64,000 nt of DNA from Mucilaginibacter polytrichastri (GTDB lineage: Bacteria > Bacteroidota > Bacteroidia > Sphingobacteriales > Sphingobacteriaceae), in assembly GCF_001911425.1 (NCBI RefSeq), contig NZ_MPPL01000001.1, positions 3,213,494 to 3,277,493 of the forward strand, written 5' to 3'. The first letter of the stretch is position 1; every line of letters starts with the position of its first letter. The notes beneath the pieces are model-generated. The model made no database searches. It had not been told where the DNA came from and saw nothing but the letters and a program-made list of their open reading frames with translations. This document shows, in pieces, positions 1 to 64,000 of this stretch. The translations under genes were made by a program, and so were the position numbers.

Positions 1-781
1 TAAACGTATAAAAGGCCACCGTTGTACCTATAGTAAAGCCAACTATCAGCAGTACTTCTTTTTTGTACTTCAGTAATTCGGTTAATGTGCCCTTGCGGGA
101 TAAGGATACCTTTTCGTTTTTAAAAGATTCTGTTTCCAGTAAACTGCGGCGCAGGTAAATGGCAGATACGGCCAGCACAGCACCCAGGCCAAACGGAATG
201 CGCCAGCCCCAGTCGCCCAGTTGTTCTTTGGTTAGCAAAAACCGCTGAAGCACCAATAAGATGGTAAGGGCAATTAACTGCCCCATGCACGATGTTACAT
301 ATTGAAAGCTGGAGTAAAACCCACGATGTTTTTTAGGTGCAATTTCGCTAAGGTAAGTCGCTGCGGTTCCATACTCGCCACCAATGCTTAAACCTTGCAG
401 CATACGGGCTAATACCAGTATAATTGGGGCAGCAATACCAATGTGCTTGTAGCCCGGTACCAGCATAATTATTAATGAGCCTGCACTCATTAGCAATACA
501 GACAAGGTAAGCGCCGCCTTACGGCCTTTACGATCTGCATAAGTGCCCATTACCCACCCTCCTATGGGGCGCATTAAAAACCCGATAGCAAATATCCCTG
601 CCGTGTTAAGCAACTGTACGGTTTCATTTTGCTTCGGGAAAAATGCTCCACCGAAGTATAGCGCAAACACCGAGTAAGCATACCAATCGTACCACTCCAC
701 CAAATTACCTATCGATCCGCCTACAACGCCTTTAACACGAGACCTGATTATTTGTGATTTACTGAGGGTAACTTGCTCCAT
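1..781 (-). CDS. MFS transporter, metabolite:H+ symporter (MHS) type, 3' part missing
   Basis: I translated this by hand because the ORF runs off the left edge. It reads from ATG at 781 for 260 codons without a stop. The N-terminus has the MHS-family signature GNLVEWYDWYAYSVFA, the MFS loop motif ADRKGRK, and LQGLSIGGEYGTAATYLSE, all typical of proton-coupled dicarboxylate/osmolyte carriers of the KgtP/ProP type. At least five hydrophobic segments are visible. The family is clear. The substrate is not, since the C-terminal half lies outside the window. It is divergent from the TPR gene at 1160, with a spacer of about 380 bp. Confidence 0.9.
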   Translation of the reverse strand, partial: MEQVTLSKSQIIRSRVKGVVGGSIGNLVEWYDWYAYSVFALYFGGAFFPKQNETVQLLNTAGIFAIGFLMRPIGGWVMGTYADRKGRKAALTLSVLLMSAGSLIIMLVPGYKHIGIAAPIILVLARMLQGLSIGGEYGTAATYLSEIAPKKHRGFYSSFQYVTSCMGQLIALTILLVLQRFLLTKEQLGDWGWRIPFGLGAVLAVSAIYLRRSLLETESFKNEKVSLSRKGTLTELLKYKKEVLLIVGFTIGTTVAFYTF

Positions 782-1159
782 GGTTTAAAAATATCAATTT
801 CCGGATGATTTACAGTATTGATTAGTGCTAAATACTACAAACAACCTTGGTGAGATATGCACTGAGAAATCATGCTACTAAATTTCATGATAGTTAAAAG
901 AGATGGTTTACGGTTTTTTTTATTACTCATCTCTATTTAGCGGCCTATTTCTAAAATATCCACCGGCTAGTTAAAATGGCCCAGCAGGTATTTGCAGAAA
1001 TAGCCGGCATTTTGCCAGAAGAAATACGCTGTCCTATTAACATAAGTATGCATTTGGCCAGGCAGCTATACAAAATCAAAACTTTGTTGGCTTTAATTAA
1101 GTAAATATCTTTTCAGGATAAAAATTTGTACTTTGCATCTCGTTCACTTTGGTGAAGTA

Positions 1160-2578
1160 ATGCATAAACCTTATCAAACATATTACCTCGTTATTGCACT
1201 ATGGTCATTGGCTATATTGTCATCTTGCCGGCAACATGCAAGTACACAAAATACCTACAAGCCGAATGCTTATGCCGATACCGCACACGTTAGCCAATTA
1301 ATAGCCAGGGCTGGTAAAATTGAGAATGCAGATACAAAGCTGCTGCTACCGATAATACAGCAATTATACCATATTAACATCCACACCGGCAATAAGAAAG
1401 CATTGGTATATGCCGAAATATTTCAGTCAACTTATTTCTGGCAATCTGCCAACCATTCGCAAGCCATGCAAATTGCCATTAAAGCGCTGGAGGATGCCGA
1501 AAGGTGGAAGATAAACCAGCCATTGCCACATATTTACCGCATTATTGCCAACCTGCACAAAGAGAACGGTAATTATATAATGGCAAACAGCACTGCCGAC
1601 AAAGGTTTAAACGCTGCCAAACTACACCATGATACCACCGGGCTAATAGAAATGCTTGGCCTGAAAGCCATGTTTACCCATACCTATTATTTAAAAATAA
1701 AACGCCCGCAAGATGATTTAACCAGCCTCAAGCTTCAATTTGAGGGGCTTAAGATAGCAGAATCCAGCAATGCCTATGAAAAGCTCAGAATACGCTTTTA
1801 CAATAACATAGCACAGAACTACAAAGACCAAAAAGCTTACGATAAAACGTTATACTATACTGATAAGGCCATTACGCTGGCTAATAAGTATAATCAGTTA
1901 CGCTCTTTAACTTACTCTTATTGCTGGCTTGGGGAGGCTTTATACTACATGGGCCAACATAATAAAGGCCTGGCCTATTTAAATCAGGCACTTGCCATTA
2001 CCAGAAAGATCAACGAACCCTACCGCCAAATGGAGGTTTACGAATCCATGTACGCTTGCTATCTGTACAACCATAATTACGAGCAGGCTTTAATGGCCAG
2101 TAACAAGGTAGCCAGCATGCGCGATTCTTTACAAATGGTTAAAAGCGTTAGGCAAACCGCTGATATGCAGCTGAAATATGAAGCTGTAAAAAAAGACCAG
2201 CAGATCCTATTACTCAACCAGTCTGAAAAAACCAAGAACCTAACCATTATAACAGTATTGGTAAGCTCAGTTATTTTTCTGGGGCTCTCTATCGTGTTAA
2301 TATTTCAGTACTTTATCATCAGGCGTAAAAACAAGGCTATCCGTAATAAAAACAAAATATTAAATGAGGCTTTGCTTAAAATAGCACATATCCAATCGCA
2401 CGAGGTGCGCAAACCGCTGGCCTCTATACTGGGCTTGATGAATGTGTTTAAAGCGCACAATTACGAGGTTGGCAAAGACGAGCTATTAATGGTAGAAACA
2501 TCTACCCAGGAGCTTGACGAAAAAATTCGCGATATTATTTTAGCAACAGAAAGTAAGAGCCACGGCGATGAGCAGTAA
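1160..2578 (+). CDS. TPR lipoprotein with a TM helix and a bare histidine-kinase dimerisation domain
   Basis: The track starts at 1133, but the internal Met at 1160 puts a lipoprotein-like signal (IALWSLAILSSC) at the N-terminus and is preferred, giving 472 aa. The middle (about residues 90-320) consists of tetratricopeptide-like helical repeats. A strong TM helix follows near residues 362-385, then a short coiled coil. The last 70 residues carry an H-box, SHEVRKPLASILGL, as in HisKA domains. The ORF then stops at SHGDEQ with no ATP-binding HATPase domain, so it cannot autophosphorylate alone. It may be phosphorylated in trans, act as a scaffold, or be a truncated kinase. The stretch 782-1159 upstream shows no other convincing gene. 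Confidence 0.8.
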   Translation: MHKPYQTYYLVIALWSLAILSSCRQHASTQNTYKPNAYADTAHVSQLIARAGKIENADTKLLLPIIQQLYHINIHTGNKKALVYAEIFQSTYFWQSANHSQAMQIAIKALEDAERWKINQPLPHIYRIIANLHKENGNYIMANSTADKGLNAAKLHHDTTGLIEMLGLKAMFTHTYYLKIKRPQDDLTSLKLQFEGLKIAESSNAYEKLRIRFYNNIAQNYKDQKAYDKTLYYTDKAITLANKYNQLRSLTYSYCWLGEALYYMGQHNKGLAYLNQALAITRKINEPYRQMEVYESMYACYLYNHNYEQALMASNKVASMRDSLQMVKSVRQTADMQLKYEAVKKDQQILLLNQSEKTKNLTIITVLVSSVIFLGLSIVLIFQYFIIRRKNKAIRNKNKILNEALLKIAHIQSHEVRKPLASILGLMNVFKAHNYEVGKDELLMVETSTQELDEKIRDIILATESKSHGDEQ

Positions 2579-2819
2579 GAGTTATCCAAAGCTGATTGTT
2601 ACGGTATATTCTTCCTGATCCGGCTATAGGGATTCCGTCGTAATAGCCTTCTTTTAAAAATGCGCGATACAAATTCAGCGGAGATCAACGCCTAATCCAC
2701 TGCAGAAATATGTCTTTGTAAACGTATATGACTTATAAGAGGCGAATCCACTGATGCAAATGTCATATTTGAGATTCTAGATTTATATTTTAGACTACTC
2801 TAACAGAATAAAACATTGT

Positions 2820-3570
2820 ATGAACAAAGCTAATCCAGAGTTACCAGATTGGATCTCAAGGCAAGCATCCTTAGGACCTAATGTAGAAGTAGATAGAAAA
2901 GACGACTACTCAATTAACGATCGTTTTTGGGATCTTCTTACGGTATGTTGCCCTCTGATTTTTGAAAGATATATGATTATCCTTCATCCATTTTGGATAA
3001 ATTTTGAAATAAAAAAATTAAAAGAAAGTGGGGTCGAAATTACGAAGGAAGTAGAAGATCAGAATAGAATGTATTTTAAATCCTTAACGTGGCCTAATTT
3101 CTTTCATTTGTATAATAAAGAATTCGATTTAAAAACAGCAGTTTCTATAACAGAAGAAATAAGACTTGAAATTATAAAAGAAAAAAAGAAATGGCCGGAA
3201 TATATTTGGTTTCCTAGCGAAGGGGATTTAGATAATACTCAAATTACAAAAATCAGAGACTCCATCATAGAAATACACGGCGACGTAGAAGTAAATTATT
3301 ATTACTGCTTTTTGAAAACCAGTGATTGGAATGAAGACCATATATATAAAGGGTTACTTTCCGAATTAGAAGAACTTTGGGCTAAGAATGAAATAAAGGA
3401 TAATCCAACTGCAATTTTCCCTGACTCAAAAGAATGGTGTATTGTTTTCTGATTTTGACATTGATATATCATTCATTGGAGGCACCGCTGAATTAATAAA
3501 TAAATTGACAGATGTAAAAGACCTTGATCTATTTGAAATAAAACCTAGGTACCGGGAAAAAGTAAAATAA
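2820..3570 (+). pseudogene. Unrecognised soluble protein gene, split by a +1 T in a T-run near the 3' end
   Basis: The first frame (2820-3452, 210 aa) ends at ...EWCIVF-stop. Skipping one T of the run at 3443-3446 continues as IVSDFDIDISFIGG and stays open for about 39 more codons to TAA at 3568-3570. The continuation reads like real protein (FIGGTAELINKL), so the intact product would be about 249 aa. The protein is charged and rich in W/Y, has no signal or TM segment, and I do not recognise the family. The base composition is visibly more AT-rich than the neighbours, which hints at an acquired accessory gene. A sequencing error in the homopolymer is the main alternative to a real mutation. 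Confidence 0.65.
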
Positions 3571-3621
3571 AAAAGTCCCCTTGTGTTTTCGAAGTGGCTT
3601 CTAAACATCACCGTAAGTCCA

Positions 3622-4824
3622 CTATACCTTCCTGCGTTTCTTTTCCTTTAAAATCAAACTCAGCTCGCGGCTCATTTGGCCTGCAATAGCCGTATTCTCC
3701 TGCGCCCGGCGAAACAGGTATGGTAACACTGCCTTAACAGGGCCATAAGGTACGTATTTAGCAATATTATAATCGGCGCTGCCCAGGTTAAAGCTCAGGT
3801 TATCGCTCATACCAAGCAGTTGCGAAAAATACACATGCGGGTGGTTATGCGGGATGCCTTTCTGCGTCATCAGGTTGGTAAGTACCAGGCAGCTATCCTC
3901 ATTATGCGTACCGGCTACAAAAGCAATTTTCTCAATGTAATCGGTACAAAATTTCAGAGCTTCGTTGTAATCCTTATCGGTTGCTTCTTTGGTAGCTTGT
4001 ATGGGCGAAGGGTACCCCATTTCGGCAGCACGCCTGCGCTCTTTTTCCATGTAAGCGCCACGCACCAGCTTGGCACCCAGGATAAAGCCTTCCAATTTGG
4101 CTACTTTAAAATCGGCTTTTAATGATTCCAGCTTATCATGGCGATAGATCTGGTAGGTGTTATAAACAATGGCTTTGTACTGGTTAAACTTGCGCATCAT
4201 ATCCATGGCAAGGCCGTCAATTGTTTTCTGTATCCAGGTTTCTTCGGCATCAACCATTACGGGCACGCCGGCGGTAAACGCCTTTTGGCAAATGGCCAAC
4301 ACACGTTCCTGCACTTTTTGCCACTCCTGCTCTTCTTCGGCAGTAAGGGCAGCGCCTGTATCTAATTTCTCGAGCAGGCCAAAACGGCCTACACCGGTAA
4401 CTTTAAATACAGTGATCGGCACAGCTTTGTCACCTGTTGCGCGGTTAATGGTGCGGATAATCTCGTCGCGGGTAAAATCGAATATAGATTCTTCATCTTC
4501 GCCCTCTACAGAATAATCTAAAATTGTACCTACATGCCCCGCTTGTAATTCTTTAATCACGGCATCGCATTCGGCAATGGTTTCGCCGCCGCAAAACTGT
4601 TTAAATATGGTGGCTTTAATTATACTCTTAATCGGCAGGCCAATCTTCATCGCAAAATTGGTCATTGGCGGGCCAACTTTAACCAGTGTGTTATTGTTAA
4701 TAGCCTTAAATAACCAGTAAGCGCGATCTAAACTACCATTAGAAAGATGCTTAAAAGCAATCTCGGTGTTTTCGAAAGAAAGAACGTTTTTTTTGGGTGC
4801 AGCGGAAGTATCGTTAGAAACCAT
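3622..4824 (-). CDS. Proline dehydrogenase
   Basis: This 400-aa protein fits the monofunctional FAD-dependent PRODH family, which oxidises proline to pyrroline-5-carboxylate. Visible family features are the TIM-barrel segments VPVMVDAEETWIQ and EGFILGAKLVRGAYMEKER, followed by VAGTHNEDS and the C-terminal RRAQENTAIAGQ, where the paired arginines contact the substrate carboxylate in the family. No aldehyde dehydrogenase domain is fused, so the P5C step must be encoded elsewhere. On the minus strand a perfect TAACTTTG box (4829-4836) ends only 4 nt before the ATG, so the transcript may be nearly leaderless. The gene is divergent from the S4 gene at 4889. Confidence 0.93.
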   Translation of the reverse strand: MVSNDTSAAPKKNVLSFENTEIAFKHLSNGSLDRAYWLFKAINNNTLVKVGPPMTNFAMKIGLPIKSIIKATIFKQFCGGETIAECDAVIKELQAGHVGTILDYSVEGEDEESIFDFTRDEIIRTINRATGDKAVPITVFKVTGVGRFGLLEKLDTGAALTAEEEQEWQKVQERVLAICQKAFTAGVPVMVDAEETWIQKTIDGLAMDMMRKFNQYKAIVYNTYQIYRHDKLESLKADFKVAKLEGFILGAKLVRGAYMEKERRRAAEMGYPSPIQATKEATDKDYNEALKFCTDYIEKIAFVAGTHNEDSCLVLTNLMTQKGIPHNHPHVYFSQLLGMSDNLSFNLGSADYNIAKYVPYGPVKAVLPYLFRRAQENTAIAGQMSRELSLILKEKKRRKV

Positions 4825-4828
4825 TTGG

Positions 4829-4836
4829 CAAAGTTA
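4829..4836 (-). promoter_or_regulatory. -7 box of the proline dehydrogenase promoter
   Basis: TAACTTTG on the minus strand matches the Bacteroidota TAnnTTTG consensus in every defined position and lies 4 nt upstream of the start codon. No clear -33 TTG was seen. Confidence 0.5.
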
Positions 4837-4875
4837 GAAAATGCATTATTATAACTCATTATCCTGCGAATAGTT

Positions 4876-4883
4876 TATTTTTG
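4876..4883 (+). promoter_or_regulatory. -7 box of the S4-protein/aroB promoter
   Basis: TATTTTTG is a full match to TAnnTTTG and ends 5 nt before the ATG at 4889, which predicts a leaderless or near-leaderless mRNA. No good -33 element is visible. Confidence 0.5.
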
Positions 4884-4888
4884 CCATC

Positions 4889-5095
4889 ATGATAAATTTT
4901 GAGCTCGAAGGCGAATATATCCCCCTTATACAACTGTTAAAAGCAACAAACCTGGTACAAACCGGCGGCGAAGCACAAATTGTAGTATCTGAGGGCGAAG
5001 TAAAATACAATGGTGAGGTTGATTACCGTAAACGCCTTAAAGTAAAAAAAGGTGACGTTGTTGACTTCAGGGGCCAAAAGATCACGGTAGTTTAA
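4889..5095 (+). CDS. Small S4-domain RNA-binding protein
   Basis: This 68-aa protein consists almost entirely of an S4 fold: LIQLLKATNLVQTGGEAQIVVSEGEVKYNGE followed by KRLKVKKGDVVDF. This is the YaaA/YbcJ-like family of stand-alone S4 proteins that bind structured RNA, probably during ribosome assembly or quality control; the role is a family inference. It ends 2 nt before the aroB start, so the two are very likely co-transcribed and perhaps translationally coupled. Confidence 0.88.
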   Translation: MINFELEGEYIPLIQLLKATNLVQTGGEAQIVVSEGEVKYNGEVDYRKRLKVKKGDVVDFRGQKITVV

Positions 5096-5097
5096 TT

Positions 5098-6171
5098 ATG
5101 GATACAGTACAAAACAATACGATAGAAAGCATTGGCTACAATGTTTACTTAAACGATAGCCTTAATGAGCTGGCCAATTTTGTGGAGCAGGGTAATTACT
5201 CTAAATTTTTTATCCTTACCGACGAATATACCAGTGTACATTGCCTGCCCTTGGTAGAAGAGAAATTTGCAGGTAAAACTTACGACCTGATAGAGATTAA
5301 CGCCGGCGAAGAAAACAAGACTATCGACTTTTGCATCGGTGTTTGGAAAATGCTGATCGATTTTGGTGCAGACCGCCATAGCCTACTCATTAATGTAGGC
5401 GGCGGTGTGGTTACCGACTTGGGTGGTTTTGCGGCATCAACCTTTAAACGGGGTATTGATTTTGTAAACGTTCCTACTACGGTATTGTCCCAAGTTGATG
5501 CCTCTGTTGGCGGCAAAACCGGTATCGATATGGATAGTATTAAAAACATCATCGGTACTTTTACCCAACCTAAAGCCGTATTTATAGAGCAGGCTTTCCT
5601 GAAAACCCTGCCATCAAGAGAAATACTATCCGGCCTGGCCGAGATGTTGAAGCACGGCTTAATTGCTGATGCAGATTATTGGGAAGCGCTTAAAAACAGT
5701 GATCTATCTATCCCATCTACTGATCTGATCGCGCAATCTGTGATAATCAAGAACCGGATCGTAATTTCGGACCCGACGGAGAAAAGCCACCGCAAGGCCT
5801 TAAACTTTGGCCACACGGTTGGCCATGCTGTTGAAACTTATTCGCTTGATAACGATGCGGATCACCTTACCCACGGCGAGGCTATTGCCATCGGGATGAT
5901 TTGCGAGGCCTGGCTTTCCGTTAAAAAGAATGCCGGCTTAACCGAAGACGGCCTTAATGATATAGTTAAAGTATTAACCCGATTTTATCCTAAATACAAA
6001 GTTAAAGAATCAACATTCGGTGCTTTAATTGAACTAATGAAGAAGGATAAGAAAAACGAAGGAAATACCATTAATTGTACGTTATTAAAGGCTGTAGGCG
6101 CTTATCAAATAAATCAGATTTGTACGGAAGACGAACTTTGCGAGAGTTTAAAATACTACGCAGCGTTGTAA
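5098..6171 (+). CDS. aroB: 3-dehydroquinate synthase
   Basis: This cytosolic enzyme converts DAHP to 3-dehydroquinate, the second shikimate step, using NAD and a divalent metal. The 357-aa length is normal. NAD-binding LINVGGGVVTDLGGFAAST is followed by DASVGGKTGID and the metal ligands within SGLAEMLKHG, NFGHTVGHAVE and the histidine of LTHGEAIAIG. The gene sits 2 nt after the S4 gene and is not part of the aro operon at 8-13 kb, so the pathway genes are split over two nearby units. Confidence 0.95.
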   Translation: MDTVQNNTIESIGYNVYLNDSLNELANFVEQGNYSKFFILTDEYTSVHCLPLVEEKFAGKTYDLIEINAGEENKTIDFCIGVWKMLIDFGADRHSLLINVGGGVVTDLGGFAASTFKRGIDFVNVPTTVLSQVDASVGGKTGIDMDSIKNIIGTFTQPKAVFIEQAFLKTLPSREILSGLAEMLKHGLIADADYWEALKNSDLSIPSTDLIAQSVIIKNRIVISDPTEKSHRKALNFGHTVGHAVETYSLDNDADHLTHGEAIAIGMICEAWLSVKKNAGLTEDGLNDIVKVLTRFYPKYKVKESTFGALIELMKKDKKNEGNTINCTLLKAVGAYQINQICTEDELCESLKYYAAL

Positions 6172-6213
6172 TTCGTTCAAAACACATTCTTTCTTTTTTT
6201 AGTTATTGTTAGT

Positions 6214-7110
6214 ATGATTCCCCTTAATGCTAAAAATGATGCTGTAGTAGTATTAATTTCCCTGTTGGTTACCTTAACCATTACAGAGATGTGGCTTAGC
6301 TACCGCGAAAACCGTCATTATTACGAAAAACGCGATACGCTTACTAATATCTATTTAACTACCATTACCTTTTTTATTAACCTGGTTGTTAAGGGATCCA
6401 CGTTTTTTGTACTGCAATACTTTTACAAGTTCAGGTTGTTCGAGATCAGCAATGTATTTTGGTACTGGTTTGTGCTTATTGTAACGCAGGATTTTTTATA
6501 CTGGGTGTTACACTACACCGGCCATTACTGCCGCTTTTTTTGGGCCATGCATGTAACCCACCATTCGTCGGAGCATTTTAACTTTTCTACCGGTTTCCGG
6601 TCTACCGTATTCGAGCCTTTGTACCGGGTTTTCTTTTACCTACCACTGGCTTTGATGGGTTTTAACGCTATAGATATATTGTATGCCTACCTCATCACCC
6701 AACTTTACGGTAATCTGGTACATACCCAATTCCAGATTAACCTGCCCAAATGGTACGGCTGGATCTTTGTTACCCCGTCGCACCACCGGGTACACCACGC
6801 CTCCAACATCCCCTACCTCGATAAAAATATGGCCATGATGCTCATCATCTGGGACCGCCTATTCGGCACCTATCAGGATGAAAACCTGCCCGAACCTATC
6901 AAATACGGCCTCACCCACCAACCCGAAGATACCAGCGCAGTCAACATCATTTTCCACGAATGGAAAGCACTGGTGCATGATGTAAAAAAAGCACCTGGTA
7001 TTAAAAACAAACTCGGCTATCTATTTAACCCACCAGGTTGGAGCCACGATGGCAGCACGCAAACGGCAAGGGCCTTGCAAAGGGAATATAAGCAGGAGAA
7101 GGCAGCGTAG
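6214..7110 (+). CDS. Sterol desaturase / fatty acid hydroxylase superfamily membrane enzyme
   Basis: This 298-aa integral membrane di-iron oxygenase has several hydrophobic helices in residues 10-175. Its histidine clusters HYTGH, HVTHH and HRVHH fit the superfamily pattern that binds two irons at the cytosolic face. Such enzymes hydroxylate or desaturate lipids (sterols, carotenoids, fatty acyl chains, alkylglycerols). The substrate cannot be read from sequence. It follows aroB by 43 bp on the same strand and might be co-transcribed, although the functions look unrelated. Confidence 0.88.
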   Translation: MIPLNAKNDAVVVLISLLVTLTITEMWLSYRENRHYYEKRDTLTNIYLTTITFFINLVVKGSTFFVLQYFYKFRLFEISNVFWYWFVLIVTQDFLYWVLHYTGHYCRFFWAMHVTHHSSEHFNFSTGFRSTVFEPLYRVFFYLPLALMGFNAIDILYAYLITQLYGNLVHTQFQINLPKWYGWIFVTPSHHRVHHASNIPYLDKNMAMMLIIWDRLFGTYQDENLPEPIKYGLTHQPEDTSAVNIIFHEWKALVHDVKKAPGIKNKLGYLFNPPGWSHDGSTQTARALQREYKQEKAA

Positions 7111-7166
7111 ATTTTACTTAATTAAATTCGTTATTATTGTTCGATGTCTAACCTGTCGCAATATTA

Positions 7167-8000
7167 ATGAACACGCTTAAAGTAATACTGATTACTACTG
7201 TACTGATAATTGCAGATGCGATTTTAGGGCATTACTTATCGATAGCCGCATTAATCTTTACTTTCGTTATAGCTGGTATAATTGCCTACTTATCAGCGAA
7301 ATTCAATACCCCCGTATGGTTATGTATGCTATTGGTAATAGCACCAATACTGGTAACTGATATAACTATCAAACTAACCAATAATGGTAACGACTTTGAA
7401 GCTGCCGGTTTAACTAATTTATTTTTCATATTCAACGTTGTAGTTTCTACTATAATCATCCTTTCCGTTTTAATTAAGTATCACAAACAAAAAACCATTT
7501 ATATCATATCATCATCTCTAATAATGCTGGCAATCGCTTATGCTCATCTTTCCTATTTCGATTTCTTAGGCTTAACTGAGAATACTAATGCGAGTGCAAC
7601 AAAAGCAATTTCAATAAAGAACAATATTTTCATTGGTGATCTTATATTCTCTGATAAGCAGATAATTTACAAAAGCGACACTTTAAAAATCATCGATGGT
7701 TGGTGCGAAAAACAAGTTATAGTAGATCATACACATCTGATCAAAAAATATAATATCGATTCGTCCATCAATTATGTTGTTCATTTAAAAAGCAATAAGA
7801 AATTCAAGGACCTGCAGATATATTATAAAGTTAACGATGGCGATATTAACGGGTCCAATCCTGCTGATTCTTTCCTAACGTTCAGCGATGTTAGATCTGC
7901 TCCGCAACCTTTAATAACGTTCTTCAAATTGAATCATATCATAAAAAATAGCACAACCATAAAACAGATAAGCATTGTACCGCCATTTAAAAATTATTGA
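7167..8000 (+). CDS. Membrane protein of unknown function
   Basis: This 277-aa protein has about five hydrophobic helices in residues 5-135 and then a soluble C-terminal domain of about 140 residues beginning around KNNIFIGDLIFSD. I do not recognise a family. The codon use is more AT-rich than in aroB. There is no terminator directly after the stop; the next element is the aro attenuator region. Confidence 0.7.
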   Translation: MNTLKVILITTVLIIADAILGHYLSIAALIFTFVIAGIIAYLSAKFNTPVWLCMLLVIAPILVTDITIKLTNNGNDFEAAGLTNLFFIFNVVVSTIIILSVLIKYHKQKTIYIISSSLIMLAIAYAHLSYFDFLGLTENTNASATKAISIKNNIFIGDLIFSDKQIIYKSDTLKIIDGWCEKQVIVDHTHLIKKYNIDSSINYVVHLKSNKKFKDLQIYYKVNDGDINGSNPADSFLTFSDVRSAPQPLITFFKLNHIIKNSTTIKQISIVPPFKNY

Positions 8001-8130
8001 TAAGTAACAAATTAAATTCGGAGCTTATTAAAAAGACCACTTTTTCAATCACCCAATAACTGCCAAATCTTTATTTTACCCAATTAAATTCTGTTTACCC
8101 CCTTTATTTTAACAAAATAAAAATTTTCTA

Positions 8131-8160
8131 TTGACAATTTAATTTTTAACAGTACATTTA
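8131..8160 (+). promoter_or_regulatory. Promoter of the pheA leader
   Basis: TTG (8131-8133) and TACATTTA (8153-8160, 7 of 8 to TAnnTTTG) are separated by 19 bp, the usual Bacteroidota geometry. Transcription would start around 8165-8168, about 10 nt before the leader-peptide ATG at 8178, so the whole attenuator below would be transcribed. Confidence 0.6.
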
Positions 8161-8177
8161 CCACAGTAATAATAAAA

Positions 8178-8243
8178 ATGAAATACACAGGTGCATATTA
8201 TTTTGGTTTCTACTTTTACTTTAGCAGTAAGAGCCGGGACTGA
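8178..8243 (+). CDS. Phe/Tyr-rich leader peptide of the aromatic operon attenuator
   Basis: This 21-codon ORF is too short for the track. It begins MKYTGAYYFGFYFYFSSK and contains five Tyr and four Phe codons, nine of 21, clustered just before the terminator region. Its last sense codons and stop (AGC CGG GAC TGA) are the very bases that form the 5' arm of the antiterminator. This is the layout of classical translation-coupled attenuation as in enteric pheA/trp leaders. Low charged Tyr or Phe tRNA would stall the ribosome upstream and leave the arm free. Rapid translation to the stop would cover it. The peptide itself probably has no function. Confidence 0.85.
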   Translation: MKYTGAYYFGFYFYFSSKSRD

Positions 8244-8287
8244 TATATGCCATAACAAGACATACAAAAATCAGAAAAAGTCCCGGC
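8233..8287 (+). promoter_or_regulatory. Antiterminator stem of the aro/pheA attenuator
   Basis: GCCGGGACT at 8233-8241 is complementary to AGTCCCGGC at 8279-8287, and CTGAT (8240-8244) can alternatively pair with ATCAG (8270-8274) to lengthen the stem. It competes for exactly the arm that builds the terminator. The 5' arm overlaps the leader stop codon, so ribosome position would decide which stem forms. Confidence 0.8.
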
Positions 8288-8310
8288 CCAACAGCCGGGA
8301 CTTTTTTTTT
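8275..8310 (+). terminator. Attenuator terminator before pheA
   Basis: AAAAAGTCCCGGC (8275-8287), loop CCAACA, then GCCGGGACTTTTT (8294-8306) form a perfect 13-bp stem continuing into a T-run ending at 8310. It ends 8 nt before the pheA ATG, so it can only work as a conditional terminator of the operon. Confidence 0.9.
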
Positions 8311-8318
8311 AACGCATT

Positions 8319-9155
8319 ATGGAACAGCAGAAACCACGGGTAGCTATACAAGGAATCAGGGCCTCTTTTCACGAAGAAGCGGCCTTTAAATTCTTTGGCG
8401 AAAACATTACAACGATAGAGTGCAACTCGTTTAAACAAACATTCGACAAGTTGCAGGCTCGCGAAGCCGACTATGTGGTAATGGCTATCGAAAACAGCAT
8501 AGCAGGCAGCATTTTACCAAACTATTCGCTATTGCTGAGCTACAATTTCCCTGTAATCGGCGAAATATACCTACCTATCCAACTGCACTTAATGGGTTTG
8601 CCGGGTGTTAAGTTTGAGGATATAAAAACTGCGATGTCGCACCCTATTGCCATCCGCCAGTGTGATGATTTCTTTAACGAACACCCGCAACTGAAAGTAG
8701 TTGAAAGCAGCGATACTGCGGCCTGCGCCAAACGCATCCGCGAAGAGCAACTGACCGATACCGTTGCTATTGCAAACTCACTGGCCGCCAAATTGTACGA
8801 CCTGCAAATCTTGGAGCGCCGTATTGAATCGAACAAAAAGAATTTCACCCGTTTCCTGATCCTTACCCATCACGAAAATGCGGTTAATATCAACGCTAAT
8901 AAAGCATCATTGTGCTTCCAGGTAAGTAACGAAGTCGGCTCATTGGCCAAGGTGTTAAATATTCTTGCTGAAGAAGGTGTTAACATGAGCAAGATCCAGT
9001 CGATGCCGGTATTGGGCAAGCGTAACGAATACAATTTTTATGTGGACGTGGAATGGGAAGATGATAAAGCTTACGATACAGCCATTCGCCAGGTATTAAA
9101 ATATACACACAATTTTAACATACTGGGTGAATATAAAAGGTATGTAGAAGAGTAA
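8319..9155 (+). CDS. pheA: Prephenate dehydratase with ACT domain
   Basis: This enzyme makes phenylpyruvate from prephenate, the committed step to phenylalanine. The 278-aa length is that of monofunctional PheA. The periplasmic-binding-like catalytic half begins with GIRASFHEEAAFKFFG and contains the catalytic motif KNFTRFLIL. The C-terminal ACT domain starts at LCFQVSNEVGSLAKVL. In the ACT loop the usual ESRP phenylalanine-binding motif reads QSMP, so feedback regulation may differ from the enteric enzyme. It is the first gene behind the Phe/Tyr attenuator, which fits its role. Confidence 0.95.
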   Translation: MEQQKPRVAIQGIRASFHEEAAFKFFGENITTIECNSFKQTFDKLQAREADYVVMAIENSIAGSILPNYSLLLSYNFPVIGEIYLPIQLHLMGLPGVKFEDIKTAMSHPIAIRQCDDFFNEHPQLKVVESSDTAACAKRIREEQLTDTVAIANSLAAKLYDLQILERRIESNKKNFTRFLILTHHENAVNINANKASLCFQVSNEVGSLAKVLNILAEEGVNMSKIQSMPVLGKRNEYNFYVDVEWEDDKAYDTAIRQVLKYTHNFNILGEYKRYVEE

Positions 9156-9168
9156 ATTTGCGTGTAGT

Positions 9169-9297
9169 AGTCTGGAAGTCCGGGGTCGGAAAGTCCGTAA
9201 GATGAAACATTACAGTACAAAAAAATTCAAGAGTAAATAACAATAGTAAAATATAAAATAAAACTTCCGGACTTTCGGTCATACGGACTTTCGGACC
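9169..9297. repeat. Inverted-repeat element between pheA and the DAHP synthase gene
   Basis: GTCGGAAAGTCCGTA at the left end pairs, with one mismatch, with TACGGACTTTCGGAC at the right end, with an AT-rich core between. A 17-bp piece, CTTCCGGACTTTCGGTC (9264-9280), recurs exactly at 11944-11960 in the aroA-aroC spacer. It is a small dispersed intergenic repeat with no coding content. A tyrA is often found near this position in relatives, but none is present here. Confidence 0.65.
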
Positions 9298-9310
9298 AAC
9301 AAAACGTAGT

Positions 9311-10438
9311 ATGAAACTTGATCTTAAAATACAACCCCTTAGCAGCTGGATTAAAGCAACCAACGACAATCAACCGCTTTTAATTGCAGGCCCTTGCAGT
9401 GCCGAAACTGAAGAACAGTTAGTAGCAACTGCCCACCTATTAGCCCAAACAGGCAAAGTAAGCGCGCTACGCGCCGGTATCTGGAAACCACGTACCCGCC
9501 CCGGAGAGTTTGAAGGCATTGGCAGCATTGGCCTCGAATGGTTAAAACGCGCTAAAGCAGAAACAGGCTTGCCAACCGCTGTGGAGGTTGCCACTGCTAA
9601 ACACGTAGAAGAAGCATTAAAAGCAGGTGTGGATATCCTTTGGGTAGGTGCACGCTCTACCGCTAACCCTTTTACCGTACAGGAAATTGCCGATGCACTG
9701 CGCGGTGTTGATGTACCGGTAATGGTTAAAAACCCGGTAAACCCTGATATTACCTTGTGGATAGGTGCTTTAGAGCGCATCAACAATGCAGGTATTACTA
9801 AACTGGCGGCTATTCACCGTGGTTTTTCTTCTTACGAGAAATCTGCTTTCCGTAACGAGCCAATGTGGGATCTGGCCATCAACTTAAAAACGCATGCACC
9901 AGATCTGCCGATTATCAATGATCCAAGCCACATTACCGGTAACCGCGACCTGATCCCTTACATCAGCCAAAAAGCTTTGGATATGGATATGCAGGGTTTA
10001 ATGATCGAATCGCACATCGACCCTTCTGTAGCATGGACCGATGCTAAACAACAGGTTACCCCTAAAGCATTAGCCGAACTGATTGACCACCTTACATTAC
10101 GTAAGCCGGAAGTTAAAAGCGCTGAAATTAAAGATGCCTTAGCCGACCTGCGCAGCAGCATCGATAAAATTGACGATTTAGTAATTCAGAAATTAGCTGA
10201 ACGTATGCAGATTGTTGAGAAAATCGGTAACTACAAAAAAGATAACGGCATCACTATTTTACAAGTTAACCGTTGGGATGAGATTTTGAAAAAAGGCGTT
10301 CAATACGGTAAAGCTCTGAAACTAGATAACGATTTTACCGAGAAATTATTAGAGCTGATCCACAGCGAATCAATCCGCAAACAAACCGAGATCATGAATG
10401 CTGGTACCGGTGTTAAGGAAAATTTAACCCACGTATAA
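9311..10438 (+). CDS. Bifunctional DAHP synthase / chorismate mutase
   Basis: The 375-aa protein joins two enzymes. Residues 1-265 are a KDPG-type 3-deoxy-7-phosphoheptulonate synthase (AGPCSAETEEQL, IWKPRTRPGEFEGIG, VMVKNPVNPD), which condenses PEP and erythrose 4-phosphate. Residues about 280-370 are an AroQ-type chorismate mutase (LADLRSSIDKIDDLVIQKLAER, IVEKIGNYKK). The entry reaction and the Phe/Tyr branch reaction are therefore on one chain, typical of Bacteroidota. It is co-directional with pheA and aroA and stops 6 nt before the aroA ATG. Confidence 0.95.
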   Translation: MKLDLKIQPLSSWIKATNDNQPLLIAGPCSAETEEQLVATAHLLAQTGKVSALRAGIWKPRTRPGEFEGIGSIGLEWLKRAKAETGLPTAVEVATAKHVEEALKAGVDILWVGARSTANPFTVQEIADALRGVDVPVMVKNPVNPDITLWIGALERINNAGITKLAAIHRGFSSYEKSAFRNEPMWDLAINLKTHAPDLPIINDPSHITGNRDLIPYISQKALDMDMQGLMIESHIDPSVAWTDAKQQVTPKALAELIDHLTLRKPEVKSAEIKDALADLRSSIDKIDDLVIQKLAERMQIVEKIGNYKKDNGITILQVNRWDEILKKGVQYGKALKLDNDFTEKLLELIHSESIRKQTEIMNAGTGVKENLTHV

Positions 10439-10444
10439 CTGCTG

Positions 10445-11722
10445 ATGAAACCAAACATCATACTGCGTAAAAACAGTAAAAAGGTAAATACTACAATACA
10501 ACTCACAGGCTCAAAAAGCGAGTGCAACCGTGCACTCGTTATTGAGGCCTTAAGCCAGGGTAAAGTAAAAGTAACCAACGTTTCTGACGCTGCAGATGCT
10601 GTGCTACTTGCCAATATTTTGAGGAATCAAGATCTTAAAATCCTCTCCTCCGGAGAGGATTTAGGTGAGGCTCCGACAACTGAAATAAACATTGGCCCTG
10701 CCGGCACAGCCATGCGTTTCCTTACGGCCTATTATGCCATCGCTAACGAAGAAGTGATTCTTACAGGCAGCGAGCGTATGAAACAACGCCCTATTGGCAT
10801 TTTGGTTGATGCTTTGCGTACACTTGGCGCAGATATTACCTATGTAGAACAGGATGGTTACCCTCCCCTGCATATCAAAGGCGGCTTTGAACAAAAAACC
10901 GATCTGATAAGCATTCAGGGTAATATCAGCAGTCAGTATATTACTGCGCTATTATTGATCGCGGCTCGTTTGACCCAAGGATTAAGACTACAAATTGAAG
11001 GCGACTTAACATCGCGCCCTTATGTAGAAATGACGTTGAGCATGCTGCAACAGGCAGGCATCCAGCACCAATGGGAAGATAACGTGATCAGCATTGCACC
11101 GCAGCCATTTGCAGAAACCAGCATTTGGGTAGAGCCAGACTGGAGCGCGGCATCGTACTGGTATGCCATTGCAGCCCTAAGCGACGAAGCCGAACTATTT
11201 TTACCCGGCCTAACCTCATACAGTTTGCAAGGAGATAGCGTAATTGGCGAAATTATGGCCAACTTCGGTATCACCTCACAGTTTAAAGACGGTGGCGTGT
11301 ATCTGAAGAAAGAACCTAAGCCAATTGTGCGTAAGATCTTTGATATGATTCAATGCCCTGATTTGGCGCAGACTGTTATTGTGGTATGTGCGGCTTTAGG
11401 CCACGAAGCTACCTTTACCGGGCTGGAAACTTTGAAAATTAAAGAAACAGACCGTATTGCAGCCTTACAAAACGAGTTGGGCAAAATGGGTGTTAAACTG
11501 ATTGAAAAAGGCCAGGTTTACAAATTGGACTGCAGCGAGAAGTTTATCCCTCAAAAAATGACCATCAAAACGTACGAAGATCACCGCATGGCGATGGCCT
11601 TTGCACCGCTGGCCCTGGTAATTCCAGAACTGGAAATTGAAGAAGCCGCAGTGGTTGACAAATCATACCCGGCATTCTGGACAGATCTGGAAAAAGCAGG
11701 GTTTGAAACGCTTGACGTTTAA
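10445..11722 (+). CDS. aroA: 3-phosphoshikimate 1-carboxyvinyltransferase (EPSP synthase)
   Basis: This enzyme transfers enolpyruvyl from PEP to shikimate 3-phosphate. Expected motifs are in order: GSKSECNRALVIEAL near the N-terminus, GPAGTAMRFLTAYY, GSERMKQRPIGILVDALRTLGAD, KIKETDRIAALQNEL and the C-terminal YEDHRMAMAFAPLAL. The 425-aa length is near normal. Between VTNVSDAADAVLLANIL and the GPAGTAMRF motif lies an odd stretch, KILSSGEDLGEAP. It is encoded by a perfect DNA palindrome (10640-10660) and looks like an intergenic repeat inserted in frame. It starts 6 nt after the DAHP synthase gene. Confidence 0.94.
   Translation: MKPNIILRKNSKKVNTTIQLTGSKSECNRALVIEALSQGKVKVTNVSDAADAVLLANILRNQDLKILSSGEDLGEAPTTEINIGPAGTAMRFLTAYYAIANEEVILTGSERMKQRPIGILVDALRTLGADITYVEQDGYPPLHIKGGFEQKTDLISIQGNISSQYITALLLIAARLTQGLRLQIEGDLTSRPYVEMTLSMLQQAGIQHQWEDNVISIAPQPFAETSIWVEPDWSAASYWYAIAALSDEAELFLPGLTSYSLQGDSVIGEIMANFGITSQFKDGGVYLKKEPKPIVRKIFDMIQCPDLAQTVIVVCAALGHEATFTGLETLKIKETDRIAALQNELGKMGVKLIEKGQVYKLDCSEKFIPQKMTIKTYEDHRMAMAFAPLALVIPELEIEEAAVVDKSYPAFWTDLEKAGFETLDV
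10640..10672 (+). repeat. REP-like palindrome inside the aroA coding sequence
   Basis: ATCCTCTCC-TCC-GGAGAGGAT (10640-10660) is a 9-bp perfect stem with a 3-nt loop, followed by TTAGGTGAGGC. This resembles the CCTCTCC...GGAGAGG...GGTGAGG repeats common between genes in Bacteroidota (from general knowledge, not searched). Here it is translated as part of AroA without breaking the frame. Confidence 0.6.
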
Positions 11723-11734
11723 CGTTTTACACCC

Positions 11735-11820
11735 CCGTCATGCCGAACTTGTTTCAGCATCCCACAGGACAAGCACGTTTGCTTAGCACGTGGGATGCCG
11801 AAACAAGTTCGGCATGACGG
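11735..11820. repeat. Long imperfect palindrome between aroA and aroC
   Basis: 31-nt arms (11735-11765 and 11790-11820) beginning CCGTCATGCCGAACTTG and ending GTTCGGCATGACGG pair with a single mismatch around a 24-nt centre. It looks like a REP/BIME-type intergenic element rather than a terminator, because the T-run is missing on the + strand. Confidence 0.8.
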
Positions 11821-11833
11821 TTAAAAAAAAATT

Positions 11834-11926
11834 GTCATTGCGAGGAGGTACGACGAAGCAATCTCGTAGCTATGCAGATCGAATAAGCATTGACTACGAG
11901 ATTGCCGCGCTATCGCTCGCAATGAC
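11834..11926. repeat. Second palindromic repeat upstream of aroC
   Basis: GTCATTGCGAGGAGGTACG at the left and CGCTCGCAATGAC at the right are inverted, with inner arms AATCTCGTAG and CTACGAGATT also pairing. It is a different family from the repeat just before it. It is preceded by an A-run and followed by AAAA. The track ORF starting at 11790 translates through it artefactually. Confidence 0.8.
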
Positions 11927-11993
11927 AAAAATACTATTAACATCTTCCGGACTTTCGGTCTTACCGACTTACGGACTACATACATCTCAGACA

Positions 11994-13085
11994 ATGGCAG
12001 GCAATACCTTCGGGCAAATATTCAGGATAACAACTTTTGGCGAATCGCATGGCGAAGCGATTGGGGTAATTATAGACGGCTGTCCGGCTCAACTGGACAT
12101 TGATCTGGATTATATTCAATCTGAGTTGGATAAGCGCAAACCCGGTCAGTCTAAAATTACTACACAACGCAAAGAGGCAGATACGGTAAAAATCCTTTCG
12201 GGCGTATTTGAAGGTAAAACTACCGGTACGCCTATTGCGATGATCATCTCTAATGAAGATCAACGCTCTAAAGATTACAGCCATAATACAGACGTGTTCC
12301 GCCCATCGCATGCCGATTATACTTACCATAGTAAATATGGTATCCGCGATCACCGTGGTGGCGGCCGTTCATCGGCCCGCGAAACTGCAGCGCGTGTAGC
12401 GGCAGGCGCCGTGGCTAAACTGATGCTGAAAGCAAAAGGCATCGAGGTAATTGCCCACGTAAGCAGCGTTGGTAAAATTGACGCGCCTAATGTAGATATC
12501 AGCAACCCGCAGGCTTTTATTGAGGAGCGTGAGAAAAACATTGTCCGTTGCGTTGACCCGGCTACGGCTGTGGAGATGATCGAAAAGATTGATATCATCC
12601 GCAAACAGGGCGATACCATTGGCGGTAAAGTAACCTGCTTTATTACCAACTGCCCCGTTGGTTTGGGCGAGCCCGTTTTTGATAAGCTACACGCCGATCT
12701 GGGCAAAGCGATGCTCAGCATTAATGCTGTTCACGGCTTCGAATACGGTTCGGGCTTTGAAGGCAGCGAAATGCAGGGCTCCGAGCATAATGACCGCTTT
12801 GTAAACACCGGCGACCAGATCAAAACCTTAACCAATTTCTCTGGTGGTATCCAGGGTGGTATCAGCAACGGCATGCCTATAGAGTTCAAGGTTGCCTTTA
12901 AACCGGTGGCTACCATCATGACCAACCAGCAAACGGTTGATGCCAATGGCGATGCTGCCGAAATACAAGGCAAAGGCCGCCACGATCCTTGTGTAGTACC
13001 GCGCGCTGTGCCTATTGTTGAAGCTATGGCTGCATTGGTTATTGCAGATCATTATTTGAGGAACAGAACGGCGAAGCTGTTTTAA
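11994..13085 (+). CDS. aroC: Chorismate synthase
   Basis: This enzyme makes chorismate from EPSP with reduced FMN. The track start (11790, GTG) lies inside intergenic repeats. The conserved N-terminus [20 protein letters not shown] begins at 11994, so I use that start (363 aa, normal length). Signatures seen are [30 protein letters not shown] and near the end [18 protein letters not shown]. It is the last enzyme gene of the operon, separated from aroA by about 270 bp of repeats. These may lower or separate its expression. Confidence 0.95.
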
Positions 13086-13237
13086 TGTGCAGATGTGCGA
13101 ATATGCAGATGTGCAAATTAAGACATTGAGCTGCGGATGATTTGAATATGCAGATGTACAAATAAATCCGAAATCGAACATTTGAAATTCGAAATCAAAG
13201 CATCTGCATATTTGCACATTCGCACAATTGCACATCT
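13086..13237. repeat. Inverted repeat of GATGTGCA-type units downstream of aroC
   Basis: TGTGCAGATGTGCGAATATGC at the left is mirrored by CATATTTGCACATTCGCACA and TTGCACATCT at the right, with several internal GCAGATGTGC copies. This is a fourth intergenic repeat type within the operon and fills nearly the whole aroC-MFS spacer. No T-run follows. Confidence 0.7.
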
Positions 13238-13242
13238 CCTAA

Positions 13243-14466
13243 ATGAACCCTATCCAACTCTACAAAAAAGCATACAACGGGCTCTCCCGTAACAGTTGGT
13301 ACTTGTCGCTGGTGGTTTTAATTAACCGAAGCGGTACCATGGTACTGCCCTTCATGACTATTTACTGCACCCAGGCGCTGAATTTTACTATTGTGCAGGC
13401 AGGTATCATCATGGCTTTGTTTGGCGTGGGTTCTATCACCGGGGCATTTATCGGCGGAAAAATTACTGATAAATATGGATTTTATGATGTGCAGGTAGGT
13501 TCGCTGATAAGTGCAGGTTTTTTATTTATTGTATTAGGATATCAAACTACATTTATCAGCATTTGCTGCTGCGTATATGTATTAAGTGTGTGCAATGATG
13601 CCTTTAGGCCGGCAAACTCTACCGCAATAGCGGCTTATAGCACTGCCGAAAATAAAACCCGTTCTTATTCACTCAACAGGCTGGCGGTAAACCTGGGCTG
13701 GTCGTTCGGTGGTGCATTGGGCGGCTTTTTGGCTGCGCATAACTATCACTTATTGTTTTGGGTTGATGGTTGCACCAATCTAATGTCGGGCTTGTTGCTG
13801 CTGAAAATTATGCCGAGATCAAACTACAAAAAACCACATACAGATGTAACCCATCCCGACGCTAAAAGCTCGCCTTACAAAGATACTGTATACCTCGTCT
13901 TTATTTTGTTGACCACCTTATTTGCTACGTGCTTCTTTCAAACCTTTACCATACAGCCGGTATTTTATAAAACACAATGGCACCTTAATGAACAGGTAAT
14001 AGGCGGCATGATGGCATTGAATGGGTTACTGGTGGCCTTTGTAGAGATGGTGCTAATAAGCGGACTAGAAGGTAAGCGGCACCCTTTGCGCTACATTTGC
14101 ATGGGTGTAATATTAACCGGCATTGCCCTTACTATGGTTAACTGGCTGCCGCCAAGCGTACTGGTGGCTACATTGGTTATCATTGTTATCTCCTTTGGCG
14201 AAATGTTTGCCATGCCTTTCATGAACTCCTTTTGGGTGGTGCGCACCAACGATCATAACCGCGGGCAGTATGCAGCCTTGTACACCATGTCATGGTCTAC
14301 CGCGCAGATATTAGCGCCAATTATTGGGAGTCAGATCATTGCGCTATCGGGTTACACTACCTTGTGGTGGGCAATGGCGGTAGTATGCGGCGTTTCGGCT
14401 ACGGGTTTCTTTTTTCTTTATAAGCTGCGGTTTCAGCATCAGCTGGTAACTATCACCAATAGTTAA
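13243..14466 (+). CDS. MFS transporter
   Basis: 407 aa with about twelve hydrophobic helices and the MFS loop motif GGKITDKYGFYDVQ after helix 2. The central loop (KPHTDVTHPDAKSSPYKD) separates the two six-helix halves. It is in the MdtH/YceL-like group of drug or metabolite exporters by general pattern; the substrate is unknown. It follows aroC on the same strand after a repeat-filled spacer. Export of an aromatic compound is possible but unproven. Confidence 0.88.
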   Translation: MNPIQLYKKAYNGLSRNSWYLSLVVLINRSGTMVLPFMTIYCTQALNFTIVQAGIIMALFGVGSITGAFIGGKITDKYGFYDVQVGSLISAGFLFIVLGYQTTFISICCCVYVLSVCNDAFRPANSTAIAAYSTAENKTRSYSLNRLAVNLGWSFGGALGGFLAAHNYHLLFWVDGCTNLMSGLLLLKIMPRSNYKKPHTDVTHPDAKSSPYKDTVYLVFILLTTLFATCFFQTFTIQPVFYKTQWHLNEQVIGGMMALNGLLVAFVEMVLISGLEGKRHPLRYICMGVILTGIALTMVNWLPPSVLVATLVIIVISFGEMFAMPFMNSFWVVRTNDHNRGQYAALYTMSWSTAQILAPIIGSQIIALSGYTTLWWAMAVVCGVSATGFFFLYKLRFQHQLVTITNS

Positions 14467-14498
14467 AACATTACGTATATTTTTTTCCTTTTATTAAT

Positions 14499-15137
14499 AT
14501 GATAAAGGCACTTATTTTAGATATGGATAACACCATATTCCCAACTAAATCAATCAGCGACGAGATATTTGAAGTAATTGAACATTTGATGGAAGAGCAT
14601 CGCGGCAACCTTAATGATGAGCAGTTAGCAGAAGCAAAAACAGCATTAAGCCGTACTCCGTTTCAAAAGGTGGCAGGTCAATATGGTTTTACCGAGGAGT
14701 TTACAACCAACGCTATCGAACTATTGAAAAACACCACCTACAATAAGCCGATCAAGCCTTATAAAGATTACGAGATTGTTGAATCTATCAACCTACCCAA
14801 ATTTTTGGTCACATTTGGTTTTGTAAAACTACAGCAAAGCAAAATTGACGGATTGGGTGTTCGCAGCCATTTTAAAGAGGTTTTTGTAGTCGATCCCGAG
14901 ATCAGCTCTAAAACCAAGCGCGATATTTTTGTGGATATTATGGAGAAATACGGTTACCATAAAAATGAGTTGCTGGCCATAGGTGATGACCCCGAATCTG
15001 AAATAAAAGCGGCACAGGATTTAGGTATTAAAACCTATCTGTACGATCCCGAAAGCCGTTTTAAATCGGGCAAGGTTACTTACCACGAGCAAAGCTACAA
15101 GAAGCTAAAATGGCTGATCGAAGATCAGAAAGAATGA
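14499..15137 (+). CDS. HAD-superfamily hydrolase
   Basis: This 212-aa phosphatase-like protein starts with motif I, LILDMDNTIFPTKS (catalytic DxD), then a helical cap at about residues 20-85. Motif III is the lysine near SSKTKRD and motif IV is IGDDPESEIKAAQDLG. Members of this group are pyrimidine nucleotidases or phosphoglycolate phosphatases; the substrate cannot be assigned. Motif II reads LVTFGFVK with no Ser directly at the expected Ser/Thr place other than T. The 3' end overlaps the convergent mobA-like gene by 13 bp. Confidence 0.85.
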   Translation: MIKALILDMDNTIFPTKSISDEIFEVIEHLMEEHRGNLNDEQLAEAKTALSRTPFQKVAGQYGFTEEFTTNAIELLKNTTYNKPIKPYKDYEIVESINLPKFLVTFGFVKLQQSKIDGLGVRSHFKEVFVVDPEISSKTKRDIFVDIMEKYGYHKNELLAIGDDPESEIKAAQDLGIKTYLYDPESRFKSGKVTYHEQSYKKLKWLIEDQKE

Positions 15138-16270
15138 TTTTCTGACTTGAAAAAGCGCAAGGCCTCGTCTCTTTCTTCGGGGCTGTTTGCGTTTCTAAAC
15201 TCGCTTACATCAGGCGCGGTCAGCAATTCAATATCACTATTAATCAGCACTTTGCGCGGGCACGAATATCCCTGCGCTAAAAACTGTAGCATTACCGGGT
15301 AAGCGCGCGGCTCCCAAATGGTAATCAGCGGTTCGGGAAATTTACTGTCGCTATCTAAAAACGCCGTTGCCAGTTTAGATGGGTTGCGGTGCTTTACCAG
15401 GTAGTCTATAGTATCGGGCTTCAAATAAGGCAAATCGCAAGCCACCGTTAACCATGCCGCATTTGGATTGCGCTGCATGGCAGATAATATCCCGCCGAAA
15501 GGCCCTAGCCCGGTAAAAGTGTCTTCAATGGTTTCGAACCCATTCTGGCCCTTATCTGATAGGTAAACATGGGCGCAAAACCGGCCCAGCATCTCAAACA
15601 TGTAAGCTCGCTGTGTTATGCCGTGATAAGCTATACTACCCTTATCGGTAAGCATACGGGTACTTTTCCCCCCAGCCAAAACCAACCCGCTCAGCGGGGC
15701 CACAGCCTCATTCAAAAATATAGTTAAGAAAGAAATGATCCGGGCTTCATCGTGCAAAGCCAGTACAGGGATATTTTTAATATCTGGTAAATGCGCTTCC
15801 AAAAATTCGGGAATGCGCGCATGTTCGCTTAATAATATTAAAACTACATCGGTCAGCTTTTCCAGCTTTTCATCCAGCGGCTTACCGGGGTGGATGATCA
15901 CAATCTGCTTTTTAGCGTTAAAATGGTTGCCGTTAATCAGTACTAAGTCCTGGTTATTGAACAATATTCTATTACTTAAATGAGTAATATTTTCCTGTTT
16001 AAAATCTATCCTTTTGTGGCTTATTTTGTCGGTATATTGCAAAGAAGCACCCTCCAGCAGGTCATCAGACAAGCCATCTTCCCGATGATCGGCATCGACG
16101 TAAGCAACCTTCCATTTACCATCCAGCAACAAGAGCCAACGTGCAACCAACCCGCGGATTACACCACATGGCGCACCCAAAATGCCAAGTTCATTTTTGC
16201 CGAAATCACCCAGGTTGGGGCGCACCAAAGGCGCGTGTTTCTGATGTGGTTTATTGGGTTTGGTAATCAC
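15125..16270 (-). CDS. MobA-like molybdenum cofactor nucleotidyltransferase with a degenerate MobB-like N-domain
   Basis: 381 aa. The C-terminal half, from about residue 190, is a MobA-type transferase that links GTP to molybdopterin: LSGLVLAGGKSTRMLTDKG, the acidic AWLTVACDLPYL, and PEPLITIWEP. The N-terminal 180 residues resemble a MobB-type P-loop domain in layout (GILGAPCGVIRGLVARWL, VAYVDADH). The Walker A lysine is absent, so that half probably does not bind GTP in the usual way. It overlaps moaC upstream by 20 bp, a tight moaC-mobA operon. Other moa/moe genes are not in this window. Confidence 0.85.
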   Translation of the reverse strand: MITKPNKPHQKHAPLVRPNLGDFGKNELGILGAPCGVIRGLVARWLLLLDGKWKVAYVDADHREDGLSDDLLEGASLQYTDKISHKRIDFKQENITHLSNRILFNNQDLVLINGNHFNAKKQIVIIHPGKPLDEKLEKLTDVVLILLSEHARIPEFLEAHLPDIKNIPVLALHDEARIISFLTIFLNEAVAPLSGLVLAGGKSTRMLTDKGSIAYHGITQRAYMFEMLGRFCAHVYLSDKGQNGFETIEDTFTGLGPFGGILSAMQRNPNAAWLTVACDLPYLKPDTIDYLVKHRNPSKLATAFLDSDSKFPEPLITIWEPRAYPVMLQFLAQGYSCPRKVLINSDIELLTAPDVSEFRNANSPEERDEALRFFKSENHSF

Positions 16271-16742
16271 TTTTCCCTCCTGTTTTTTGTATCAGTTTGG
16301 TTTCCTTTATCACAATATCGTGCGAAAAAGCTTTGCACATATCATAAATGGTTAGGGCAGCTATACTGGCCCCCGTTAAGGCTTCCATTTCTACCCCAGT
16401 TTTCGAGGTAATTACAGCTGTACACATAATCACCACTTCACGGGTTTCATTAATACAGATATCAACCTTAATATTTTCTAACGCTAAGGGGTGGCACAGG
16501 GGTATCAGATCGGCTGTTTTTTTGGCCGCCATGGTACCCGCAATAATTGCCGTCTGAAAAACCGGACCTTTTTTAGTATGGATATCATTACCGCTCAATA
16601 GCGCCATAATTTCATCGCCCAAAACCACAATACTCTGTGCTACAGCGGTTCTTTTGGTAATCTGTTTATCGCTTACGTCAACCATGGTTGGGTAATTGGT
16701 ATTGGCATCAATATGCGTAAAATTGGCAGTTTTGCTTTCCAT
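16251..16742 (-). CDS. moaC: Cyclic pyranopterin monophosphate synthase
   Basis: 163 aa, normal for MoaC, which acts with MoaA in the first step of molybdopterin synthesis. Conserved motifs are VDVSDKQITKRTAVA near the N-terminus, KGPVFQTAIIAGTMAAKKTADLIPLCHPL, and GVEMEALTGASIAALTIYDMCKA in the active-site region. It is first in a two-gene unit with the mobA-like gene. On the minus strand a TAGCTTTG -7 box lies about 13 nt before the ATG. Confidence 0.95.
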   Translation of the reverse strand: MESKTANFTHIDANTNYPTMVDVSDKQITKRTAVAQSIVVLGDEIMALLSGNDIHTKKGPVFQTAIIAGTMAAKKTADLIPLCHPLALENIKVDICINETREVVIMCTAVITSKTGVEMEALTGASIAALTIYDMCKAFSHDIVIKETKLIQKTGGKSDYQTQ

Positions 16743-17006
16743 ATCCGTTATATAACAAAGCTATGCAATACTTAATTGTTTTGGGTTGCCAAGAATGTTA
16801 AAAAAATGCCGGATAAACATTAAAACAAAAAACGAACATTTTACTTTCTATAGCAACAACCCGTAGTCTTACGGACGATGATTGATTAATGCGAAAGCAT
16901 ACAGTACAGTTACAACAAATTATTTTAGTGTTAACACTTGTTTATAATTGATTTAAACAACGCAGAGCTCTATATTTACGTTTTCATCTACCGAATTGAT
17001 AAATTC

Positions 17007-18131
17007 ATGATACTAATAGTTGACGATAAGTCTGAAAACCTTATTGCGTTAAAAAAAATCTTAGAAACGCATAATTTCAGCGTCGATACAGCCTTGTCGG
17101 GAGAAGAAGCTTTACGCAAAATACTTAAATACGCCTATAAACTTATCATACTGGACGTGCAAATGCCCGGTATGGATGGCTTTGAAGTGGCTGAAGCTAT
17201 TGTTGGCTACAGTAAAACAAAGGATATCCCCATTATATTCCTATCGGCAGTTAAAATTAATAAGCAGTTTATCAGTAAAGGTTATGCCTCCGGCGGGCGC
17301 GATTATTTGGTTAAACCGATTGATCCGGACATCCTGGTACTCAAGATTCGCACCTTTATTAAACTTTACGAGCAAACAGACGAGCTTAACCGCATACAGG
17401 CTGCCCTACTCGAAGAAATTGAGTACCGTAAGGAAGCAGAAAGTAAAAAAGACGAATTTATCAGCATAGCCAGCCACGAGTTAAACACACCGCTTACCTC
17501 TGTTAAAGGCTATTTACAGCTGGCCGAAAAATCTTTCGAGAAAGATAATAAGCCGCATACCCGCATGTACCTCGACCGTACAAAAACACAGCTTAATAAG
17601 CTGAACCAGTTGGTTGCAGATTTGCTCAATACCTCAAAAATCATCTCAGGCAGTCTCGAATATCATTTTAAAGAGTTTGATTTTGAACCCTTTGTAGATA
17701 GTGCTATCGATATTATTCAACAATCGTACCCCGGCAAACATATTATAAAAACCGGCCTGGCCGATGTTAAAATACAGGGCGACCCATTACGTTTAGAGCA
17801 GGTAGTGCTTAACTACCTCACCAATGCTATTAAATACTCGCCGGATAGTAATGATATTTTTGTTGAGGTTGCCGTATTACCGGCCAATAAAGTAACATTG
17901 CGCGTGCGCGACAAAGGCATCGGTATACCTAAAGAAAAACAGGACCAGCTTTTTGATAAGTTTTACCGGGTAGAAGAATCGTCAAACCGCTTTCAGGGCT
18001 TGGGTATGGGCCTTTATATTTGTGCCGAAATCATCAGGCGGCATGGTGGTACATTTGGTGTAGAGAGTGAACCGGGCCATGGTGCTACCTTCTACTTTAC
18101 CGTCCCTAGCCACAAAGAAAAATTGCAATAA
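17007..18131 (+). CDS. Response regulator-histidine kinase hybrid (REC-HisKA-HATPase)
   Basis: The track start (16938) gives an unlikely N-terminus. ATG at 17007 begins MILIVDDKSEN, the first strand of a receiver domain, giving 374 aa. REC is residues 1-120 with phospho-Asp in IILDVQMPGMDG and Lys in YLVKPID. A linker helix follows, then HisKA with SIASHELNTPLTSVKGYLQL, and a HATPase with NYLTNAIKYSPDS, DKGIGIP and GLGMGLYI. No TM segment, so it is a cytosolic kinase driven by its own receiver. It lies 27 bp upstream of the large hybrid kinase and starts the 17-23.5 kb module. Confidence 0.92.
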   Translation: MILIVDDKSENLIALKKILETHNFSVDTALSGEEALRKILKYAYKLIILDVQMPGMDGFEVAEAIVGYSKTKDIPIIFLSAVKINKQFISKGYASGGRDYLVKPIDPDILVLKIRTFIKLYEQTDELNRIQAALLEEIEYRKEAESKKDEFISIASHELNTPLTSVKGYLQLAEKSFEKDNKPHTRMYLDRTKTQLNKLNQLVADLLNTSKIISGSLEYHFKEFDFEPFVDSAIDIIQQSYPGKHIIKTGLADVKIQGDPLRLEQVVLNYLTNAIKYSPDSNDIFVEVAVLPANKVTLRVRDKGIGIPKEKQDQLFDKFYRVEESSNRFQGLGMGLYICAEIIRRHGGTFGVESEPGHGATFYFTVPSHKEKLQ

Positions 18132-18158
18132 ACCTTATAAAAATATACTTAGTTATCA

Positions 18159-21100
18159 ATGAAAACTACTGTAACCCGTAATCTGCAAATTGGATTCGGC
18201 CTTTCATTGCTGTTGCTCATCATCAGCTCTATAGTTTCGTACATCAGCATTACAAACCTGCTCGCCAGCTCGCAAATGGTTGACCATAGCAGCAGCGTTA
18301 TCCAATCGCTCGAAACGGTAATATCAACCATGAAAGATGCCGAAACAGGCCAGCGTGGCTATTTATTAACCAGCCGGGACGAATTTCTGGAACCGTATAA
18401 CGGCTCTTATGAAAAAGCATTGTTAAACACTAACAGAGCTCAGGATTTAACTACAGACAATGCCCGGCAACAAGAAAATGTGAGAGCGATAAAACAGATC
18501 ATGCTGAAAAGGATGACCGTGCTGGAACAACTAATAAACAAAAAAAGATCGGGGCAGGTTGTTACTGTTGATGACCTGCGCCAGGGCAAAGCCAATATGG
18601 ATGCCTTACGTGTAGCCGTTGCCACCATGGAGCACGACGAAAATGCGATGTTGGTGGAGCGTACTGCCAGGCTTAAACAATTTTCGGCCTTTACACCAGT
18701 TGTAATAGTGTTTGCGGCTATCCTGTCAATTATAATTTCGATATTCTCTTACTTTAAAGTAACCAGTGATTTGGCCGAGCGTAACCGTTTGCAAAAAGCG
18801 CTGGAAGATAAAGATATTGAAACATCACACCGTATTGGTGTAATACAAGGTATTGCCGATAAAATATCTAACGGCGAATATGAGATTAGGGTTGTTGACA
18901 AAGAGAAAGACACCTTGGGCAGCCTGGCTGTTTCTTTAAATAAAATGGCCGAATCGCTCGATTTCTCTTTTACCAAACTCTCTGACAATGAATGGCTGCA
19001 AACCGGTATTGCCCAGCTTAACGACCGTATGGTGGGCGAAAAAGATGTAGCCGAAGTAGCTAATGATATACTTGATTTTGTGGCTACCTATACCAAAAGC
19101 CAGGTAGGTGCCTTTTATACTTTTGAAAACCATGTGCTAAGACTGCAAAGCGGTTATGCCTTAAATACAAATGTCAATAAATTGATCCCCGCAGGCGAAG
19201 GCATACTAGGGCAGGTTGCCGCCAGCGGCAAGCAAATATTTTTGAACGATATTGATCCTGATTATATTTCTGTAAGCCACGGTACCGGTGGTATTAAACC
19301 TAAGAATGTAATAGCCATCCCGGTATTTCAAGACAATAAGGTGCGTGGTGTTATTGAGCTGGCCTCTATTAATGGCTACACCGAACGCAAATTCGATTTC
19401 TTACGCACAGTAGCGGGTAACATCGGCATTGCCATAGTAAGTGCGCAAAACCGCAAAAAAATGCAGGAGCTGCTGGAAGAAACCCAGGCACAGTCTGAAG
19501 AGTTACAGGCACAGCACAGCGAACTCGAAAACCTGAACACCGAGCTGGAGGCGCATACCCAGCGCTTGCAAACATCAGAAGAAGAGCTGCGCGTACAGCA
19601 GGAAGAACTACAGCAAACCAACGGCGAACTGGAAGAACGCAACAAAATTATCAACGAGCGTAACACAGAGATACAGCGTAAAGCGGCAGAACTGGAACAA
19701 ACTACCCGGTACAAGTCTGAGTTTATGGCTAACATGTCGCACGAGTTGCGCACGCCGCTAAACTCTATCCTGTTATTGTCGAGATACCTGTCTGAGAATA
19801 CAGAAGAAAACTTAACCGAAGAGCAAACCGAATCTGCAAGGGTGATACTTAACTCTGGCAATGGTTTATTGGATTTGATTGATGAGTTGCTGGACCTTTC
19901 TAAAATAGAAGCAGGTAAAATGGAACTCGAATATGAGAACATCCATCTGGCCGGTGTGGCATCAGATATGCAATCGCTGTTTAGCCCTATTGCCCGCGAA
20001 AAGAAACTGGAACTTATTATCGACAATAAATTTAAAGCTACTGATACCTTCGAGACCGATAAGATGCGCCTGGAGCAGATTATCAAAAACCTGATGAGTA
20101 ACGCGCTTAAGTTTACAGCCACGGGATCTGTTAAGTTAACGATCCAGCCTTCGGCAGATGATGCTTCAACGATCGAATTTTCTGTCGAAGATACAGGCGT
20201 AGGTATCCCTAAAGACAAGCAAGAAATGGTTTTCGAGGCATTCAAACAAGCCGATGGTTCAACCAAGCGTAAGTTTGGCGGTACAGGTTTAGGTCTGTCT
20301 ATCAGCCGCGAACTGGCCCGCTTGTTAGGCGGCGAAATTAAGCTAACCAGCGAACCGGGCACAGGTAGCAACTTTACCGTAATTATACCTAAAGTAAAAC
20401 CTGCTACCGTGCCGTTACCGCAACCCTTGCGTATAGACACACCAGCTACAGTTGTTGAAGAGGTAAAAGCAGGCGACCGCGTAAAGCACCTATCGCCTAC
20501 GATACCAAACGATATTGATGACGACCGCGAAAGCATTGTTACAGGCGATAAGATCATTTTAATTATTGAAGATGATACCGCATTTGCTAAAGCACTGCTG
20601 GGCTTTACCCGCCAGCGCGGCTACAAAGGCGTAATTACCGTACGTGGCGACCAGGGAGTAGAAATGGCCCTTAAATATCGCCCGCTGGCAATACTGCTCG
20701 ACCTGCAATTACCAGTTATGGATGGCTGGGAGGTAATGGAAGCGTTGAAAAACAACCCACTCACCAAGCCTATCCCGGTGCATATTATGTCATCTATGGA
20801 AGCTAAAAAAGAAAGCCGCCTGCGTGGCGCTGTCGACTTTATTAATAAGCCGGTTGCCATGGAGCAGATGAAGCAGATGTTTACCAAGCTTGAAGATGCC
20901 TTAAGCCGAAGCCCAAAAAAGGTGCTGATTGTGGAAGAGAATGCCAAACATGCTAAAGCGCTGGCTTACTTCCTGGAGAGCTTTAATGTATCAGCTACCG
21001 TATCAAGCAGCGTGAGTGATGGTGTAAACACACTTAAAAACAACGAGGTTGACTGCGTGATATTAGATATGGGCCTCCCGGACAAAAATGCCTATGAAAC

Positions 21101-21725
21101 GCTGGAAGTTGTAAAACAAAATCCGGGATTAGAAAACCTGCCGATTATTGTTTTTACGGGCAAAAACCTGTCATCGGCAGAAGAAGGCCGTATTAAGCAA
21201 TATGCAGACTCCATCGTGGTTAAAACGGCCCACTCCTACCAGCGAATACTGGATGAAGTAGCTTTGTTTATGCACCTGGTAGAAGAAACTACAACTAAAC
21301 CCAATATATCGCGCACTAACAATAACGGCCCGCTTAATGAGGTACTAAAAGATAAAACCGTGCTGATTGCCGATGACGATGTACGCAACATTTTTTCGCT
21401 CACCAAATCGCTCGAGAAGCACCAGATGCGCGTAATATCTGCCACAGACGGTAAAGAGGCCTTGCAGCAGTTGCAAAATCACCCCGAAACCTCGATCGTA
21501 TTAATGGATATGATGATGCCCGAGATGGATGGCTACGAAAGTACCAGCAAAATAAGGCAGAACCCTCGGTTTAAAAACCTGCCGGTTATTGCCGTAACCG
21601 CCAAAGCCATGATGGGCGACCGCGAAAAATGCATTAGCGCGGGTGCATCAGATTATATCTCTAAACCGGTTGATATTGATCAGCTGGTATCGTTGCTGCG
21701 TGTATGGCTATATGATAAAAACTAA
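18159..21725 (+). CDS. CHASE3-HAMP-GAF hybrid sensor kinase with three receivers
   Basis: 1188 aa. Order: TM1 (about 10-32), CHASE3 periplasmic helices (about 37-165, including DAETGQRGYLLTSRDEFLEPY), TM2 (about 175-195), HAMP-like NGEYEIRVVDKEKDTLGSLA, a GAF domain (about 290-425), a long coiled coil, HisKA (SHELRTPLNSILLLSRYL), HATPase (NLMSNALKF, EDTGVGIP, GTGLGLSIS), then three REC domains. Each REC keeps the phospho-Asp: LLDLQLPVMDGWE, ILDMGLPDKNAYE, LMDMMMPEMDGYE. REC2 has EE in place of the usual DD acidic pair. It probably senses envelope stress and feeds the REC, CheR and CheB proteins downstream. Confidence 0.93.
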   Translation: MKTTVTRNLQIGFGLSLLLLIISSIVSYISITNLLASSQMVDHSSSVIQSLETVISTMKDAETGQRGYLLTSRDEFLEPYNGSYEKALLNTNRAQDLTTDNARQQENVRAIKQIMLKRMTVLEQLINKKRSGQVVTVDDLRQGKANMDALRVAVATMEHDENAMLVERTARLKQFSAFTPVVIVFAAILSIIISIFSYFKVTSDLAERNRLQKALEDKDIETSHRIGVIQGIADKISNGEYEIRVVDKEKDTLGSLAVSLNKMAESLDFSFTKLSDNEWLQTGIAQLNDRMVGEKDVAEVANDILDFVATYTKSQVGAFYTFENHVLRLQSGYALNTNVNKLIPAGEGILGQVAASGKQIFLNDIDPDYISVSHGTGGIKPKNVIAIPVFQDNKVRGVIELASINGYTERKFDFLRTVAGNIGIAIVSAQNRKKMQELLEETQAQSEELQAQHSELENLNTELEAHTQRLQTSEEELRVQQEELQQTNGELEERNKIINERNTEIQRKAAELEQTTRYKSEFMANMSHELRTPLNSILLLSRYLSENTEENLTEEQTESARVILNSGNGLLDLIDELLDLSKIEAGKMELEYENIHLAGVASDMQSLFSPIAREKKLELIIDNKFKATDTFETDKMRLEQIIKNLMSNALKFTATGSVKLTIQPSADDASTIEFSVEDTGVGIPKDKQEMVFEAFKQADGSTKRKFGGTGLGLSISRELARLLGGEIKLTSEPGTGSNFTVIIPKVKPATVPLPQPLRIDTPATVVEEVKAGDRVKHLSPTIPNDIDDDRESIVTGDKIILIIEDDTAFAKALLGFTRQRGYKGVITVRGDQGVEMALKYRPLAILLDLQLPVMDGWEVMEALKNNPLTKPIPVHIMSSMEAKKESRLRGAVDFINKPVAMEQMKQMFTKLEDALSRSPKKVLIVEENAKHAKALAYFLESFNVSATVSSSVSDGVNTLKNNEVDCVILDMGLPDKNAYETLEVVKQNPGLENLPIIVFTGKNLSSAEEGRIKQYADSIVVKTAHSYQRILDEVALFMHLVEETTTKPNISRTNNNGPLNEVLKDKTVLIADDDVRNIFSLTKSLEKHQMRVISATDGKEALQQLQNHPETSIVLMDMMMPEMDGYESTSKIRQNPRFKNLPVIAVTAKAMMGDREKCISAGASDYISKPVDIDQLVSLLRVWLYDKN

Positions 21726-21734
21726 ATTCTGGTT

Positions 21735-22115
21735 ATGACCACTACTCCCAATGCCAAAAAAGTACTGATTGTGGATGACGATACCCGCAATATTTTTGCG
21801 TTGAGCCTCACTTTACGATCAAAAGGCTATGCCTGCCTGTCATCAACCGATGCCGTAAAAGCTATTGATATGATACAACAAGATGATAGCATTGGTGTTG
21901 TATTGATGGATATGATGATGCCCGAAATGGATGGATATGAAGCGCTGGGCCGCATACGCGGTAATAAACAAATACAGGATATACCTGTATTTGCCGTAAC
22001 GGCCCAGGCTATGCCCGGCGACAGGGAGAAATGCCTGGAAGCAGGTGCTAATGCCTACATATCCAAACCAGTTAATGTGGATTTGTTGATTGATTTGCTA
22101 AACACTTACTTATAA
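21735..22115 (+). CDS. Single-domain response regulator
   Basis: 126 aa and only a receiver: KVLIVDDDTRNIFALSLTL, phospho-Asp in VLMDMMMPEMDGYE, Thr in FAVTAQAMPGD, Lys in YISKPVN. It is very similar to the third receiver of the preceding kinase, which suggests duplication from it. It starts 9 nt after that gene and ends 4 nt before cheR. It can act only through protein contacts, probably in a phosphorelay with the large hybrid kinase. Confidence 0.92.
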   Translation: MTTTPNAKKVLIVDDDTRNIFALSLTLRSKGYACLSSTDAVKAIDMIQQDDSIGVVLMDMMMPEMDGYEALGRIRGNKQIQDIPVFAVTAQAMPGDREKCLEAGANAYISKPVNVDLLIDLLNTYL

Positions 22116-22119
22116 TTAA

Positions 22120-22938
22120 ATGGATACCCCCGTCGGTGAACAGGAAATAAAACTATTACTAAACGATTTGATCGAGCTGTATGGCTATGACTTTACAGAC
22201 TATGCTAAAGCTTCGTTAAAAAGAAGGATAAACCGCCTGTTTACACTCGATCGCTTTCCGAGCTTTGCAGAATTTAGATACCGCCTGTGTAACGATGCTG
22301 ATTATGCTAAACGCTTTGTAGAACAGCTTACAGTTAATGTAACCGAAATGTTCCGCGACCCTAAATTTTATCAAAACCTGCGCGAGCATGTTTTGCCTGT
22401 GCTAGCTACCTACCCTTTTATCAGGATCTGGCATGCGGGATGTTCTACAGGTGAAGAAGTTTTTTCGATGGCTATTTTACTTAAAGAAGCCAATTTACTG
22501 CATAAGTCACTGTTATATGCTACAGACCTTAACTCGCAAGTTTTACAAAAGGCCACCACCGGGATATTCCCCATGAGCCAGATGAAACAGTACTCAGAAA
22601 ACTACATTGCAGCAGGTGGGAAAGAGGATTTTTCCCGTTATTATACGGCCAGTTATAATGTAGTTAAGTTTGATGAGGAGCTGAGCCAAAGGATGGTTTT
22701 TTCGACACATAATTTAGTATCAGAAAGCTCTTTTAATCAGTTTCAACTCATTATGTGTAGAAATGTACTTATTTATTTCGAAAAAGAGCTTCAAGGCAGG
22801 GTTTTTGCGCTTTTTGATGATAGCCTGGAAAACTTAGGATTTTTGGCACTTGGCAGTAAAGAAACATTAAAACTGTCACCCATTATTTCTAAATACCGGC
22901 AGGAAGGTAAAGAAAAAATATGGCGCAAAATTCACTAA
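22120..22938 (+). CDS. CheR-type protein-glutamate methyltransferase
   Basis: 272 aa, the usual CheR size: an N-terminal helical domain (KASLKRRINRLFTLDRFPSF) and a SAM-binding Rossmann domain with IRIWHAGCSTGEEVFSMAIL and LIMCRNVLIYFEKELQ. Methylation of receptor glutamates is the family reaction. There are no chemoreceptors, CheA or CheW here, so this is likely the non-chemotaxis CheR/CheB branch linked to hybrid kinases. It overlaps the CheB gene by 19 bp. Confidence 0.92.
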   Translation: MDTPVGEQEIKLLLNDLIELYGYDFTDYAKASLKRRINRLFTLDRFPSFAEFRYRLCNDADYAKRFVEQLTVNVTEMFRDPKFYQNLREHVLPVLATYPFIRIWHAGCSTGEEVFSMAILLKEANLLHKSLLYATDLNSQVLQKATTGIFPMSQMKQYSENYIAAGGKEDFSRYYTASYNVVKFDEELSQRMVFSTHNLVSESSFNQFQLIMCRNVLIYFEKELQGRVFALFDDSLENLGFLALGSKETLKLSPIISKYRQEGKEKIWRKIH

Positions 22939-23501
22939 CTGATTTTCAAAAAAAAATTGTTGTTATTGGTGGCTCTGCTGGGAGTTTGCAAGTTATACTG
23001 CATATTTTAACCTACCTGCGCCCCGATTTAAACATCCCAGTTGTTATTATTTTGCACCGTAAAAACGACTCGGATTCGAGCCTGAGCCAGTTAATGGGCT
23101 TACGTACAAGCCTGCCCGTAAAAGAGGCCGATGATAAAGAAGCCATACTACCGGGCCATATATACCTTGCCCCTGCCGATTATCATTTATTGATAGAAAC
23201 AGACGGCTATTTTTCTTTAGACGACTCTGAAAAAATAAACTTTTCACGCCCCAGTATCGACGTTACCTTCCAAACCGCAGCCGAAGCGTATGGGGCAGGT
23301 GTAACCGGTATCCTGCTGTCGGGCGCAAATGCCGATGGTGTAGAAGGCTTGGAAATTATTAAATCACTTAAAGGAATAATTGCCGTGCAAGACCCTAAAA
23401 CAGCCCAGGTACCTTATATGCCCCAACATGCTGTTGATAGCTTGCCTGTAGACCATTTACTTACCATTGAGCAGATCCCCGGTTTTATTAACCGGCTCTA
23501 A
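22920..23501 (+). CDS. CheB-type methylesterase domain protein
   Basis: 193 aa comprising only the catalytic domain, without the receiver that normally inhibits CheB. The catalytic Ser is in VVIGGSAGSLQVIL, His in IILHRKNDSDSS and Asp in LLSGANADGVEGLEII. Together with the adjacent cheR it forms a reversible methylation pair. Regulation by phosphorylation would have to come through the separate receiver proteins. Its last 45 bp are also read on the other strand as the end of the DinB gene. Confidence 0.9.
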   Translation: MAQNSLTDFQKKIVVIGGSAGSLQVILHILTYLRPDLNIPVVIILHRKNDSDSSLSQLMGLRTSLPVKEADDKEAILPGHIYLAPADYHLLIETDGYFSLDDSEKINFSRPSIDVTFQTAAEAYGAGVTGILLSGANADGVEGLEIIKSLKGIIAVQDPKTAQVPYMPQHAVDSLPVDHLLTIEQIPGFINRL

Positions 23502-24014
23502 CCTGCCCGCTTTTAAAACTGTTACAGTAACTAACAATTGCCCTGTATGCCGCATGGTATGCTCTGCCACATGCACCAGCAGACCCATTACTGTTGATGG
23601 TAAATTTTTACGGCCTACGCCCCTGTATTGCGTCAAAATACTTTCATCAATGCGGCTTAACTGCCGTAACGATAGTTGAACCGCCAAGGCAAATGTGTTC
23701 ACTAATTGACCGGATGTAACACTTTCTTCAAACTTACCCTCTTCTGCCAGATACTCGAGCTGTGCCGGGCTTAATTGTTTATTGTTGGCATAAGTAAACA
23801 ACCTATCGAGCACGCCGGCCATGTGCTGTAAATGAAAAGCAGGCGATGCCATACCGGCTACCCTTTTCCACAATAATTCTTCTGGAAAGTTCTGCATTAA
23901 AGTCTCTATTTCTTCGCTGGCCTGCATTAAGGCGTGCGCTACAGGTTGTAATAATTCGGTTATATCATCCAGTGGTCCGCGTAACCATACTTCGGGCAAA
24001 TTTTCTGCGCTCAT
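23457..24014 (-). CDS. DinB-family four-helix protein
   Basis: 185 aa with the DinB/YfiT layout: a helical bundle with metal-binding His in PAFHLQHMAGVLDRLF and VHVAEHTMRHTGQLLV. Such proteins are putative thiol-dependent transferases or metalloenzymes; the substrate is unknown. It is convergent with the CheB gene and overlaps its coding end by 45 bp, which is unusual but both frames look intact. Confidence 0.85.
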   Translation of the reverse strand: MSAENLPEVWLRGPLDDITELLQPVAHALMQASEEIETLMQNFPEELLWKRVAGMASPAFHLQHMAGVLDRLFTYANNKQLSPAQLEYLAEEGKFEESVTSGQLVNTFALAVQLSLRQLSRIDESILTQYRGVGRKNLPSTVMGLLVHVAEHTMRHTGQLLVTVTVLKAGRLEPVNKTGDLLNGK

Positions 24015-24122
24015 GGTTCAAATTTAACAATGCTGGCTTATCATTTTCAACATAAAAATAACCTGCTTAAAACTTTATGGTATTATGATTGCTATAGTTG
24101 GCACATACAACTAATTTAATAA

Positions 24123-25664
24123 ATGGAACATATTACTCATAAACTAAAAAAAGCGCCCGTTAGCTTATTACTAATGGTGTGCGCTTTACTCTTGCTAACC
24201 GTAGAAAGCTGTAAAAAGAAGCGTTCTGACATGGCAAATGCGCTTTACAAAATTACGCCCAACAAAGCGTTCAAAAACATTACCCCCGAAGGCCTTACTC
24301 CCGTGTTTCAAAAAGTACTGGCCGATGAAAAGAAAAACCTCACCAATCCGCAACAGATTGCAGCTTTTTACGCACAGAATGAATATGATCCAATTTATGT
24401 GATGGATCATTTAGGTAACAATGACCTAAAATCTTTTAACACGTATTTACAAAAAGCAGGCGAGCACGGCCTCGATCCAAAAATATTTAATGCCCAGGCT
24501 TATAACGCCCTGTTGAATAAGTTTTACGACAAAACCGCTATTAAAACTACTGATGAAGCCTACCACGATATGGCCGAGCTGGAGGTGATGACGGCTAATG
24601 TACTCATCAATTATTCAAACGCGTTACAATTTGGTTTAATTAGTCCGCGCCGTATTTATGCACGTTATTTCACTAAAACTTTGCGCCCCGATAGTAACTC
24701 GGTTAATCAGGTTTTGGGCATAAAAAATATCAAGACTTACCTGGATAGCATTCAGCCTAAAAACCCGCAATATATAGCTTTACAAAAAGCATTAGCCGCC
24801 GGTAATACCGCACCAGGATTAACCAAAGAAGAAACAGACCGTATTATTAAAGTGAATCTGGAACGCCTGCGCTGGAAAAATAAACCATCGGAAGACAAAT
24901 ATGTGGTTGTAAACATCCCCGATTTCCGTTTGGATGTAATGGAAGGTGGAAAATCATCCCTCAATATGAAAGTTTGCGTAGGCGAAGGCCGTAATAAGGA
25001 TTATACCAATAACCTGGTTGAGTATGATGACAGCGACAAAACAGATCGTCCATTCTCGCGCGAAACACCGCAGTTAAACAGCCTGATCTACGAAGCACAG
25101 GTAAACCCGATCTGGAATATCCCTCAAAGCATTGTAAATAAAGAAATTGTAAAGCATGCCGGAGACGATCCATATTACCTGGATAACAACAATATAGAAG
25201 TTTACCAGAATGGCAAAAAACTGGAAGACACCGAGAATATTAAATGGGGTTCTGAAGATCTCACCAAATACGAGTTTAAACAAAAACCGGGCGATGATAA
25301 CTCGTTGGGTAAGATTAAATTCTTGTTCCCTAATAAAAGCAGTGTTTATTTGCATGATACACCAGCAAAAGCTGCATTCGGCCTAAAAATGCGTGCGGTA
25401 AGCCATGGCTGCGTGCGTTTGGAAAAACCGCTTGATTTGGCACACAGCCTGTTTGGTGATGGTGACAAATACGAAATGATTAAGCAATTTATGAGCGAAG
25501 ACAACCCGAAACCTACAGATGTTGCCTTACCTAAAAAAGTACCGGTATACATTACCTACGTTACCTGCTGGGCCGACGAAACCGGCACCCTACAGTACCG
25601 CCCGGATGTATATGGTTTAGATATTGTGCTTTTTGCACACATGCAGAAATTTCTGGGAATTTAA
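24123..25664 (+). CDS. L,D-transpeptidase (YkuD), YcbB-like
   Basis: 513 aa. The N-terminal hydrophobic segment ends in LLTVESCKKK, so it is exported and possibly a lipoprotein. A helical region (about 40-250) resembles the scaffold of YcbB-type enzymes. The YkuD domain runs from about VVVNIPDFRLDVMEGG to the catalytic SHGCVRLEKP (His and Cys). It would form 3-3 cross-links or attach proteins to peptidoglycan in the periplasm. A strong bidirectional terminator follows at 25721. Confidence 0.88.
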   Translation: MEHITHKLKKAPVSLLLMVCALLLLTVESCKKKRSDMANALYKITPNKAFKNITPEGLTPVFQKVLADEKKNLTNPQQIAAFYAQNEYDPIYVMDHLGNNDLKSFNTYLQKAGEHGLDPKIFNAQAYNALLNKFYDKTAIKTTDEAYHDMAELEVMTANVLINYSNALQFGLISPRRIYARYFTKTLRPDSNSVNQVLGIKNIKTYLDSIQPKNPQYIALQKALAAGNTAPGLTKEETDRIIKVNLERLRWKNKPSEDKYVVVNIPDFRLDVMEGGKSSLNMKVCVGEGRNKDYTNNLVEYDDSDKTDRPFSRETPQLNSLIYEAQVNPIWNIPQSIVNKEIVKHAGDDPYYLDNNNIEVYQNGKKLEDTENIKWGSEDLTKYEFKQKPGDDNSLGKIKFLFPNKSSVYLHDTPAKAAFGLKMRAVSHGCVRLEKPLDLAHSLFGDGDKYEMIKQFMSEDNPKPTDVALPKKVPVYITYVTCWADETGTLQYRPDVYGLDIVLFAHMQKFLGI

Positions 25665-25720
25665 AATATCAATGGCGGTGGCCTGCCCACCTTACGCAGC
25701 ATGCGACATCCGTTAAATTG

Positions 25721-25757
25721 AAAAGGCCTCATATCCTATCGGATATGAGGCCTTTTT
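25721..25757. terminator. Terminator after the L,D-transpeptidase gene
   Basis: AAAAGGCCTCATATCC (25721-25736), loop TATC, GGATATGAGGCCTTTTT: a perfect 16-bp stem with A- and T-runs on either side. It separates this gene from the ArsR unit. The track ORF that starts at 25718 begins inside it. Confidence 0.9.
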
Positions 25758-25800
25758 ATAATCCCTTACACCTAAAACTCAACATAAAAATACTTATTGA

Positions 25801-25808
25801 TATATTTG
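25801..25808 (+). promoter_or_regulatory. -7 box of the arsR-type gene
   Basis: TATATTTG, a full match to TAnnTTTG, lies 14 nt before ATG 25823. This supports the internal start over the track start, which is inside the terminator. The -33 element is weak. Confidence 0.5.
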
Positions 25809-25822
25809 CATTTATAAATACA

Positions 25823-26098
25823 ATGGATATCAAACAATTTGAACGGATTTCAAAGGCACTGGGCGACCCGCATCGCATCAGGATTATGCAGCAAGTGGGC
25901 AAATCGCCCGGTTGCATGCAGTGTGCCGATATTGTAGAGATGATTGATTTGACACAATCTGCCATATCTCACCACATCAAACAACTAACTGAATCGGGCC
26001 TTTTGATTGCCGAAAAACAGGGGCGAAATATTAAATATGCCGTCGACAAAGATGTTGTTGATACTTACACAAAATTTTTGCAACAATTAAAAGGTTAA
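25823..26098 (+). CDS. ArsR-family transcriptional regulator
   Basis: 91 aa from the internal ATG (MDIKQFERISKALGDPHRIRIM). The winged helix-turn-helix is typical: CADIVEMIDLTQSAISHHIKQLTESGLL is the recognition region and AEKQGRNIKYAVD the wing. Two Cys (PGCMQCAD) sit near the DNA-binding helix and could sense metals or redox state, but the classical ELCVCDL box is absent. It precedes an SDR gene by about 120 bp, and the gap carries palindromes that could be its operators. Confidence 0.9.
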   Translation: MDIKQFERISKALGDPHRIRIMQQVGKSPGCMQCADIVEMIDLTQSAISHHIKQLTESGLLIAEKQGRNIKYAVDKDVVDTYTKFLQQLKG

Positions 26099-26102
26099 AA
26101 AA

Positions 26103-26196
26103 AATTACATTAATACATCAAAGTATTTGAATGTATTAATGTAATTTTACTTCAGTTTTATTGATGTACGCAATAGAACGATCAAATACATTCAAA
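26103..26196 (+). promoter_or_regulatory. Palindromes between arsR-type gene and SDR gene (possible operators)
   Basis: AATTACATTAATACA and TGTATTAATGTAATT flank a CAAAGTATTTGA centre, making a long AT-rich palindrome (about 26103-26147). Its TTTGAATGTATT (26126-26137) is repeated exactly in inverted form as AATACATTCAAA at 26185-26196. ArsR-family proteins bind such AT-rich dyads. The first could also act as a terminator of the regulator gene. Confidence 0.5.
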
Positions 26197-26219
26197 CATT
26201 TAAATAATTAGATTTTAAA

Positions 26220-26972
26220 ATGGACTTAAATTTAAAAGGGAAAGTAGCCGTAGTAACGGGCGCTTCTAAAGGTATAGGCGCAGGTATTGCCAAAGCATTA
26301 GCCGCCGAAGGTGTAAGTGTTATTGTAAACTATGCAAGCAGCCAGGCTGATGCTGATAACGTAGTTACAGCCATTACCAATGCTGGTGGTAAAGCAACTG
26401 CAGTAAAAGCCAGTGTAGATAACGCTGCCGAAGTAGCACAACTATTTGCAACCGCCGGCCAAACCTATGGCAAGGTTGATATTGTTGTAAATAATGCAGG
26501 TGTTTATCAATTTGCACCTATAGAGGGTGTAACAGAAGATGAGTTTCACCGCCAGTTTAATATCAACGTATTAGGCCCAATCCTTACCACTCAGGAAGCC
26601 TTGAAATACATCCCGGCAACAGGTGGCAGCATTATTAACATCAGCTCTGTAGCCAGTACTGCACGTACGCATAGTGCCAGTGTTTATTCGGCCACAAAAG
26701 GAGCTTTAGATACCCTGACAAGAGTATTGGCTGTAGAATTAGGCCCTAAAAACATCAGGGTAAATGTTGTTGCGCCGGGGCCTGTAGAAACAGAAGGTTT
26801 TGTAACAGCCGGTGTAAAAGGCAGCGAAATGGAAGCCAGCTTTATTGCAACCACCCCGCTCGGCCGCGTTGGCCAGCCATTGGATATTGCCAAAGTAGTT
26901 ACCTTCCTGGCATCTGATGCTTCCGGATGGATCACTGCCGAAAGACTTGTCGCTTCTGGTGGGTTAATTTAA
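26220..26972 (+). CDS. SDR-family oxidoreductase
   Basis: 250 aa, a classical short-chain dehydrogenase: cofactor motif VTGASKGIGAGIAKAL, NNAGVYQ, catalytic Ser in INISSVAS and YSATKGA (Tyr and Lys). The usual C-terminal GGL-type end is present as ASGGLI. The fold matches FabG-like 3-oxoacyl reductases and glucose dehydrogenases; the substrate is not determined. It is probably controlled by the ArsR protein encoded just upstream. Confidence 0.92.
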   Translation: MDLNLKGKVAVVTGASKGIGAGIAKALAAEGVSVIVNYASSQADADNVVTAITNAGGKATAVKASVDNAAEVAQLFATAGQTYGKVDIVVNNAGVYQFAPIEGVTEDEFHRQFNINVLGPILTTQEALKYIPATGGSIINISSVASTARTHSASVYSATKGALDTLTRVLAVELGPKNIRVNVVAPGPVETEGFVTAGVKGSEMEASFIATTPLGRVGQPLDIAKVVTFLASDASGWITAERLVASGGLI

Positions 26973-27028
26973 TATTATTGGCATTGAGTTAATAGTGGCA
27001 ATGCCGCTAACTTGTACAACCGAGACAC

Positions 27029-27099
27029 GTTATCATTCTGAACATCGTGAAGAATCTTCTTCGATTGGTTACAGTGTGCATATTTCAGAAGATCCTTCA
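27029..27099. repeat. Degenerate TCATTCTGAA-type intergenic repeat
   Basis: ATCATTCTGAACATCGTGAAG ... CAGAAGATCCTTCAAG resembles worn-down TCATTCTGAACGNAGTGAAGAATC repeats common in this phylum (from memory). The two halves are only loosely inverted. The track ORF across it is not convincing. Confidence 0.35.
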
Positions 27100-27132
27100 A
27101 GTAACCAGAACGCCAGCAAGTCACAAAAAACA

Positions 27133-27160
27133 AAAGCCTCCCGATGTACCGGGAGGCTTT
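27133..27160. terminator. Bidirectional terminator between SDR and YkuD genes
   Basis: AAAGCCTCCCG, loop ATGTAC, CGGGAGGCTTT between two convergent genes, with A-rich and T-rich flanks on the respective sides. Confidence 0.8.
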
Positions 27161-27184
27161 GTATTTTATTTAGTGTTAGTAAAC

Positions 27185-27988
27185 TTATAATCTTGCACTT
27201 AAAACAGGGCGCGACGCAGTATCGGGAACAGCAAAGCTCGCGGCCAGATTAGTATTCAAATATTTTGAATTATATTTAGTATCCGGGCCATTGATAAAAA
27301 TCATCGTTTTTCCCTTCAAAGTACCTATCACCTGGTTAATTACATCGGGCGATACAGCAGGGCAACCAAAACTGCGGCCTATACGGCCTAATTGGTTTAT
27401 AGTACCCTGGCATACATAATCTGCAGCATGTAATACAATGGCACGTTCGCGGGCCTTGTCGTTAAAGCCGTTATCCATACCATCCAATCTTAATGAGCGG
27501 CCATGTTTACCTACGTAAATATCATCTGTAACGTAAAAGCCTAAGCTGCTTTGATGCGATTCTTCGTTGTTAGAGAAATGATCGGCCAAATCATTGCCAC
27601 TACCCTGCCCGTGCGCTACCCATGTGTTTAACAGCAATAGTTTACTTTGCAGGTCAACTATCCACAACCGTTTTTCGTGGCTGGGTTTGTTAAAATCGAC
27701 AACAGTTAAAATATTACTGCTAAAAGGCAGTTTGTGCGCCAGTTTAAGATTATAAAAACCTGTAATTGCCTTTTGAAAAGTACCCAGATCAAGGCCCGAA
27801 TTTTGCAATCCGGCGGCTTTGTAAACATCAGATACCATATTGTCAAAACGCACTTCACTTGTTAAGGAAGCAGTTTTCGTGGTATTATTGGCATTAACTG
27901 TGCTACTATCAACTGCGGCTTTAAAGCTTACAGTAATTATCATACACAATACCAGAACGCTAGTTATCCACCAAAATGTTTTCTTCAT
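27185..27988 (-). CDS. Murein L,D-transpeptidase catalytic domain protein (YkuD_2 type)
   Basis: 267 aa. An N-terminal hydrophobic segment (TSVLVLCMIITVSFKAAV) acts as signal or anchor. The catalytic region contains VVDFNKPSHEKRLWIVDL, VLHAADYVC and the Cys motif GRSFGCPAVSPDVI. This is the short YkuD_2 subgroup, distinct from the YcbB-like enzyme at 24123. Function in peptidoglycan remodelling is a family inference. It is convergent with the SDR gene. Confidence 0.88.
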   Translation of the reverse strand: MKKTFWWITSVLVLCMIITVSFKAAVDSSTVNANNTTKTASLTSEVRFDNMVSDVYKAAGLQNSGLDLGTFQKAITGFYNLKLAHKLPFSSNILTVVDFNKPSHEKRLWIVDLQSKLLLLNTWVAHGQGSGNDLADHFSNNEESHQSSLGFYVTDDIYVGKHGRSLRLDGMDNGFNDKARERAIVLHAADYVCQGTINQLGRIGRSFGCPAVSPDVINQVIGTLKGKTMIFINGPDTKYNSKYLNTNLAASFAVPDTASRPVLSARL

Positions 27989-28159
27989 TTTTTGCTTTTT
28001 GAGTAAATCAATAAGTTTAAATTAGAACAGGCTTATCAGGTTTATTATTGTAGAGGTATGATACAAATATACCTTTTTACATATAATCCACCGTCACGGC
28101 AGTCTCATTAATATCCTAAAGTTAAATAATTATTTCAAAAAGAAAAAACTAAAGGGTAA

Positions 28160-28738
28160 TTATACCCAGGTTATCTTTTCTTCCAAAGGCACTTTACGTT
28201 TACCCTCAGGCTGGTCGTCGGTATATCCTAAATAAAGCACGCCAATTACCTGGTCAAGCTCGCCTAAATTTAAAAACTCTTTCATAGCCGGTTTTAAAGC
28301 CATACCACCGGTGCTCCAAAAACAACCAATGTTTAATGCAGCAGCACCTAACAATAAGTTTTGTACCGAAGCACCTACGGCAACAATCTCTTCCCAAACC
28401 GGGATCTTAGTCAATTCGTTGCGGTGCATATAAGTAACTACCACGTGCGATGCCTTGTTACCTGTATTCTGGAAACCGGTATAAGTAGCTTCAGAAAAGT
28501 TTTCGGCCGGGGTAATTGCCTTGTATATTTCGGCATGCTTCAAACAAAAATCAGCCGGATTTTCGTAAACGATAAAGCGCCATGGCTCTGTTAATGCATG
28601 TGTAGGTGCCCAATCTGCCAGCTCCAATAATGCAGCAACATTTCCGTTAGGGATTTTGTTGCCATTCATGGTTGCCGGTTTAATGGTGCGGCGTTTTTTA
28701 ATAGTTTCGGCTACGGCCGTAAAAGTAGTAGAATCCAT
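28160..28738 (-). CDS. Nitroreductase-family protein
   Basis: 192 aa FMN-dependent oxidoreductase of the YdjA/TM1586-like short group: KKRRTIKPATMNGNKIPN at the start (FMN phosphate-binding Arg), WAPTHALTEPWRFIVYEN, then GASVQNLLLGAAALNIGCFW and GVLYLGYTDD. It reduces nitro or quinone-like compounds with NAD(P)H in the family. The gene is apparently monocistronic. Confidence 0.9.
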   Translation of the reverse strand: MDSTTFTAVAETIKKRRTIKPATMNGNKIPNGNVAALLELADWAPTHALTEPWRFIVYENPADFCLKHAEIYKAITPAENFSEATYTGFQNTGNKASHVVVTYMHRNELTKIPVWEEIVAVGASVQNLLLGAAALNIGCFWSTGGMALKPAMKEFLNLGELDQVIGVLYLGYTDDQPEGKRKVPLEEKITWV

Positions 28739-28802
28739 ATGTCGTTTATCGGCATTTTAATGCCCGGAGCAAAAATAAGATAATTCTGTTAGCCTGCCCT
28801 GC

Positions 28803-29534
28803 TTATTGAAAAAGTACGGCTTTGATTGTGCTTTTTAACATGGGTAGTGTAAGCGGGCCACTCCCTGTTACAGCATATCTAATGATTCGGCTTTTATCGG
28901 CAACAACAAAAGTGGGGTAATTATTCAATTGGTAAGCGTTCATAATAGATAGGCCATTGCTCAACAATTGCGCGTACAATAGTGGTTTTTCTTTAAGCTT
29001 GGCATCTGCTGCTTTTTGATCATCGGGTGTTATTGCCAATATCACCAAATCTTCCGGATTATGAATCTGCTTCAAAAATTCGTTCAAACTGGCAAAGCTC
29101 TCGGTACAAGGCGGACATTCGGCCGACCAGAATATGAGCACAATAACTTTATTTTCTAATTCGGCAGGTTTAATGGTGGGTGTTAAAGGCGTAATACTAA
29201 GCTGCATATTTTCTTGTAGCAGAGGACTTTTTACAACCATGAACTTTTTAACAGTTTCGTAGCGTGAATTTCTTTCCTGGTCGGTAAGCTTTTTTAGCGT
29301 GCTTTTAGTAGCCGGATCGGCAGGCGATCCATTGTAGGTAATTGTGTAATCGCCTGTGTTAATTAATTTTTCATACTGATAATAACGCAGGGCTTTCCCC
29401 TGTTCATTGTAAACAAGTTTATTGGTATCTAATCTAACCCTTAAAGATGATTGTTGAGTTAGATGCTTAGTTGTATCCTGGCCGCTGGCCTTAATTGTTA
29501 CAAGACAGATGAGCGCTAAAAGGAATTGCTTCAT
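28803..29534 (-). CDS. Exported thioredoxin-fold protein (TlpA/ResA-like)
   Basis: 243 aa with a signal peptide (MKQFLLALICLVTIKASGQ). The C-terminal 130 residues form a thioredoxin fold with the active site FWSAECPPCTESF (CxxC) and cis-Pro region NNYPTFVV. The first 100 residues are not recognised. It probably works as a periplasmic disulfide reductant or peroxiredoxin-like protein. It lies 46 bp downstream of the E1 gene's 3' side on the same strand, but their functions are not obviously linked. Confidence 0.87.
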   Translation of the reverse strand: MKQFLLALICLVTIKASGQDTTKHLTQQSSLRVRLDTNKLVYNEQGKALRYYQYEKLINTGDYTITYNGSPADPATKSTLKKLTDQERNSRYETVKKFMVVKSPLLQENMQLSITPLTPTIKPAELENKVIVLIFWSAECPPCTESFASLNEFLKQIHNPEDLVILAITPDDQKAADAKLKEKPLLYAQLLSNGLSIMNAYQLNNYPTFVVADKSRIIRYAVTGSGPLTLPMLKSTIKAVLFQ

Positions 29535-29580
29535 AAGGTTTAATTATGAAGCAATTTACAATATTTAAGTTATTACAATG

Positions 29581-32013
29581 TTAATAAATCGGCGGATATT
29601 TACCCGGATTAGCCTCACTCATCATGGCGTAAGCAGCCTCAATCACATCATCAACAGATGGCTTGCTAAAGTAATCTCCGTCTGACCCATAAGGCGGGCG
29701 ATGCTCCTTGGCACAAAGGGTTTTAGGCTGGGCATCCAGTTGATAATAGCCGCCCTGCATTTCCAACACCTTCTGTAGTATATAGGCCGACCCTCCACCC
29801 GGGATATCCTCGTCAATAACCAAAAGCTTGTTGGTTTTCTTTAACGAAGCCAAGCTCAGCTTATCGGTATCAAAAGGATAAAGCGTTTGCGGGTCTATCA
29901 CTTCTATATTAACACCCAATTTCTCCAGTTCTTCTACAGCCTCAATCACCACACGTAATGTTGAGCCATAAGAAATCACCGTAATATCGGTACCTTCTTT
30001 TATAATTTCGGCCTTGCCGAGTGGAACGGTAAACTCGCCAACATTGGCCGGCAGCTTTTCTTTCAGGCGATAACCATTCAGGCTTTCAATGACTAAAGCC
30101 GGCTCATCTCCCCTTAACAATGTATTGTACATGCCCGCCGCCTGGGTCATATCGCGCGGAACGCAAATGTGTAAACCACGCATGGAGTTTAATATTACGC
30201 CCAGTGGCGATCCGGAGTGCCAGATCCCTTCTAACCGGTGGCCACGCGTGCGCACAATAACAGGCGCTTTTTGGCCGCCGCTGGTGCGGTAGCTTAAAGA
30301 TGCCAGGTCGTCGCTTAATACGGTCATGGCGTAAAGCAGGTAATCGAGGTATTGGATCTCGGCAATTGGGCGTAAACCACGCATGGCTAAACCCAGCCCC
30401 TGCCCTATAATAGTAGCTTCGCGAATACCGGTGTCGGTAATCCGCAGATCGCCGTATTTGCTTTGTAAACCGGCAAAGCCCTGATTAACATCGCCAATGT
30501 TACCTACATCTTCGCCAAAGGCAACAATGGTTTTATCACGGCCAAAATTGGCATCAAAACAAGCGTTTAGTACTTCGCGGCCATCTATTAAGCGGGCATC
30601 CTGCTCATATTGAGCAGGATTTACCGGTACCTTAAGCGGCGAATTTGCACTATTTGTAAACAGCTTAGAATTATACCGCTCGTTGTTTAGCTCATTATGC
30701 TGATTTAACCATTGAACAAGCGTTTTCTTCGCTTCAAAATTTTGTTTAATAGTAAGGCGAAGCGTTTTACGGATGGCGCTCACAATATCTTTTCGACCGG
30801 GATCTACGCATGAGCGCAATGCAATGGCGGCATCTTCCACATCATCCTGCGCGTTGGCTTCCTGCGCAACAGCATCTATTAATGATGCAGCTTCTTCCAG
30901 TTCAGTCTTAATTACATCAGCCAGTTCGTTCCATGCTTCGCGCTGGCATTCGCGCACGTGCACTTTGGCTTCGGCCTCAATTTTATCAAGCTCCTGCTCT
31001 GTGGTTATGGCCGATGCGATGATCCATTTGCGCATTTGCAAAAGGCAATCGTGCTCGGCTTCCCAGGCCAGTCTTTCTTTTGATTTATAACGTTCGTGCG
31101 AGCCGGAGGTAGAGTGGCCCTGCGGCTGGGTCATCTCGGTTACATGCACCAAAACAGGCACCTGCTCGCGGCGGCATACTTCAATGGCGCGGCTATAGGT
31201 TTCGCAAAGGGCAACATAATCCCACCCGCGCACTTTAAATATTTCGTAACCGTTAGTACCCTCTTCCCGCTGGAAACCTTTGAGCACTTCGGATATATCT
31301 TCTTTAGTGGTTTGCAGCCTGGCTGGTACAGAAATGGCGTAAGCATCGTCCCATACAGAGATAGCCATAGGCACCTGTAAAACGCCTGCTGCATTAAAGG
31401 TTTCCATAAACAAACCTTCGGATGTTGAGCCATTGCCTATGGTACCAAATGCTACTTCATTGCCATTAACAGAAAACTGTTTTTGATCGGCAAGTTCGGG
31501 GTTATTACGATACAGTTTTGAGGCATAAGCTAACCCTAATAACCTGGGCATGTGCCCGCCAGTGGTCGAAATATCAGACGAACAATTCATCGTTTCGGCC
31601 TGATTGGTAAAGTTACCATCTGCATCCAAATAGCGGGTTGCGTAGTGGCAATTCATTTGGCGGCCGCCAGATGCAGGGTCTTTATCCACATCGGGATTGG
31701 CATACAATTGCGCAAAAAACTCTTTCATGGTGCTCATGCCGGTTGCAAACATAAAAGTTTGATCTCGGTAGTAGCCTGCGCGCCAATCGCCGGCTTTAAA
31801 AGCCTTGGCCATAGCCAGTTGGGCTACCTCTTTACCGTCACCAAATATGCCAAACTTTGCCTTACCCGTAAGCACTTCGCGGCGGCCAAGCAATGCTGCC
31901 TGGCGGCTTTCAAAGCCAATACGGTAATCATTGATGACTATCTTTTTAAAGTCCTCAAAATTAAGTTCGGCAGAATCAAACCCGTTGGTAGTAAGTTGTG
32001 CGGTCTGAGGCAT
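29581..32013 (-). CDS. Fused alpha/beta E1 component of a 2-oxoacid dehydrogenase
   Basis: 810 aa. Residues about 20-400 are the E1-alpha part (GYYRDQTFMFATGMS, HMPRLLGLAYASKLY, TIGNGSTSEGLFMETFNAA, the TPP-binding region). Residues about 470-800 are E1-beta (AFGEDVGNIGDVNQGF, EIQYLDYLLYAM, and a C-terminal transketolase domain with VIDEDIPGGGSAYIL). The fused arrangement is typical of Bacteroidota branched-chain 2-oxoacid dehydrogenases. The thiamine motif begins GNG rather than GDG. A TAACTTTG box on the minus strand (32034-32041) is the likely promoter. E2/E3 are not adjacent. Confidence 0.92.
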   Translation of the reverse strand: MPQTAQLTTNGFDSAELNFEDFKKIVINDYRIGFESRQAALLGRREVLTGKAKFGIFGDGKEVAQLAMAKAFKAGDWRAGYYRDQTFMFATGMSTMKEFFAQLYANPDVDKDPASGGRQMNCHYATRYLDADGNFTNQAETMNCSSDISTTGGHMPRLLGLAYASKLYRNNPELADQKQFSVNGNEVAFGTIGNGSTSEGLFMETFNAAGVLQVPMAISVWDDAYAISVPARLQTTKEDISEVLKGFQREEGTNGYEIFKVRGWDYVALCETYSRAIEVCRREQVPVLVHVTEMTQPQGHSTSGSHERYKSKERLAWEAEHDCLLQMRKWIIASAITTEQELDKIEAEAKVHVRECQREAWNELADVIKTELEEAASLIDAVAQEANAQDDVEDAAIALRSCVDPGRKDIVSAIRKTLRLTIKQNFEAKKTLVQWLNQHNELNNERYNSKLFTNSANSPLKVPVNPAQYEQDARLIDGREVLNACFDANFGRDKTIVAFGEDVGNIGDVNQGFAGLQSKYGDLRITDTGIREATIIGQGLGLAMRGLRPIAEIQYLDYLLYAMTVLSDDLASLSYRTSGGQKAPVIVRTRGHRLEGIWHSGSPLGVILNSMRGLHICVPRDMTQAAGMYNTLLRGDEPALVIESLNGYRLKEKLPANVGEFTVPLGKAEIIKEGTDITVISYGSTLRVVIEAVEELEKLGVNIEVIDPQTLYPFDTDKLSLASLKKTNKLLVIDEDIPGGGSAYILQKVLEMQGGYYQLDAQPKTLCAKEHRPPYGSDGDYFSKPSVDDVIEAAYAMMSEANPGKYPPIY

Positions 32014-32100
32014 ATTATATTTTGATTAGAAGTCAAAGTTATAAAATTGTATTTTGTTATTCTGTGCTTTTACAATTCTTTAAACCGTTTCGTGTAAAAT

Positions 32101-32130
32101 TTTGGTTTCCGCTGAAACATTTTATATTTG
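32101..32130 (+). promoter_or_regulatory. Promoter of the DUF1573 gene
   Basis: TTG (32102-32104) and TATATTTG (32123-32130, perfect) with 18 bp between them. It lies 18 nt upstream of the preferred ATG at 32149. Confidence 0.65.
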
Positions 32131-32148
32131 TACAAAGTATACAAGGAT

Positions 32149-32550
32149 ATGAAAAAGTTAATGATATTATGCGCAGTAATCATAGGTTTTGCCTTTACTG
32201 CTTCAGCACAGACTGATAATAAAGCCGAGTTTAAATTTAACGAAGAAAAGCATGATTTCGGTAAAATACCTCAGGGTAAACCAGTTACTACCGAGTTTAC
32301 TTTTACCAATATTGGCGAAGAGCCTCTAATTTTGGCCGACGTTAAACCAACATGTGGCTGCACCATTGCAGATTATACCAAAACACCTGTTAAAAAAGGC
32401 GACAAGGGCGTAATTAAGATCACTTACAATGCAGCTGTTGTAGCTCCTTTTAACAAAACTATTATTGTAACCTCTAACGCTAAAACACCACAAAAATATT
32501 TAAACATTGTGGGCGAAGTGGTTGCGGCACCGGCTGCCAGCAGCAGGTAA
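32149..32550 (+). CDS. Exported DUF1573 protein
   Basis: 133 aa from ATG 32149, which gives a clean signal peptide (MKKLMILCAVIIGFAFTASAQ); the track start seven codons upstream overlaps the -7 box. The mature part is one Ig-like DUF1573 domain: FNEEKHDFGKIPQGKPVTTEFTFTN, DVKPTCGCTIADYTKTPV (conserved CGC), GVIKITYNA. The family is widespread in Bacteroidota and periplasmic; its function is not established. A strong terminator follows immediately. Confidence 0.9.
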   Translation: MKKLMILCAVIIGFAFTASAQTDNKAEFKFNEEKHDFGKIPQGKPVTTEFTFTNIGEEPLILADVKPTCGCTIADYTKTPVKKGDKGVIKITYNAAVVAPFNKTIIVTSNAKTPQKYLNIVGEVVAAPAASSR

Positions 32551-32570
32551 TTTGCTTCTAACACAAAACA

Positions 32571-32613
32571 TAAACGAAGAGCGGCGCAAAAAATTTGCGC
32601 CGCTCTTCGTTTA
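32571..32613. terminator. Terminator after the DUF1573 gene
   Basis: TAAACGAAGAGCGGCGCAAA (32571-32590), loop AAA, and its exact complement (32594-32613): a perfect 20-bp stem. The T-run after it is interrupted (TTTATAGGG), but the stem is very stable. Confidence 0.8.
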
Positions 32614-32633
32614 TAGGGCAGCTATCTTTTTGT

Positions 32634-32641
32634 TAACTTTG
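32634..32641 (+). promoter_or_regulatory. -7 box of the aminotransferase gene
   Basis: TAACTTTG, full consensus match, ends 5 nt before the ATG at 32647. It predicts a leaderless mRNA unless translation begins at the second Met (32677). Confidence 0.5.
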
Positions 32642-32646
32642 CACCC

Positions 32647-33843
32647 ATGCCGCAAATTTCGCACAAAGGTGAGCAAATGCCCGCCTCGCCTATACGTAAA
32701 CTAACCCCCTTTGCCGACAATGCTAAACTGCAGGGTAAAAAGGTATTTCATTTAAATATCGGCCAGCCCGATATTGAAACCCCGCAAGGGATGCTGGACG
32801 CCATACATAACAGCACTTTTAAAGTATGGGCCTATACCCCATCTGAAGGCACATTATCGTACCGCCAAAAACTAACTGAATACTATAACAAACTGGGGTA
32901 TAACATTACCCCGCAAAATATTATTGTAACCACAGGTGGCTCTGAAGCTATTACCATAGCCATGATGACCTGCCTTAACCCGGGCGATGAGGTAATTATA
33001 CCCGAACCGTTTTACGCCAACTACAACGGCTTTGCCTGCCAGAGTGATATTGTAGTAAAACCAATTCTGTCTTACATCGAAAATGGTTTTGCCCTGCCCG
33101 AGATCAGCGAATTCGAGAAAGTGATCACTAATAAAACCAAGGCGATCATTATCTGCAATCCCAATAACCCTACTGGTTACCTATATTCTAAAGAAGAAAT
33201 GGAAGCGCTAAAGGCTCTGTGCCTTAAATACGACTTGTTTTTATTCTCTGACGAAGCTTACCGCGAGTTTTGCTACGATGGCCGCGAGTTTATATCGCCC
33301 ATGCACCTGGATGGTTTGGACGAAAACGTTTTGGTAATGGATACCGTAAGCAAGCGCTACAGCGCGTGTGGTGCCCGCCTTGGCTGCCTGATTACTAAAA
33401 ACGAAGCAGTAATTAAAACCGGGTTAAAGTTTGCCCAAGCCCGCCTAAGCGCCGGGATGCTGGAGCAAATTGCCGGCGAAGCTGCGGTTGATACACCAGA
33501 TATCTATTTTGAGGCTGTAAATAAAGAATATACCCACCGCCGAGATGTACTGGTGAAAGCATTAAACGGCATGGATGGCGTTTATTGCCCCAACCCTGGT
33601 GGTGCATTTTACGTGGTAGCTAAATTCCCGATTGACAATGCCGATAAGTTTTGCCAATGGATGTTGGAAGAATTTAGTTACAATAACCAAACTGTAATGA
33701 TGGCCCCTGCTACAGGTTTCTACAGTACCCCCGGTGCCGGAACCAACGAGGTAAGGATGGCATACGTTTTAAACAGTGATGACCTGCAAAGCGCAATGAC
33801 ATGCCTGGAAGAGGCCCTGAAGGTTTATCCGGGAAGAGTTTAG
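32647..33843 (+). CDS. PLP-dependent class I/II aminotransferase
   Basis: 398 aa, fold-type I. Visible: HLNIGQPDIETP at the substrate loop, ITTGGSEAI-like VTTGGSEAITIAM, NPNNPTGYLYS, the PLP-contacting DEAYREFCY and the Schiff-base Lys in DTVSKRYSACGARLG, and RMAYVL near the end. Closest by pattern to aspartate/aromatic aminotransferases of Bacteroidota; the precise substrate is uncertain. I keep the first Met because the MPQISHKGEQMPASPIRKL start resembles family N-termini as I remember them. Confidence 0.9.
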   Translation: MPQISHKGEQMPASPIRKLTPFADNAKLQGKKVFHLNIGQPDIETPQGMLDAIHNSTFKVWAYTPSEGTLSYRQKLTEYYNKLGYNITPQNIIVTTGGSEAITIAMMTCLNPGDEVIIPEPFYANYNGFACQSDIVVKPILSYIENGFALPEISEFEKVITNKTKAIIICNPNNPTGYLYSKEEMEALKALCLKYDLFLFSDEAYREFCYDGREFISPMHLDGLDENVLVMDTVSKRYSACGARLGCLITKNEAVIKTGLKFAQARLSAGMLEQIAGEAAVDTPDIYFEAVNKEYTHRRDVLVKALNGMDGVYCPNPGGAFYVVAKFPIDNADKFCQWMLEEFSYNNQTVMMAPATGFYSTPGAGTNEVRMAYVLNSDDLQSAMTCLEEALKVYPGRV

Positions 33844-33886
33844 TCATTAGTGAAAACTATTGGCCTGCTAACTGGTTTAGTTTTTG

Positions 33887-33894
33887 TACATTTG
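33887..33894 (+). promoter_or_regulatory. -7 box of the ssrA promoter
   Basis: TACATTTG, a perfect TAnnTTTG, about 75 nt before the mature tmRNA 5' end, implying a 5' leader removed by processing. Confidence 0.5.
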
Positions 33895-33968
33895 TACCCA
33901 CTAATCTAATCTGGTATTGTTAGTTATTCTAAATAACTAACAATCAATGACTGATGACTATAAGAAAT

Positions 33969-34333
33969 GGGGTCGACCGGAATTGACAGGATGGAGATAA
34001 GTAAGTAAGCATGCAGCGCGTTGGGTGAATTAGCGCTTAAATCTGAACGCTCAAACTTTCAAATGGCGAAAACACTTACGCCTTAGCTGCTTAATTTAGA
34101 ATTAACTAGCTTTTGTCCCACCGGTTTTCCGTTTCATCGGATCGGTATACGGGGCATCGAAAGATGAAACTGGCCTGCTTAATGGTGTGCATAGCAGGCG
34201 AGATAAAGCACCTAAGGAAGACGGTATAGGTGAGTAACTGACCTTCCCCTTCCCTACAACCAAACAGTACTAAGCACGTAGAAAGCTTACCTTATACCAT
34301 GTTTGGACGAGGGTTCGAATCCCTCCGGCTCCA
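33969..34333 (+). ncRNA. ssrA: tmRNA
   Basis: The 5' end GGGGTCG pairs with CGGCTCC at the 3' end to form the tRNA-like acceptor stem. The 5' GGGGTCGACCGGAATTGACA and the T-arm GGTTCGAATCC are typical. The tag frame reads GGC GAA AAC ACT TAC GCC TTA GCT GCT TAA (34065-34094) = GENTYALAA, very close to the GENNYALAA tags of Bacteroidota. CCA is not encoded (the 3' end is ...CTCCA then CTGGG), so the last bases are added post-transcriptionally. Length is 365 nt. It rescues stalled ribosomes and tags the products for proteolysis. Its 3' end seems to be an integration site. Confidence 0.96.
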
Positions 34334-34334
34334 C
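34313..34334 (+). other. Attachment-site core at the ssrA 3' end (copy 1)
   Basis: GTTCGAATCCCTCCGGCTCCAC is the T-arm/acceptor part of ssrA. It is matched 20/22 at 34478-34499 and its last part again at 50109-50124. tmRNA 3' ends are well-known integrase targets. Confidence 0.55.
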
Positions 34335-34356
34335 TGGGAGACAAAATTGTCTCCAA

Positions 34357-34399
34357 AAGTGAAAAAGCTACCTGGTTCAGGTGGCTTTTTCACTTTCAA
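34357..34399. terminator. Terminator downstream of ssrA
   Basis: AAAGTGAAAAAGCTACCTG ... CAGGTGGCTTTTTCACTTT forms a long stem with near-perfect pairing. It directly follows a smaller hairpin GGAGACAAAATTGTCTCC. Confidence 0.8.
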
Positions 34400-34407
34400 A
34401 ACCAGTT

Positions 34408-34425
34408 GTGGCACAATCGTGGCAC
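34408..34425. repeat. Direct repeat GTGGCAC, 11-bp spacing
   Basis: GTGGCAC at 34408-34414 and 34419-34425 lies between two ssrA 3'-end copies. Short direct repeats beside an attachment core can be arm-type integrase sites. This is inference only. Confidence 0.3.
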
Positions 34426-34477
34426 TTTTGATTTTTGAAATAGGAAAAACAGTGTTTCCGCGGGTTTTAAGCACATA

Positions 34478-34499
34478 GTTCGGAACCCTCCGGCTCCAC
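34478..34499 (+). other. Second copy of the ssrA 3' end (att-like)
   Basis: GTTCGGAACCCTCCGGCTCCAC, 20 of 22 identical to the ssrA 3' end with an exact 14-bp core. A strong terminator follows at once. It looks like a scar of an earlier integration. Confidence 0.6.
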
Positions 34500-34548
34500 A
34501 ACGCTGGACAAGTCAGATAATTCTGAATTTGTCCAGCGTTTTTTTTGC
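34500..34548. terminator. Terminator after the second att-like copy
   Basis: AACGCTGGACAA ... TTGTCCAGCGTTTTTTTT, a perfect 12-bp outer stem with an inner TCAGA/TCTGA stem and an 8-T run. It could be the original ssrA terminator displaced by insertion of the 165-bp piece. Confidence 0.85.
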
Positions 34549-34736
34549 CCCTAACTTCTATTAAAAAATAAGATAGCACAGGCAGTTTCATTGAGCCGAT
34601 TAGTTCGATGTTCTAATCCGTCAGAACCGATATTTTGGAGCTTCAACAATAAAACATGGCAGAAATTTCAGCAAGGCTGATGACCAGCATTTGATTGAAA
34701 AAGTAAGATAATTACCCGGATATTGCTTTTTAAATC

Positions 34737-35192
34737 CTATGATAGCTTTTTAATATGGGCGATAATTTTCTTTTCTTGGCTATCCTCGTCATATTGCGAC
34801 AGGATATCTCTGATGACATGCTCCTGTTCATCATTTGGCAGTATGGTAAATTTCTTGTACACATCCGCATCTTTAAAACAATCCTTTACTTCGTTTTCAT
34901 GAGTTAACCGGTTATCTGAAGTTTTGTACATCGTAACGACTACTTTGTCACCACCGCCTTTGCCAATTGCTTTGCGGATATCTCCGTTGATAGAGATACG
35001 CTTATCTTCTCCGGTTAGCGGTGCCAGATTTAAATCTTTAAATTCGTAGCCATCAATAGTGCCGGACACTTTCATAAAGCCCCACCTTCCACGAATCTCT
35101 TTCGTACCGGGAATTACCAGGTGATAGGTCCAGGCACCTTTACCAGGAATGTGCTGAAGTACCAATTTTTTATTTTTCAATATTTCTTTCAT
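34737..35192 (-). CDS. DUF1905 / YdeI-OmpD-associated family protein
   Basis: 151 aa. The N-terminal half matches the small beta-barrel DUF1905 pattern (GKGAWTYHLVIP, KVSGTIDGYEF, LAPLTGEDKRISINGDIRKAIG, GDKVVVTMYK). The C-terminal part (KFTILPNDEQEHVIRDI, IIAHIKKL) looks like the helical YdeI-type tail. Function unknown. It lies 8 nt downstream of the DUF2461 gene on the same strand, so the two form an operon. Confidence 0.75.
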   Translation of the reverse strand: MKEILKNKKLVLQHIPGKGAWTYHLVIPGTKEIRGRWGFMKVSGTIDGYEFKDLNLAPLTGEDKRISINGDIRKAIGKGGGDKVVVTMYKTSDNRLTHENEVKDCFKDADVYKKFTILPNDEQEHVIRDILSQYDEDSQEKKIIAHIKKLS

Positions 35193-35200
35193 GGTTGTGG

Positions 35201-35863
35201 TTAAATAGTATTGATAAACTTAATAAGCTGCTGACATGCTTCAAAACTTTCCAGGATGGTTGAAAAACTATCTTTGCCGCAAAAGAATGAATCAGGATAA
35301 TATTTCCTGACAAAAAAACCTTTCATTCTCAAAAAGTCTTTTGCCGGGCTATCCTTATCAAAACCTTTTGGTACTTTTTGCAGTATTTCCTGTGCAGTTA
35401 TTCCTTCAGGAAATGTTTTGAGCAGCTTTTTGTCTTCAGCAATTTTCTTCCATGCCTCGAGATCATAATCAATTTCCTGGCGGATTTTTTTTAGCAGGTC
35501 AGGTTCAGGCTGAAACGCTCCGGCACCTATATAACATTCACCAGGATTTATTACTATGAAATATCCGGCTTGGCCGCTTTTTCTTCCGCCCTCATTTATA
35601 ATGGAATAAAAATAAGTTTTGTAAGGTGATTTATCTTTTGCAAATCGCAGATCCCTATTTAAGCGGGGGATACAATCCCGGCCCTGCAAATCTGACTGAG
35701 CAATTGACTTATCGAATTTGGATATCGCGTCGATAAGATTTTGATTAAACAGTGTGAAATCGTCCAAAGTATTCTGATAGTCAATACGATGTTTGTCGAA
35801 CCAATCTTTGTGGTTATTACCGGCGAGGCCGGTTAAGAAATCAAAACTTGATTTTTTAAGCAT
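35201..35863 (-). CDS. DUF2461 (TIGR02453-type) protein
   Basis: 220 aa with the characteristic start FDFLTGLAGNNHKDWFDKHR, then CIPRLNRDLRFAKDKSPYKTYF and GGRKSGQAGYFIVINPGECYIGAGAFQPEP. This family is cytosolic and of unknown function. First gene of a two-gene unit with the DUF1905 protein. Confidence 0.88.
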   Translation of the reverse strand: MLKKSSFDFLTGLAGNNHKDWFDKHRIDYQNTLDDFTLFNQNLIDAISKFDKSIAQSDLQGRDCIPRLNRDLRFAKDKSPYKTYFYSIINEGGRKSGQAGYFIVINPGECYIGAGAFQPEPDLLKKIRQEIDYDLEAWKKIAEDKKLLKTFPEGITAQEILQKVPKGFDKDSPAKDFLRMKGFFVRKYYPDSFFCGKDSFSTILESFEACQQLIKFINTI

Positions 35864-36462
35864 TGTAAATAGATCTGATAAAAAATATCCTGTCGCCCCT
35901 GTTTTTATGAACCGTTAAAGTATCGGTTTAGAATACTGCACAAGACAGCAGCATCTCCTTTCCAGATTAAATTAAGCTACTGCCCTAGCATTACAACAAT
36001 AGTTAATCTATATTTTTTGTTTAACTTATTTAAAGAGATTCCTCGCAACTATTAACCTTCTAATTTTATAAGAAAGAGAATTACTTTCAGCGTCGATTGC
36101 ATGAGCCTTAGGCTGACTGGCTTTCTTCGTTATAGCTGGCTAATAGCAATGCTGCCACTTACAGTAATTATCCCATTATACATGGTTAAAACACTTCGAC
36201 TATTTCCGCCTGGGGCTTTATATTATTAAACAGGTAAAAGCTAGTTACTGATACGTAAATGCCGGCCGCGCCCATAACATACAGCCCTGAACTGTATAAC
36301 CTTTTTCCTCTACCATCTGCTAAAGTTTGATTCTATAACCATTTTCAGGTAGCCGCTTTTTTAAAATCATGAAGCGCTATCAGGGCTCTCGGATATTTTT
36401 TTAACATCAATAGTTCGAAAATTTGCACATTAACCACCACTAAGTATCTTTCAAAGCAGATC
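35864..36462. other. Gene-poor spacer
   Basis: About 600 bp between the DUF2461 start and the next terminator. I find no convincing ORF, RNA or repeat. It lies within the putative ssrA island. Confidence 0.4.
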
Positions 36463-36497
36463 AAAAATGCCTTAAATGTATCATTTAAGGCATTTTT
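36463..36497. terminator. Free-standing terminator hairpin
   Basis: AAAAATGCCTTAAAT, loop GTATC, ATTTAAGGCATTTTT with T-run. No intact gene lies directly upstream on the + strand, so it probably belonged to a gene now lost. Confidence 0.8.
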
Positions 36498-36555
36498 TGT
36501 TTTCAGAAGTCACCAAAATCACCCAATAAATTGCATACTCCAGGTCATCACAGAT

Positions 36556-36795
36556 GATTCAATATTAGGCAGCATATATAAAATCAGGGGCATAAAAATA
36601 ATGTTTGATTTTGATCTTGCCTCGCTCTATGAAACTGAAAATAGAGCATTAAAACAAGCTGTAAAACGTAATATCTTATGCTTTCCAGATGATTTTATGT
36701 TTCAACTAACAAAAGCAGAATGGCAGGGAAAGGTTGTGGGACTAAGTCAGCAATTATTCCCCCCAATTAATTTAGAATTAAACTTTTATTTGTAG
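36556..36795 (+). pseudogene. ORF6N-domain gene remnant
   Basis: The frame reads [19 protein letters not shown], then [29 protein letters not shown], which is the signature of ORF6N (KilA-N-related) DNA-binding proteins of phages and mobile elements. The frame is open upstream of the track ATG (36601) but has no start codon in the expected place, and the homology ends after LTKAEWQ in an unrelated tail. I read it as a truncated relic, in keeping with a mobile-element history of the region. Confidence 0.7.
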
Positions 36796-36823
36796 GTTTG
36801 ATACGGCCAGACCGAAATCATAA

Positions 36824-39451
36824 ATGTATTTAAGAAATTCATTCTTTTCTTTTTTCTTTTGTCTTGCATTTATATTTCCTTCAAAAGCACAAATCTTTTA
36901 TGAGATAAAAGGTCAATTGATTGATACGGCAGGCAAAGCCTCAAAAGGTGAAGTAATAAACTTGGTCGACGGAAAAGACACATCCAGTAATCAAACCGAC
37001 TCACATGGTTATTTCCATTTTAATCATGTTAAATCAACTAAATTTCATTTCGAGGTAAGGAAGATGCTTTATGGCGATGTCGGCTTTATCATTCAAGATA
37101 CCGCTGGCAGGCATATTATAAAATTATCGCCGATAATTTTGAAAATGCATGCCAATATGCTTAAAGAGGTAATAATCAGGGCAAAGCCTATACCTGTCAA
37201 ATATAAAAAAGATACCATTGAATTCGATGCCAGTGCATACCGGGTAAATAAAGGGGCGCGCTTACAAGCACTACTTAAAATGTTGCCGGGCTTAAAGATA
37301 AACGAGGAAGGGAATTTCGTATTTCAAAGTGAGATTGTCAATAAAATCAAGGTCAATGGGAAGGAGTTTTTTAGCGGAGATATTAACGCACTTGCCGCTC
37401 AGCTACCGGCCGAAATTTTTAATAAGATACAACTGATCGACGATTATGGGACATTGGGCAATTTTACAGGTATAAAAACAGGCGAAACCCAAAAAACCCT
37501 CAACATCACGACTAAAGACGGCATCAATTCCGGTTCTTTTGGCAACTTCTCCCTGAACGGCGGATCTGACGACCGGCGCGGTCTGTCCGGTAATGGCAAT
37601 CTGTGGCGCGACATGCTGCAAACGTCTATAGGCGGAAATCTGAATCTTGCGGAGAATAGAGAAGGAATCAACACCGGTAGCAATGCAGTTTTATCTTACA
37701 GAAACCCCATAACCGAACATCTTAATCTGAGCACCGCCTTAAATTACAGTAAAATGCATAACAATTGGGGCATAACATCCAACAGTGAAATGGTTAATGA
37801 CCAGGGTAACATTGATAATAGTCAGAACAGCTTAAATGATGAAACAGGTAAGAGTACCATATTGAAGGCAAATCTTGACTATCGTCCCGATCCGGATAAT
37901 TTCGTCATCATATCGCCCGTGTTTCAATATCACGTGCGGAACATGACCAGCCAATTGGCTTCCCGTCAGCAAGGCTTGATCAATCAGGAACTTCGAAGTA
38001 ATGATTTGATCACCTCCAATGACCGCAGTGAAGACATTTCCATACTTGCCGGACACAACTTTAAAAGACTTGGAATATTGATGGACATGTCTTTACAAAT
38101 TAGTCAAAATAATAGCGGCTCACTGGAGAATAGAATAGATACGATTCACTACTTTGGCTCCCAAAAGATTGATTCCTTGTCAAATTTACAACTGTTAGCC
38201 ACCAATAAGTCAACACGGATTAATTATAAACTCTCTGCCAGTAAATTACTCAGCGCCAATAGTAAATTAGACCTTGTTTATAGTTATTTGAAATGGGATC
38301 AAAATAGTTCTTTAGTAACAGAAAAGTCTGACCGGGGAGTGCCGACCGAAGTAGATTCGCTTAGCCAGGCTTACCAGTCTGTAATCGTTACCCAAAACTT
38401 AAATTTTAGTTATAACTATAACAGCGGCAAGCTAAGTGCCAGCGTAGGAGCTGTTCTGCAGCCCGGTTCGATTACTTTTTCACTTGATGACCAAATCGCA
38501 AAATCAAGAAATACCTATTTTAATATAGCCCCGCTCATGAAAGTTAACTATCTGTTTTCGGAAAGTTCTTCATTGGAAATTAAATCTTTCAGCGACATTA
38601 TTTTTCCCACAACCGATCAGTTAAGGCCGGTAGCGGACGTTAGAAATCCCCAAAACACTGTCGTGGGCAATCCTGATTTAAAGCCTGCGGTTAATCAATC
38701 AATCAATGTCAAGTATAATTTCTTCAATCAAAAGCATAATCAGAATTTGTCGTTAAGAGCCGGTGCGACTTTGATTAAAAATCAGGTCGTCAGCAATATC
38801 CTTTTTATCAATGATACCTTGAATAACCTGAAACAAGTAACTCACTATCTTAACACCAACGGAACGTACAATATTTCCATAGGCTATAATTTTACTGCTC
38901 CACTTACAACCATTGGAAAACAGGCATTAAATCTCGATCTGGATGGTAACTCGGTGTTAAGAAAAAATATATTCTACTCCGAGGGTATTAAAAATCAGGG
39001 CCGGATAACGAATATCGATCAGTCGGTTCGAATCTGGATCAACCTAGCCAATCTTTCCCTAAGCAGTTCTGTCACCTATAATTATTATCACACGCTTTAT
39101 AACCAAACGTCACAGATTGCTGGTAACGTGAATACCTTTCTCTATCGTTTAAGAAGCCAGGTGGAAATAGCAAAGAATTTCTCCCTGAATTGTGATGCCA
39201 GTAAACAGGTTATTTACGGCATTTCCTCCGCTGTCAATACAGATCATCTGATCATCAATGCAGGTCTGGCACAGCAATTTTTCAAAAACAGACTTACACT
39301 AAGTTTTCAGGTCAATGATTTATTTAACCAAGGAAATAATTTGCAGTACTATGCTGATAATAATACAACGACTGATGTTACCAGAAAAAGCATTACCCGT
39401 TTCGTACTTTTAACTTTAAGCACCACGTTAGAGAAATTTAGCAAAAGATAA
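36824..39451 (+). CDS. TonB-receptor-like outer membrane beta-barrel protein
   Basis: 875 aa with a signal peptide (FFSFFFCLAFIFPSKAQ), a carboxypeptidase-regulatory-like beta-sandwich (GQLIDTAGKASKGEVINL, TDSHGYFHF) and then a plug-like region (GARLQALLKMLPGLKINEEGNFVF, KIKVNGKEFFSGD). A long barrel rich in alternating aromatic strands follows and ends in a strand with FVLLTLSTTLEKFSKR. This group (outer membrane protein beta-barrel, GLPGLI-linked type) often lacks a clear TonB box. Ligand unknown. It is not paired with a SusD gene. Confidence 0.85.
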   Translation: MYLRNSFFSFFFCLAFIFPSKAQIFYEIKGQLIDTAGKASKGEVINLVDGKDTSSNQTDSHGYFHFNHVKSTKFHFEVRKMLYGDVGFIIQDTAGRHIIKLSPIILKMHANMLKEVIIRAKPIPVKYKKDTIEFDASAYRVNKGARLQALLKMLPGLKINEEGNFVFQSEIVNKIKVNGKEFFSGDINALAAQLPAEIFNKIQLIDDYGTLGNFTGIKTGETQKTLNITTKDGINSGSFGNFSLNGGSDDRRGLSGNGNLWRDMLQTSIGGNLNLAENREGINTGSNAVLSYRNPITEHLNLSTALNYSKMHNNWGITSNSEMVNDQGNIDNSQNSLNDETGKSTILKANLDYRPDPDNFVIISPVFQYHVRNMTSQLASRQQGLINQELRSNDLITSNDRSEDISILAGHNFKRLGILMDMSLQISQNNSGSLENRIDTIHYFGSQKIDSLSNLQLLATNKSTRINYKLSASKLLSANSKLDLVYSYLKWDQNSSLVTEKSDRGVPTEVDSLSQAYQSVIVTQNLNFSYNYNSGKLSASVGAVLQPGSITFSLDDQIAKSRNTYFNIAPLMKVNYLFSESSSLEIKSFSDIIFPTTDQLRPVADVRNPQNTVVGNPDLKPAVNQSINVKYNFFNQKHNQNLSLRAGATLIKNQVVSNILFINDTLNNLKQVTHYLNTNGTYNISIGYNFTAPLTTIGKQALNLDLDGNSVLRKNIFYSEGIKNQGRITNIDQSVRIWINLANLSLSSSVTYNYYHTLYNQTSQIAGNVNTFLYRLRSQVEIAKNFSLNCDASKQVIYGISSAVNTDHLIINAGLAQQFFKNRLTLSFQVNDLFNQGNNLQYYADNNTTTDVTRKSITRFVLLTLSTTLEKFSKR

Positions 39452-39706
39452 AGATTTAATTGTTTTGGTGGTTTTAATCAGCGTGTTATCGCGTCGGGTA
39501 CACGCGATCTTCACAAAGGGCAGTTCCGGATTTTTAGCTAAAATCCAGGCAACCTCATTTTAACGATAAGGCCGATCTTAAAAATGGCATAATGTATGGA
39601 TAGTTGATCTGAGTTATCTGGAAACCATGTTATGAAAATGCTTAAAGCAATTGTTTACAGCGCAATTATTTAATTGAAATTTTACAAAAAATTATTTTCT
39701 GACATC
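39452..39706. other. Spacer upstream of the lectin promoter
   Basis: About 255 bp with no ORF or clear structure; I see no terminator for the receptor gene here. Confidence 0.4.
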
Positions 39707-39736
39707 TTGCTTTTCTAAATGATATAGTTAAATTTG
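39707..39736 (+). promoter_or_regulatory. Promoter of the B-lectin gene
   Basis: TTG (39707-39709) and TAAATTTG (39729-39736, perfect) separated by 19 bp, the standard Bacteroidota spacing. The 5' UTR would be about 30 nt. Confidence 0.7.
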
Positions 39737-39774
39737 ATTATTCTAAATTAAATAATTAACCTAAAGTTATCAAA

Positions 39775-40269
39775 ATGAAAAAAATCGCATTACTTTTTGC
39801 GTTCGTATCTCTGATTTGCCTTAGCTTCAAATCAAATGCCCAAATTACTGTTCCTGGTACTACTGATGTGATCCAAGCTGGTGGCCGCATCGGGGTTAAT
39901 GAACGGGTTTACTCCTCAAATCGCCAATACTTTTTAACTTACCAAGATGACTCCAACCTTTGCCTTTATAAGGTCGGTATGTCACAGGCGTTATGGTCAT
40001 CAGGCAGTGTTCACAGTGCGCCAATGTATGCGTTGTTCGATCAATACATGAACATCATAATTTATGCTGCCGGAGGTGAGATCTGGAGAACGAATGGTGG
40101 CGCTCAGGCAGCTATTCCTCCTGGTCCGGGCGGCCCTTATTTCTACTGGGTTGTACAGAATGACGGTAATTTTGTTGTTTATTATAATATCCCAGGCTTC
40201 CCGGCTGACTCTAAAAGCACAAATACGGCAGGTGGTGTGGTAACCAAGCATAATCACCAAATTCGATAA
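39775..40269 (+). CDS. Secreted bulb-type (B-) lectin domain protein
   Basis: 164 aa with a signal peptide (MKKIALLFAFVSLICLSFKSNAQ). The mature protein is a single B-lectin-like beta-prism. The mannose-site pattern QxDxNxVxY appears as QDDSNLCLY and as a perfect QNDGNFVVY, with a degraded third copy (DQYMNIIIY) between them. ALWSSGS and EIWRTNG are the usual W-T/S strand ends. It could bind mannose-like sugars at the cell surface or act as a bacteriocin-like lectin (lectin-like bacteriocins are known in other phyla). No sorting domain. It stands alone between a good promoter and a strong terminator. Confidence 0.8.
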   Translation: MKKIALLFAFVSLICLSFKSNAQITVPGTTDVIQAGGRIGVNERVYSSNRQYFLTYQDDSNLCLYKVGMSQALWSSGSVHSAPMYALFDQYMNIIIYAAGGEIWRTNGGAQAAIPPGPGGPYFYWVVQNDGNFVVYYNIPGFPADSKSTNTAGGVVTKHNHQIR

Positions 40270-40284
40270 CTATTTGTCTAAAAC

Positions 40285-40343
40285 ATTTAATGAAAAAAAT
40301 AAACCCGGTTATTAAATGACCGGGTTTATTTTTTTCATTAAAT
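40285..40343. terminator. Terminator after the lectin gene
   Basis: ATTTAATGAAAAAAATAAAC and the mirrored GTTTATTTTTTTCATTAAAT enclose an ACCCGGT/ACCGGGT top, a stem of about 25 bp with T-run. Confidence 0.88.
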
Positions 40344-40676
40344 TAATTTAAGGGTGGAGGTCAACCCTGTGGCATTCATAAAACAAACCGGAAACTAGGT
40401 AATGAAAACAATATTGCGATAAAAGCGACATAACTTTTGTTTCTGAGTGTTTGGTAGTACCTTATTGAATCAACGATCCAAATCCAAAGTGTTTCAAATT
40501 ATTGAATAGATCTTTCGAAAGTGTAAGTATAGCTCACTTTATCGCAAAGCAGCCTGTTGGCGGCCAACCCGTTTTTTTTCAGTGTATGGATATAAATTAG
40601 GTCATCAAAGTGGTATTTTTATTAACTTTTAAAGCTTCTGTTATGAGCACAAATGTTGGTATGCTATGACTAAATA
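40344..40676. other. Spacer between convergent lectin and GNAT-nitrilase genes
   Basis: About 330 bp; I see no gene, RNA or strong repeat. Confidence 0.4.
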
Positions 40677-42248
40677 CTATTTTTTGCTTTTATTGATAAG
40701 CTTATAAATGTCGAGCCTCCGATCTTTTAGATTCCTTACCGCCCCGAAACTATGCAGTTCCTTTAAGAGATCAACATCTACATCAGCAATAAGTGTTGTT
40801 TCGGTATTGGGGGTAGCTTCGGCCTTAATACCATTACTCGGAAAAGAAAAATCAGAAGGAGTAAAGACTGCAGACTGCGCATATTGAATATCCATATTAT
40901 GAACTTTAGGTAAATTGCCTACACTACCTGCAATTGCCACATAACATTCATTTTCAATAGCCCTGGCTTGCGCACAGCTACGTACACGGGTATAACCATT
41001 TTGCGTATCTGTCATAAAGGGAACGAATAAGATCTGCATTCCTTCCTCGGCCAGTAAACGAGGTAGTTCCGGGAACTCGACATCATAACAAATTAAAATA
41101 CCGATTTTGCCACAGTCTGTATCGTAGGTTGAAATGGTATCACCGCCAACCATGCCCCAGGCACTTTGCTCAGCCGGCGTCAGGTGTATCTTCCGGTACA
41201 TCTCATAAGAGCCATCTCTGCGACACAGGTAACCTACATTCTGCAACACACCATCTTCCATAAACGGCATGCTCCCTGTTATGATATTGATGTTATAGCT
41301 AATTGCGTACTCCATAAACTTATCACGAAGCGGTATGGTAAAATTTGCAATCTCGCGCATGGCATCTGCACCACTCAGGTGGTTATAGGCTGTCATCAGG
41401 GGGGCGTTAAACAATTCTGGAAATAAAACAAAATCACTCTGATAATCACTGATCACATCTACGAAAAATTCAATTTGTTCGCAAAGAGACTCCATATTAG
41501 GGAAAGGCCTCATTTGCCATTGAACCAGTCCTAACCGGATAATGGATTTTTTGGAATTAATATGCGCAGCCTCTTCATTATAATAAATATTGTTCCATTC
41601 CAATAACGAAGCATATTCAAGCGACTGGGTATCGCCAGGCAAGTAGCCTTTTAAAATTTTGCGGACGTGAAAATCATTTGCCAGCTGAAAAGACAAAGTC
41701 GGATCATGTATTTCTTTACCCTTAACTTTTTCCAAATAGGCTTTTGGGGTCAGCTTATCTGCATAGTTTTTATACTTCGGAATACGTCCTCCTGCAATAA
41801 TAGCCCGCAGGTTGTGCCTTTCGCATATCTCTTTACGTGCATCGTACAAGCGCCGCCCGATACGCATGCCCCGGAAATCCGGATGTACAAAAAAATCTAT
41901 ACCATAGAGTACATCACCTTTTTCATCATAAGTTGAAAAAGTGTAATTACCGGTAATTTGGGCATACGTATGTTTATCACCAAACTTTTCATAATCAACA
42001 ATGAGGGAAAGGGCGCAACCAGCAATGTGTCCATTGACCAGGATGCAGATCTGCCCTTCCGGAAACAGCTCAACTAATTTGCTAATGTGGCTCTCGCCCC
42101 AAGTAGATGCTCCTTCCCATTCTGAATAAGCTTCTACCATCGATGCTTTCAGGCCCAGGTAATCATACTTGGTGAGGGTGCGCAGCTCAATTTTGAGGTC
42201 TTCGTTTTTTGTCTCTTTTTCCATTTTGTGTTTTGTCCGAAGGCTCAT
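40677..42248 (-). CDS. GNAT N-acetyltransferase fused to a carbon-nitrogen hydrolase
   Basis: 523 aa. Residues about 15-215 form a GNAT domain (YGIDFFVHPDFRGMRIGRRLYDARKEI is the acetyl-CoA motif A). Residues about 230-515 form a nitrilase domain with the triad Glu in VLFPELFN, Lys in YRKIHLTPAE and Cys in GILICYDVEFPEL. The fusion is a known architecture; which amide is cleaved and which amine acetylated is unknown. The second Met (MEKETKNED, eight codons in) is an equally good start. Monocistronic. Confidence 0.9.
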   Translation of the reverse strand: MSLRTKHKMEKETKNEDLKIELRTLTKYDYLGLKASMVEAYSEWEGASTWGESHISKLVELFPEGQICILVNGHIAGCALSLIVDYEKFGDKHTYAQITGNYTFSTYDEKGDVLYGIDFFVHPDFRGMRIGRRLYDARKEICERHNLRAIIAGGRIPKYKNYADKLTPKAYLEKVKGKEIHDPTLSFQLANDFHVRKILKGYLPGDTQSLEYASLLEWNNIYYNEEAAHINSKKSIIRLGLVQWQMRPFPNMESLCEQIEFFVDVISDYQSDFVLFPELFNAPLMTAYNHLSGADAMREIANFTIPLRDKFMEYAISYNINIITGSMPFMEDGVLQNVGYLCRRDGSYEMYRKIHLTPAEQSAWGMVGGDTISTYDTDCGKIGILICYDVEFPELPRLLAEEGMQILFVPFMTDTQNGYTRVRSCAQARAIENECYVAIAGSVGNLPKVHNMDIQYAQSAVFTPSDFSFPSNGIKAEATPNTETTLIADVDVDLLKELHSFGAVRNLKDRRLDIYKLINKSKK

Positions 42249-43185
42249 TGTTATACCTTGTCTACAAATAAAGGCTTTATAACGTTAAAAGTTTTATTGC
42301 CTTATTGAATTCATTTGCTTACACGTAACTATTTTACATCCTTATTGCTGCCTGCTGGCATAGATGCATGCTAATGACACACGTCCAGAAATCTATAAAT
42401 CCCCCGATAGCAACGGGTATGGATGTTGCTCAGAAGCGGTGTTATTTGGCTTTTTGTTCCATCTGTTCGATGATCTTATAATTACGAGGATAATAAACAA
42501 TGCAAAGTGCATAGCCATTCCGATATTAGTCTATTCTTTAATATACTGTGACTGAAGGCAGTAACAAACAATAATCGCGACTGCTTTTATATTAAGCATT
42601 TGGTTATCAATACAAATAGATACAATTTAATTAATCCTATAGATTTAGTAGAATTAATTGTAGCTTTGTCAAGGTTTGTTGCACAGATCAACACTAGGCA
42701 TGTAATAATATTCTATTGAAAGCGGATAATGTGATCAATGTAATAACAATTAGTCACAAGAATTTATTAGGATGCTTAGTACTTATATAATTTATAATTG
42801 TGTTATCGAAATTTCCATACATGATTAGCAGCTTACAAACCGGATAATATATATAATAAATGATTAATATACTGGATGGTCTGATAAGCCTATCCATAAA
42901 CAATAATGAAAACGAACGCCTACCCCCACCAACGTAAAAACATATCACACCAGAAATCTTATATCCTGGGATATAAATGTTATGCGTCATTTTCACATCT
43001 GAGCATCTTACGATGTTGTTGCTGATCCCGCCGATAATCTTTTAGTTAATACCCGCTTAAGGCTGGCGCCCCGCTTAGGTTATCACCAATAAATCATTTT
43101 TTTAATAAAACATACTTACCCGGAGAGCCCTAAATACGCTCATCCCACTATTGTATGCTTTATAAATCTGCTAAAAATTAAAACT
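42249..43185. other. Long AT-rich spacer upstream of susC
   Basis: About 940 bp. The track ORFs here have unlikely composition and no recognisable motif. A regulator of the SusCD pair is absent. I find no confident consensus promoter right before the SusC ATG. Confidence 0.4.
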
Positions 43186-46100
43186 ATGCTAAAAATTTAC
43201 AAATTCATAATGGCATTTGCGTTGCCATTAATTTTCGCTCAAACGCTTTACGCACAGTCTGTGGTGGTAAGTGGAGTTATTACATCCAAGTCAGACGGAC
43301 TTCCATTACCAGGCGTTAGTATATTGATAAAGGGAACTACCACGGGTACCCAAACAGATATCGATGGTAAGTTTACCTTACATCCCCACATTAACGATGT
43401 TATCAGGGTATCATTCACCGGTCTTTCCACGCAGGAAATCACTATAAAACAAGCAGAAACTAATTTACAAATTGCATTGCTGGATGGGCAGAATGCACTT
43501 AACGAGGTGGTTGTAACGGCACTTAACATCTCTAAAGACAAAAAGTCGTTAGGGTATACCGTGCAGGGCTTAAAATCTAAGGATATATCCGAAGCTAAAG
43601 AAACCAACCTGGTTAATGCTTTAAGCGGTAAAATTGCAGGTGTAAACGTAACAAACAGTCAGGGCGATATGGGGTCATCACGAATTGTTATTCGCGGTGA
43701 AACCTCTATTTCTGGTCCTAACCAGCCTCTATTTGTGGTTGATGGTGTACCTGTTGATAACAGCCAGTTTTTAGGCACAGGCGGTTCCAGAGATTTTGCT
43801 AACGGTGTAGCTGATATTAATTCGGAAGATATTGAGTCACTTACCGTACTCAAAGGACCAAATGCTGCTGCGCTTTACGGTTACAGGGCGGCAAACGGCG
43901 TTATATTAATTAAAACTAAAAATGGCAAAGGTTCTAAAGGTTTAGGCGTTACCATCAACTCAAATACCTCATTTTCAAACATTCTGGGCTTGCCTAAATA
44001 TCAAAACGAATATGGCCAGGGTTCAAATGGTAAATTTAGCTATGTTGACGGCAAAGGCGGAGGCGTTAATGATGGTATTGATGAAAGCTGGGGGCCGGCA
44101 CTTAACGGGCAGCTGATACCTCAATTTAATTCAAATGGTGTGGCTGTGCCTTTTGTTGCGCATCCGGATAATGTACGCAGTTTCTTTAAAACAGGTGTTA
44201 CTTTAAATAATGGAGTTTCGCTAGCAAGCTCTGGCGATAAATATGATTTTCGCCTGGGTTATAATAACCTTCATCAAACCGGTGTAATTCCAAACTCAGA
44301 ACAAGGCCGAAATTCATTTATACTGAATGCTACTTATAGAATTACACCCAAACTAACCTTAACAACTGTTGCCAATTATATTAAAGATGATGCAGCCAAT
44401 TTACCAGGATCGGGCGGTAGAAGAGCTACCAGCACCATGTTACAGTTTACCTGGTTTGGCCGCCAGGTTGATGTAAGCCAGTTAAAAAACTACATAAATG
44501 CCAATGGCAACACCTTTAACTGGAACAACAGCTATTACAGCAACCCATACTTTATGGCTTATGAAAATACAGTTGGCCAGACAAAAAACCGATTTATAGG
44601 AAGCGCCGAATTAAACTACAAGATTATAGACGGCTTATCGGCAAACTTCCGCACGGGTACAGATTATTACAACGACCGCCGCAAGATAAAAATAGCTTAC
44701 GGTACCAACGGTACACCCTATGGATCATACGAAGAAGATGCCTATGACGTTAGCGAAACTAATACCGAAGGCAGGTTGCAATACACCAAAAAATTAAATA
44801 AAGATTTCTCGATAGATGCTTTGCTGGGTGGTAACATACAAGCAAACTCTTTTGAAGAAAACGACCAAAAGGCACCTAAACTGGCTGTTAGCGGTTTGTA
44901 CACACTAAGCAATTCGCGCGACCCGCTGATCTCTTCAAATGTTTTCAGTAAATATAAAACGTATAGCTATTTCGCATCGGGCCAACTTGGTTTCAGAAAC
45001 TATGCATTTTTAAATTTTACTGCCCGTAATGATTGGTCGTCTACCCTGCCAAAAGCAAGTTTATCTTACTTCTATCCTTCTGTTAACGGAAGTTTAGTAT
45101 TATCAGAAGCCCTGGATATTAAAAGCAACGTGTTGAGTTATTTAAAACTGCGCGGCGGCTGGTCTAAAGTAGGTAAGCCAACTACGCCCTACCAGTTGAT
45201 CAATACATACGACTTTACCGCTCCCTTCGGCACTAATCCGCAGCAAAGCGCTAACAGTACAGATCTTAATCCAAACTTAAAGCCAGAGACCACCACATCT
45301 GCAGAGGCCGGATTTGAAGCAGCCTTTTTTAATAACAGGATACGTTTAGATGCAACCATTTACAATACCAACACTATTAACCAAATACTTAATGTTAATG
45401 TAAGCCAATCTACCGGCTATATCCAAAAACTTATTAACGGCGGTAAAATCAATAACAAAGGTTTAGAGGTACAATTAGGTTTAACCCCGGTAAAAGTTAA
45501 AGATTTTAGCTGGGATGTTAATGTAAATTATTCGCGCAACAAAAGTAAAGTTGTTTCATTGGATAACACGGCCAGTTTACAAAGCTACCTGTTAGGCTCA
45601 GACGGTACAGTACAGGTATTGGCAGCAGTAGGCAAGCCTTATGGCTCTATTTACGGGCTTGACTTTCAACGCAATGCCAACGGACAAGTTATTGTAAACG
45701 CAGATGGTACACCTGCTGTTAACCCTACCATACAATATTTAGGGAAATACACTCCAGACTGGCTGGGAAGTATTAATAATAGCTTTACCTATAAGAACTT
45801 TAACTTAAGTGTACTGATAGATGCACACGTAGGCGGCTCGATCTATTCGGGAACCAATGCCACAGGCACTTATACGGGTATCTTGGCATCAACCCTACCA
45901 GGTCGCGGTGCAAATAACGGTGGTATAGGTTATTATACAGTAGGTTCTACTAATATTGCAACAAACGCTTCGGCAGGCCCTAATGGCGAAACTGTTAATC
46001 ACGATGGTATAATTTACAACGGCGTAAATGCCAATGGCAGCCAAAACACCACAATTATATCAGCACAGTCCTACTATAAATCGCTTACCAATGCTGATGC

Positions 46101-46359
46101 GCCGTTTGTATACAATGCAACTTATGTAAAATTAAGAGAAATAAAATTAGGCTACGCGGTGCCTCAGAGATGGGCAAAAGCCATCGGTTTCCAGGCGGCC
46201 AGCTTTGCTGTAGTAGGCCGTAACTTATTGATTATTCATAAAAATGCGCCCAACATCGACCCGGAAACAGCATTTAATACAGGTAATGGCCAGGGGCTTG
46301 AAGATCTTACTTTACCTACAGTGCGCAACATTGGTTTTAACATCAATCTTAAATTCTAA
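43186..46359 (+). CDS. SusC/RagA-family TonB-linked outer membrane protein
   Basis: 1057 aa. Signal peptide (AFALPLIFAQTLYAQ), CarboxypepD_reg-like domain (VSGVITSKSDGLPLPGVSILIKGT, TDIDGKFTL), then the SusC plug (NEVVVTALNISKDKKSLGY, SGKIAGVNV, RIVIRGETS, PLFVVDGVPVDN, LKGPNAAALYGYRAANGVI) and a large barrel ending in NIGFNINLKF. It forms the pore of a lipid-anchored SusCD importer for oligosaccharides or peptides, powered by TonB. The substrate is not indicated: no glycoside hydrolase is nearby. It is followed after 5 nt by its SusD partner. Confidence 0.95.
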   Translation: MLKIYKFIMAFALPLIFAQTLYAQSVVVSGVITSKSDGLPLPGVSILIKGTTTGTQTDIDGKFTLHPHINDVIRVSFTGLSTQEITIKQAETNLQIALLDGQNALNEVVVTALNISKDKKSLGYTVQGLKSKDISEAKETNLVNALSGKIAGVNVTNSQGDMGSSRIVIRGETSISGPNQPLFVVDGVPVDNSQFLGTGGSRDFANGVADINSEDIESLTVLKGPNAAALYGYRAANGVILIKTKNGKGSKGLGVTINSNTSFSNILGLPKYQNEYGQGSNGKFSYVDGKGGGVNDGIDESWGPALNGQLIPQFNSNGVAVPFVAHPDNVRSFFKTGVTLNNGVSLASSGDKYDFRLGYNNLHQTGVIPNSEQGRNSFILNATYRITPKLTLTTVANYIKDDAANLPGSGGRRATSTMLQFTWFGRQVDVSQLKNYINANGNTFNWNNSYYSNPYFMAYENTVGQTKNRFIGSAELNYKIIDGLSANFRTGTDYYNDRRKIKIAYGTNGTPYGSYEEDAYDVSETNTEGRLQYTKKLNKDFSIDALLGGNIQANSFEENDQKAPKLAVSGLYTLSNSRDPLISSNVFSKYKTYSYFASGQLGFRNYAFLNFTARNDWSSTLPKASLSYFYPSVNGSLVLSEALDIKSNVLSYLKLRGGWSKVGKPTTPYQLINTYDFTAPFGTNPQQSANSTDLNPNLKPETTTSAEAGFEAAFFNNRIRLDATIYNTNTINQILNVNVSQSTGYIQKLINGGKINNKGLEVQLGLTPVKVKDFSWDVNVNYSRNKSKVVSLDNTASLQSYLLGSDGTVQVLAAVGKPYGSIYGLDFQRNANGQVIVNADGTPAVNPTIQYLGKYTPDWLGSINNSFTYKNFNLSVLIDAHVGGSIYSGTNATGTYTGILASTLPGRGANNGGIGYYTVGSTNIATNASAGPNGETVNHDGIIYNGVNANGSQNTTIISAQSYYKSLTNADAPFVYNATYVKLREIKLGYAVPQRWAKAIGFQAASFAVVGRNLLIIHKNAPNIDPETAFNTGNGQGLEDLTLPTVRNIGFNINLKF

Positions 46360-46364
46360 TTATT

Positions 46365-47810
46365 ATGAAACTTAAATATATCTCTATACTACTATCGGGT
46401 TCGCTATTGTTAACAATGGTAACATCATGCAAGAAGGAACTTGTAGATACCAATCAAAACCCAAATGCAACTCAGAATCCACAGCCGGATTACCTGTTAA
46501 CCGCAGCTATAAAAAACACTGCCGATACTTATTGGGGCGTAAGCAACAATATGGGTGCGGGTTTGCTGATTGTACAGCATTGGGCCAAAATTCAATACAC
46601 AGATCCCGACAGGTATATTTTTACCAATACCTCGTTTCAAGATCTTTGGAGCATTGGCTACTCTAAAAGTATAGTTAACCTAAATAAGATCATTTCTTTG
46701 GCAGACGCTCAGGCTAACCCCAATTACAAGGGAGTAGCACTGGTACTGCGTTCGTGGGTATTTACACTGCTTACCGATCAATATGGCAATGTTCCTTACA
46801 AACAGGCCATTAACATTGATCAGTACCTTACTCCTGCTTACGATACGCAAAGGGATGTTTATTTCGCATTACTTGATGATTTGAAAGCAGCACAGGCAGA
46901 TCTTGACCCTAATGGCAAAGCAATTGCCGGTGATGTTGTTTACACAAATAATATCTCTGCATGGAAAAAATTCGCCAATTCACTGCGTTTAAGAATAGCT
47001 TTACGCATTGCTGACCGCGAACCTGCTAAAGCTCAACAAGTTTTAGCCGATATTCAGGCCGAGGGAAGCGGTTATATTAGCTCAAATGCAGGCATGGCAC
47101 AAATGGTTTATCTCGACTCGCCTAATCAAAACCCGATCAGCAATTTGTTTGATACCCGCGATGACTATCGCATCAGTAAAACTATTGTCGACAAATTATT
47201 TGAACTGAACGACCCGCGTTTGCCAATTTACGCAAGCCCAACAGCAGACGCAACTCCGCAAACTTACGTGGGTATTCCCAATGGTTTGTTAGTTGGCGAT
47301 GCCAGTAACCTGGGTTTAAGTAAAACATCTAAACCAGGTGCATATTTCCGGGCGCCACATGCACCGGCAGTAATAATGAGTTATGCCGAAGTTTTATTTG
47401 ATCAGGCTGAGGCCGTAGCCCGCGGATTTATATCAGGAGACGCTGCCGGTTTGTATAATCAGGCCGTAACTGCCTCGCTCAACCAGTACGGCATTACCGA
47501 TAACACAGTTTTAAATAATTATTTAGCACAGGCATCGGTTAAATATGACGCTTCAAATTATAAAAAATCAATAGGTAACCAAAAGTGGATTGCGCTGTTT
47601 GGCGAAGGCCTTGAGGCATTTGCGGAATGGCGTAGGCTTGACTACCCGCAATTACAACCTGCTGTTGCAGGTACACTAAATGGCAAAATACCTGTAAGAT
47701 TCATATATCCTGGAACGGAGCAATCACTTAACGGCACAAGCTATACGGCCGCGGTTGCAAATCAAGGTCCGGACGTTTTAACCACTAAACTTTGGTTCGA
47801 TGTAAATTAA
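46365..47810 (+). CDS. SusD/RagB-family surface lipoprotein
   Basis: 481 aa. Lipoprotein signal LLSGSLLLTMVTSCKKE with the Cys near residue 22. The body has the TPR-like helical fold of SusD (SusD_2 subgroup, short): NPNATQNPQPDYLLTAAIKN, KGVALVLRSWVFTLLTDQYGNVPY, ISAWKKFANSLRLRIALRIAD, and SYAEVLFDQAEAVARG. It caps the SusC pore and binds the ligand. A clear terminator follows. Confidence 0.94.
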   Translation: MKLKYISILLSGSLLLTMVTSCKKELVDTNQNPNATQNPQPDYLLTAAIKNTADTYWGVSNNMGAGLLIVQHWAKIQYTDPDRYIFTNTSFQDLWSIGYSKSIVNLNKIISLADAQANPNYKGVALVLRSWVFTLLTDQYGNVPYKQAINIDQYLTPAYDTQRDVYFALLDDLKAAQADLDPNGKAIAGDVVYTNNISAWKKFANSLRLRIALRIADREPAKAQQVLADIQAEGSGYISSNAGMAQMVYLDSPNQNPISNLFDTRDDYRISKTIVDKLFELNDPRLPIYASPTADATPQTYVGIPNGLLVGDASNLGLSKTSKPGAYFRAPHAPAVIMSYAEVLFDQAEAVARGFISGDAAGLYNQAVTASLNQYGITDNTVLNNYLAQASVKYDASNYKKSIGNQKWIALFGEGLEAFAEWRRLDYPQLQPAVAGTLNGKIPVRFIYPGTEQSLNGTSYTAAVANQGPDVLTTKLWFDVN

Positions 47811-47870
47811 TTCTCTACGTTAATCTAAATATTTAATTTAGGTATTGCTTAATGAACTGATTTTTTAATT

Positions 47871-47905
47871 AAAGGCGATTAGGCAAAAAACTAATCGCCT
47901 TTTTA
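47871..47905. terminator. Terminator of the susCD unit
   Basis: AAAGGCGATTAG, loop GCAAAAAA, CTAATCGCCTTTTT. Confidence 0.88.
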
Positions 47906-48318
47906 TATAAACATGCTACACAAGAATCAATAAAAATATCCTTAAAATAGATTGAGGCTTTATTATTCAATTCAGTTACACGAGAGCAGTGTCTTTATAT
48001 TCATTGCCAATTGTTGTGTTTAAGGTTTTAGTTAAAGGTGCTGTCGATAAAGGGGGTGAGTATCTGATGGAGCAATACCCCTAATTCATCATAATGAGGC
48101 CTATTTGTTAGATCAAGATACTTTAAATAGTTTTGCAAACGAAAAAAGTTGAGTAGTACTGTAAATAACTCAACTTTTCCCAGCTCCCGATAGTATCGTT
48201 TTTTCGAACCAATTTATTGAGAAATTAAGAAGAATTGGAAATTTGGGGAAAGATGCTTTAAAAGAGCGTAACTGAATACATATTTTAGCGCTCATAATAT
48301 CAATCGCTTTTATACTTT
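47906..48318. other. Spacer with a second hairpin before the serine hydrolase gene
   Basis: AAAAGTTGAGT ... AACTCAACTTTT (about 48144-48177) forms a hairpin ending in a short T-run. Reading frames around it give short protein-like pieces, such as VVFKVLVKGAVDKGGEYLMEQYP, followed by a stop. These may be gene debris but I cannot assign them. Confidence 0.4.
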
Positions 48319-49809
48319 ATGAAATTTAAATTTTTTACTTTATCACTGTTAATTCAATTAGCCTTAATAACTGCATCTGCTATTGCACAACAACTTTCCA
48401 CTTCAGACAGCATAGATAATTTTATCAAAGCTAAAATGCTACAGCGCCATATACCGGGCTTGCAGCTAGCAGTAGTGCGTAATGGCAAAATTATTAAAGA
48501 TATTACCTTTGGCACAGCCAACCTGGAATACAATATAAAGGCTACTGATCAGACCATCTTTTCTGTTAACTCCATCACCAAAGCTTTTGTAGGTGTGGCC
48601 GTGATGCAACTGGCCGAGGAACATAAGCTAAAAATTACCGATCCACTTTCCCGTTACCTGGATAGCCTACCTGATACCTGGAAGAATATTACGTTGCAAC
48701 AAGTCCTGACACATACCTCTGGCCTGCCAGATATTCTGGATGCCGAAGAGCAGGTAATAGGCCACAACAATGAACTGGAAGCCATGCAGAAAGTAAAGAT
48801 GCTACCCATTGAGTTTAAGCCGGGCGAGAAGTTCCGTTATAACCAAACCGGATATGTGCTCGTTGGGCAGATTATTACCAAACTGAGTGGTATGCACTTT
48901 ACCCAATTCATTGAAGAACGGCAGTTCAAAATAGCAGGAATGAAACTAACGCGCTTTGGTGATTCTTATGATGTGATACCCAACTATGCAGGTGCTTATA
49001 CCATGACCCGGCAGATGGGTGATGACTTTGTGCGAAATAGAACCCCAGGCCAGGCGTATATGCAATTCCCGATATTTTTCAGAACAGCAGCTGGCATTCA
49101 ATCTACTGCTACCGATATGGCTAACTGGGTAATTGCGTTAAAAAGTGGAAAGCTGCTCAAGCAAGCCTCCAGCATTGATCTGCTATGGACACCGGCTATC
49201 CTGATTAATGGCAAAATTGGAGGCTTTAATAGACTCACCAATGGTTATGCGCTGGGCTGGCCTACTGTAACTCGGGAGGAGCACCCTGCGGTTGGCCCGG
49301 TGGGTGGCGGCAGATCGGCGCTGTTTGTCTATTTAAAGGATGACCTTTCTATTATAGTGCTTACCAATTTGTTGCAAGGCAATCCGGATCAATTCATTGA
49401 CGAGATTGCGGGCTACTATATTCCTGAAATGCACGAGGCCAACGGTTTTGGCTTGCCGAAAAATCTGAAAAAATTAAGAGCCGGGCTATTGCAGCAAGGA
49501 TTTGACCAAGCGATACCAGTTGCCGCCCATTTAAAAAAGAATGACCCAACTTTTAGCCTGAGCGAGAACGAACTTAACGGCTGGGGTTATCAGCTTTTAG
49601 GTCAAAAAAATATACTCGCAGCCCTGTCCATCTTCAAGTTAAACGTGTCGATGTATCCGCAGAGTGCAAACGCTTATGATAGCCTGGCCGAAGTGTTGGA
49701 AGCTGCTAATAACCCAACATTAGCACTGGTTAACTATAAAAAGTCGTTGGCCTTGGATCCGCAAAATAAACATGCGGCTACCCGGATAGAAGCACTTACA
49801 GCCAGGTAA
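48319..49809 (+). CDS. Exported serine hydrolase (class C beta-lactamase-like) with C-terminal TPR
   Basis: 496 aa with a signal peptide (LSLLIQLALITASAIAQ). The beta-lactamase/DD-peptidase fold carries SxxK as SVNSITKAF and a tyrosine motif in FRYNQTGYVLVG (Tyr-Asn-Gln rather than YSN). The third motif is around VGPVGGGRSALF. Residues about 400-495 form TPR-like repeats (NAYDSLAEVLEAANNPTLALVNYKKSLALDPQ). The family includes peptidases and esterases, so antibiotic resistance should not be assumed. Confidence 0.88.
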   Translation: MKFKFFTLSLLIQLALITASAIAQQLSTSDSIDNFIKAKMLQRHIPGLQLAVVRNGKIIKDITFGTANLEYNIKATDQTIFSVNSITKAFVGVAVMQLAEEHKLKITDPLSRYLDSLPDTWKNITLQQVLTHTSGLPDILDAEEQVIGHNNELEAMQKVKMLPIEFKPGEKFRYNQTGYVLVGQIITKLSGMHFTQFIEERQFKIAGMKLTRFGDSYDVIPNYAGAYTMTRQMGDDFVRNRTPGQAYMQFPIFFRTAAGIQSTATDMANWVIALKSGKLLKQASSIDLLWTPAILINGKIGGFNRLTNGYALGWPTVTREEHPAVGPVGGGRSALFVYLKDDLSIIVLTNLLQGNPDQFIDEIAGYYIPEMHEANGFGLPKNLKKLRAGLLQQGFDQAIPVAAHLKKNDPTFSLSENELNGWGYQLLGQKNILAALSIFKLNVSMYPQSANAYDSLAEVLEAANNPTLALVNYKKSLALDPQNKHAATRIEALTAR

Positions 49810-49867
49810 TTTGGGTTAGTAATAAAAAATTAACCGAAGCATCTAAATTAGCAAATCATCCTTTAAT

Positions 49868-49910
49868 CATTGGCTCAATTAAGGCTATTTTAGCCTTAAT
49901 TGAGCCAATG
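49868..49910. repeat. Perfect 20-bp hairpin
   Basis: CATTGGCTCAATTAAGGCTA, loop TTT, TAGCCTTAATTGAGCCAATG. No T-run follows, so it is not a textbook intrinsic terminator, although it sits just after the hydrolase gene. The rest of 49810-50310 has no gene that I can support. Confidence 0.7.
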
Positions 49911-50108
49911 TAACTCCCGCTAATGCTCCAGTTAAGATTATAAACTCCATTAATTTTATCAATTATATTCTAAGCATTTATAATAGCCTCTACATCAGCA
50001 AATAAAGGCTGACCGATTGCTTGTTCCTTATACTTGAAAATTAGCTTGTTAGGAGAAATCGTAATGGGCTTTTCATTCTTATTTGAGCTAATTACGTTAT
50101 TTTCCGCA

Positions 50109-50124
50109 TTCCTTCCGGCTCCAC
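50109..50124 (+). other. Third ssrA 3'-end-like sequence (possible distal att site)
   Basis: TCCTTCCGGCTCCACT matches the ssrA end TCCCTCCGGCTCCACT in 15 of 16 positions. It is followed by the hairpin GGAGATA...TATCTCCTTTTT (50128-50157), comparable to the GGAGACA...TGTCTCC hairpin after ssrA. It may mark the right end of an island beginning at ssrA. Confidence 0.5.
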
Positions 50125-50127
50125 TTA

Positions 50128-50157
50128 AGGAGATAGTGAATTATGATTATCTCCTTT
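50128..50157 (+). terminator. Short terminator next to the third att-like site
   Basis: GGAGATA, loop GTGAATTATGAT, TATCTCC then TTTTTA. Confidence 0.6.
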
Positions 50158-50310
50158 TTATGCGATTAACACATTGGGATAACTAATTTAATTTTTTGTT
50201 AAAAAAGCAGGCATCCGACTTTTATTTACGCCGTTAACCATACCATAGAAAATCGGATATTTATAAACGTTCTAAGATTCAGACCGTTGCCAACTATTGA
50301 GGTTAATTTA

Positions 50311-51180
50311 CTAATGGCGCGGTTTACGCTTCAGAACGCCTCCGGCTGCTTCTTTGATGGTGCTGGTAAAAATAAATGCTTTGGGATCTATATCATGTAC
50401 CAGGTTACGCAAGCGGCGTACTTCAAGGCGTGTTACAATGGTAAAAACAATGTCTACCGGTTGGCTAATATCAAAGCTTTCTTTTAAAAAGCCGCGTTCG
50501 CCTTTAAAAACAGTTATGCCGCGGCCAAGCGACATTACCAATTGTTCTTTAACCTGCGTGCTTTCGCTCGAAATAATGGTTACGCCCGTATATTCTTCCA
50601 GGCCTTCAATTACAAAGTTAATAGTGCGCGATGCCGTGTAGTAAGTTAAGATAGAGTATAAAGCTGTTGGCAGCCCCAGTTCAATGGCGGCAATAAGAAA
50701 TATAATAATGTTGATGCCTAAAATAATTTCGCTGATGGTGAAACTAATGCGACGGCCGGTGTATAATGCCAACACCTCGATGCCATCAAGCGCGCAACCT
50801 CCGCGTATAGCAAGGCCTACGCCAATACCCATAAAGGCACCACCAAATATAGATACCAGTAATTTATCGGATGTAATTTGCGGATAAGGAACAAAGGATA
50901 AACATAACCCCAATCCTATTACTGCTATAAAGGTTTTAATAGCAAAGCTTTTATTCACTTGGAATGCCCCCATGAGAATAAAGGGAATATTACATATTAC
51001 AATTACGTAAGCAATATTAAAATGATAAAGCTCGTGCAATAGAAGTGATATACCGGTAACACCACCATCAAAAAACTGATTGGGTACCAGAAAACTTTTA
51101 AGGGCAAACCCGCAAAATAATATACCTGCCACAATATAAACGGTATCAATAAGCCAATGGGGTAATTGCGGTTGTTTCAC
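50311..51180 (-). CDS. YitT-family membrane protein
   Basis: 289 aa. Five to six TM helices (residues about 8-200, including FFDGGVTGISLLLHELY and GGAFMGIGVGLAIRGGCALDG). A C-terminal soluble DUF2179 domain follows (RGITVFKGERGFLKESFDI, VFTIVTRLEVRRLRNLVHDIDPKAFI). Widespread family of unclear transport or sensory function. It lies 13 nt downstream of the HD-domain gene in the same direction, so they are probably co-transcribed. Confidence 0.92.
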   Translation of the reverse strand: MKQPQLPHWLIDTVYIVAGILFCGFALKSFLVPNQFFDGGVTGISLLLHELYHFNIAYVIVICNIPFILMGAFQVNKSFAIKTFIAVIGLGLCLSFVPYPQITSDKLLVSIFGGAFMGIGVGLAIRGGCALDGIEVLALYTGRRISFTISEIILGINIIIFLIAAIELGLPTALYSILTYYTASRTINFVIEGLEEYTGVTIISSESTQVKEQLVMSLGRGITVFKGERGFLKESFDISQPVDIVFTIVTRLEVRRLRNLVHDIDPKAFIFTSTIKEAAGGVLKRKPRH

Positions 51181-51193
51181 TTTAGTTTTATAA

Positions 51194-51772
51194 TTATTTT
51201 ATCTGCGCTTTAATTGCTGCTAAGTTAATGTCTTTTTGAGCTTGGCGCGAGTTAATTGCAGTTTGGGTAAAAAAATGATGATTTTCTAAAAATTTTACCT
51301 GTATTAAGTTCCACTCTTGTTTGTTGCTAACAGTGCCGACAGCTAAAAGTTCCTGATATAGTTTATCACTGATAGGCCAAAAATCCTCGCGGCCCAGGTA
51401 ATCAAGGTCGGCATCGGCTAATATTTGTTCTAAATGATTTTGAGGTAATTGCGGTACTTTTGTAGCGCGAATTAATGCACATAATGTGTCAATTTCATCA
51501 GTGCTGTATTCAAAATCGGTTAAACTATCTATTGCTATCCGGCATGATTCTTCTTCATGCTCATCCGTCCTAATCAGAAAGCCGCTATCATGATACCATG
51601 CCGCAGTAAGCAACAGTTTCATTTGCTGCGGGGCTATACCTTCCTGTAAAGCTATCCTTTCAGCTGCGCTGTACACATCAAGAGTATGATTTACATTATG
51701 GTAGGTGAAATGCGCAGATAACTCAGTACGCAGTTTATTCACAATAAATTCTCCCGCCTGTTCAAACAACAT
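51194..51772 (-). CDS. HD-domain phosphohydrolase-like protein
   Basis: 192 aa with metal ligands in the HD pattern: FTYHNVNHTLDVYSAAERIA, AAWYHDSGF (HD), HEEESCRIA and the later Asp in ILADADLDYLG. Similar proteins hydrolyse nucleotides or phosphoesters; the substrate is unknown. It is divergent from the first kinase gene at 51996. Confidence 0.88.
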   Translation of the reverse strand: MLFEQAGEFIVNKLRTELSAHFTYHNVNHTLDVYSAAERIALQEGIAPQQMKLLLTAAWYHDSGFLIRTDEHEEESCRIAIDSLTDFEYSTDEIDTLCALIRATKVPQLPQNHLEQILADADLDYLGREDFWPISDKLYQELLAVGTVSNKQEWNLIQVKFLENHHFFTQTAINSRQAQKDINLAAIKAQIK

Positions 51773-51995
51773 CTTTGCCGTGTTTTGCCGTGCTAATATA
51801 TTTAAATGTTTTCATACGCGATAATACATCTGACTAACCTTGTGGTATATTTTGTTAATCAGATTACTATGTGCACATCATTTGTTTATCCGGCTATAAA
51901 TTGGTTAATTGAGTAATTAATTATCTTGGCTAATTAATGGTCATATCCATTTTAATTAAACGAATACCAATCATCCTATAAATTTAATATAAGTA

Positions 51996-53303
51996 ATGTA
52001 TATAATTTACTTCCTCGCAGCATTTTTGCTGACACTCCGTTTAAAAAAGATATTGAGTAATACACCGATGTATTATAAATGGAAGAATCAGCTCAATTAC
52101 GCCTGGGGAATTTGGGTTATTTATGCTATTGCACAAAGCACATTGGGTGGCATTGCCATTAGCATAGTTGGTTGCCTGGTGTTGCTTGGTCTGTTGCAAT
52201 ATTTAAACAGGGAACCCGATTTTGAACCCTTTAAGTTTTATATCGATGCACACTATCCATTAGTTGCTGTTGGTTTATTAGATGCCCTTACCGAATTAAT
52301 AGCCCCCGATTTTCATGATAAATGGAACAGTTACTTTGGTTTTGCGACACTGGCTGCTTTTGCCTGGATATACACCCGTTGGCTTAACTCTAAAAAACAA
52401 CGCGAAGAGTTACAAATAGCAACCCAGCGGAACACCGAATTAGACAGGCTTGTAACCGAACGTACTGCCGAACTTACCAAACAAAAAAATGAGTTGCAGG
52501 AAACAGTAAAACTTTTACAGGCTACCCAAGCGCAATTAATTCAACAGGAAAAACTGGCCTCGCTGGGCGAACTTACCGCCGGCATTGCGCATGAGATACA
52601 GAACCCGCTAAACTTTGTGAATAACTTTTCGGAGGTAAGTATGGAACTTATTGATGAAATGGAGGAAGAGTTAAACAAAGGCGATACCAAAGAGGCTATT
52701 GCTATTGCCACTGATATTAAGCAAAACCTGGAAAAAATTATCCACCATGGCAAACGTGCCGATGGCATTGTTAAGGGTATGCTGCAACACAGCCGTTCTG
52801 GTGGCGACGTTAAAGAGCCTACGGATATCAACAAATTGGCCGATGAATACCTGCGCCTTGCCTACCACGGCCTGCGTGCCAAAGACAAACTGTTTAATGC
52901 CGAACTGGTAACCCATTTTACCGAAAACTTACCCGAGGTAAACATCATATCGCAGGATGTGGGCAGGGTTTTGCTCAATTTGTTTAACAACGCTTTTTAT
53001 GCCACCCAGCACAAAAAGGCAAATGCCGGTGCAGATTATAAACCAACAATTGAACTGAGCACAACACTGGATGGCAAAAATATCAGGATAACAGTAAAAG
53101 ATAATGGAATGGGTATCCCCGATGCTATCAGGGATAAAATTATGCAGCCTTTCTTTACTACTAAACCTACTGGCGAGGGTACTGGTTTAGGCTTATCACT
53201 TAGCTATGATATTATTGTTAAAGGGCACGGCGGGAATATTGAGATAGAAAGCAAGGAAGGTGAATTTACAGAGTTTATAATCTCCTTACCCTTAGCAAAA
53301 TAG
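51996..53303 (+). CDS. Membrane sensor histidine kinase (tandem copy 1)
   Basis: 435 aa. Four hydrophobic helices in the first 130 residues act as a membrane anchor. A coiled coil follows (TQRNTELDRLVTERTAELTKQ), then HisKA with LGELTAGIAHEIQNPLNFVN and a HATPase domain (NLFNNAFYATQHK, DNGMGIPDAI, GTGLGLSLSYDI). No receiver. The catalytic half is clearly homologous to the next two kinases, but the sensory half is different. It starts the cluster 51996-59063. Confidence 0.92.
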   Translation: MYIIYFLAAFLLTLRLKKILSNTPMYYKWKNQLNYAWGIWVIYAIAQSTLGGIAISIVGCLVLLGLLQYLNREPDFEPFKFYIDAHYPLVAVGLLDALTELIAPDFHDKWNSYFGFATLAAFAWIYTRWLNSKKQREELQIATQRNTELDRLVTERTAELTKQKNELQETVKLLQATQAQLIQQEKLASLGELTAGIAHEIQNPLNFVNNFSEVSMELIDEMEEELNKGDTKEAIAIATDIKQNLEKIIHHGKRADGIVKGMLQHSRSGGDVKEPTDINKLADEYLRLAYHGLRAKDKLFNAELVTHFTENLPEVNIISQDVGRVLLNLFNNAFYATQHKKANAGADYKPTIELSTTLDGKNIRITVKDNGMGIPDAIRDKIMQPFFTTKPTGEGTGLGLSLSYDIIVKGHGGNIEIESKEGEFTEFIISLPLAK

Positions 53304-53372
53304 GCATTGTAGCAAGAGCTTTAAGTTGTGAAAGTTCATGATTACTGTTATCTTAGCCTCAACCCTAATTAA

Positions 53373-55514
53373 ATGACACTTAACCCTTTCCAGTTACTTT
53401 TTGCTATTCTTTTTACGCTTACTTTAACTGTTAAGGCGCAAGTAAAACCTGTTAACTATAATGCTATGCCTGCTAATGGCATTACGCTGGATACAGGATG
53501 GCGTTACAGCCCCCAGGATAATCCCCAATTTGCAGAGCCTGCTTTCAACGATGCTTCGTGGGGGGGCATTAACCCAATATATCCGCCACATCGTATTCCA
53601 CAACTTAAGGGAGCTAAAATAGGTTGGTTAAGGTTGCATTTTAAAACCGGGCCTAATTTGGGCAGCAGGCCATTTATTTTTGATATGTTGCAAAGCGCTG
53701 CTTCCGAAATATACCTTGATGGGAAATTAATAGGTAAATACGGTACCCTAAGTGCCAATCCATCAAATGTAGTACCGCTTGGCCTCAACCTCCAAAATCA
53801 GGAAGTTTATCTTACACAGGGTGCCGAACACGTATTTGCAGTAAGAATTGCACCCTGGCGCGGCCCTGCCATAAACTCCAACTGGTTGTATTTGTGCCAA
53901 ATAACACTCATAGATGCTAATCAATATATAGAAATAACCAAAACAACCATTAAAGGCGATGAAGTTTATATTGCGCTCACTTCCGTTTTTTTCCTGTTAA
54001 GCCTGCTCCATCTCGCTTTTTACAGGTATGACCCCACACAACGGGCCAATCTTTTTTTTGCAGTATATGCCATAATTTCAACCTTAGGATTTTTGGGAGT
54101 GGTTATGCAAGGCGAGGTTCAGGATTGTAGAATTTGGCTGTGCGTATATGTCCCAGCTTTTTTAACTACGTTAATGGGGGCCGTATGGGTAATCAGGGCT
54201 TTGGGTACTTTATTCAGTTTCAAAATAAACCGACTTGAAATAGGCTTATGGTGTGTTTATATCATTACTTCATTCTTAATTATATTTTGGCAAATCAATA
54301 GGCCCTTTTTTACAGGGCTTATCATTTTTGGCCTGGTACAAATATGGCTTACGGTTAAGGCCTTACGTATGAAAAAACGTGGTGCCGGTATTATCGCTTC
54401 CGGCTTTGCAGTTTCTGTAGTAGCGCTAGCCCCATTTTTATTCGGGGTAACCATTAGCGACCTCACGCATCAGCTATTAATTCTGATCTTATTTTTGGCA
54501 CCTGCATTGGGCATATCGCTTTACCTGGCCCGTGAATTTGCGCTGGATAGCAGCCTGCTGCGCAAAAAACTGGTACAGGTAGAAACGCTTTCGGTACAAA
54601 ATTTGGCGCAGGAGCAGGAGAAACAACAATTGCTTGCCCGGCAGAATGACAACCTGGAAAACGAGGTTGCTGTGCGCACCAGTGAATTGCAAAGATCGCT
54701 CAGTGAACTTAAATCAGCTCAAACCCAGTTGATCCAATCAGAAAAAATGGCTTCACTGGGCGAGCTTACCGCAGGCATTGCCCACGAGATTCAAAATCCT
54801 TTAAACTTTGTCAATAATTTCTCGGACGTAAACCGGGAAATGATAGACGAGCTTAAAGAAGAGTTAAAAGCAGGGAATATAGATGAAGCCCTGGCCATTG
54901 CCAATGATATTCAGCAAAACGAAGAAAAAATCATTCAGCATGGTAAACGTGCAGATAATATTGTAAAAGGCATGCTGCAACACAGCCGCAGCAATACAGG
55001 CGAACGGCAGCTTTCGGATATCAATACCATTGCCGATGAATTTTTGAAACTTTCTTACCACGGGCTAAGGGCGAAAGACAAATCGTTTAATGCCGATCTG
55101 GTTACCCATTTTGCTGAAAGCCTGCCGTCGGTTAATATGGTACCACAAAATATTGGCCGGGTATTACTTAATCTGTTTAACAATGCGTTCTACGCGGTTA
55201 ATCAAAAGAAAAAAATTGCCGGTGCAGACTATAAACCAACAGTTGAAGTCACCACCGTTTTAAAAGATAATTTTATCGAGATTATAGTTAAGGATAACGG
55301 CCAGGGCGTATCTGATGCCATAAAAGATAAAATAATGCAGCCCTTTTTCACTACCAAACCAACAGGAGAAGGTACAGGGCTTGGTTTATCACTTAGCTAT
55401 GATATTATAGTTAAAGGGCATTCGGGAAGCATAGCAATAGAAAGTACGGAAGGATTGGGTGCTTCATTTATCATTAAACTGCCTTTAACCAGTAAAAACA
55501 ATGAAAGTGTTTAA
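53373..55514 (+). CDS. 7TMR-DISM-type sensor histidine kinase (tandem copy 2)
   Basis: 713 aa. Signal peptide (FAILFTLTLTVKAQ), an extracellular jelly-roll sensing domain (about 35-185, GWLRLHFKTGPNLGSRPFIF, ASEIYLDGKLIGKYG), seven TM helices (about 195-395), coiled coil, HisKA (ASLGELTAGIAHEIQNPLNF) and HATPase (GTGLGLSLSYDIIVKGH). The carbohydrate-binding-like sensor suggests an extracellular ligand. It overlaps the next kinase gene by 14 bp. Confidence 0.92.
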   Translation: MTLNPFQLLFAILFTLTLTVKAQVKPVNYNAMPANGITLDTGWRYSPQDNPQFAEPAFNDASWGGINPIYPPHRIPQLKGAKIGWLRLHFKTGPNLGSRPFIFDMLQSAASEIYLDGKLIGKYGTLSANPSNVVPLGLNLQNQEVYLTQGAEHVFAVRIAPWRGPAINSNWLYLCQITLIDANQYIEITKTTIKGDEVYIALTSVFFLLSLLHLAFYRYDPTQRANLFFAVYAIISTLGFLGVVMQGEVQDCRIWLCVYVPAFLTTLMGAVWVIRALGTLFSFKINRLEIGLWCVYIITSFLIIFWQINRPFFTGLIIFGLVQIWLTVKALRMKKRGAGIIASGFAVSVVALAPFLFGVTISDLTHQLLILILFLAPALGISLYLAREFALDSSLLRKKLVQVETLSVQNLAQEQEKQQLLARQNDNLENEVAVRTSELQRSLSELKSAQTQLIQSEKMASLGELTAGIAHEIQNPLNFVNNFSDVNREMIDELKEELKAGNIDEALAIANDIQQNEEKIIQHGKRADNIVKGMLQHSRSNTGERQLSDINTIADEFLKLSYHGLRAKDKSFNADLVTHFAESLPSVNMVPQNIGRVLLNLFNNAFYAVNQKKKIAGADYKPTVEVTTVLKDNFIEIIVKDNGQGVSDAIKDKIMQPFFTTKPTGEGTGLGLSLSYDIIVKGHSGSIAIESTEGLGASFIIKLPLTSKNNESV

Positions 55515-57615
55515 ATTGATATGCGTACTGCTATTACTCATTAGTTTTGATGCAGCAGCGCAAAAAAATACATTTCCCGAAGCTTTTAAAATAACTGCCG
55601 ATACCGCTGCCTCGCTGAATATCCCAGATGCTAACTGGCAATACCTTTTAGAAAAAAAACCACTTACCATAGCACAGGTTTCGAGCCCGGAATATTCGAC
55701 ATTGTTTAAAAAGAATGATAAGGCGGACAAATCATACCAGGAATATTGGGTTCGTTATAAGGTAAAGAACACGCTTAACAAGGTATTGGAAATTACTATT
55801 CTGGGTAGGCAGGATGCTGCTATTTTCATATCTGGTTCTGATGGGAAATGGCACTATTACCGTACAGGTTTCCAGGTACCTTGGAGCCAAAGGGATGGAC
55901 TAAAAAAAGTTGATCAAATTATATATAAATTGCCTGCCGGAAACGAAATTACAGTTTACAAGCGCGACATCTGTTATAGTTCAGATACCGACCCTATTCC
56001 CATTATCGGCTTTAAAGATGCAGTACTGTACGCACGTTATGTTAATAATGATAGTGATGCGGCAGATCTGTTTGCCGCCGTTATATTCGGAATTTTACTA
56101 TTTGCAGCACTTATTAACCTGTTCTTTTTTTATATCATCCGCGAAAAGGTATATCTTCTTTACAGCATTATGCTTGTGTTGGGCGGGTTAAGTATATTTT
56201 CGCCAGGTATCAGCCTGCTATTTAGAGAATACCCTCAAATTTACTTCTATGGTAGTCTTTTTCCCTGGGCTATTAGTGTTGGCCTTTCAATTTTAGTTAC
56301 TCTAATGTTTTTGGATGTTCGTCATAACTATCCACGGTTATACAAACTACAATGTACCATAAGTTTGGTACTGGTTATTGCTTTGCTGTTTTTATTTATA
56401 AATTCTGAGATAAGGGTATTGAAGGGCTATGATTACTTATTGGAGTATATTATTGCTCTGCTCGTAGTTGTTTCAGTCTTAAGCATTATAGTAATCAGCA
56501 TTATAGATTGGTATAAGAAAAGGCGTTCTGCAGGGTTATTTATGCTAGCCGTTTTTCCGTTCTTTGTTTTTTTTATCAGCTCATTTTTTCTGCCTGATTG
56601 GTTTAACGTTGTTCTTAAGTTAAGCATTATATGGGCTGTAGTAGTTATATCCTGGTCTTTGTTTAACCGTTATAAAGGGGTGCTTAATCTAAGCATCCAG
56701 CAATCGCTGGATAAAGAACGCCTATTGCGTGAAAAGGAGGAAGAACGTAACGAATTAATAGCCAAACAAAACGATTTGCTAGAACAGCAGGTAACAGAGC
56801 GGACTGCAGAACTGCAGCATTCATTAGAGAACCTCAAAAAAGCTCAAACCCAACTGGTGCAATCAGAAAAAATGGCTTCCCTGGGCGAGCTTACCGCAGG
56901 CATTGCGCATGAGATTCAAAACCCGTTAAACTTTGTCAATAACTTTTCGGATGTAAACCGTGAAATGATTGATGAATTGAAAGAAGAATTAAAAGCGGGT
57001 AATGTAGATGAAGCATTGGCCATTGCAAATGATATTCAGCAAAACGAAGAAAAAATTATTCAGCATGGTAAACGTGCCGATAACATTGTTAAGGGGATGC
57101 TGCAGCACAGCCGCAGTAATACAGGCGAGCGGCAGATTTCTAACATTAATACTATAGCCGATGAGTTTCTGAAGCTTTCTTACCACGGGCTTAGGGCAAA
57201 AGACAAATCGTTTAATGCAGATCTGACCACACATTTTTATGATAACCTGCCGCTAATTAATATCGTAGCTCAGGATATAGGCAGGGTGCTGCTCAATCTT
57301 TTTAACAATGCTTTTTACGCGGTAAATCAGCAAAAGAAAACAAAAGGCGCTGAGTACAAACCCGAGGTTTCTGTAGCTACCGGTATAGAAAACGGCTACA
57401 TCGTTGTTACAGTGACGGATAATGGCATTGGCATTCCTAATGAAATAAAGGATAAAATAATGCAACCCTTTTTTACGACCAAGCCAAGTGGAGAAGGTAC
57501 CGGTTTAGGCTTATCATTAAGCTATGACATTGTGGTAAAGGGGCATGGCGGTAAAATAGAGATATTAAGCGAGGATGGTAGCTATACCAGATTTGAAATA
57601 AGGCTACCTGTATAA
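55501..57615 (+). CDS. 7TMR-DISM-type sensor histidine kinase (tandem copy 3)
   Basis: 704 aa with the same architecture as the previous gene: signal peptide (LICVLLLLISFDAAAQ), an extracellular domain with YQEYWVRYKVKNTLNKVLEITIL, seven TM helices (about 190-400), coiled coil, HisKA and HATPase. Roughly 110 residues from ASLGELTAGIAHEIQ to LQHSRSNTGERQ are almost identical to copy 2, whereas the sensor halves differ. This points to recent duplication or gene conversion of the catalytic part. Confidence 0.92.
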   Translation: MKVFKLICVLLLLISFDAAAQKNTFPEAFKITADTAASLNIPDANWQYLLEKKPLTIAQVSSPEYSTLFKKNDKADKSYQEYWVRYKVKNTLNKVLEITILGRQDAAIFISGSDGKWHYYRTGFQVPWSQRDGLKKVDQIIYKLPAGNEITVYKRDICYSSDTDPIPIIGFKDAVLYARYVNNDSDAADLFAAVIFGILLFAALINLFFFYIIREKVYLLYSIMLVLGGLSIFSPGISLLFREYPQIYFYGSLFPWAISVGLSILVTLMFLDVRHNYPRLYKLQCTISLVLVIALLFLFINSEIRVLKGYDYLLEYIIALLVVVSVLSIIVISIIDWYKKRRSAGLFMLAVFPFFVFFISSFFLPDWFNVVLKLSIIWAVVVISWSLFNRYKGVLNLSIQQSLDKERLLREKEEERNELIAKQNDLLEQQVTERTAELQHSLENLKKAQTQLVQSEKMASLGELTAGIAHEIQNPLNFVNNFSDVNREMIDELKEELKAGNVDEALAIANDIQQNEEKIIQHGKRADNIVKGMLQHSRSNTGERQISNINTIADEFLKLSYHGLRAKDKSFNADLTTHFYDNLPLINIVAQDIGRVLLNLFNNAFYAVNQQKKTKGAEYKPEVSVATGIENGYIVVTVTDNGIGIPNEIKDKIMQPFFTTKPSGEGTGLGLSLSYDIVVKGHGGKIEILSEDGSYTRFEIRLPV

Positions 57616-57639
57616 TTAAAAGAAGTATATTTAAGGCAA

Positions 57640-58020
57640 ATGAAAATATTGGTAGTGGATGACGAGGCTGATGTACAGCCTCTGTTTTTACAGCGTTTCC
57701 GGAAAGAGATCCGGGAACATGAGCTGGAATTTGATTTCGCTTTATCTGGCGAAGAGGCGCTTGTTTATTTACAGGAGAAACACTCTGAAGTGGTGTTAAT
57801 CCTTTCTGATATTAATATGCCGGGAATGAGTGGTATTGATCTCTTGTCGAGAATAAGGCATGATTATAATGCCCCGCCTCCCCCAATAGTGATGATGATA
57901 ACTGCTTATGGAGATGATGAAAATCACCGCCAGGCAATTGAAAACGGTGCCAATGATTTTTTAACCAAACCGTTAGACTTTAGTTTACTAAAAGAAAAAC
58001 TTAAAACCTTATTAGCATAA
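57640..58020 (+). CDS. Single-domain response regulator
   Basis: 126 aa receiver only: [22 protein letters not shown], phospho-Asp in [18 protein letters not shown], Thr in MITAYGDDE, Lys in FLTKPLDF. It starts 24 bp after the third kinase and its stop overlaps the next ATG (TAATGG). It is the likely phospho-acceptor of these kinases and has no output domain. Confidence 0.92.
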
Positions 58021-59063
58021 TGGCCAAGATATTGGTAGTGGACGATGAAGAAGATCTGGAGTTGCTGATAAAACAAAAGTTCAGACGTAAAATCAGAGAA
58101 AATATCTACGAGTTTGTTTTTGCCCGCAACGGCGAAGAAGCGCTTGAGAAAGTGAAAGAACACCCGGATCTGGATATTATTTTGAGTGATATTAACATGC
58201 CTGTGATGGACGGACTAACCCTGCTTAGCCGTTTGCCCGAAGCCAACCCCATGCTAAAGGCGGTGGTTGTATCAGCCTATGGCGATATGCAGAATATCCG
58301 CATGGCTATGAACCGGGGCGCTTTTGATTTTGTATGTAAGCCGGTTGATTTTGACGACCTGGATGTTACCATGGAAAAAACAATTACCCATGTAAAGCAA
58401 TTACAGGAAACAATAAAGGCCATTAAAGAAAATAACATACTTAAAATGTATGTGGATGAGAACGTACTAAACTTTATGACCCATAAAGAGTTTGAAGGCA
58501 GCTTGTTGAAAAACGAAATGCTGGAGGGTACAGTAATGTTTATTGATGTGTGCAGCTTTACCGCAATTACCGAACATGCATCAGCAAATGAGGTTGTAAA
58601 GTTATTAAACAGTTTGTTTGATACCATTGTAAAGGGGATTATAGCACAGGGTGGCCATATAGATAAATTTATGGGCGATGCCGTGATGGCGGTTTTTAAA
58701 GGCAAATTCCATTTAGACCGGGCTATAGATACCGCCTTGGCTGTTAGAGCGCAAATAAACGAGCTCGAACAATTTACGGCCGGCGATAAAACCTATCAGC
58801 TGCAAATTTCAATCGGTATTAACTCAGGCGAAATGATAACCGGTAATATAGGTTCTGTATCCTTAAAACGCCTCGATTATACCGTTATAGGTGATGTTGT
58901 TAATGTAGCCCAACGCCTTCAATCAACCGCAAAAGCCGGACAGATTATTATTACAGAGGAAATACATAATCAAGCACAGATATCCTTTAAGTGCGAAAAA
59001 ATTGGTATTGTGAATCTGAAGAACAAAGCCAATTCTGTAACTATATACAATGTAATTGAATAA
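58020..59063 (+). CDS. Receiver-class III adenylate/guanylate cyclase
   Basis: 347 aa. REC domain, residues 1-120 ([46 protein letters not shown]). A helical linker follows, and then a class III cyclase domain (about 165-345) with metal Asp residues in [16 protein letters not shown] and [13 protein letters not shown], and [18 protein letters not shown] near the nucleotide site. The LDYT pattern favours ATP as substrate. It is the output of the kinase cluster: phosphorylation could control cAMP (or cGMP) production. A strong terminator follows. Confidence 0.92.
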
Positions 59064-59156
59064 CCGGTTATTATACCGCCCTGCAGCAAGCTTATCTAAA
59101 AATCTAAAAAAATGGAATTAGGTGTTCGACCTGAATCCTACTTACTCGATAATACA

Positions 59157-59200
59157 ATAAAAAAACTCCTATAAATTAATATTTATAGGAGTTTTTTTAT
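59157..59200. terminator. Terminator of the kinase-cyclase operon
   Basis: ATAAAAAAACTCCTATAAAT, loop TAAT, and the exact complement (59181-59200), a perfect 20-bp stem with long T-run. Nothing else is recognisable in 59201-59483. Confidence 0.9.
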
Positions 59201-59483
59201 TTTCACGTGCAGTATAGCGGGTTACCACCTGGTTACTTTTTCATTGGTAACCGCTAGTGGTTTTATGTCATATATCATTTTTTCCAAAATGTTCCCAAAG
59301 GTTTATTTAAAAGTTATTTCCAACTCCGGAAATAATTTGATGCTGATGATCGTAGCTACTTCATATTGGTATTTTGGTACCAACAATTGCAATATTAGAA
59401 ATACCTAATTAAATCTGATTTACAAGACAGCAATGGTACAATATCGTTTTATTAATTTATTTTTGGTATAAAATTATACAATT

Positions 59484-59756
59484 ATGGTTGATCGTAAATT
59501 TGATTTAGAGGCTATTGACCGTATTATCGAGATGGCTTGGGAAGACCGCACTACATTTGATGTAATAAAGCTGCAATTCGGCATTGGCGAACAGCAGGTT
59601 ATAGAATTGATGCGCAAAGAAATGAAGCCATCCAGCTTTAAGATGTGGCGCAAACGGGTACAAGGGAGGAAGACTAAACATGGCAATTTATCCGGCAGGT
59701 TTAAATGTGACAGGCAAAAGCAAATTAGTAACAATAAAATCAGCAAACGAAATTAA
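59484..59756 (+). CDS. TIGR03643-like small protein
   Basis: 90 aa: FDLEAIDRIIEMAWEDRTTFDVIKLQFGI, then VIELMRKEMKPSSFKMWRKRVQGRKTKH. This is the pattern of a small helix-turn-helix-like family that I recall as frequently encoded beside cryptochromes/photolyases, as here (9 bp upstream of the DASH gene). The basic C-terminal tail is longer than the core. Role unknown; DNA binding is a guess. Confidence 0.8.
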   Translation: MVDRKFDLEAIDRIIEMAWEDRTTFDVIKLQFGIGEQQVIELMRKEMKPSSFKMWRKRVQGRKTKHGNLSGRFKCDRQKQISNNKISKRN

Positions 59757-59764
59757 CCGCTTTC

Positions 59765-61051
59765 ATGCTTTCTAAAAAAATTGCCTTAGTCTGGTTCAAA
59801 ACAAATCTTCGTTTACAGGATAACGAATGTTTGGCGAAAGCGGTGGCCGAGAATGACTTGATCGTACCGTTTTATTGCATGGATGACGAACTTATTGGAA
59901 CATCTAAGTTCGGGTTTAAAAAGACAGGAGATTTCCGGCTGAAATTCCTGAAAGAAAGTTTGCAGCAACTGGATGAAGAGCTACGTAGCGCAGGCTCTGG
60001 TTTAGTCCTCTTAAATGGAATCTCTGAAAAAGTGATTTTTAAACTCGCCAAAGAACAAGGTGCGCAACGTATTTATGCCGAAAAAGAAGTAGCCCCCGAA
60101 GAGTTGAACACTCAGCAAAAAGTTGCCGGTGAACTGTCGAAATTGAATTGTACTTTTTCAACATTTGAATGCCGGAATCTTTTGCATTCGGTAGATCTCC
60201 CGTTCCCGATTGGGCAATTGCCGGATGTGTTTACGGAATTTAGAAAGCGGATAGAAAAGACGGTTGCCATTAGGCAAGTGCTGCCAAAGCCACCATCAAT
60301 CGCTTCTCCTGAAATTGAAGCTATGAATTTGACCCTGATCACTTCAAATGTAATCGCTGATCCGCGCGCCGCTATAGAATTTGAGGGTGGAGCGAAAGCC
60401 GCACATGAACGCATACAACACTATTTTTATCAAACAAAGGCTTTATCAACCTATAAAGAAACCCGTAACGGGATGGTAGGTGAACAATATTCTTCTAAAT
60501 TTTCTGCATGGTTGGCTTTGGGCTGCATTTCTCCTAGAGAGATCTATGAAGCAATAAGAAATTATGAAGCAATTTATGGCGCAAACGACTCTACTTATTG
60601 GTTGATATTTGAGTTGCTTTGGCGGGATTTTTTCGGATTCTGCATGGAGAAAAATAGCTTGCGTTATTTCTTACCATCAAGTAACCAACAATTAAAATCA
60701 GCCGATAATGAGCAGTTTAAAACCAAATTAAAAAAGTGGATCAATGGCCAAACCGGCGTGCCATTTATAGATGCTAATATGATCGAATTAAAACTAACCG
60801 GTTTCATGAGCAACAGGGGCCGGCAAAACGTTGCCAGCTATTTCTGCAACGATTTACAGTTAGACTGGCGCTACGGCGCGGCTTATTTTGAGCAACAGCT
60901 AATTGACTATGACGTGTGCAATAACTGGGGAAACTGGGCTTATCTTGCCGGCGTAGGTAACGACCCCAGACTTAACCGATATTTTAATATAGCCAAACAA
61001 GCATTAACTTACGACCCTAATAATGCTTTTCAACATCTTTGGCTCTTATAA
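59765..61051 (+). CDS. DASH-type cryptochrome, C-terminally short
   Basis: 428 aa. N-terminal photolyase alpha/beta domain (ALVWFKTNLRLQDNECLAKA) and a FAD-binding helical domain (KFSAWLALGCISPREIYEAI, WLIFELLWRDFFGFCM, GQTGVPFIDANMIELKLTGFMSNRGRQNVASYF, IDYDVCNNWGNWAYLAGVGNDPR). These are typical of cry-DASH proteins, flavin photoreceptors that repair CPDs in single-stranded DNA. The ORF stops at AFQHLWLL, in the middle of the conserved ...LWLPEL region, so about 20-25 C-terminal residues seem to be missing. Confidence 0.9.
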   Translation: MLSKKIALVWFKTNLRLQDNECLAKAVAENDLIVPFYCMDDELIGTSKFGFKKTGDFRLKFLKESLQQLDEELRSAGSGLVLLNGISEKVIFKLAKEQGAQRIYAEKEVAPEELNTQQKVAGELSKLNCTFSTFECRNLLHSVDLPFPIGQLPDVFTEFRKRIEKTVAIRQVLPKPPSIASPEIEAMNLTLITSNVIADPRAAIEFEGGAKAAHERIQHYFYQTKALSTYKETRNGMVGEQYSSKFSAWLALGCISPREIYEAIRNYEAIYGANDSTYWLIFELLWRDFFGFCMEKNSLRYFLPSSNQQLKSADNEQFKTKLKKWINGQTGVPFIDANMIELKLTGFMSNRGRQNVASYFCNDLQLDWRYGAAYFEQQLIDYDVCNNWGNWAYLAGVGNDPRLNRYFNIAKQALTYDPNNAFQHLWLL

Positions 61052-61235
61052 TCAATTCAGTTACGCTCATTTTCCCTACTAGTTAGCATTGTCATAACCT
61101 TCTGTTTTTTTAAGTTGTGAGTATAAAAAAGAAATGCTGATAATTAGTTTTTTCTATACACATTGGCTTGCTATTCAAAGCGTTTTTCTAAACAGACACG
61201 GTTAGCACCGGGGAAGGTCGTTATAATTATAATAA

Positions 61236-61373
61236 CTGCATGAACCGCTCGACGAAAGTATCTGGTTACACGCTTTTACAGCCCATACGGCAAGTTTTTC
61301 TCTTCTATTCATAATAGCCTCCGGCGCATTCATCTCCGCAGTGGTATTACGGTATGATTATGCCTTTGCATAA
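61236..61373 (+). pseudogene. C-terminal fragment of a multi-TM protein (possibly MFS)
   Basis: An open frame of 45 codons without a start reads LHEPLDESIWLHAF ... ASFSLLFIIASGAFISAVVLRY. It is preceded by in-frame stops. The single helix and its position fit the last TM segment of a transporter. It looks like leftover DNA between the cut cryptochrome gene and the RiPP cluster; the family assignment is weak. Confidence 0.4.
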
Positions 61374-61472
61374 ACAGCACAAATTAAACAGCCTCACCTC
61401 CCCTTACTTCTTGATAACCGGTTATTTTTTACCTCCTATTATTTAATGATTTGCGGTTAAAATCTTTAGGTT

Positions 61473-61535
61473 GTCGAAGCAATCCTAGCATTAGTCGAAT
61501 AAAATACCTGTTGCGCAAATACTCGCCTACATTTG
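61473..61535 (+). promoter_or_regulatory. RiPP promoter 1: GTCGA direct repeats and -7 box
   Basis: GTCGAA at 61473-61478 and again at 61494-61499 (21 bp start to start, two helical turns), then AATAAAATACCTGTTG, and TACATTTG at 61528-61535 (perfect TAnnTTTG). The same geometry precedes the second pair and the regulator gene. It looks like an activator-dependent promoter of LytTR type. Confidence 0.75.
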
Positions 61536-61557
61536 ATTCAACGAAAAACAAAAGACC

Positions 61558-61725
61558 ATGAAAGAGAGCAACTTACTTAATGATTTTTTTGAAGGTTCTG
61601 ATTCATCACAGGGCTTTTACCCAATGGACGAGCAATCACTAAACACAGTTTATGGTGGTGGTTTCGACACTGACACAAGCGGCATTTTAAACCTGATGCC
61701 GGCCAAAAATGATCTAATTAGCTAA
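61558..61725 (+). CDS. Cys-free GGG-type RiPP-associated peptide A1
   Basis: 55 aa, absent from the track because of size. Leader-like part MKESNLLNDFFEGSDSSQGF then YPMDEQSLNTVYGGG, and a putative core FDTDTSGILNLMPAKNDLIS. The acidic, Phe-rich leader and the GGG junction resemble double-glycine precursors, but the core has no Cys and therefore cannot form lanthionine. Its paralogue A2 at 62303 shares nearly all of the leader and the GGGFDTD junction. It is the first gene behind promoter 1 and precedes B1 by 46 bp. Role unknown: linear dehydrated product, two-component partner or helper. Confidence 0.75.
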   Translation: MKESNLLNDFFEGSDSSQGFYPMDEQSLNTVYGGGFDTDTSGILNLMPAKNDLIS

Positions 61726-61771
61726 CAGATACAATAAACCAATTTAATTCACATTTTAAAAAACAAACATC

Positions 61772-61939
61772 ATGTCAAAAGAAAACTTTAAACAACCATT
61801 AGACCTTGCCAAAGAAGTAATTGCAAAATTAGATGACGAACAATTAAAAGAAGTTGAAGGCGGTACTGCTGTACCAGTTTCATGCAACGGTGGCATCCTT
61901 TCTTGCTTTACTGCTTCAGAAACTGAAGAAGCTCAATAA
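61772..61939 (+). CDS. Class I lanthipeptide precursor B1
   Basis: 55 aa, too short for the track. Leader MSKENFKQPLDLAKEVIAKL continues DDEQLKEVEGG, matching the Bacteroidota class I lanthipeptide leader pattern (KLDxxQLxxVxGG). The core, TAVPVSCNGGILSCFTASET plus EEAQ, has two Cys and several Ser/Thr, as needed for two thioether rings. A LanB dehydratase gene lies downstream. The product would be dehydrated by LanB, cyclised by a LanC (expected beyond the window) and cut after GG. It is followed by a terminator. Confidence 0.85.
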   Translation: MSKENFKQPLDLAKEVIAKLDDEQLKEVEGGTAVPVSCNGGILSCFTASETEEAQ

Positions 61940-61962
61940 GCAAAACTTCCCGGTACAAAACA

Positions 61963-62004
61963 AAACAGACCGTCTCAGTAAATTTTGAGCGGTCTTTTTG
62001 TTTT
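61963..62004. terminator. Terminator after precursor pair 1
   Basis: AGACCG-TCTCA ... TGAG-CGGTCT with flanking AAAAC and TTTTTGTTTTT. It makes pair 1 an independent transcript. The 200 bp that follow, up to promoter 2, contain nothing else I can identify. Confidence 0.8.
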
Positions 62005-62221
62005 TATATAATTCCTTCAGAACTATAGTATACACAAGTTTAACCAGCATAAATTACCCTTTATGAGAGTTTGGCATCTGCACTGGTAATAGTTTTCCAT
62101 TAAACGCCGAGTATAGCGGCACTGCTAATAACACAAATATTAATAAGGATAGCATAGAGCGACTTAAAGTATACAGACAAAAGAACATGTTAAGGACAGC
62201 TATCCGCCAAACCATTATGTT

Positions 62222-62284
62222 GTCGAACCAAATGGGGCTTTAGTCGAATAAAATACCTGTTGAGCAGCAGCTTATATACCTTTA
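62222..62284 (+). promoter_or_regulatory. RiPP promoter 2: GTCGA direct repeats and -7 box
   Basis: GTCGAA at 62222-62227 and 62243-62248 (21 bp apart), the same AATAAAATACCTGTTG string, then TACCTTTA at 62277-62284 (7 of 8 to consensus), exactly 34 bp after the second repeat start, as in promoter 1. Confidence 0.75.
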
Positions 62285-62302
62285 GTTAAAACAAAAAAGA
62301 CC

Positions 62303-62467
62303 ATGAAAGAAAAAAACATACGCAACGATTTTTTTGAAAGCACTGATGCTTTGCAGGGCTTTTACCCGATGGATGATGAACTACTGGACAAGGTTCACGG
62401 CGGTGGCTTTGATACCGACTTTACAGGCATCTGGGACATATTAACCGATGATGACCTGCTGGATTAA
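62303..62467 (+). CDS. Cys-free GGG-type RiPP-associated peptide A2
   Basis: 54 aa, not in the track. MKEKNIRNDFFESTDALQGF then YPMDDELLDKVHGGG and core FDTDFTGIWDILTDDDLLD. It is paralogous to A1 (shared MKE-N, NDFFE, QGFYPMD, GGGFDTD), and the core is even more acidic and again lacks Cys. It is the first gene behind promoter 2 and precedes B2 by 43 bp. That the leader is conserved while the core varies supports a processed peptide. Confidence 0.75.
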   Translation: MKEKNIRNDFFESTDALQGFYPMDDELLDKVHGGGFDTDFTGIWDILTDDDLLD

Positions 62468-62510
62468 CAGCAGCAACGCAAATTATTCACCTCAAAAAAA
62501 ATATAATATC

Positions 62511-62675
62511 ATGTCAAAAGAAAACTTAACAATCCCCCTGGCGCTGGTTAAAGACATTATTGCCAAGCTTGATGACGAACAGCTGAAAGAAATTGAAGGC
62601 GGTTCTACAGCCCCGGCATCATGCACCGGCGGTATTTTATCGTGCTTTACAGGCGGTATACAGGAAGAAGCTTAA
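62511..62675 (+). CDS. Class I lanthipeptide precursor B2
   Basis: 54 aa from the internal ATG at 62511; the track start at 62448 lies inside A2 and gives an unlikely N-terminus. Leader MSKENLTIPLALVKDIIAKL then DDEQLKEIEGG, core STAPASCTGGILSCFTGGIQ plus EEA. It shares the P-x-S-C-x-G-G-I-L-S-C-F-T ring region with B1, so the two products would carry the same ring scaffold and differ at the ends. Confidence 0.87.
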   Translation: MSKENLTIPLALVKDIIAKLDDEQLKEIEGGSTAPASCTGGILSCFTGGIQEEA

Positions 62676-62802
62676 TACCGCAAAGGCTGCCAAATAACTG
62701 GTAGCTTAATGCTCATCTGCTTTTGGCACTCAGACCTTCAAGGCACATCCGCTTAAAGTTAAATTTACAGTTAAATTTTGGTGTAGCTAAATAGTTAACG
62801 TT

Positions 62803-62865
62803 GTCGAGCCGATTAAGCACTTCGTCGAAAAAAGAAAGCCAAAGGTTAATTATCCGATAGCTTTG
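62803..62865 (+). promoter_or_regulatory. RiPP promoter 3: GTCGA direct repeats and -7 box
   Basis: GTCGA at 62803-62807 and GTCGAA at 62824-62829 (21 bp apart), then TAGCTTTG at 62858-62865, a perfect TAnnTTTG and again exactly 34 bp from the second repeat. It drives the receiver gene and presumably the LanB operon. Confidence 0.72.
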
Positions 62866-62947
62866 ATACTATCAAAAAAGAGTGCCGCAAGGGGCAAATT
62901 ATACGATTTTAAGCGCTCTTTATTTAACAACATGTACTGCAAATATC

Positions 62948-63304
62948 ATGGAACAGCCTATAAAATGTGTAATAATTGACGATGAAAAGCCGGCTATTGA
63001 CCTGCTTGAACATTATATTAATAATGTTGATTCATTGGTTCTGGTATGTAAGTTTAGCCACATAGATAGCCGTGTAAAACTACTTTTGCAGGAAGCACAG
63101 GTAGATGCCATATTTTTAGATCTGAGTGTAAAGGGCTCGAAAGAATTTTTTGCCGAAGCCATGGACCAATATACCTGCATATTAACCACAGCCTATCCCG
63201 CAGCTATGCTTACAGATTTAAAAATTACCCATTTGCTCAATAAACCCATCTTGTTTGAGAAATTTCTGAGAATAGTGAACAAAATATTTGTGGACATTAA
63301 TTAA
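62948..63304 (+). CDS. Receiver-only (LytTR-type REC) regulator
   Basis: The track start (62882) lies just behind the promoter box and gives a poor N-terminus; ATG 62948 begins MEQPIKCVIIDDEKPAIDLL, giving 118 aa. Acidic pair DD, phospho-Asp in AIFLDLSVKGS, Thr in ILTTAYP and Lys in LLNKPILFEKF are all present, so it can be phosphorylated. The sequence type is that of REC domains of LytTR regulators, but the DNA-binding domain is missing and the next ORF starts 8 nt later. It might modulate a full LytTR protein elsewhere. Confidence 0.85.
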   Translation: MEQPIKCVIIDDEKPAIDLLEHYINNVDSLVLVCKFSHIDSRVKLLLQEAQVDAIFLDLSVKGSKEFFAEAMDQYTCILTTAYPAAMLTDLKITHLLNKPILFEKFLRIVNKIFVDIN

Positions 63305-63311
63305 ACCGATT

Positions 63312-64000
63312 ATGAAAAACATAAGCCCTTTCGATTTTTTTATCATGCGCAAACCTCTGCTTCCGTATCAAACCATAAGCAGAATTAATGATATATTAAA
63401 AACTTCGGAAGCCGGTTTTACTATCGCGTTAAAACAATTTTACACTGATCCGCTGATACAGGACGCTATCTACATTTCGTCGCCCGAGCTCTTTGAGCAG
63501 ATGATTCATTGGATTAATGCGGATGACCAGGATTCAAAAAACAGCAAAAAAATAGTAAAGACATTATATCAATATTTGCTCCGTATGTCGGGTCGGTGCA
63601 CCCCATTTGGCCTTTTTGCGGGCTGCAGTATGGGCGGGGTAGCAGGCAAAGGCTATGAGGTTAACTTCGATCAGCAAAATCCCTTATATAAAAGCTCGAG
63701 GCTGGATATGTGGCACGTGGCCGAGCTGGCCAGCTTTTTAACCAACCATCCGCTTATAAAAACACAGCTTAATTACGCGGTTAACAATACACTGTATAAC
63801 CAGGGTACAGAATATTACCGCTACACCGAATATAAATTTGCCAAAGGCAAGCGCCAATACTTTTCTTCAGAAATCAAGCGTTCGGTTTATCTTGACGATG
63901 CCCTGTCGGCAGCTAGGCAGCCTGTATCATTTAATCAATTGGTAGCCTGCATTACGGCCCTTAACATACCAGTTGAACAAGCTCAGGAATTTATTCATTC
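63312..64000 (+). CDS. Lantibiotic dehydratase (LanB-type), 5' part
   Basis: Read by hand because it runs off the right edge; 229 codons are open. The start MKNISPFDFFIMRKPLLPYQ and the motif YLLRMSGRCTPFGLFAGCSM are hallmarks of the N-terminal (glutamylation) domain of LanB dehydratases. Then comes LDMWHVAELASFL. LanB uses glutamyl-tRNA to dehydrate Ser and Thr of the precursor core. It follows the receiver gene by 8 nt in one operon. Whether it is full-length or split from its elimination domain, as in some Bacteroidota clusters, cannot be seen. Confidence 0.9.
   Translation, partial: MKNISPFDFFIMRKPLLPYQTISRINDILKTSEAGFTIALKQFYTDPLIQDAIYISSPELFEQMIHWINADDQDSKNSKKIVKTLYQYLLRMSGRCTPFGLFAGCSMGGVAGKGYEVNFDQQNPLYKSSRLDMWHVAELASFLTNHPLIKTQLNYAVNNTLYNQGTEYYRYTEYKFAKGKRQYFSSEIKRSVYLDDALSAARQPVSFNQLVACITALNIPVEQAQEFIH

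Follow-up and report, generated by a model that had tools for sequence, protein, structure and literature searches.

Where short genes for lanthipeptide-like precursors alternate with short genes for peptides that lack cysteine, as they do near the end of a 64,000-nt stretch of Mucilaginibacter polytrichastri DNA (contig NZ_MPPL01000001.1; the window, below), the question is what kind of pathway begins there and what part the cysteine-free peptides play in it. The genes A1-B1-A2-B2-REC-LanB occupy 61558-63998, and the layout given in a preliminary description (two tandem pairs, then a REC protein and the N-terminus of a LanB) was found with every gene in its place. Extension of the contig past the end of the window revealed approximately 13 kb more of the cluster, comprising a full-length LanB, a short HlyD, an outer-membrane barrel, a third precursor pair, a LytTR regulator and kinase, a LanC homologue, an LLM oxidoreductase, a C39-ABC exporter and a TPR-like protein. 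The LanB C-domain, LanC homologue, C39-ABC exporter and LytTR gene that the preliminary description had suggested looking for were thereby found, the last paired with a histidine kinase, and the precursor ORFs proved to be kept in related genomes. Its assignment of the locus as the start of a class I lanthipeptide cluster therefore holds in the form "class I-type", and the end of the window is very probably the 5' end of a RiPP cluster of this (LanB) type, about 16 kb in length.

Judged by their sequences, B1, B2 and B3 are class I precursors of the ordinary Bacteroidota kind (LxLxKx5L...GG). B1 (61772..61939, + strand, 55 aa) has the leader LDLAKEVIAKL...GG and the core TAVPVSCNGGILSCFTASETEEAQ; B2 (62511..62675, + strand, 54 aa), which is contained in a longer ORF starting at 62448, has the core STAPASCTGGILSCFTGGIQEEA. 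Both match the class I lanthipeptide leader family NF038153.1 of NCBIfam (34.1 and 28.1 bits, respectively; cut-off 22), as does B3, outside the window, likewise above the cut-off. In all three, LxLxKx5L and GG are combined with Cys plus Ser/Thr in the core, and the leader KLDDEQLKE[VI]EGG and shared core P-x-SC-x-GGILSCFT previously read in B1 and B2 were both recovered. The word "undescribed" does not apply to the B leader, since the Bacteroidota leader type with LxLxKx5L, GG and C39 has already been described (PMC7268733). The lanthipeptides of that type share with this cluster the leader motif, the GG site, a C39-ABC exporter, a full-length LanB and several precursors per cluster (PMC7268733); they differ in that here there is no canonical LanC, the conserved Cys-free peptide A stands before the precursors, and the core is SC-x(n)-SC with an acidic tail.

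LanB (63312..64000, + strand, open at the window end; the gene reaches approximately 66449 by extrapolation) matches PF04738 within the window fragment alone (1.7e-42). The complete protein is one continuous chain of 1045 aa that scores 457 bits for PF04738 and 227 bits for PF14028, so that the glutamylation and elimination domains are both present with scores far over cut-off, and it can be aligned across most of its length with the solved NisB and other solved LanBs. The pinensins of Chitinophaga, of which leader and LanB had earlier been a reminder, are likewise from Bacteroidota and have LanB-dependent precursors, but they are a poor comparison: their LanB is split (PMC7268733), whereas this one is full length, and pinensins were rejected as close comparators for that reason. 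Upstream of LanB lies REC (62948..63304, + strand), a single-domain response-regulator receiver without an output domain that matches PF00072 at E=0.006, under the cut-off. It retains the phosphorylation residues DD, D, T and K, and in Pedobacter clusters its homologues lie between the LanC and LanB genes.

The LanC homologue is encoded by a separate gene and has the LanC fold (PF05147, 57 bits versus a cut-off of 23). The zinc ligands of LanC proteins (Cys-Cys-His, as listed in PMC9889658) are shared by almost all classes (PMC9889658) and strictly conserved outside class III (PMC10604976). Alignment to the solved cyclase 8byk placed Leu and Tyr at the equivalents of NisC C330 and H331 (CH to LY), leaving one of the three ligands, the first Cys (C284). 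Among the LanC rows from A-clusters, C284 is retained solely by the window copy: Tyr replaces NisC His331 in 13/13, the first Cys is also gone in 12, and in most of these clusters the D141 and R280 equivalents are replaced together with the zinc ligands, while H212 is kept in every row. All 49 canonical LanC rows keep C284, C330, H331 and H212, plus the Asp taken as D141. The zinc-less LanCs group as one clade (100/100). These data make it almost certain that the LanC of the cluster has lost its zinc site, and weak metal binding by the window protein is conceivable because one of three zinc ligands remains. The loss, which was out of sight of the preliminary description, is the strangest trait of the cluster.

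The only PF05147 match in this genome is the LanC of the cluster, and the same search found no canonical LanC elsewhere that might act in trans. Some P. cryoconitis-type genomes do carry a canonical CHG LanC elsewhere, which could act in trans, and several related clusters have a zinc-less LanC alongside a canonical one. Since the sole LanC-like gene of the genome encodes a protein without the zinc ligands, thioether rings are not simply to be assumed; we named the cluster "class I-type" because Cys-Cys-His is incomplete. One explanation would be that the LanC homologue is no longer a cyclase but a scaffold, with rings closing non-enzymatically or B ending up dehydrated and disulfide-bonded. 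The joint replacement of zinc ligands, D141 and R280 equivalents would fit this, and coexistence with a canonical LanC suggests a non-catalytic or different role. However, H212 and the YGD loop are retained, as is conservation across the fold, the protein is the sole LanC-like protein of a genome whose cluster precursors retain Ser-Cys pairs, and zinc-free class III cyclases exist (PMC10604976), so that we regard a scaffold as somewhat improbable. The class III LanKC cyclase domains, such as that of ThurKC, indeed function without zinc and have a LanC fold in which the zinc ligands are replaced (PMC10604976), by Phe-Asp in ThurKC and by Leu/Lys-Tyr here. Unlike ThurKC, the present protein belongs to a LanB cluster, stands alone and has no kinase or lyase domain, and its metal-independence is a prediction from sequence. 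Since zinc cannot be held in the usual way, the LanC-fold protein would have to be metal-independent, and the cyclase is probably of that kind.

Turning to the companion peptides, A1 (61558..61725, + strand, 55 aa) is a Cys-free acidic GG-leader peptide with V, L and M at C39 positions -4, -7 and -12 and no LxLxKx5L, and A2 (62303..62467, + strand, 54 aa) is a second copy with 56% protein identity. The part after GG reads GFDTDTSGILNLMPAKNDLIS in A1 and GFDTDFTGIWDILTDDDLLD in A2. Over their ungapped part the two genes differ at 22 third codon positions versus 9 first and 8 second positions, and the dN/dS of approximately 0.02-0.06 between close Pedobacter orthologues indicates that A is under strong purifying selection. 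Codon evidence and conservation rule out A as a chance ORF, and A1, A2, B1 and B2 alike have the marks of more than chance ORFs. When the A1/A2 alignment was used to scan the genome collection, the patterns were too narrow and no relative was confirmed; wider homologues were obtained from LanB loci with an expanded profile. The A family was thus located in 13 clusters (this genome, Pedobacter and Hymenobacter), without exception immediately upstream of B genes. It is present in 4 of 299 family genomes, each of which carries the cluster, and was not found outside its own genome among the 151 genus and 397 phylum genomes searched. The mature part is acidic and without Cys in 13/13 rows; within Pedobacter it is very conserved, and A is more conserved there than B. 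A is a genuine family of acidic peptides without cysteine, and a new one relative to the literature other than that on the lanthipeptides of Pedobacter lusitanus, peptides that we take to belong with the LxLxKx5L...GG class I lanthipeptides of Bacteroidota. An ordinary GG-type class I cluster of the phylum, with harmless drift in LanC and a small ORF in front by chance, would account for the B leader, C39, LanB and regulators, all of them known there (PMC7268733). It is nevertheless very unlikely, given LanC changes that are coherent over 13 clusters in one clade and an A gene that is coding, conserved in three genera and confined to the zinc-less-LanC subtype. We consider it very probable that the cluster represents a Bacteroidota subtype marked by a zinc-less LanC and the conserved companion A.

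The preliminary description had placed a Cys-free partner before each lanthipeptide; the partner has stood as a real family, but the pairing reflects duplication, and the peptide ahead of B3 is a different one that lacks GG. The duplicated unit in the window is operator-A-B, promoter region included, and the A1-B1 and A2-B2 pairs are a tandem duplication of it. Outside this genome each cluster has one A copy, heading 1-8 B genes, so that pairing is not the rule and A as a one-to-one partner of each B was rejected. These counts bear on whether A is an unmodified second component, acidic and secreted, that works with modified B as in two-peptide bacteriocins. It shares operon and GG leader type with B, stands immediately upstream of it and was duplicated jointly with it here, yet a single A accompanies 1-8 different B peptides, B is the less conserved of the two within Pedobacter, and A is acidic, which most antimicrobial peptides are not. 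Known two-component lantibiotics, moreover, consist of two modified peptides (PMC7268733). Lacticin 3147 and birimositide resemble this cluster in having two different precursors per operon, and the LLM-type oxidoreductase recurs in birimositide (LanJC), but the mature part of A is free of Cys, its leader lacks the LanB motif, and A and B do not occur in a one-to-one ratio. A second component is accordingly rather unlikely.

C39 positions -4, -7 and -12 are hydrophobic in 13/13 A rows and the LanB-binding motif LxLxKx5L occurs in 0/13; since the C39 signature is present and the LanB motif absent, A is likely to be exported unmodified. Alternatively, A could be an intracellular helper and not a product, an acidic two-part peptide docking LanB, the zinc-less LanC or the exporter. 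Its strict association with one zinc-less LanC clade, the short HlyD and the TPR-like protein, its strong conservation and its single copy per cluster elsewhere speak for this. The C39 recognition positions, however, would be needless in a helper that is not exported, and AlphaFold prediction for A and 11 relatives gave short helices only (pLDDT 56) and was uninformative; we hold a helper to be unlikely.

Three direct repeats of the form GTTGTCGA-N16-GTCGAA with a 21-bp period lie on the + strand at 61470..61499, 62219..62248 and 62800..62829, as putative LytTR operators of A1-B1, A2-B2 and REC-LanB-HlyD, respectively. Across the 5.84-Mb genome the repeat consensus has 6 occurrences, every one of them inside the cluster, versus 0 for the reversed control, and it is probably a LytTR operator. 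A comparable 21-bp repeat lies ahead of C-A in Pedobacter, where kinase/LytTR genes and repeats are both present, as in this cluster, and one comparable repeat was identified by eye upstream of A in Hymenobacter. In both A-B units here, A is the first gene downstream of the probable LytTR operator, and it could be the autoinducing signal of the cluster, sensed by the cluster kinase and LytTR regulator. The ComC/CSP pheromones of Gram-positive bacteria offer a parallel, with a short Cys-free GG-leader peptide, C39 exporter, histidine kinase, LytTR regulator and upstream direct repeats. By contrast, no ComC match exceeds the cut-off (PF03047: A1 15.8 bits versus 20.4, E=0.012; A2 no match), the host is Gram-negative, the kinase belongs to the His_kinase (PF06580) type, and kinase and regulator are not always within A-clusters. 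In 3 of the 4 Hymenobacter A-clusters neither a kinase nor a LytTR gene lies within approximately 10 kb, although operator-like repeats are present, and this weakens a signal role; the strong conservation of the mature part within Pedobacter, unlike that of many pheromones, also speaks against it. Other LanB clusters with LytTR/HK genes are without A. A signal role for A is a tentative proposal, though the likeliest of the roles considered.

From the observed gene content, loss of zinc ligands, conservation of A and dedicated repeats, we infer the following chemistry, export and signalling. By analogy with its family, LanB would bind B1, B2 and B3 through LxLxKx5L and dehydrate Ser/Thr, and thioethers in the SC-x(n)-SC cores would be closed with the help of the LanC-fold protein, acting metal-independently like the class III LanKC cyclases. 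The C39-ABC exporter, short HlyD and outer-membrane barrel would cleave at GG and export the product, and the A peptides would leave the cell unmodified. Our best explanation as a whole is favoured with some reserve: a variant of the class I-type cluster in which the cyclase is probably metal-independent and unmodified A, perhaps an autoinducer, is co-exported. That a zinc-free stand-alone LanC with invariant Tyr for NisC His331 closes the rings and A also triggers expression through the LytTR two-component system is rather unlikely; the cores may then contain nested or reversed rings.

A clade of stand-alone LanCs without zinc ligands, whose members are sometimes the sole LanC-like proteins of a genome that carries a LanB cluster, makes metal-free thioether formation directly testable. 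The A leader keeps just the export half of a precursor leader, and learning what A does would uncover peptide signalling in Bacteroidota or else a new accessory step in the maturation of RiPPs. If both the zinc-free LanC and the signal reading of A were true, the cluster would represent peptide-pheromone control in a Gram-negative bacterium.

The contig was followed past the end of the window (G000:C1:3213494-3277493, G000 being the genome of Mucilaginibacter polytrichastri) in a stretch designated L003, whose coordinates start at window position 61001. Its first five genes are, in order, A1, B1, A2, B2 and REC, where A1 and A2 are Cys-free acidic GG-leader peptides, B1 and B2 are class I lanthipeptide precursors and REC is a single-domain response-regulator receiver. 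They are followed by LanB, a dehydratase-family protein (L003:2312-5449), a short HlyD (L003:5442-6131), an outer-membrane barrel (L003:6671-9067, minus strand), a Thr-rich peptide lacking GG (L003:9405-9578, outside the window), a third precursor, B3 (L003:9608-9784; NF038153, 33.1 bits), a LytTR regulator and histidine kinase (L003:9854-11747, minus strand), a LanC homologue (L003:11898-13094), next to it an LLM oxidoreductase (L003:13100-14044), a C39-ABC exporter (L003:14022-16232) and a TPR-like protein (L003:16245-17249). The positions given in the preliminary description for the two A-B pairs, REC and the beginning of LanB agree with ours. That description had made its reading depend on downstream LanC and transporter genes and on conserved precursors; all of these are present, and the gene set is a complete class I-type cluster with one reservation, which concerns the LanC zinc site. 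Just ahead of it, window positions 59765-61051 encode an apparently unrelated 428-aa protein that, judged by sequence alone, has a photolyase/cryptochrome appearance and probably marks the left border.

B1 and B2 scored above the cut-off of the curated class I lanthipeptide leader model NF038153.1. The leaders of B1-B3 contain a strict LxLxKx5L motif (LDLAKEVIAKL, LALVKDIIAKL and LDLQKDIIAKL) and end in GG, with Val or Ile at -4 and Leu at -7 and -12; LxLxKx5L...GG is a described Bacteroidota class I leader (PMC7268733). The DNA from the putative operator, a direct repeat with a 21-bp period, through B1 can be aligned over its A2-B2 counterpart, repeat and start region included. The most plausible origin of the two pairs is that an operator-A-B unit was duplicated in tandem. 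A separate putative operator and a different leading peptide precede B3.

A1 and A2 are clearly coding, and family-model searches returned no match above cut-off for either. A profile built from them and from Pedobacter copies revealed like peptides in LanB loci of Pedobacter and Hymenobacter, giving 13 A-clusters when each is counted once (M. polytrichastri, eight genomes of the Pedobacter genus group and four Hymenobacter), together with a borderline match in a Pedobacter MAG (L117). The consensus is F-x-P-F-x-[DE]-x-[DE]-L-x-M-[IV]-x-GGGG-[DE]. In 13/13 clusters A is the gene immediately upstream of the B genes, of which there are one to eight per A, and it is absent from about 60 other LanB loci; in H. 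pini (L082), whose LanC groups with those of the A-clusters, the contig stops near the expected A site. Whole-genome searches with a 13-row family profile detected A in 4 of 299 family genomes, each with this cluster type, and in the M. polytrichastri genome only among 151 genus genomes and again among 397 phylum genomes. All 13 peptides are hydrophobic at C39 positions -4, -7 and -12, none carries the LanB-binding motif, and their mature parts are free of Cys and acidic (net charge -2 to -10). Judged by its sequence, the A leader is the export half of the B leader minus the modification half. Since A has the C39 signature and lacks the LanB motif, it is probably exported unmodified through the cluster's own C39-ABC protein. 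For close Pedobacter pairs, dN/dS of A was about 0.02-0.06, below that of B within Pedobacter (about 0.07-0.11).

The B cores of the 13 A-clusters contain two Ser-Cys pairs, SC-x(n)-SC, with an acidic tail in most. The first Cys of Pedobacter cores such as NAAELSCWSDSC is preceded within the core by a single Ser/Thr, its direct neighbour. It therefore lacks the earlier Ser/Thr partner that an ordinary ring would need, and the ring topology may depart from the usual one.

Compared with the solved cyclase 8byk, the cluster LanC reads NLCYGDLG for AWCYGTPG and ILYGTSG for FCHGFSG, with NisC Cys330/His331 replaced by Leu/Tyr. In NisC, Cys284, Cys330 and His331 are the zinc ligands, and Asp141 and His212 serve acid-base chemistry (PMC9889658). 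Across the A-cluster LanCs (19 rows, 13 distinct), the His331 position is always Tyr, the Cys330 position is Lys, Tyr, Leu, Phe or Trp, and the Cys284 position is Val, Leu or Ile, with Cys kept only in M. polytrichastri; Asn or Asp stands at the MadC Arg294 equivalent, and every row retains His212. The 49 canonical LanCs, whose rows were picked by the three ligands so that only other positions are independent evidence, all keep the ligands, His212 and one invariant Asp, which we take to be NisC Asp141; this presumed Asp141 position is Gly or Glu in the A-cluster proteins. In a maximum-likelihood tree the zinc-less LanCs formed a single clade (support 100/100), within which the A-cluster LanCs and that of H. 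pini made up one subclade (100/99), the M. polytrichastri copy branching first. The zinc-less type is widespread, often next to a canonical partner, whereas A-clusters carry it alone; both types occur together in eleven other loci (L040, L071, L073, L074, L075, L080, L110, L114, L123, L128 and L132). A whole-genome PF05147 search found the cluster LanC to be the only LanC-like gene of M. polytrichastri, and no more than one such gene in each of genomes G344 and G345. Extra matches in G088, G185 and G242 were proteins of about 630 aa without the CHG motif, and three P. cryoconitis-type genomes have CHG LanCs elsewhere. Zinc ligands are described as strictly conserved in all cyclases except those of class III LanKC, which have other residues in their place and form rings independently of metal (PMC10604976; much the same in PMC7268733). 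A literature search, whose reach did not extend to a P. lusitanus structure paper, returned no account of zinc-less stand-alone LanCs. The LLM-class oxidoreductase, a type proposed as LanJC that reduces dehydrated residues (PMC7268733), turned up in none of the other A-clusters and in many two-LanC loci.

Besides its gene content, leader signatures, lost zinc site and conserved A, the cluster has a dedicated set of repeats. L003 contains six copies of GTCGA-N16-GTCGA, where 0.17 would be expected with one mismatch allowed. Five stand ahead of A1, A2, REC, the barrel gene and the Thr-rich peptide/B3, and the sixth separates the kinase gene from LanC. A longer consensus derived from these same six sites, TKGTCGA-N14-TNGTCGAAW, has six matches in the 5.84 Mb genome, all within the cluster, and none for the reversed control. 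The binding sites of LytTR regulators are direct repeats spaced by about two helical turns, and the cluster encodes such a regulator, so the six repeats are taken as its candidate operators. Repeats with a 21-bp period also precede C-A in Pedobacter (P. zeae, Pedobacter sp. L105), and a comparable one was identified by eye in Hymenobacter (TTGGTCC...GTGGTGTA). C is a short, Thr-rich, mostly GG-less peptide between operator and A in Pedobacter A-clusters. Such peptides, seen at L003:9405-9578 and ahead of A in L037, L039, L139, L119, L068 and L072, have a Thr/Ser-rich C-terminus (e.g. DTLTMTTTMTGFAI, NNSLTITATSTY), and some keep the LanB leader motif; they are possibly a third, non-exported LanB substrate.

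M. polytrichastri has a second LanB of 999 aa (L169:8556-11789, G000:C1 near 4.676 Mb). A peptide that is Thr-rich and free of Cys and GG (MEMKTYNKLAPKVKTLFHFAKTKSGNNVAPSGNTTNTSTTTTVSSIFLNIN) precedes it, and LytTR-like and kinase genes lie on its flanks. With no LanC available to it in this genome, the locus has the appearance of one that makes dehydropeptides by LanB only. A stand-alone receiver-like protein of 127-147 aa directly precedes LanB in many other loci of the same family (L042, L043, L045, L047, L050, L055, L056), with LytTR/kinase on the opposite strand and neither LanC nor C39 exporter detected nearby.

In the mechanism we propose, LanB would dehydrate the B precursors, a metal-independent LanC would help ring closure, the C39 protein would cleave and export, and LytTR would control expression. 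For A, we tentatively suggest a signalling peptide, given that its gene comes first after the putative operator, or second where C intervenes, that other genomes have one per cluster regardless of B gene number, that its export in unmodified form is probable, and that most A-clusters have a kinase/LytTR pair. Two observations count against this role: in three Hymenobacter A-clusters the surrounding 10 kb contain no such pair, and A is missing from other LanB clusters that are associated with LytTR. A secreted partner is a less likely role for A, and an intracellular helper a slightly less likely one again. The cluster type and the B leaders were known already; new here are the A family, tied to a zinc-less LanC, and the occurrence of that LanC as the sole LanC-like protein.
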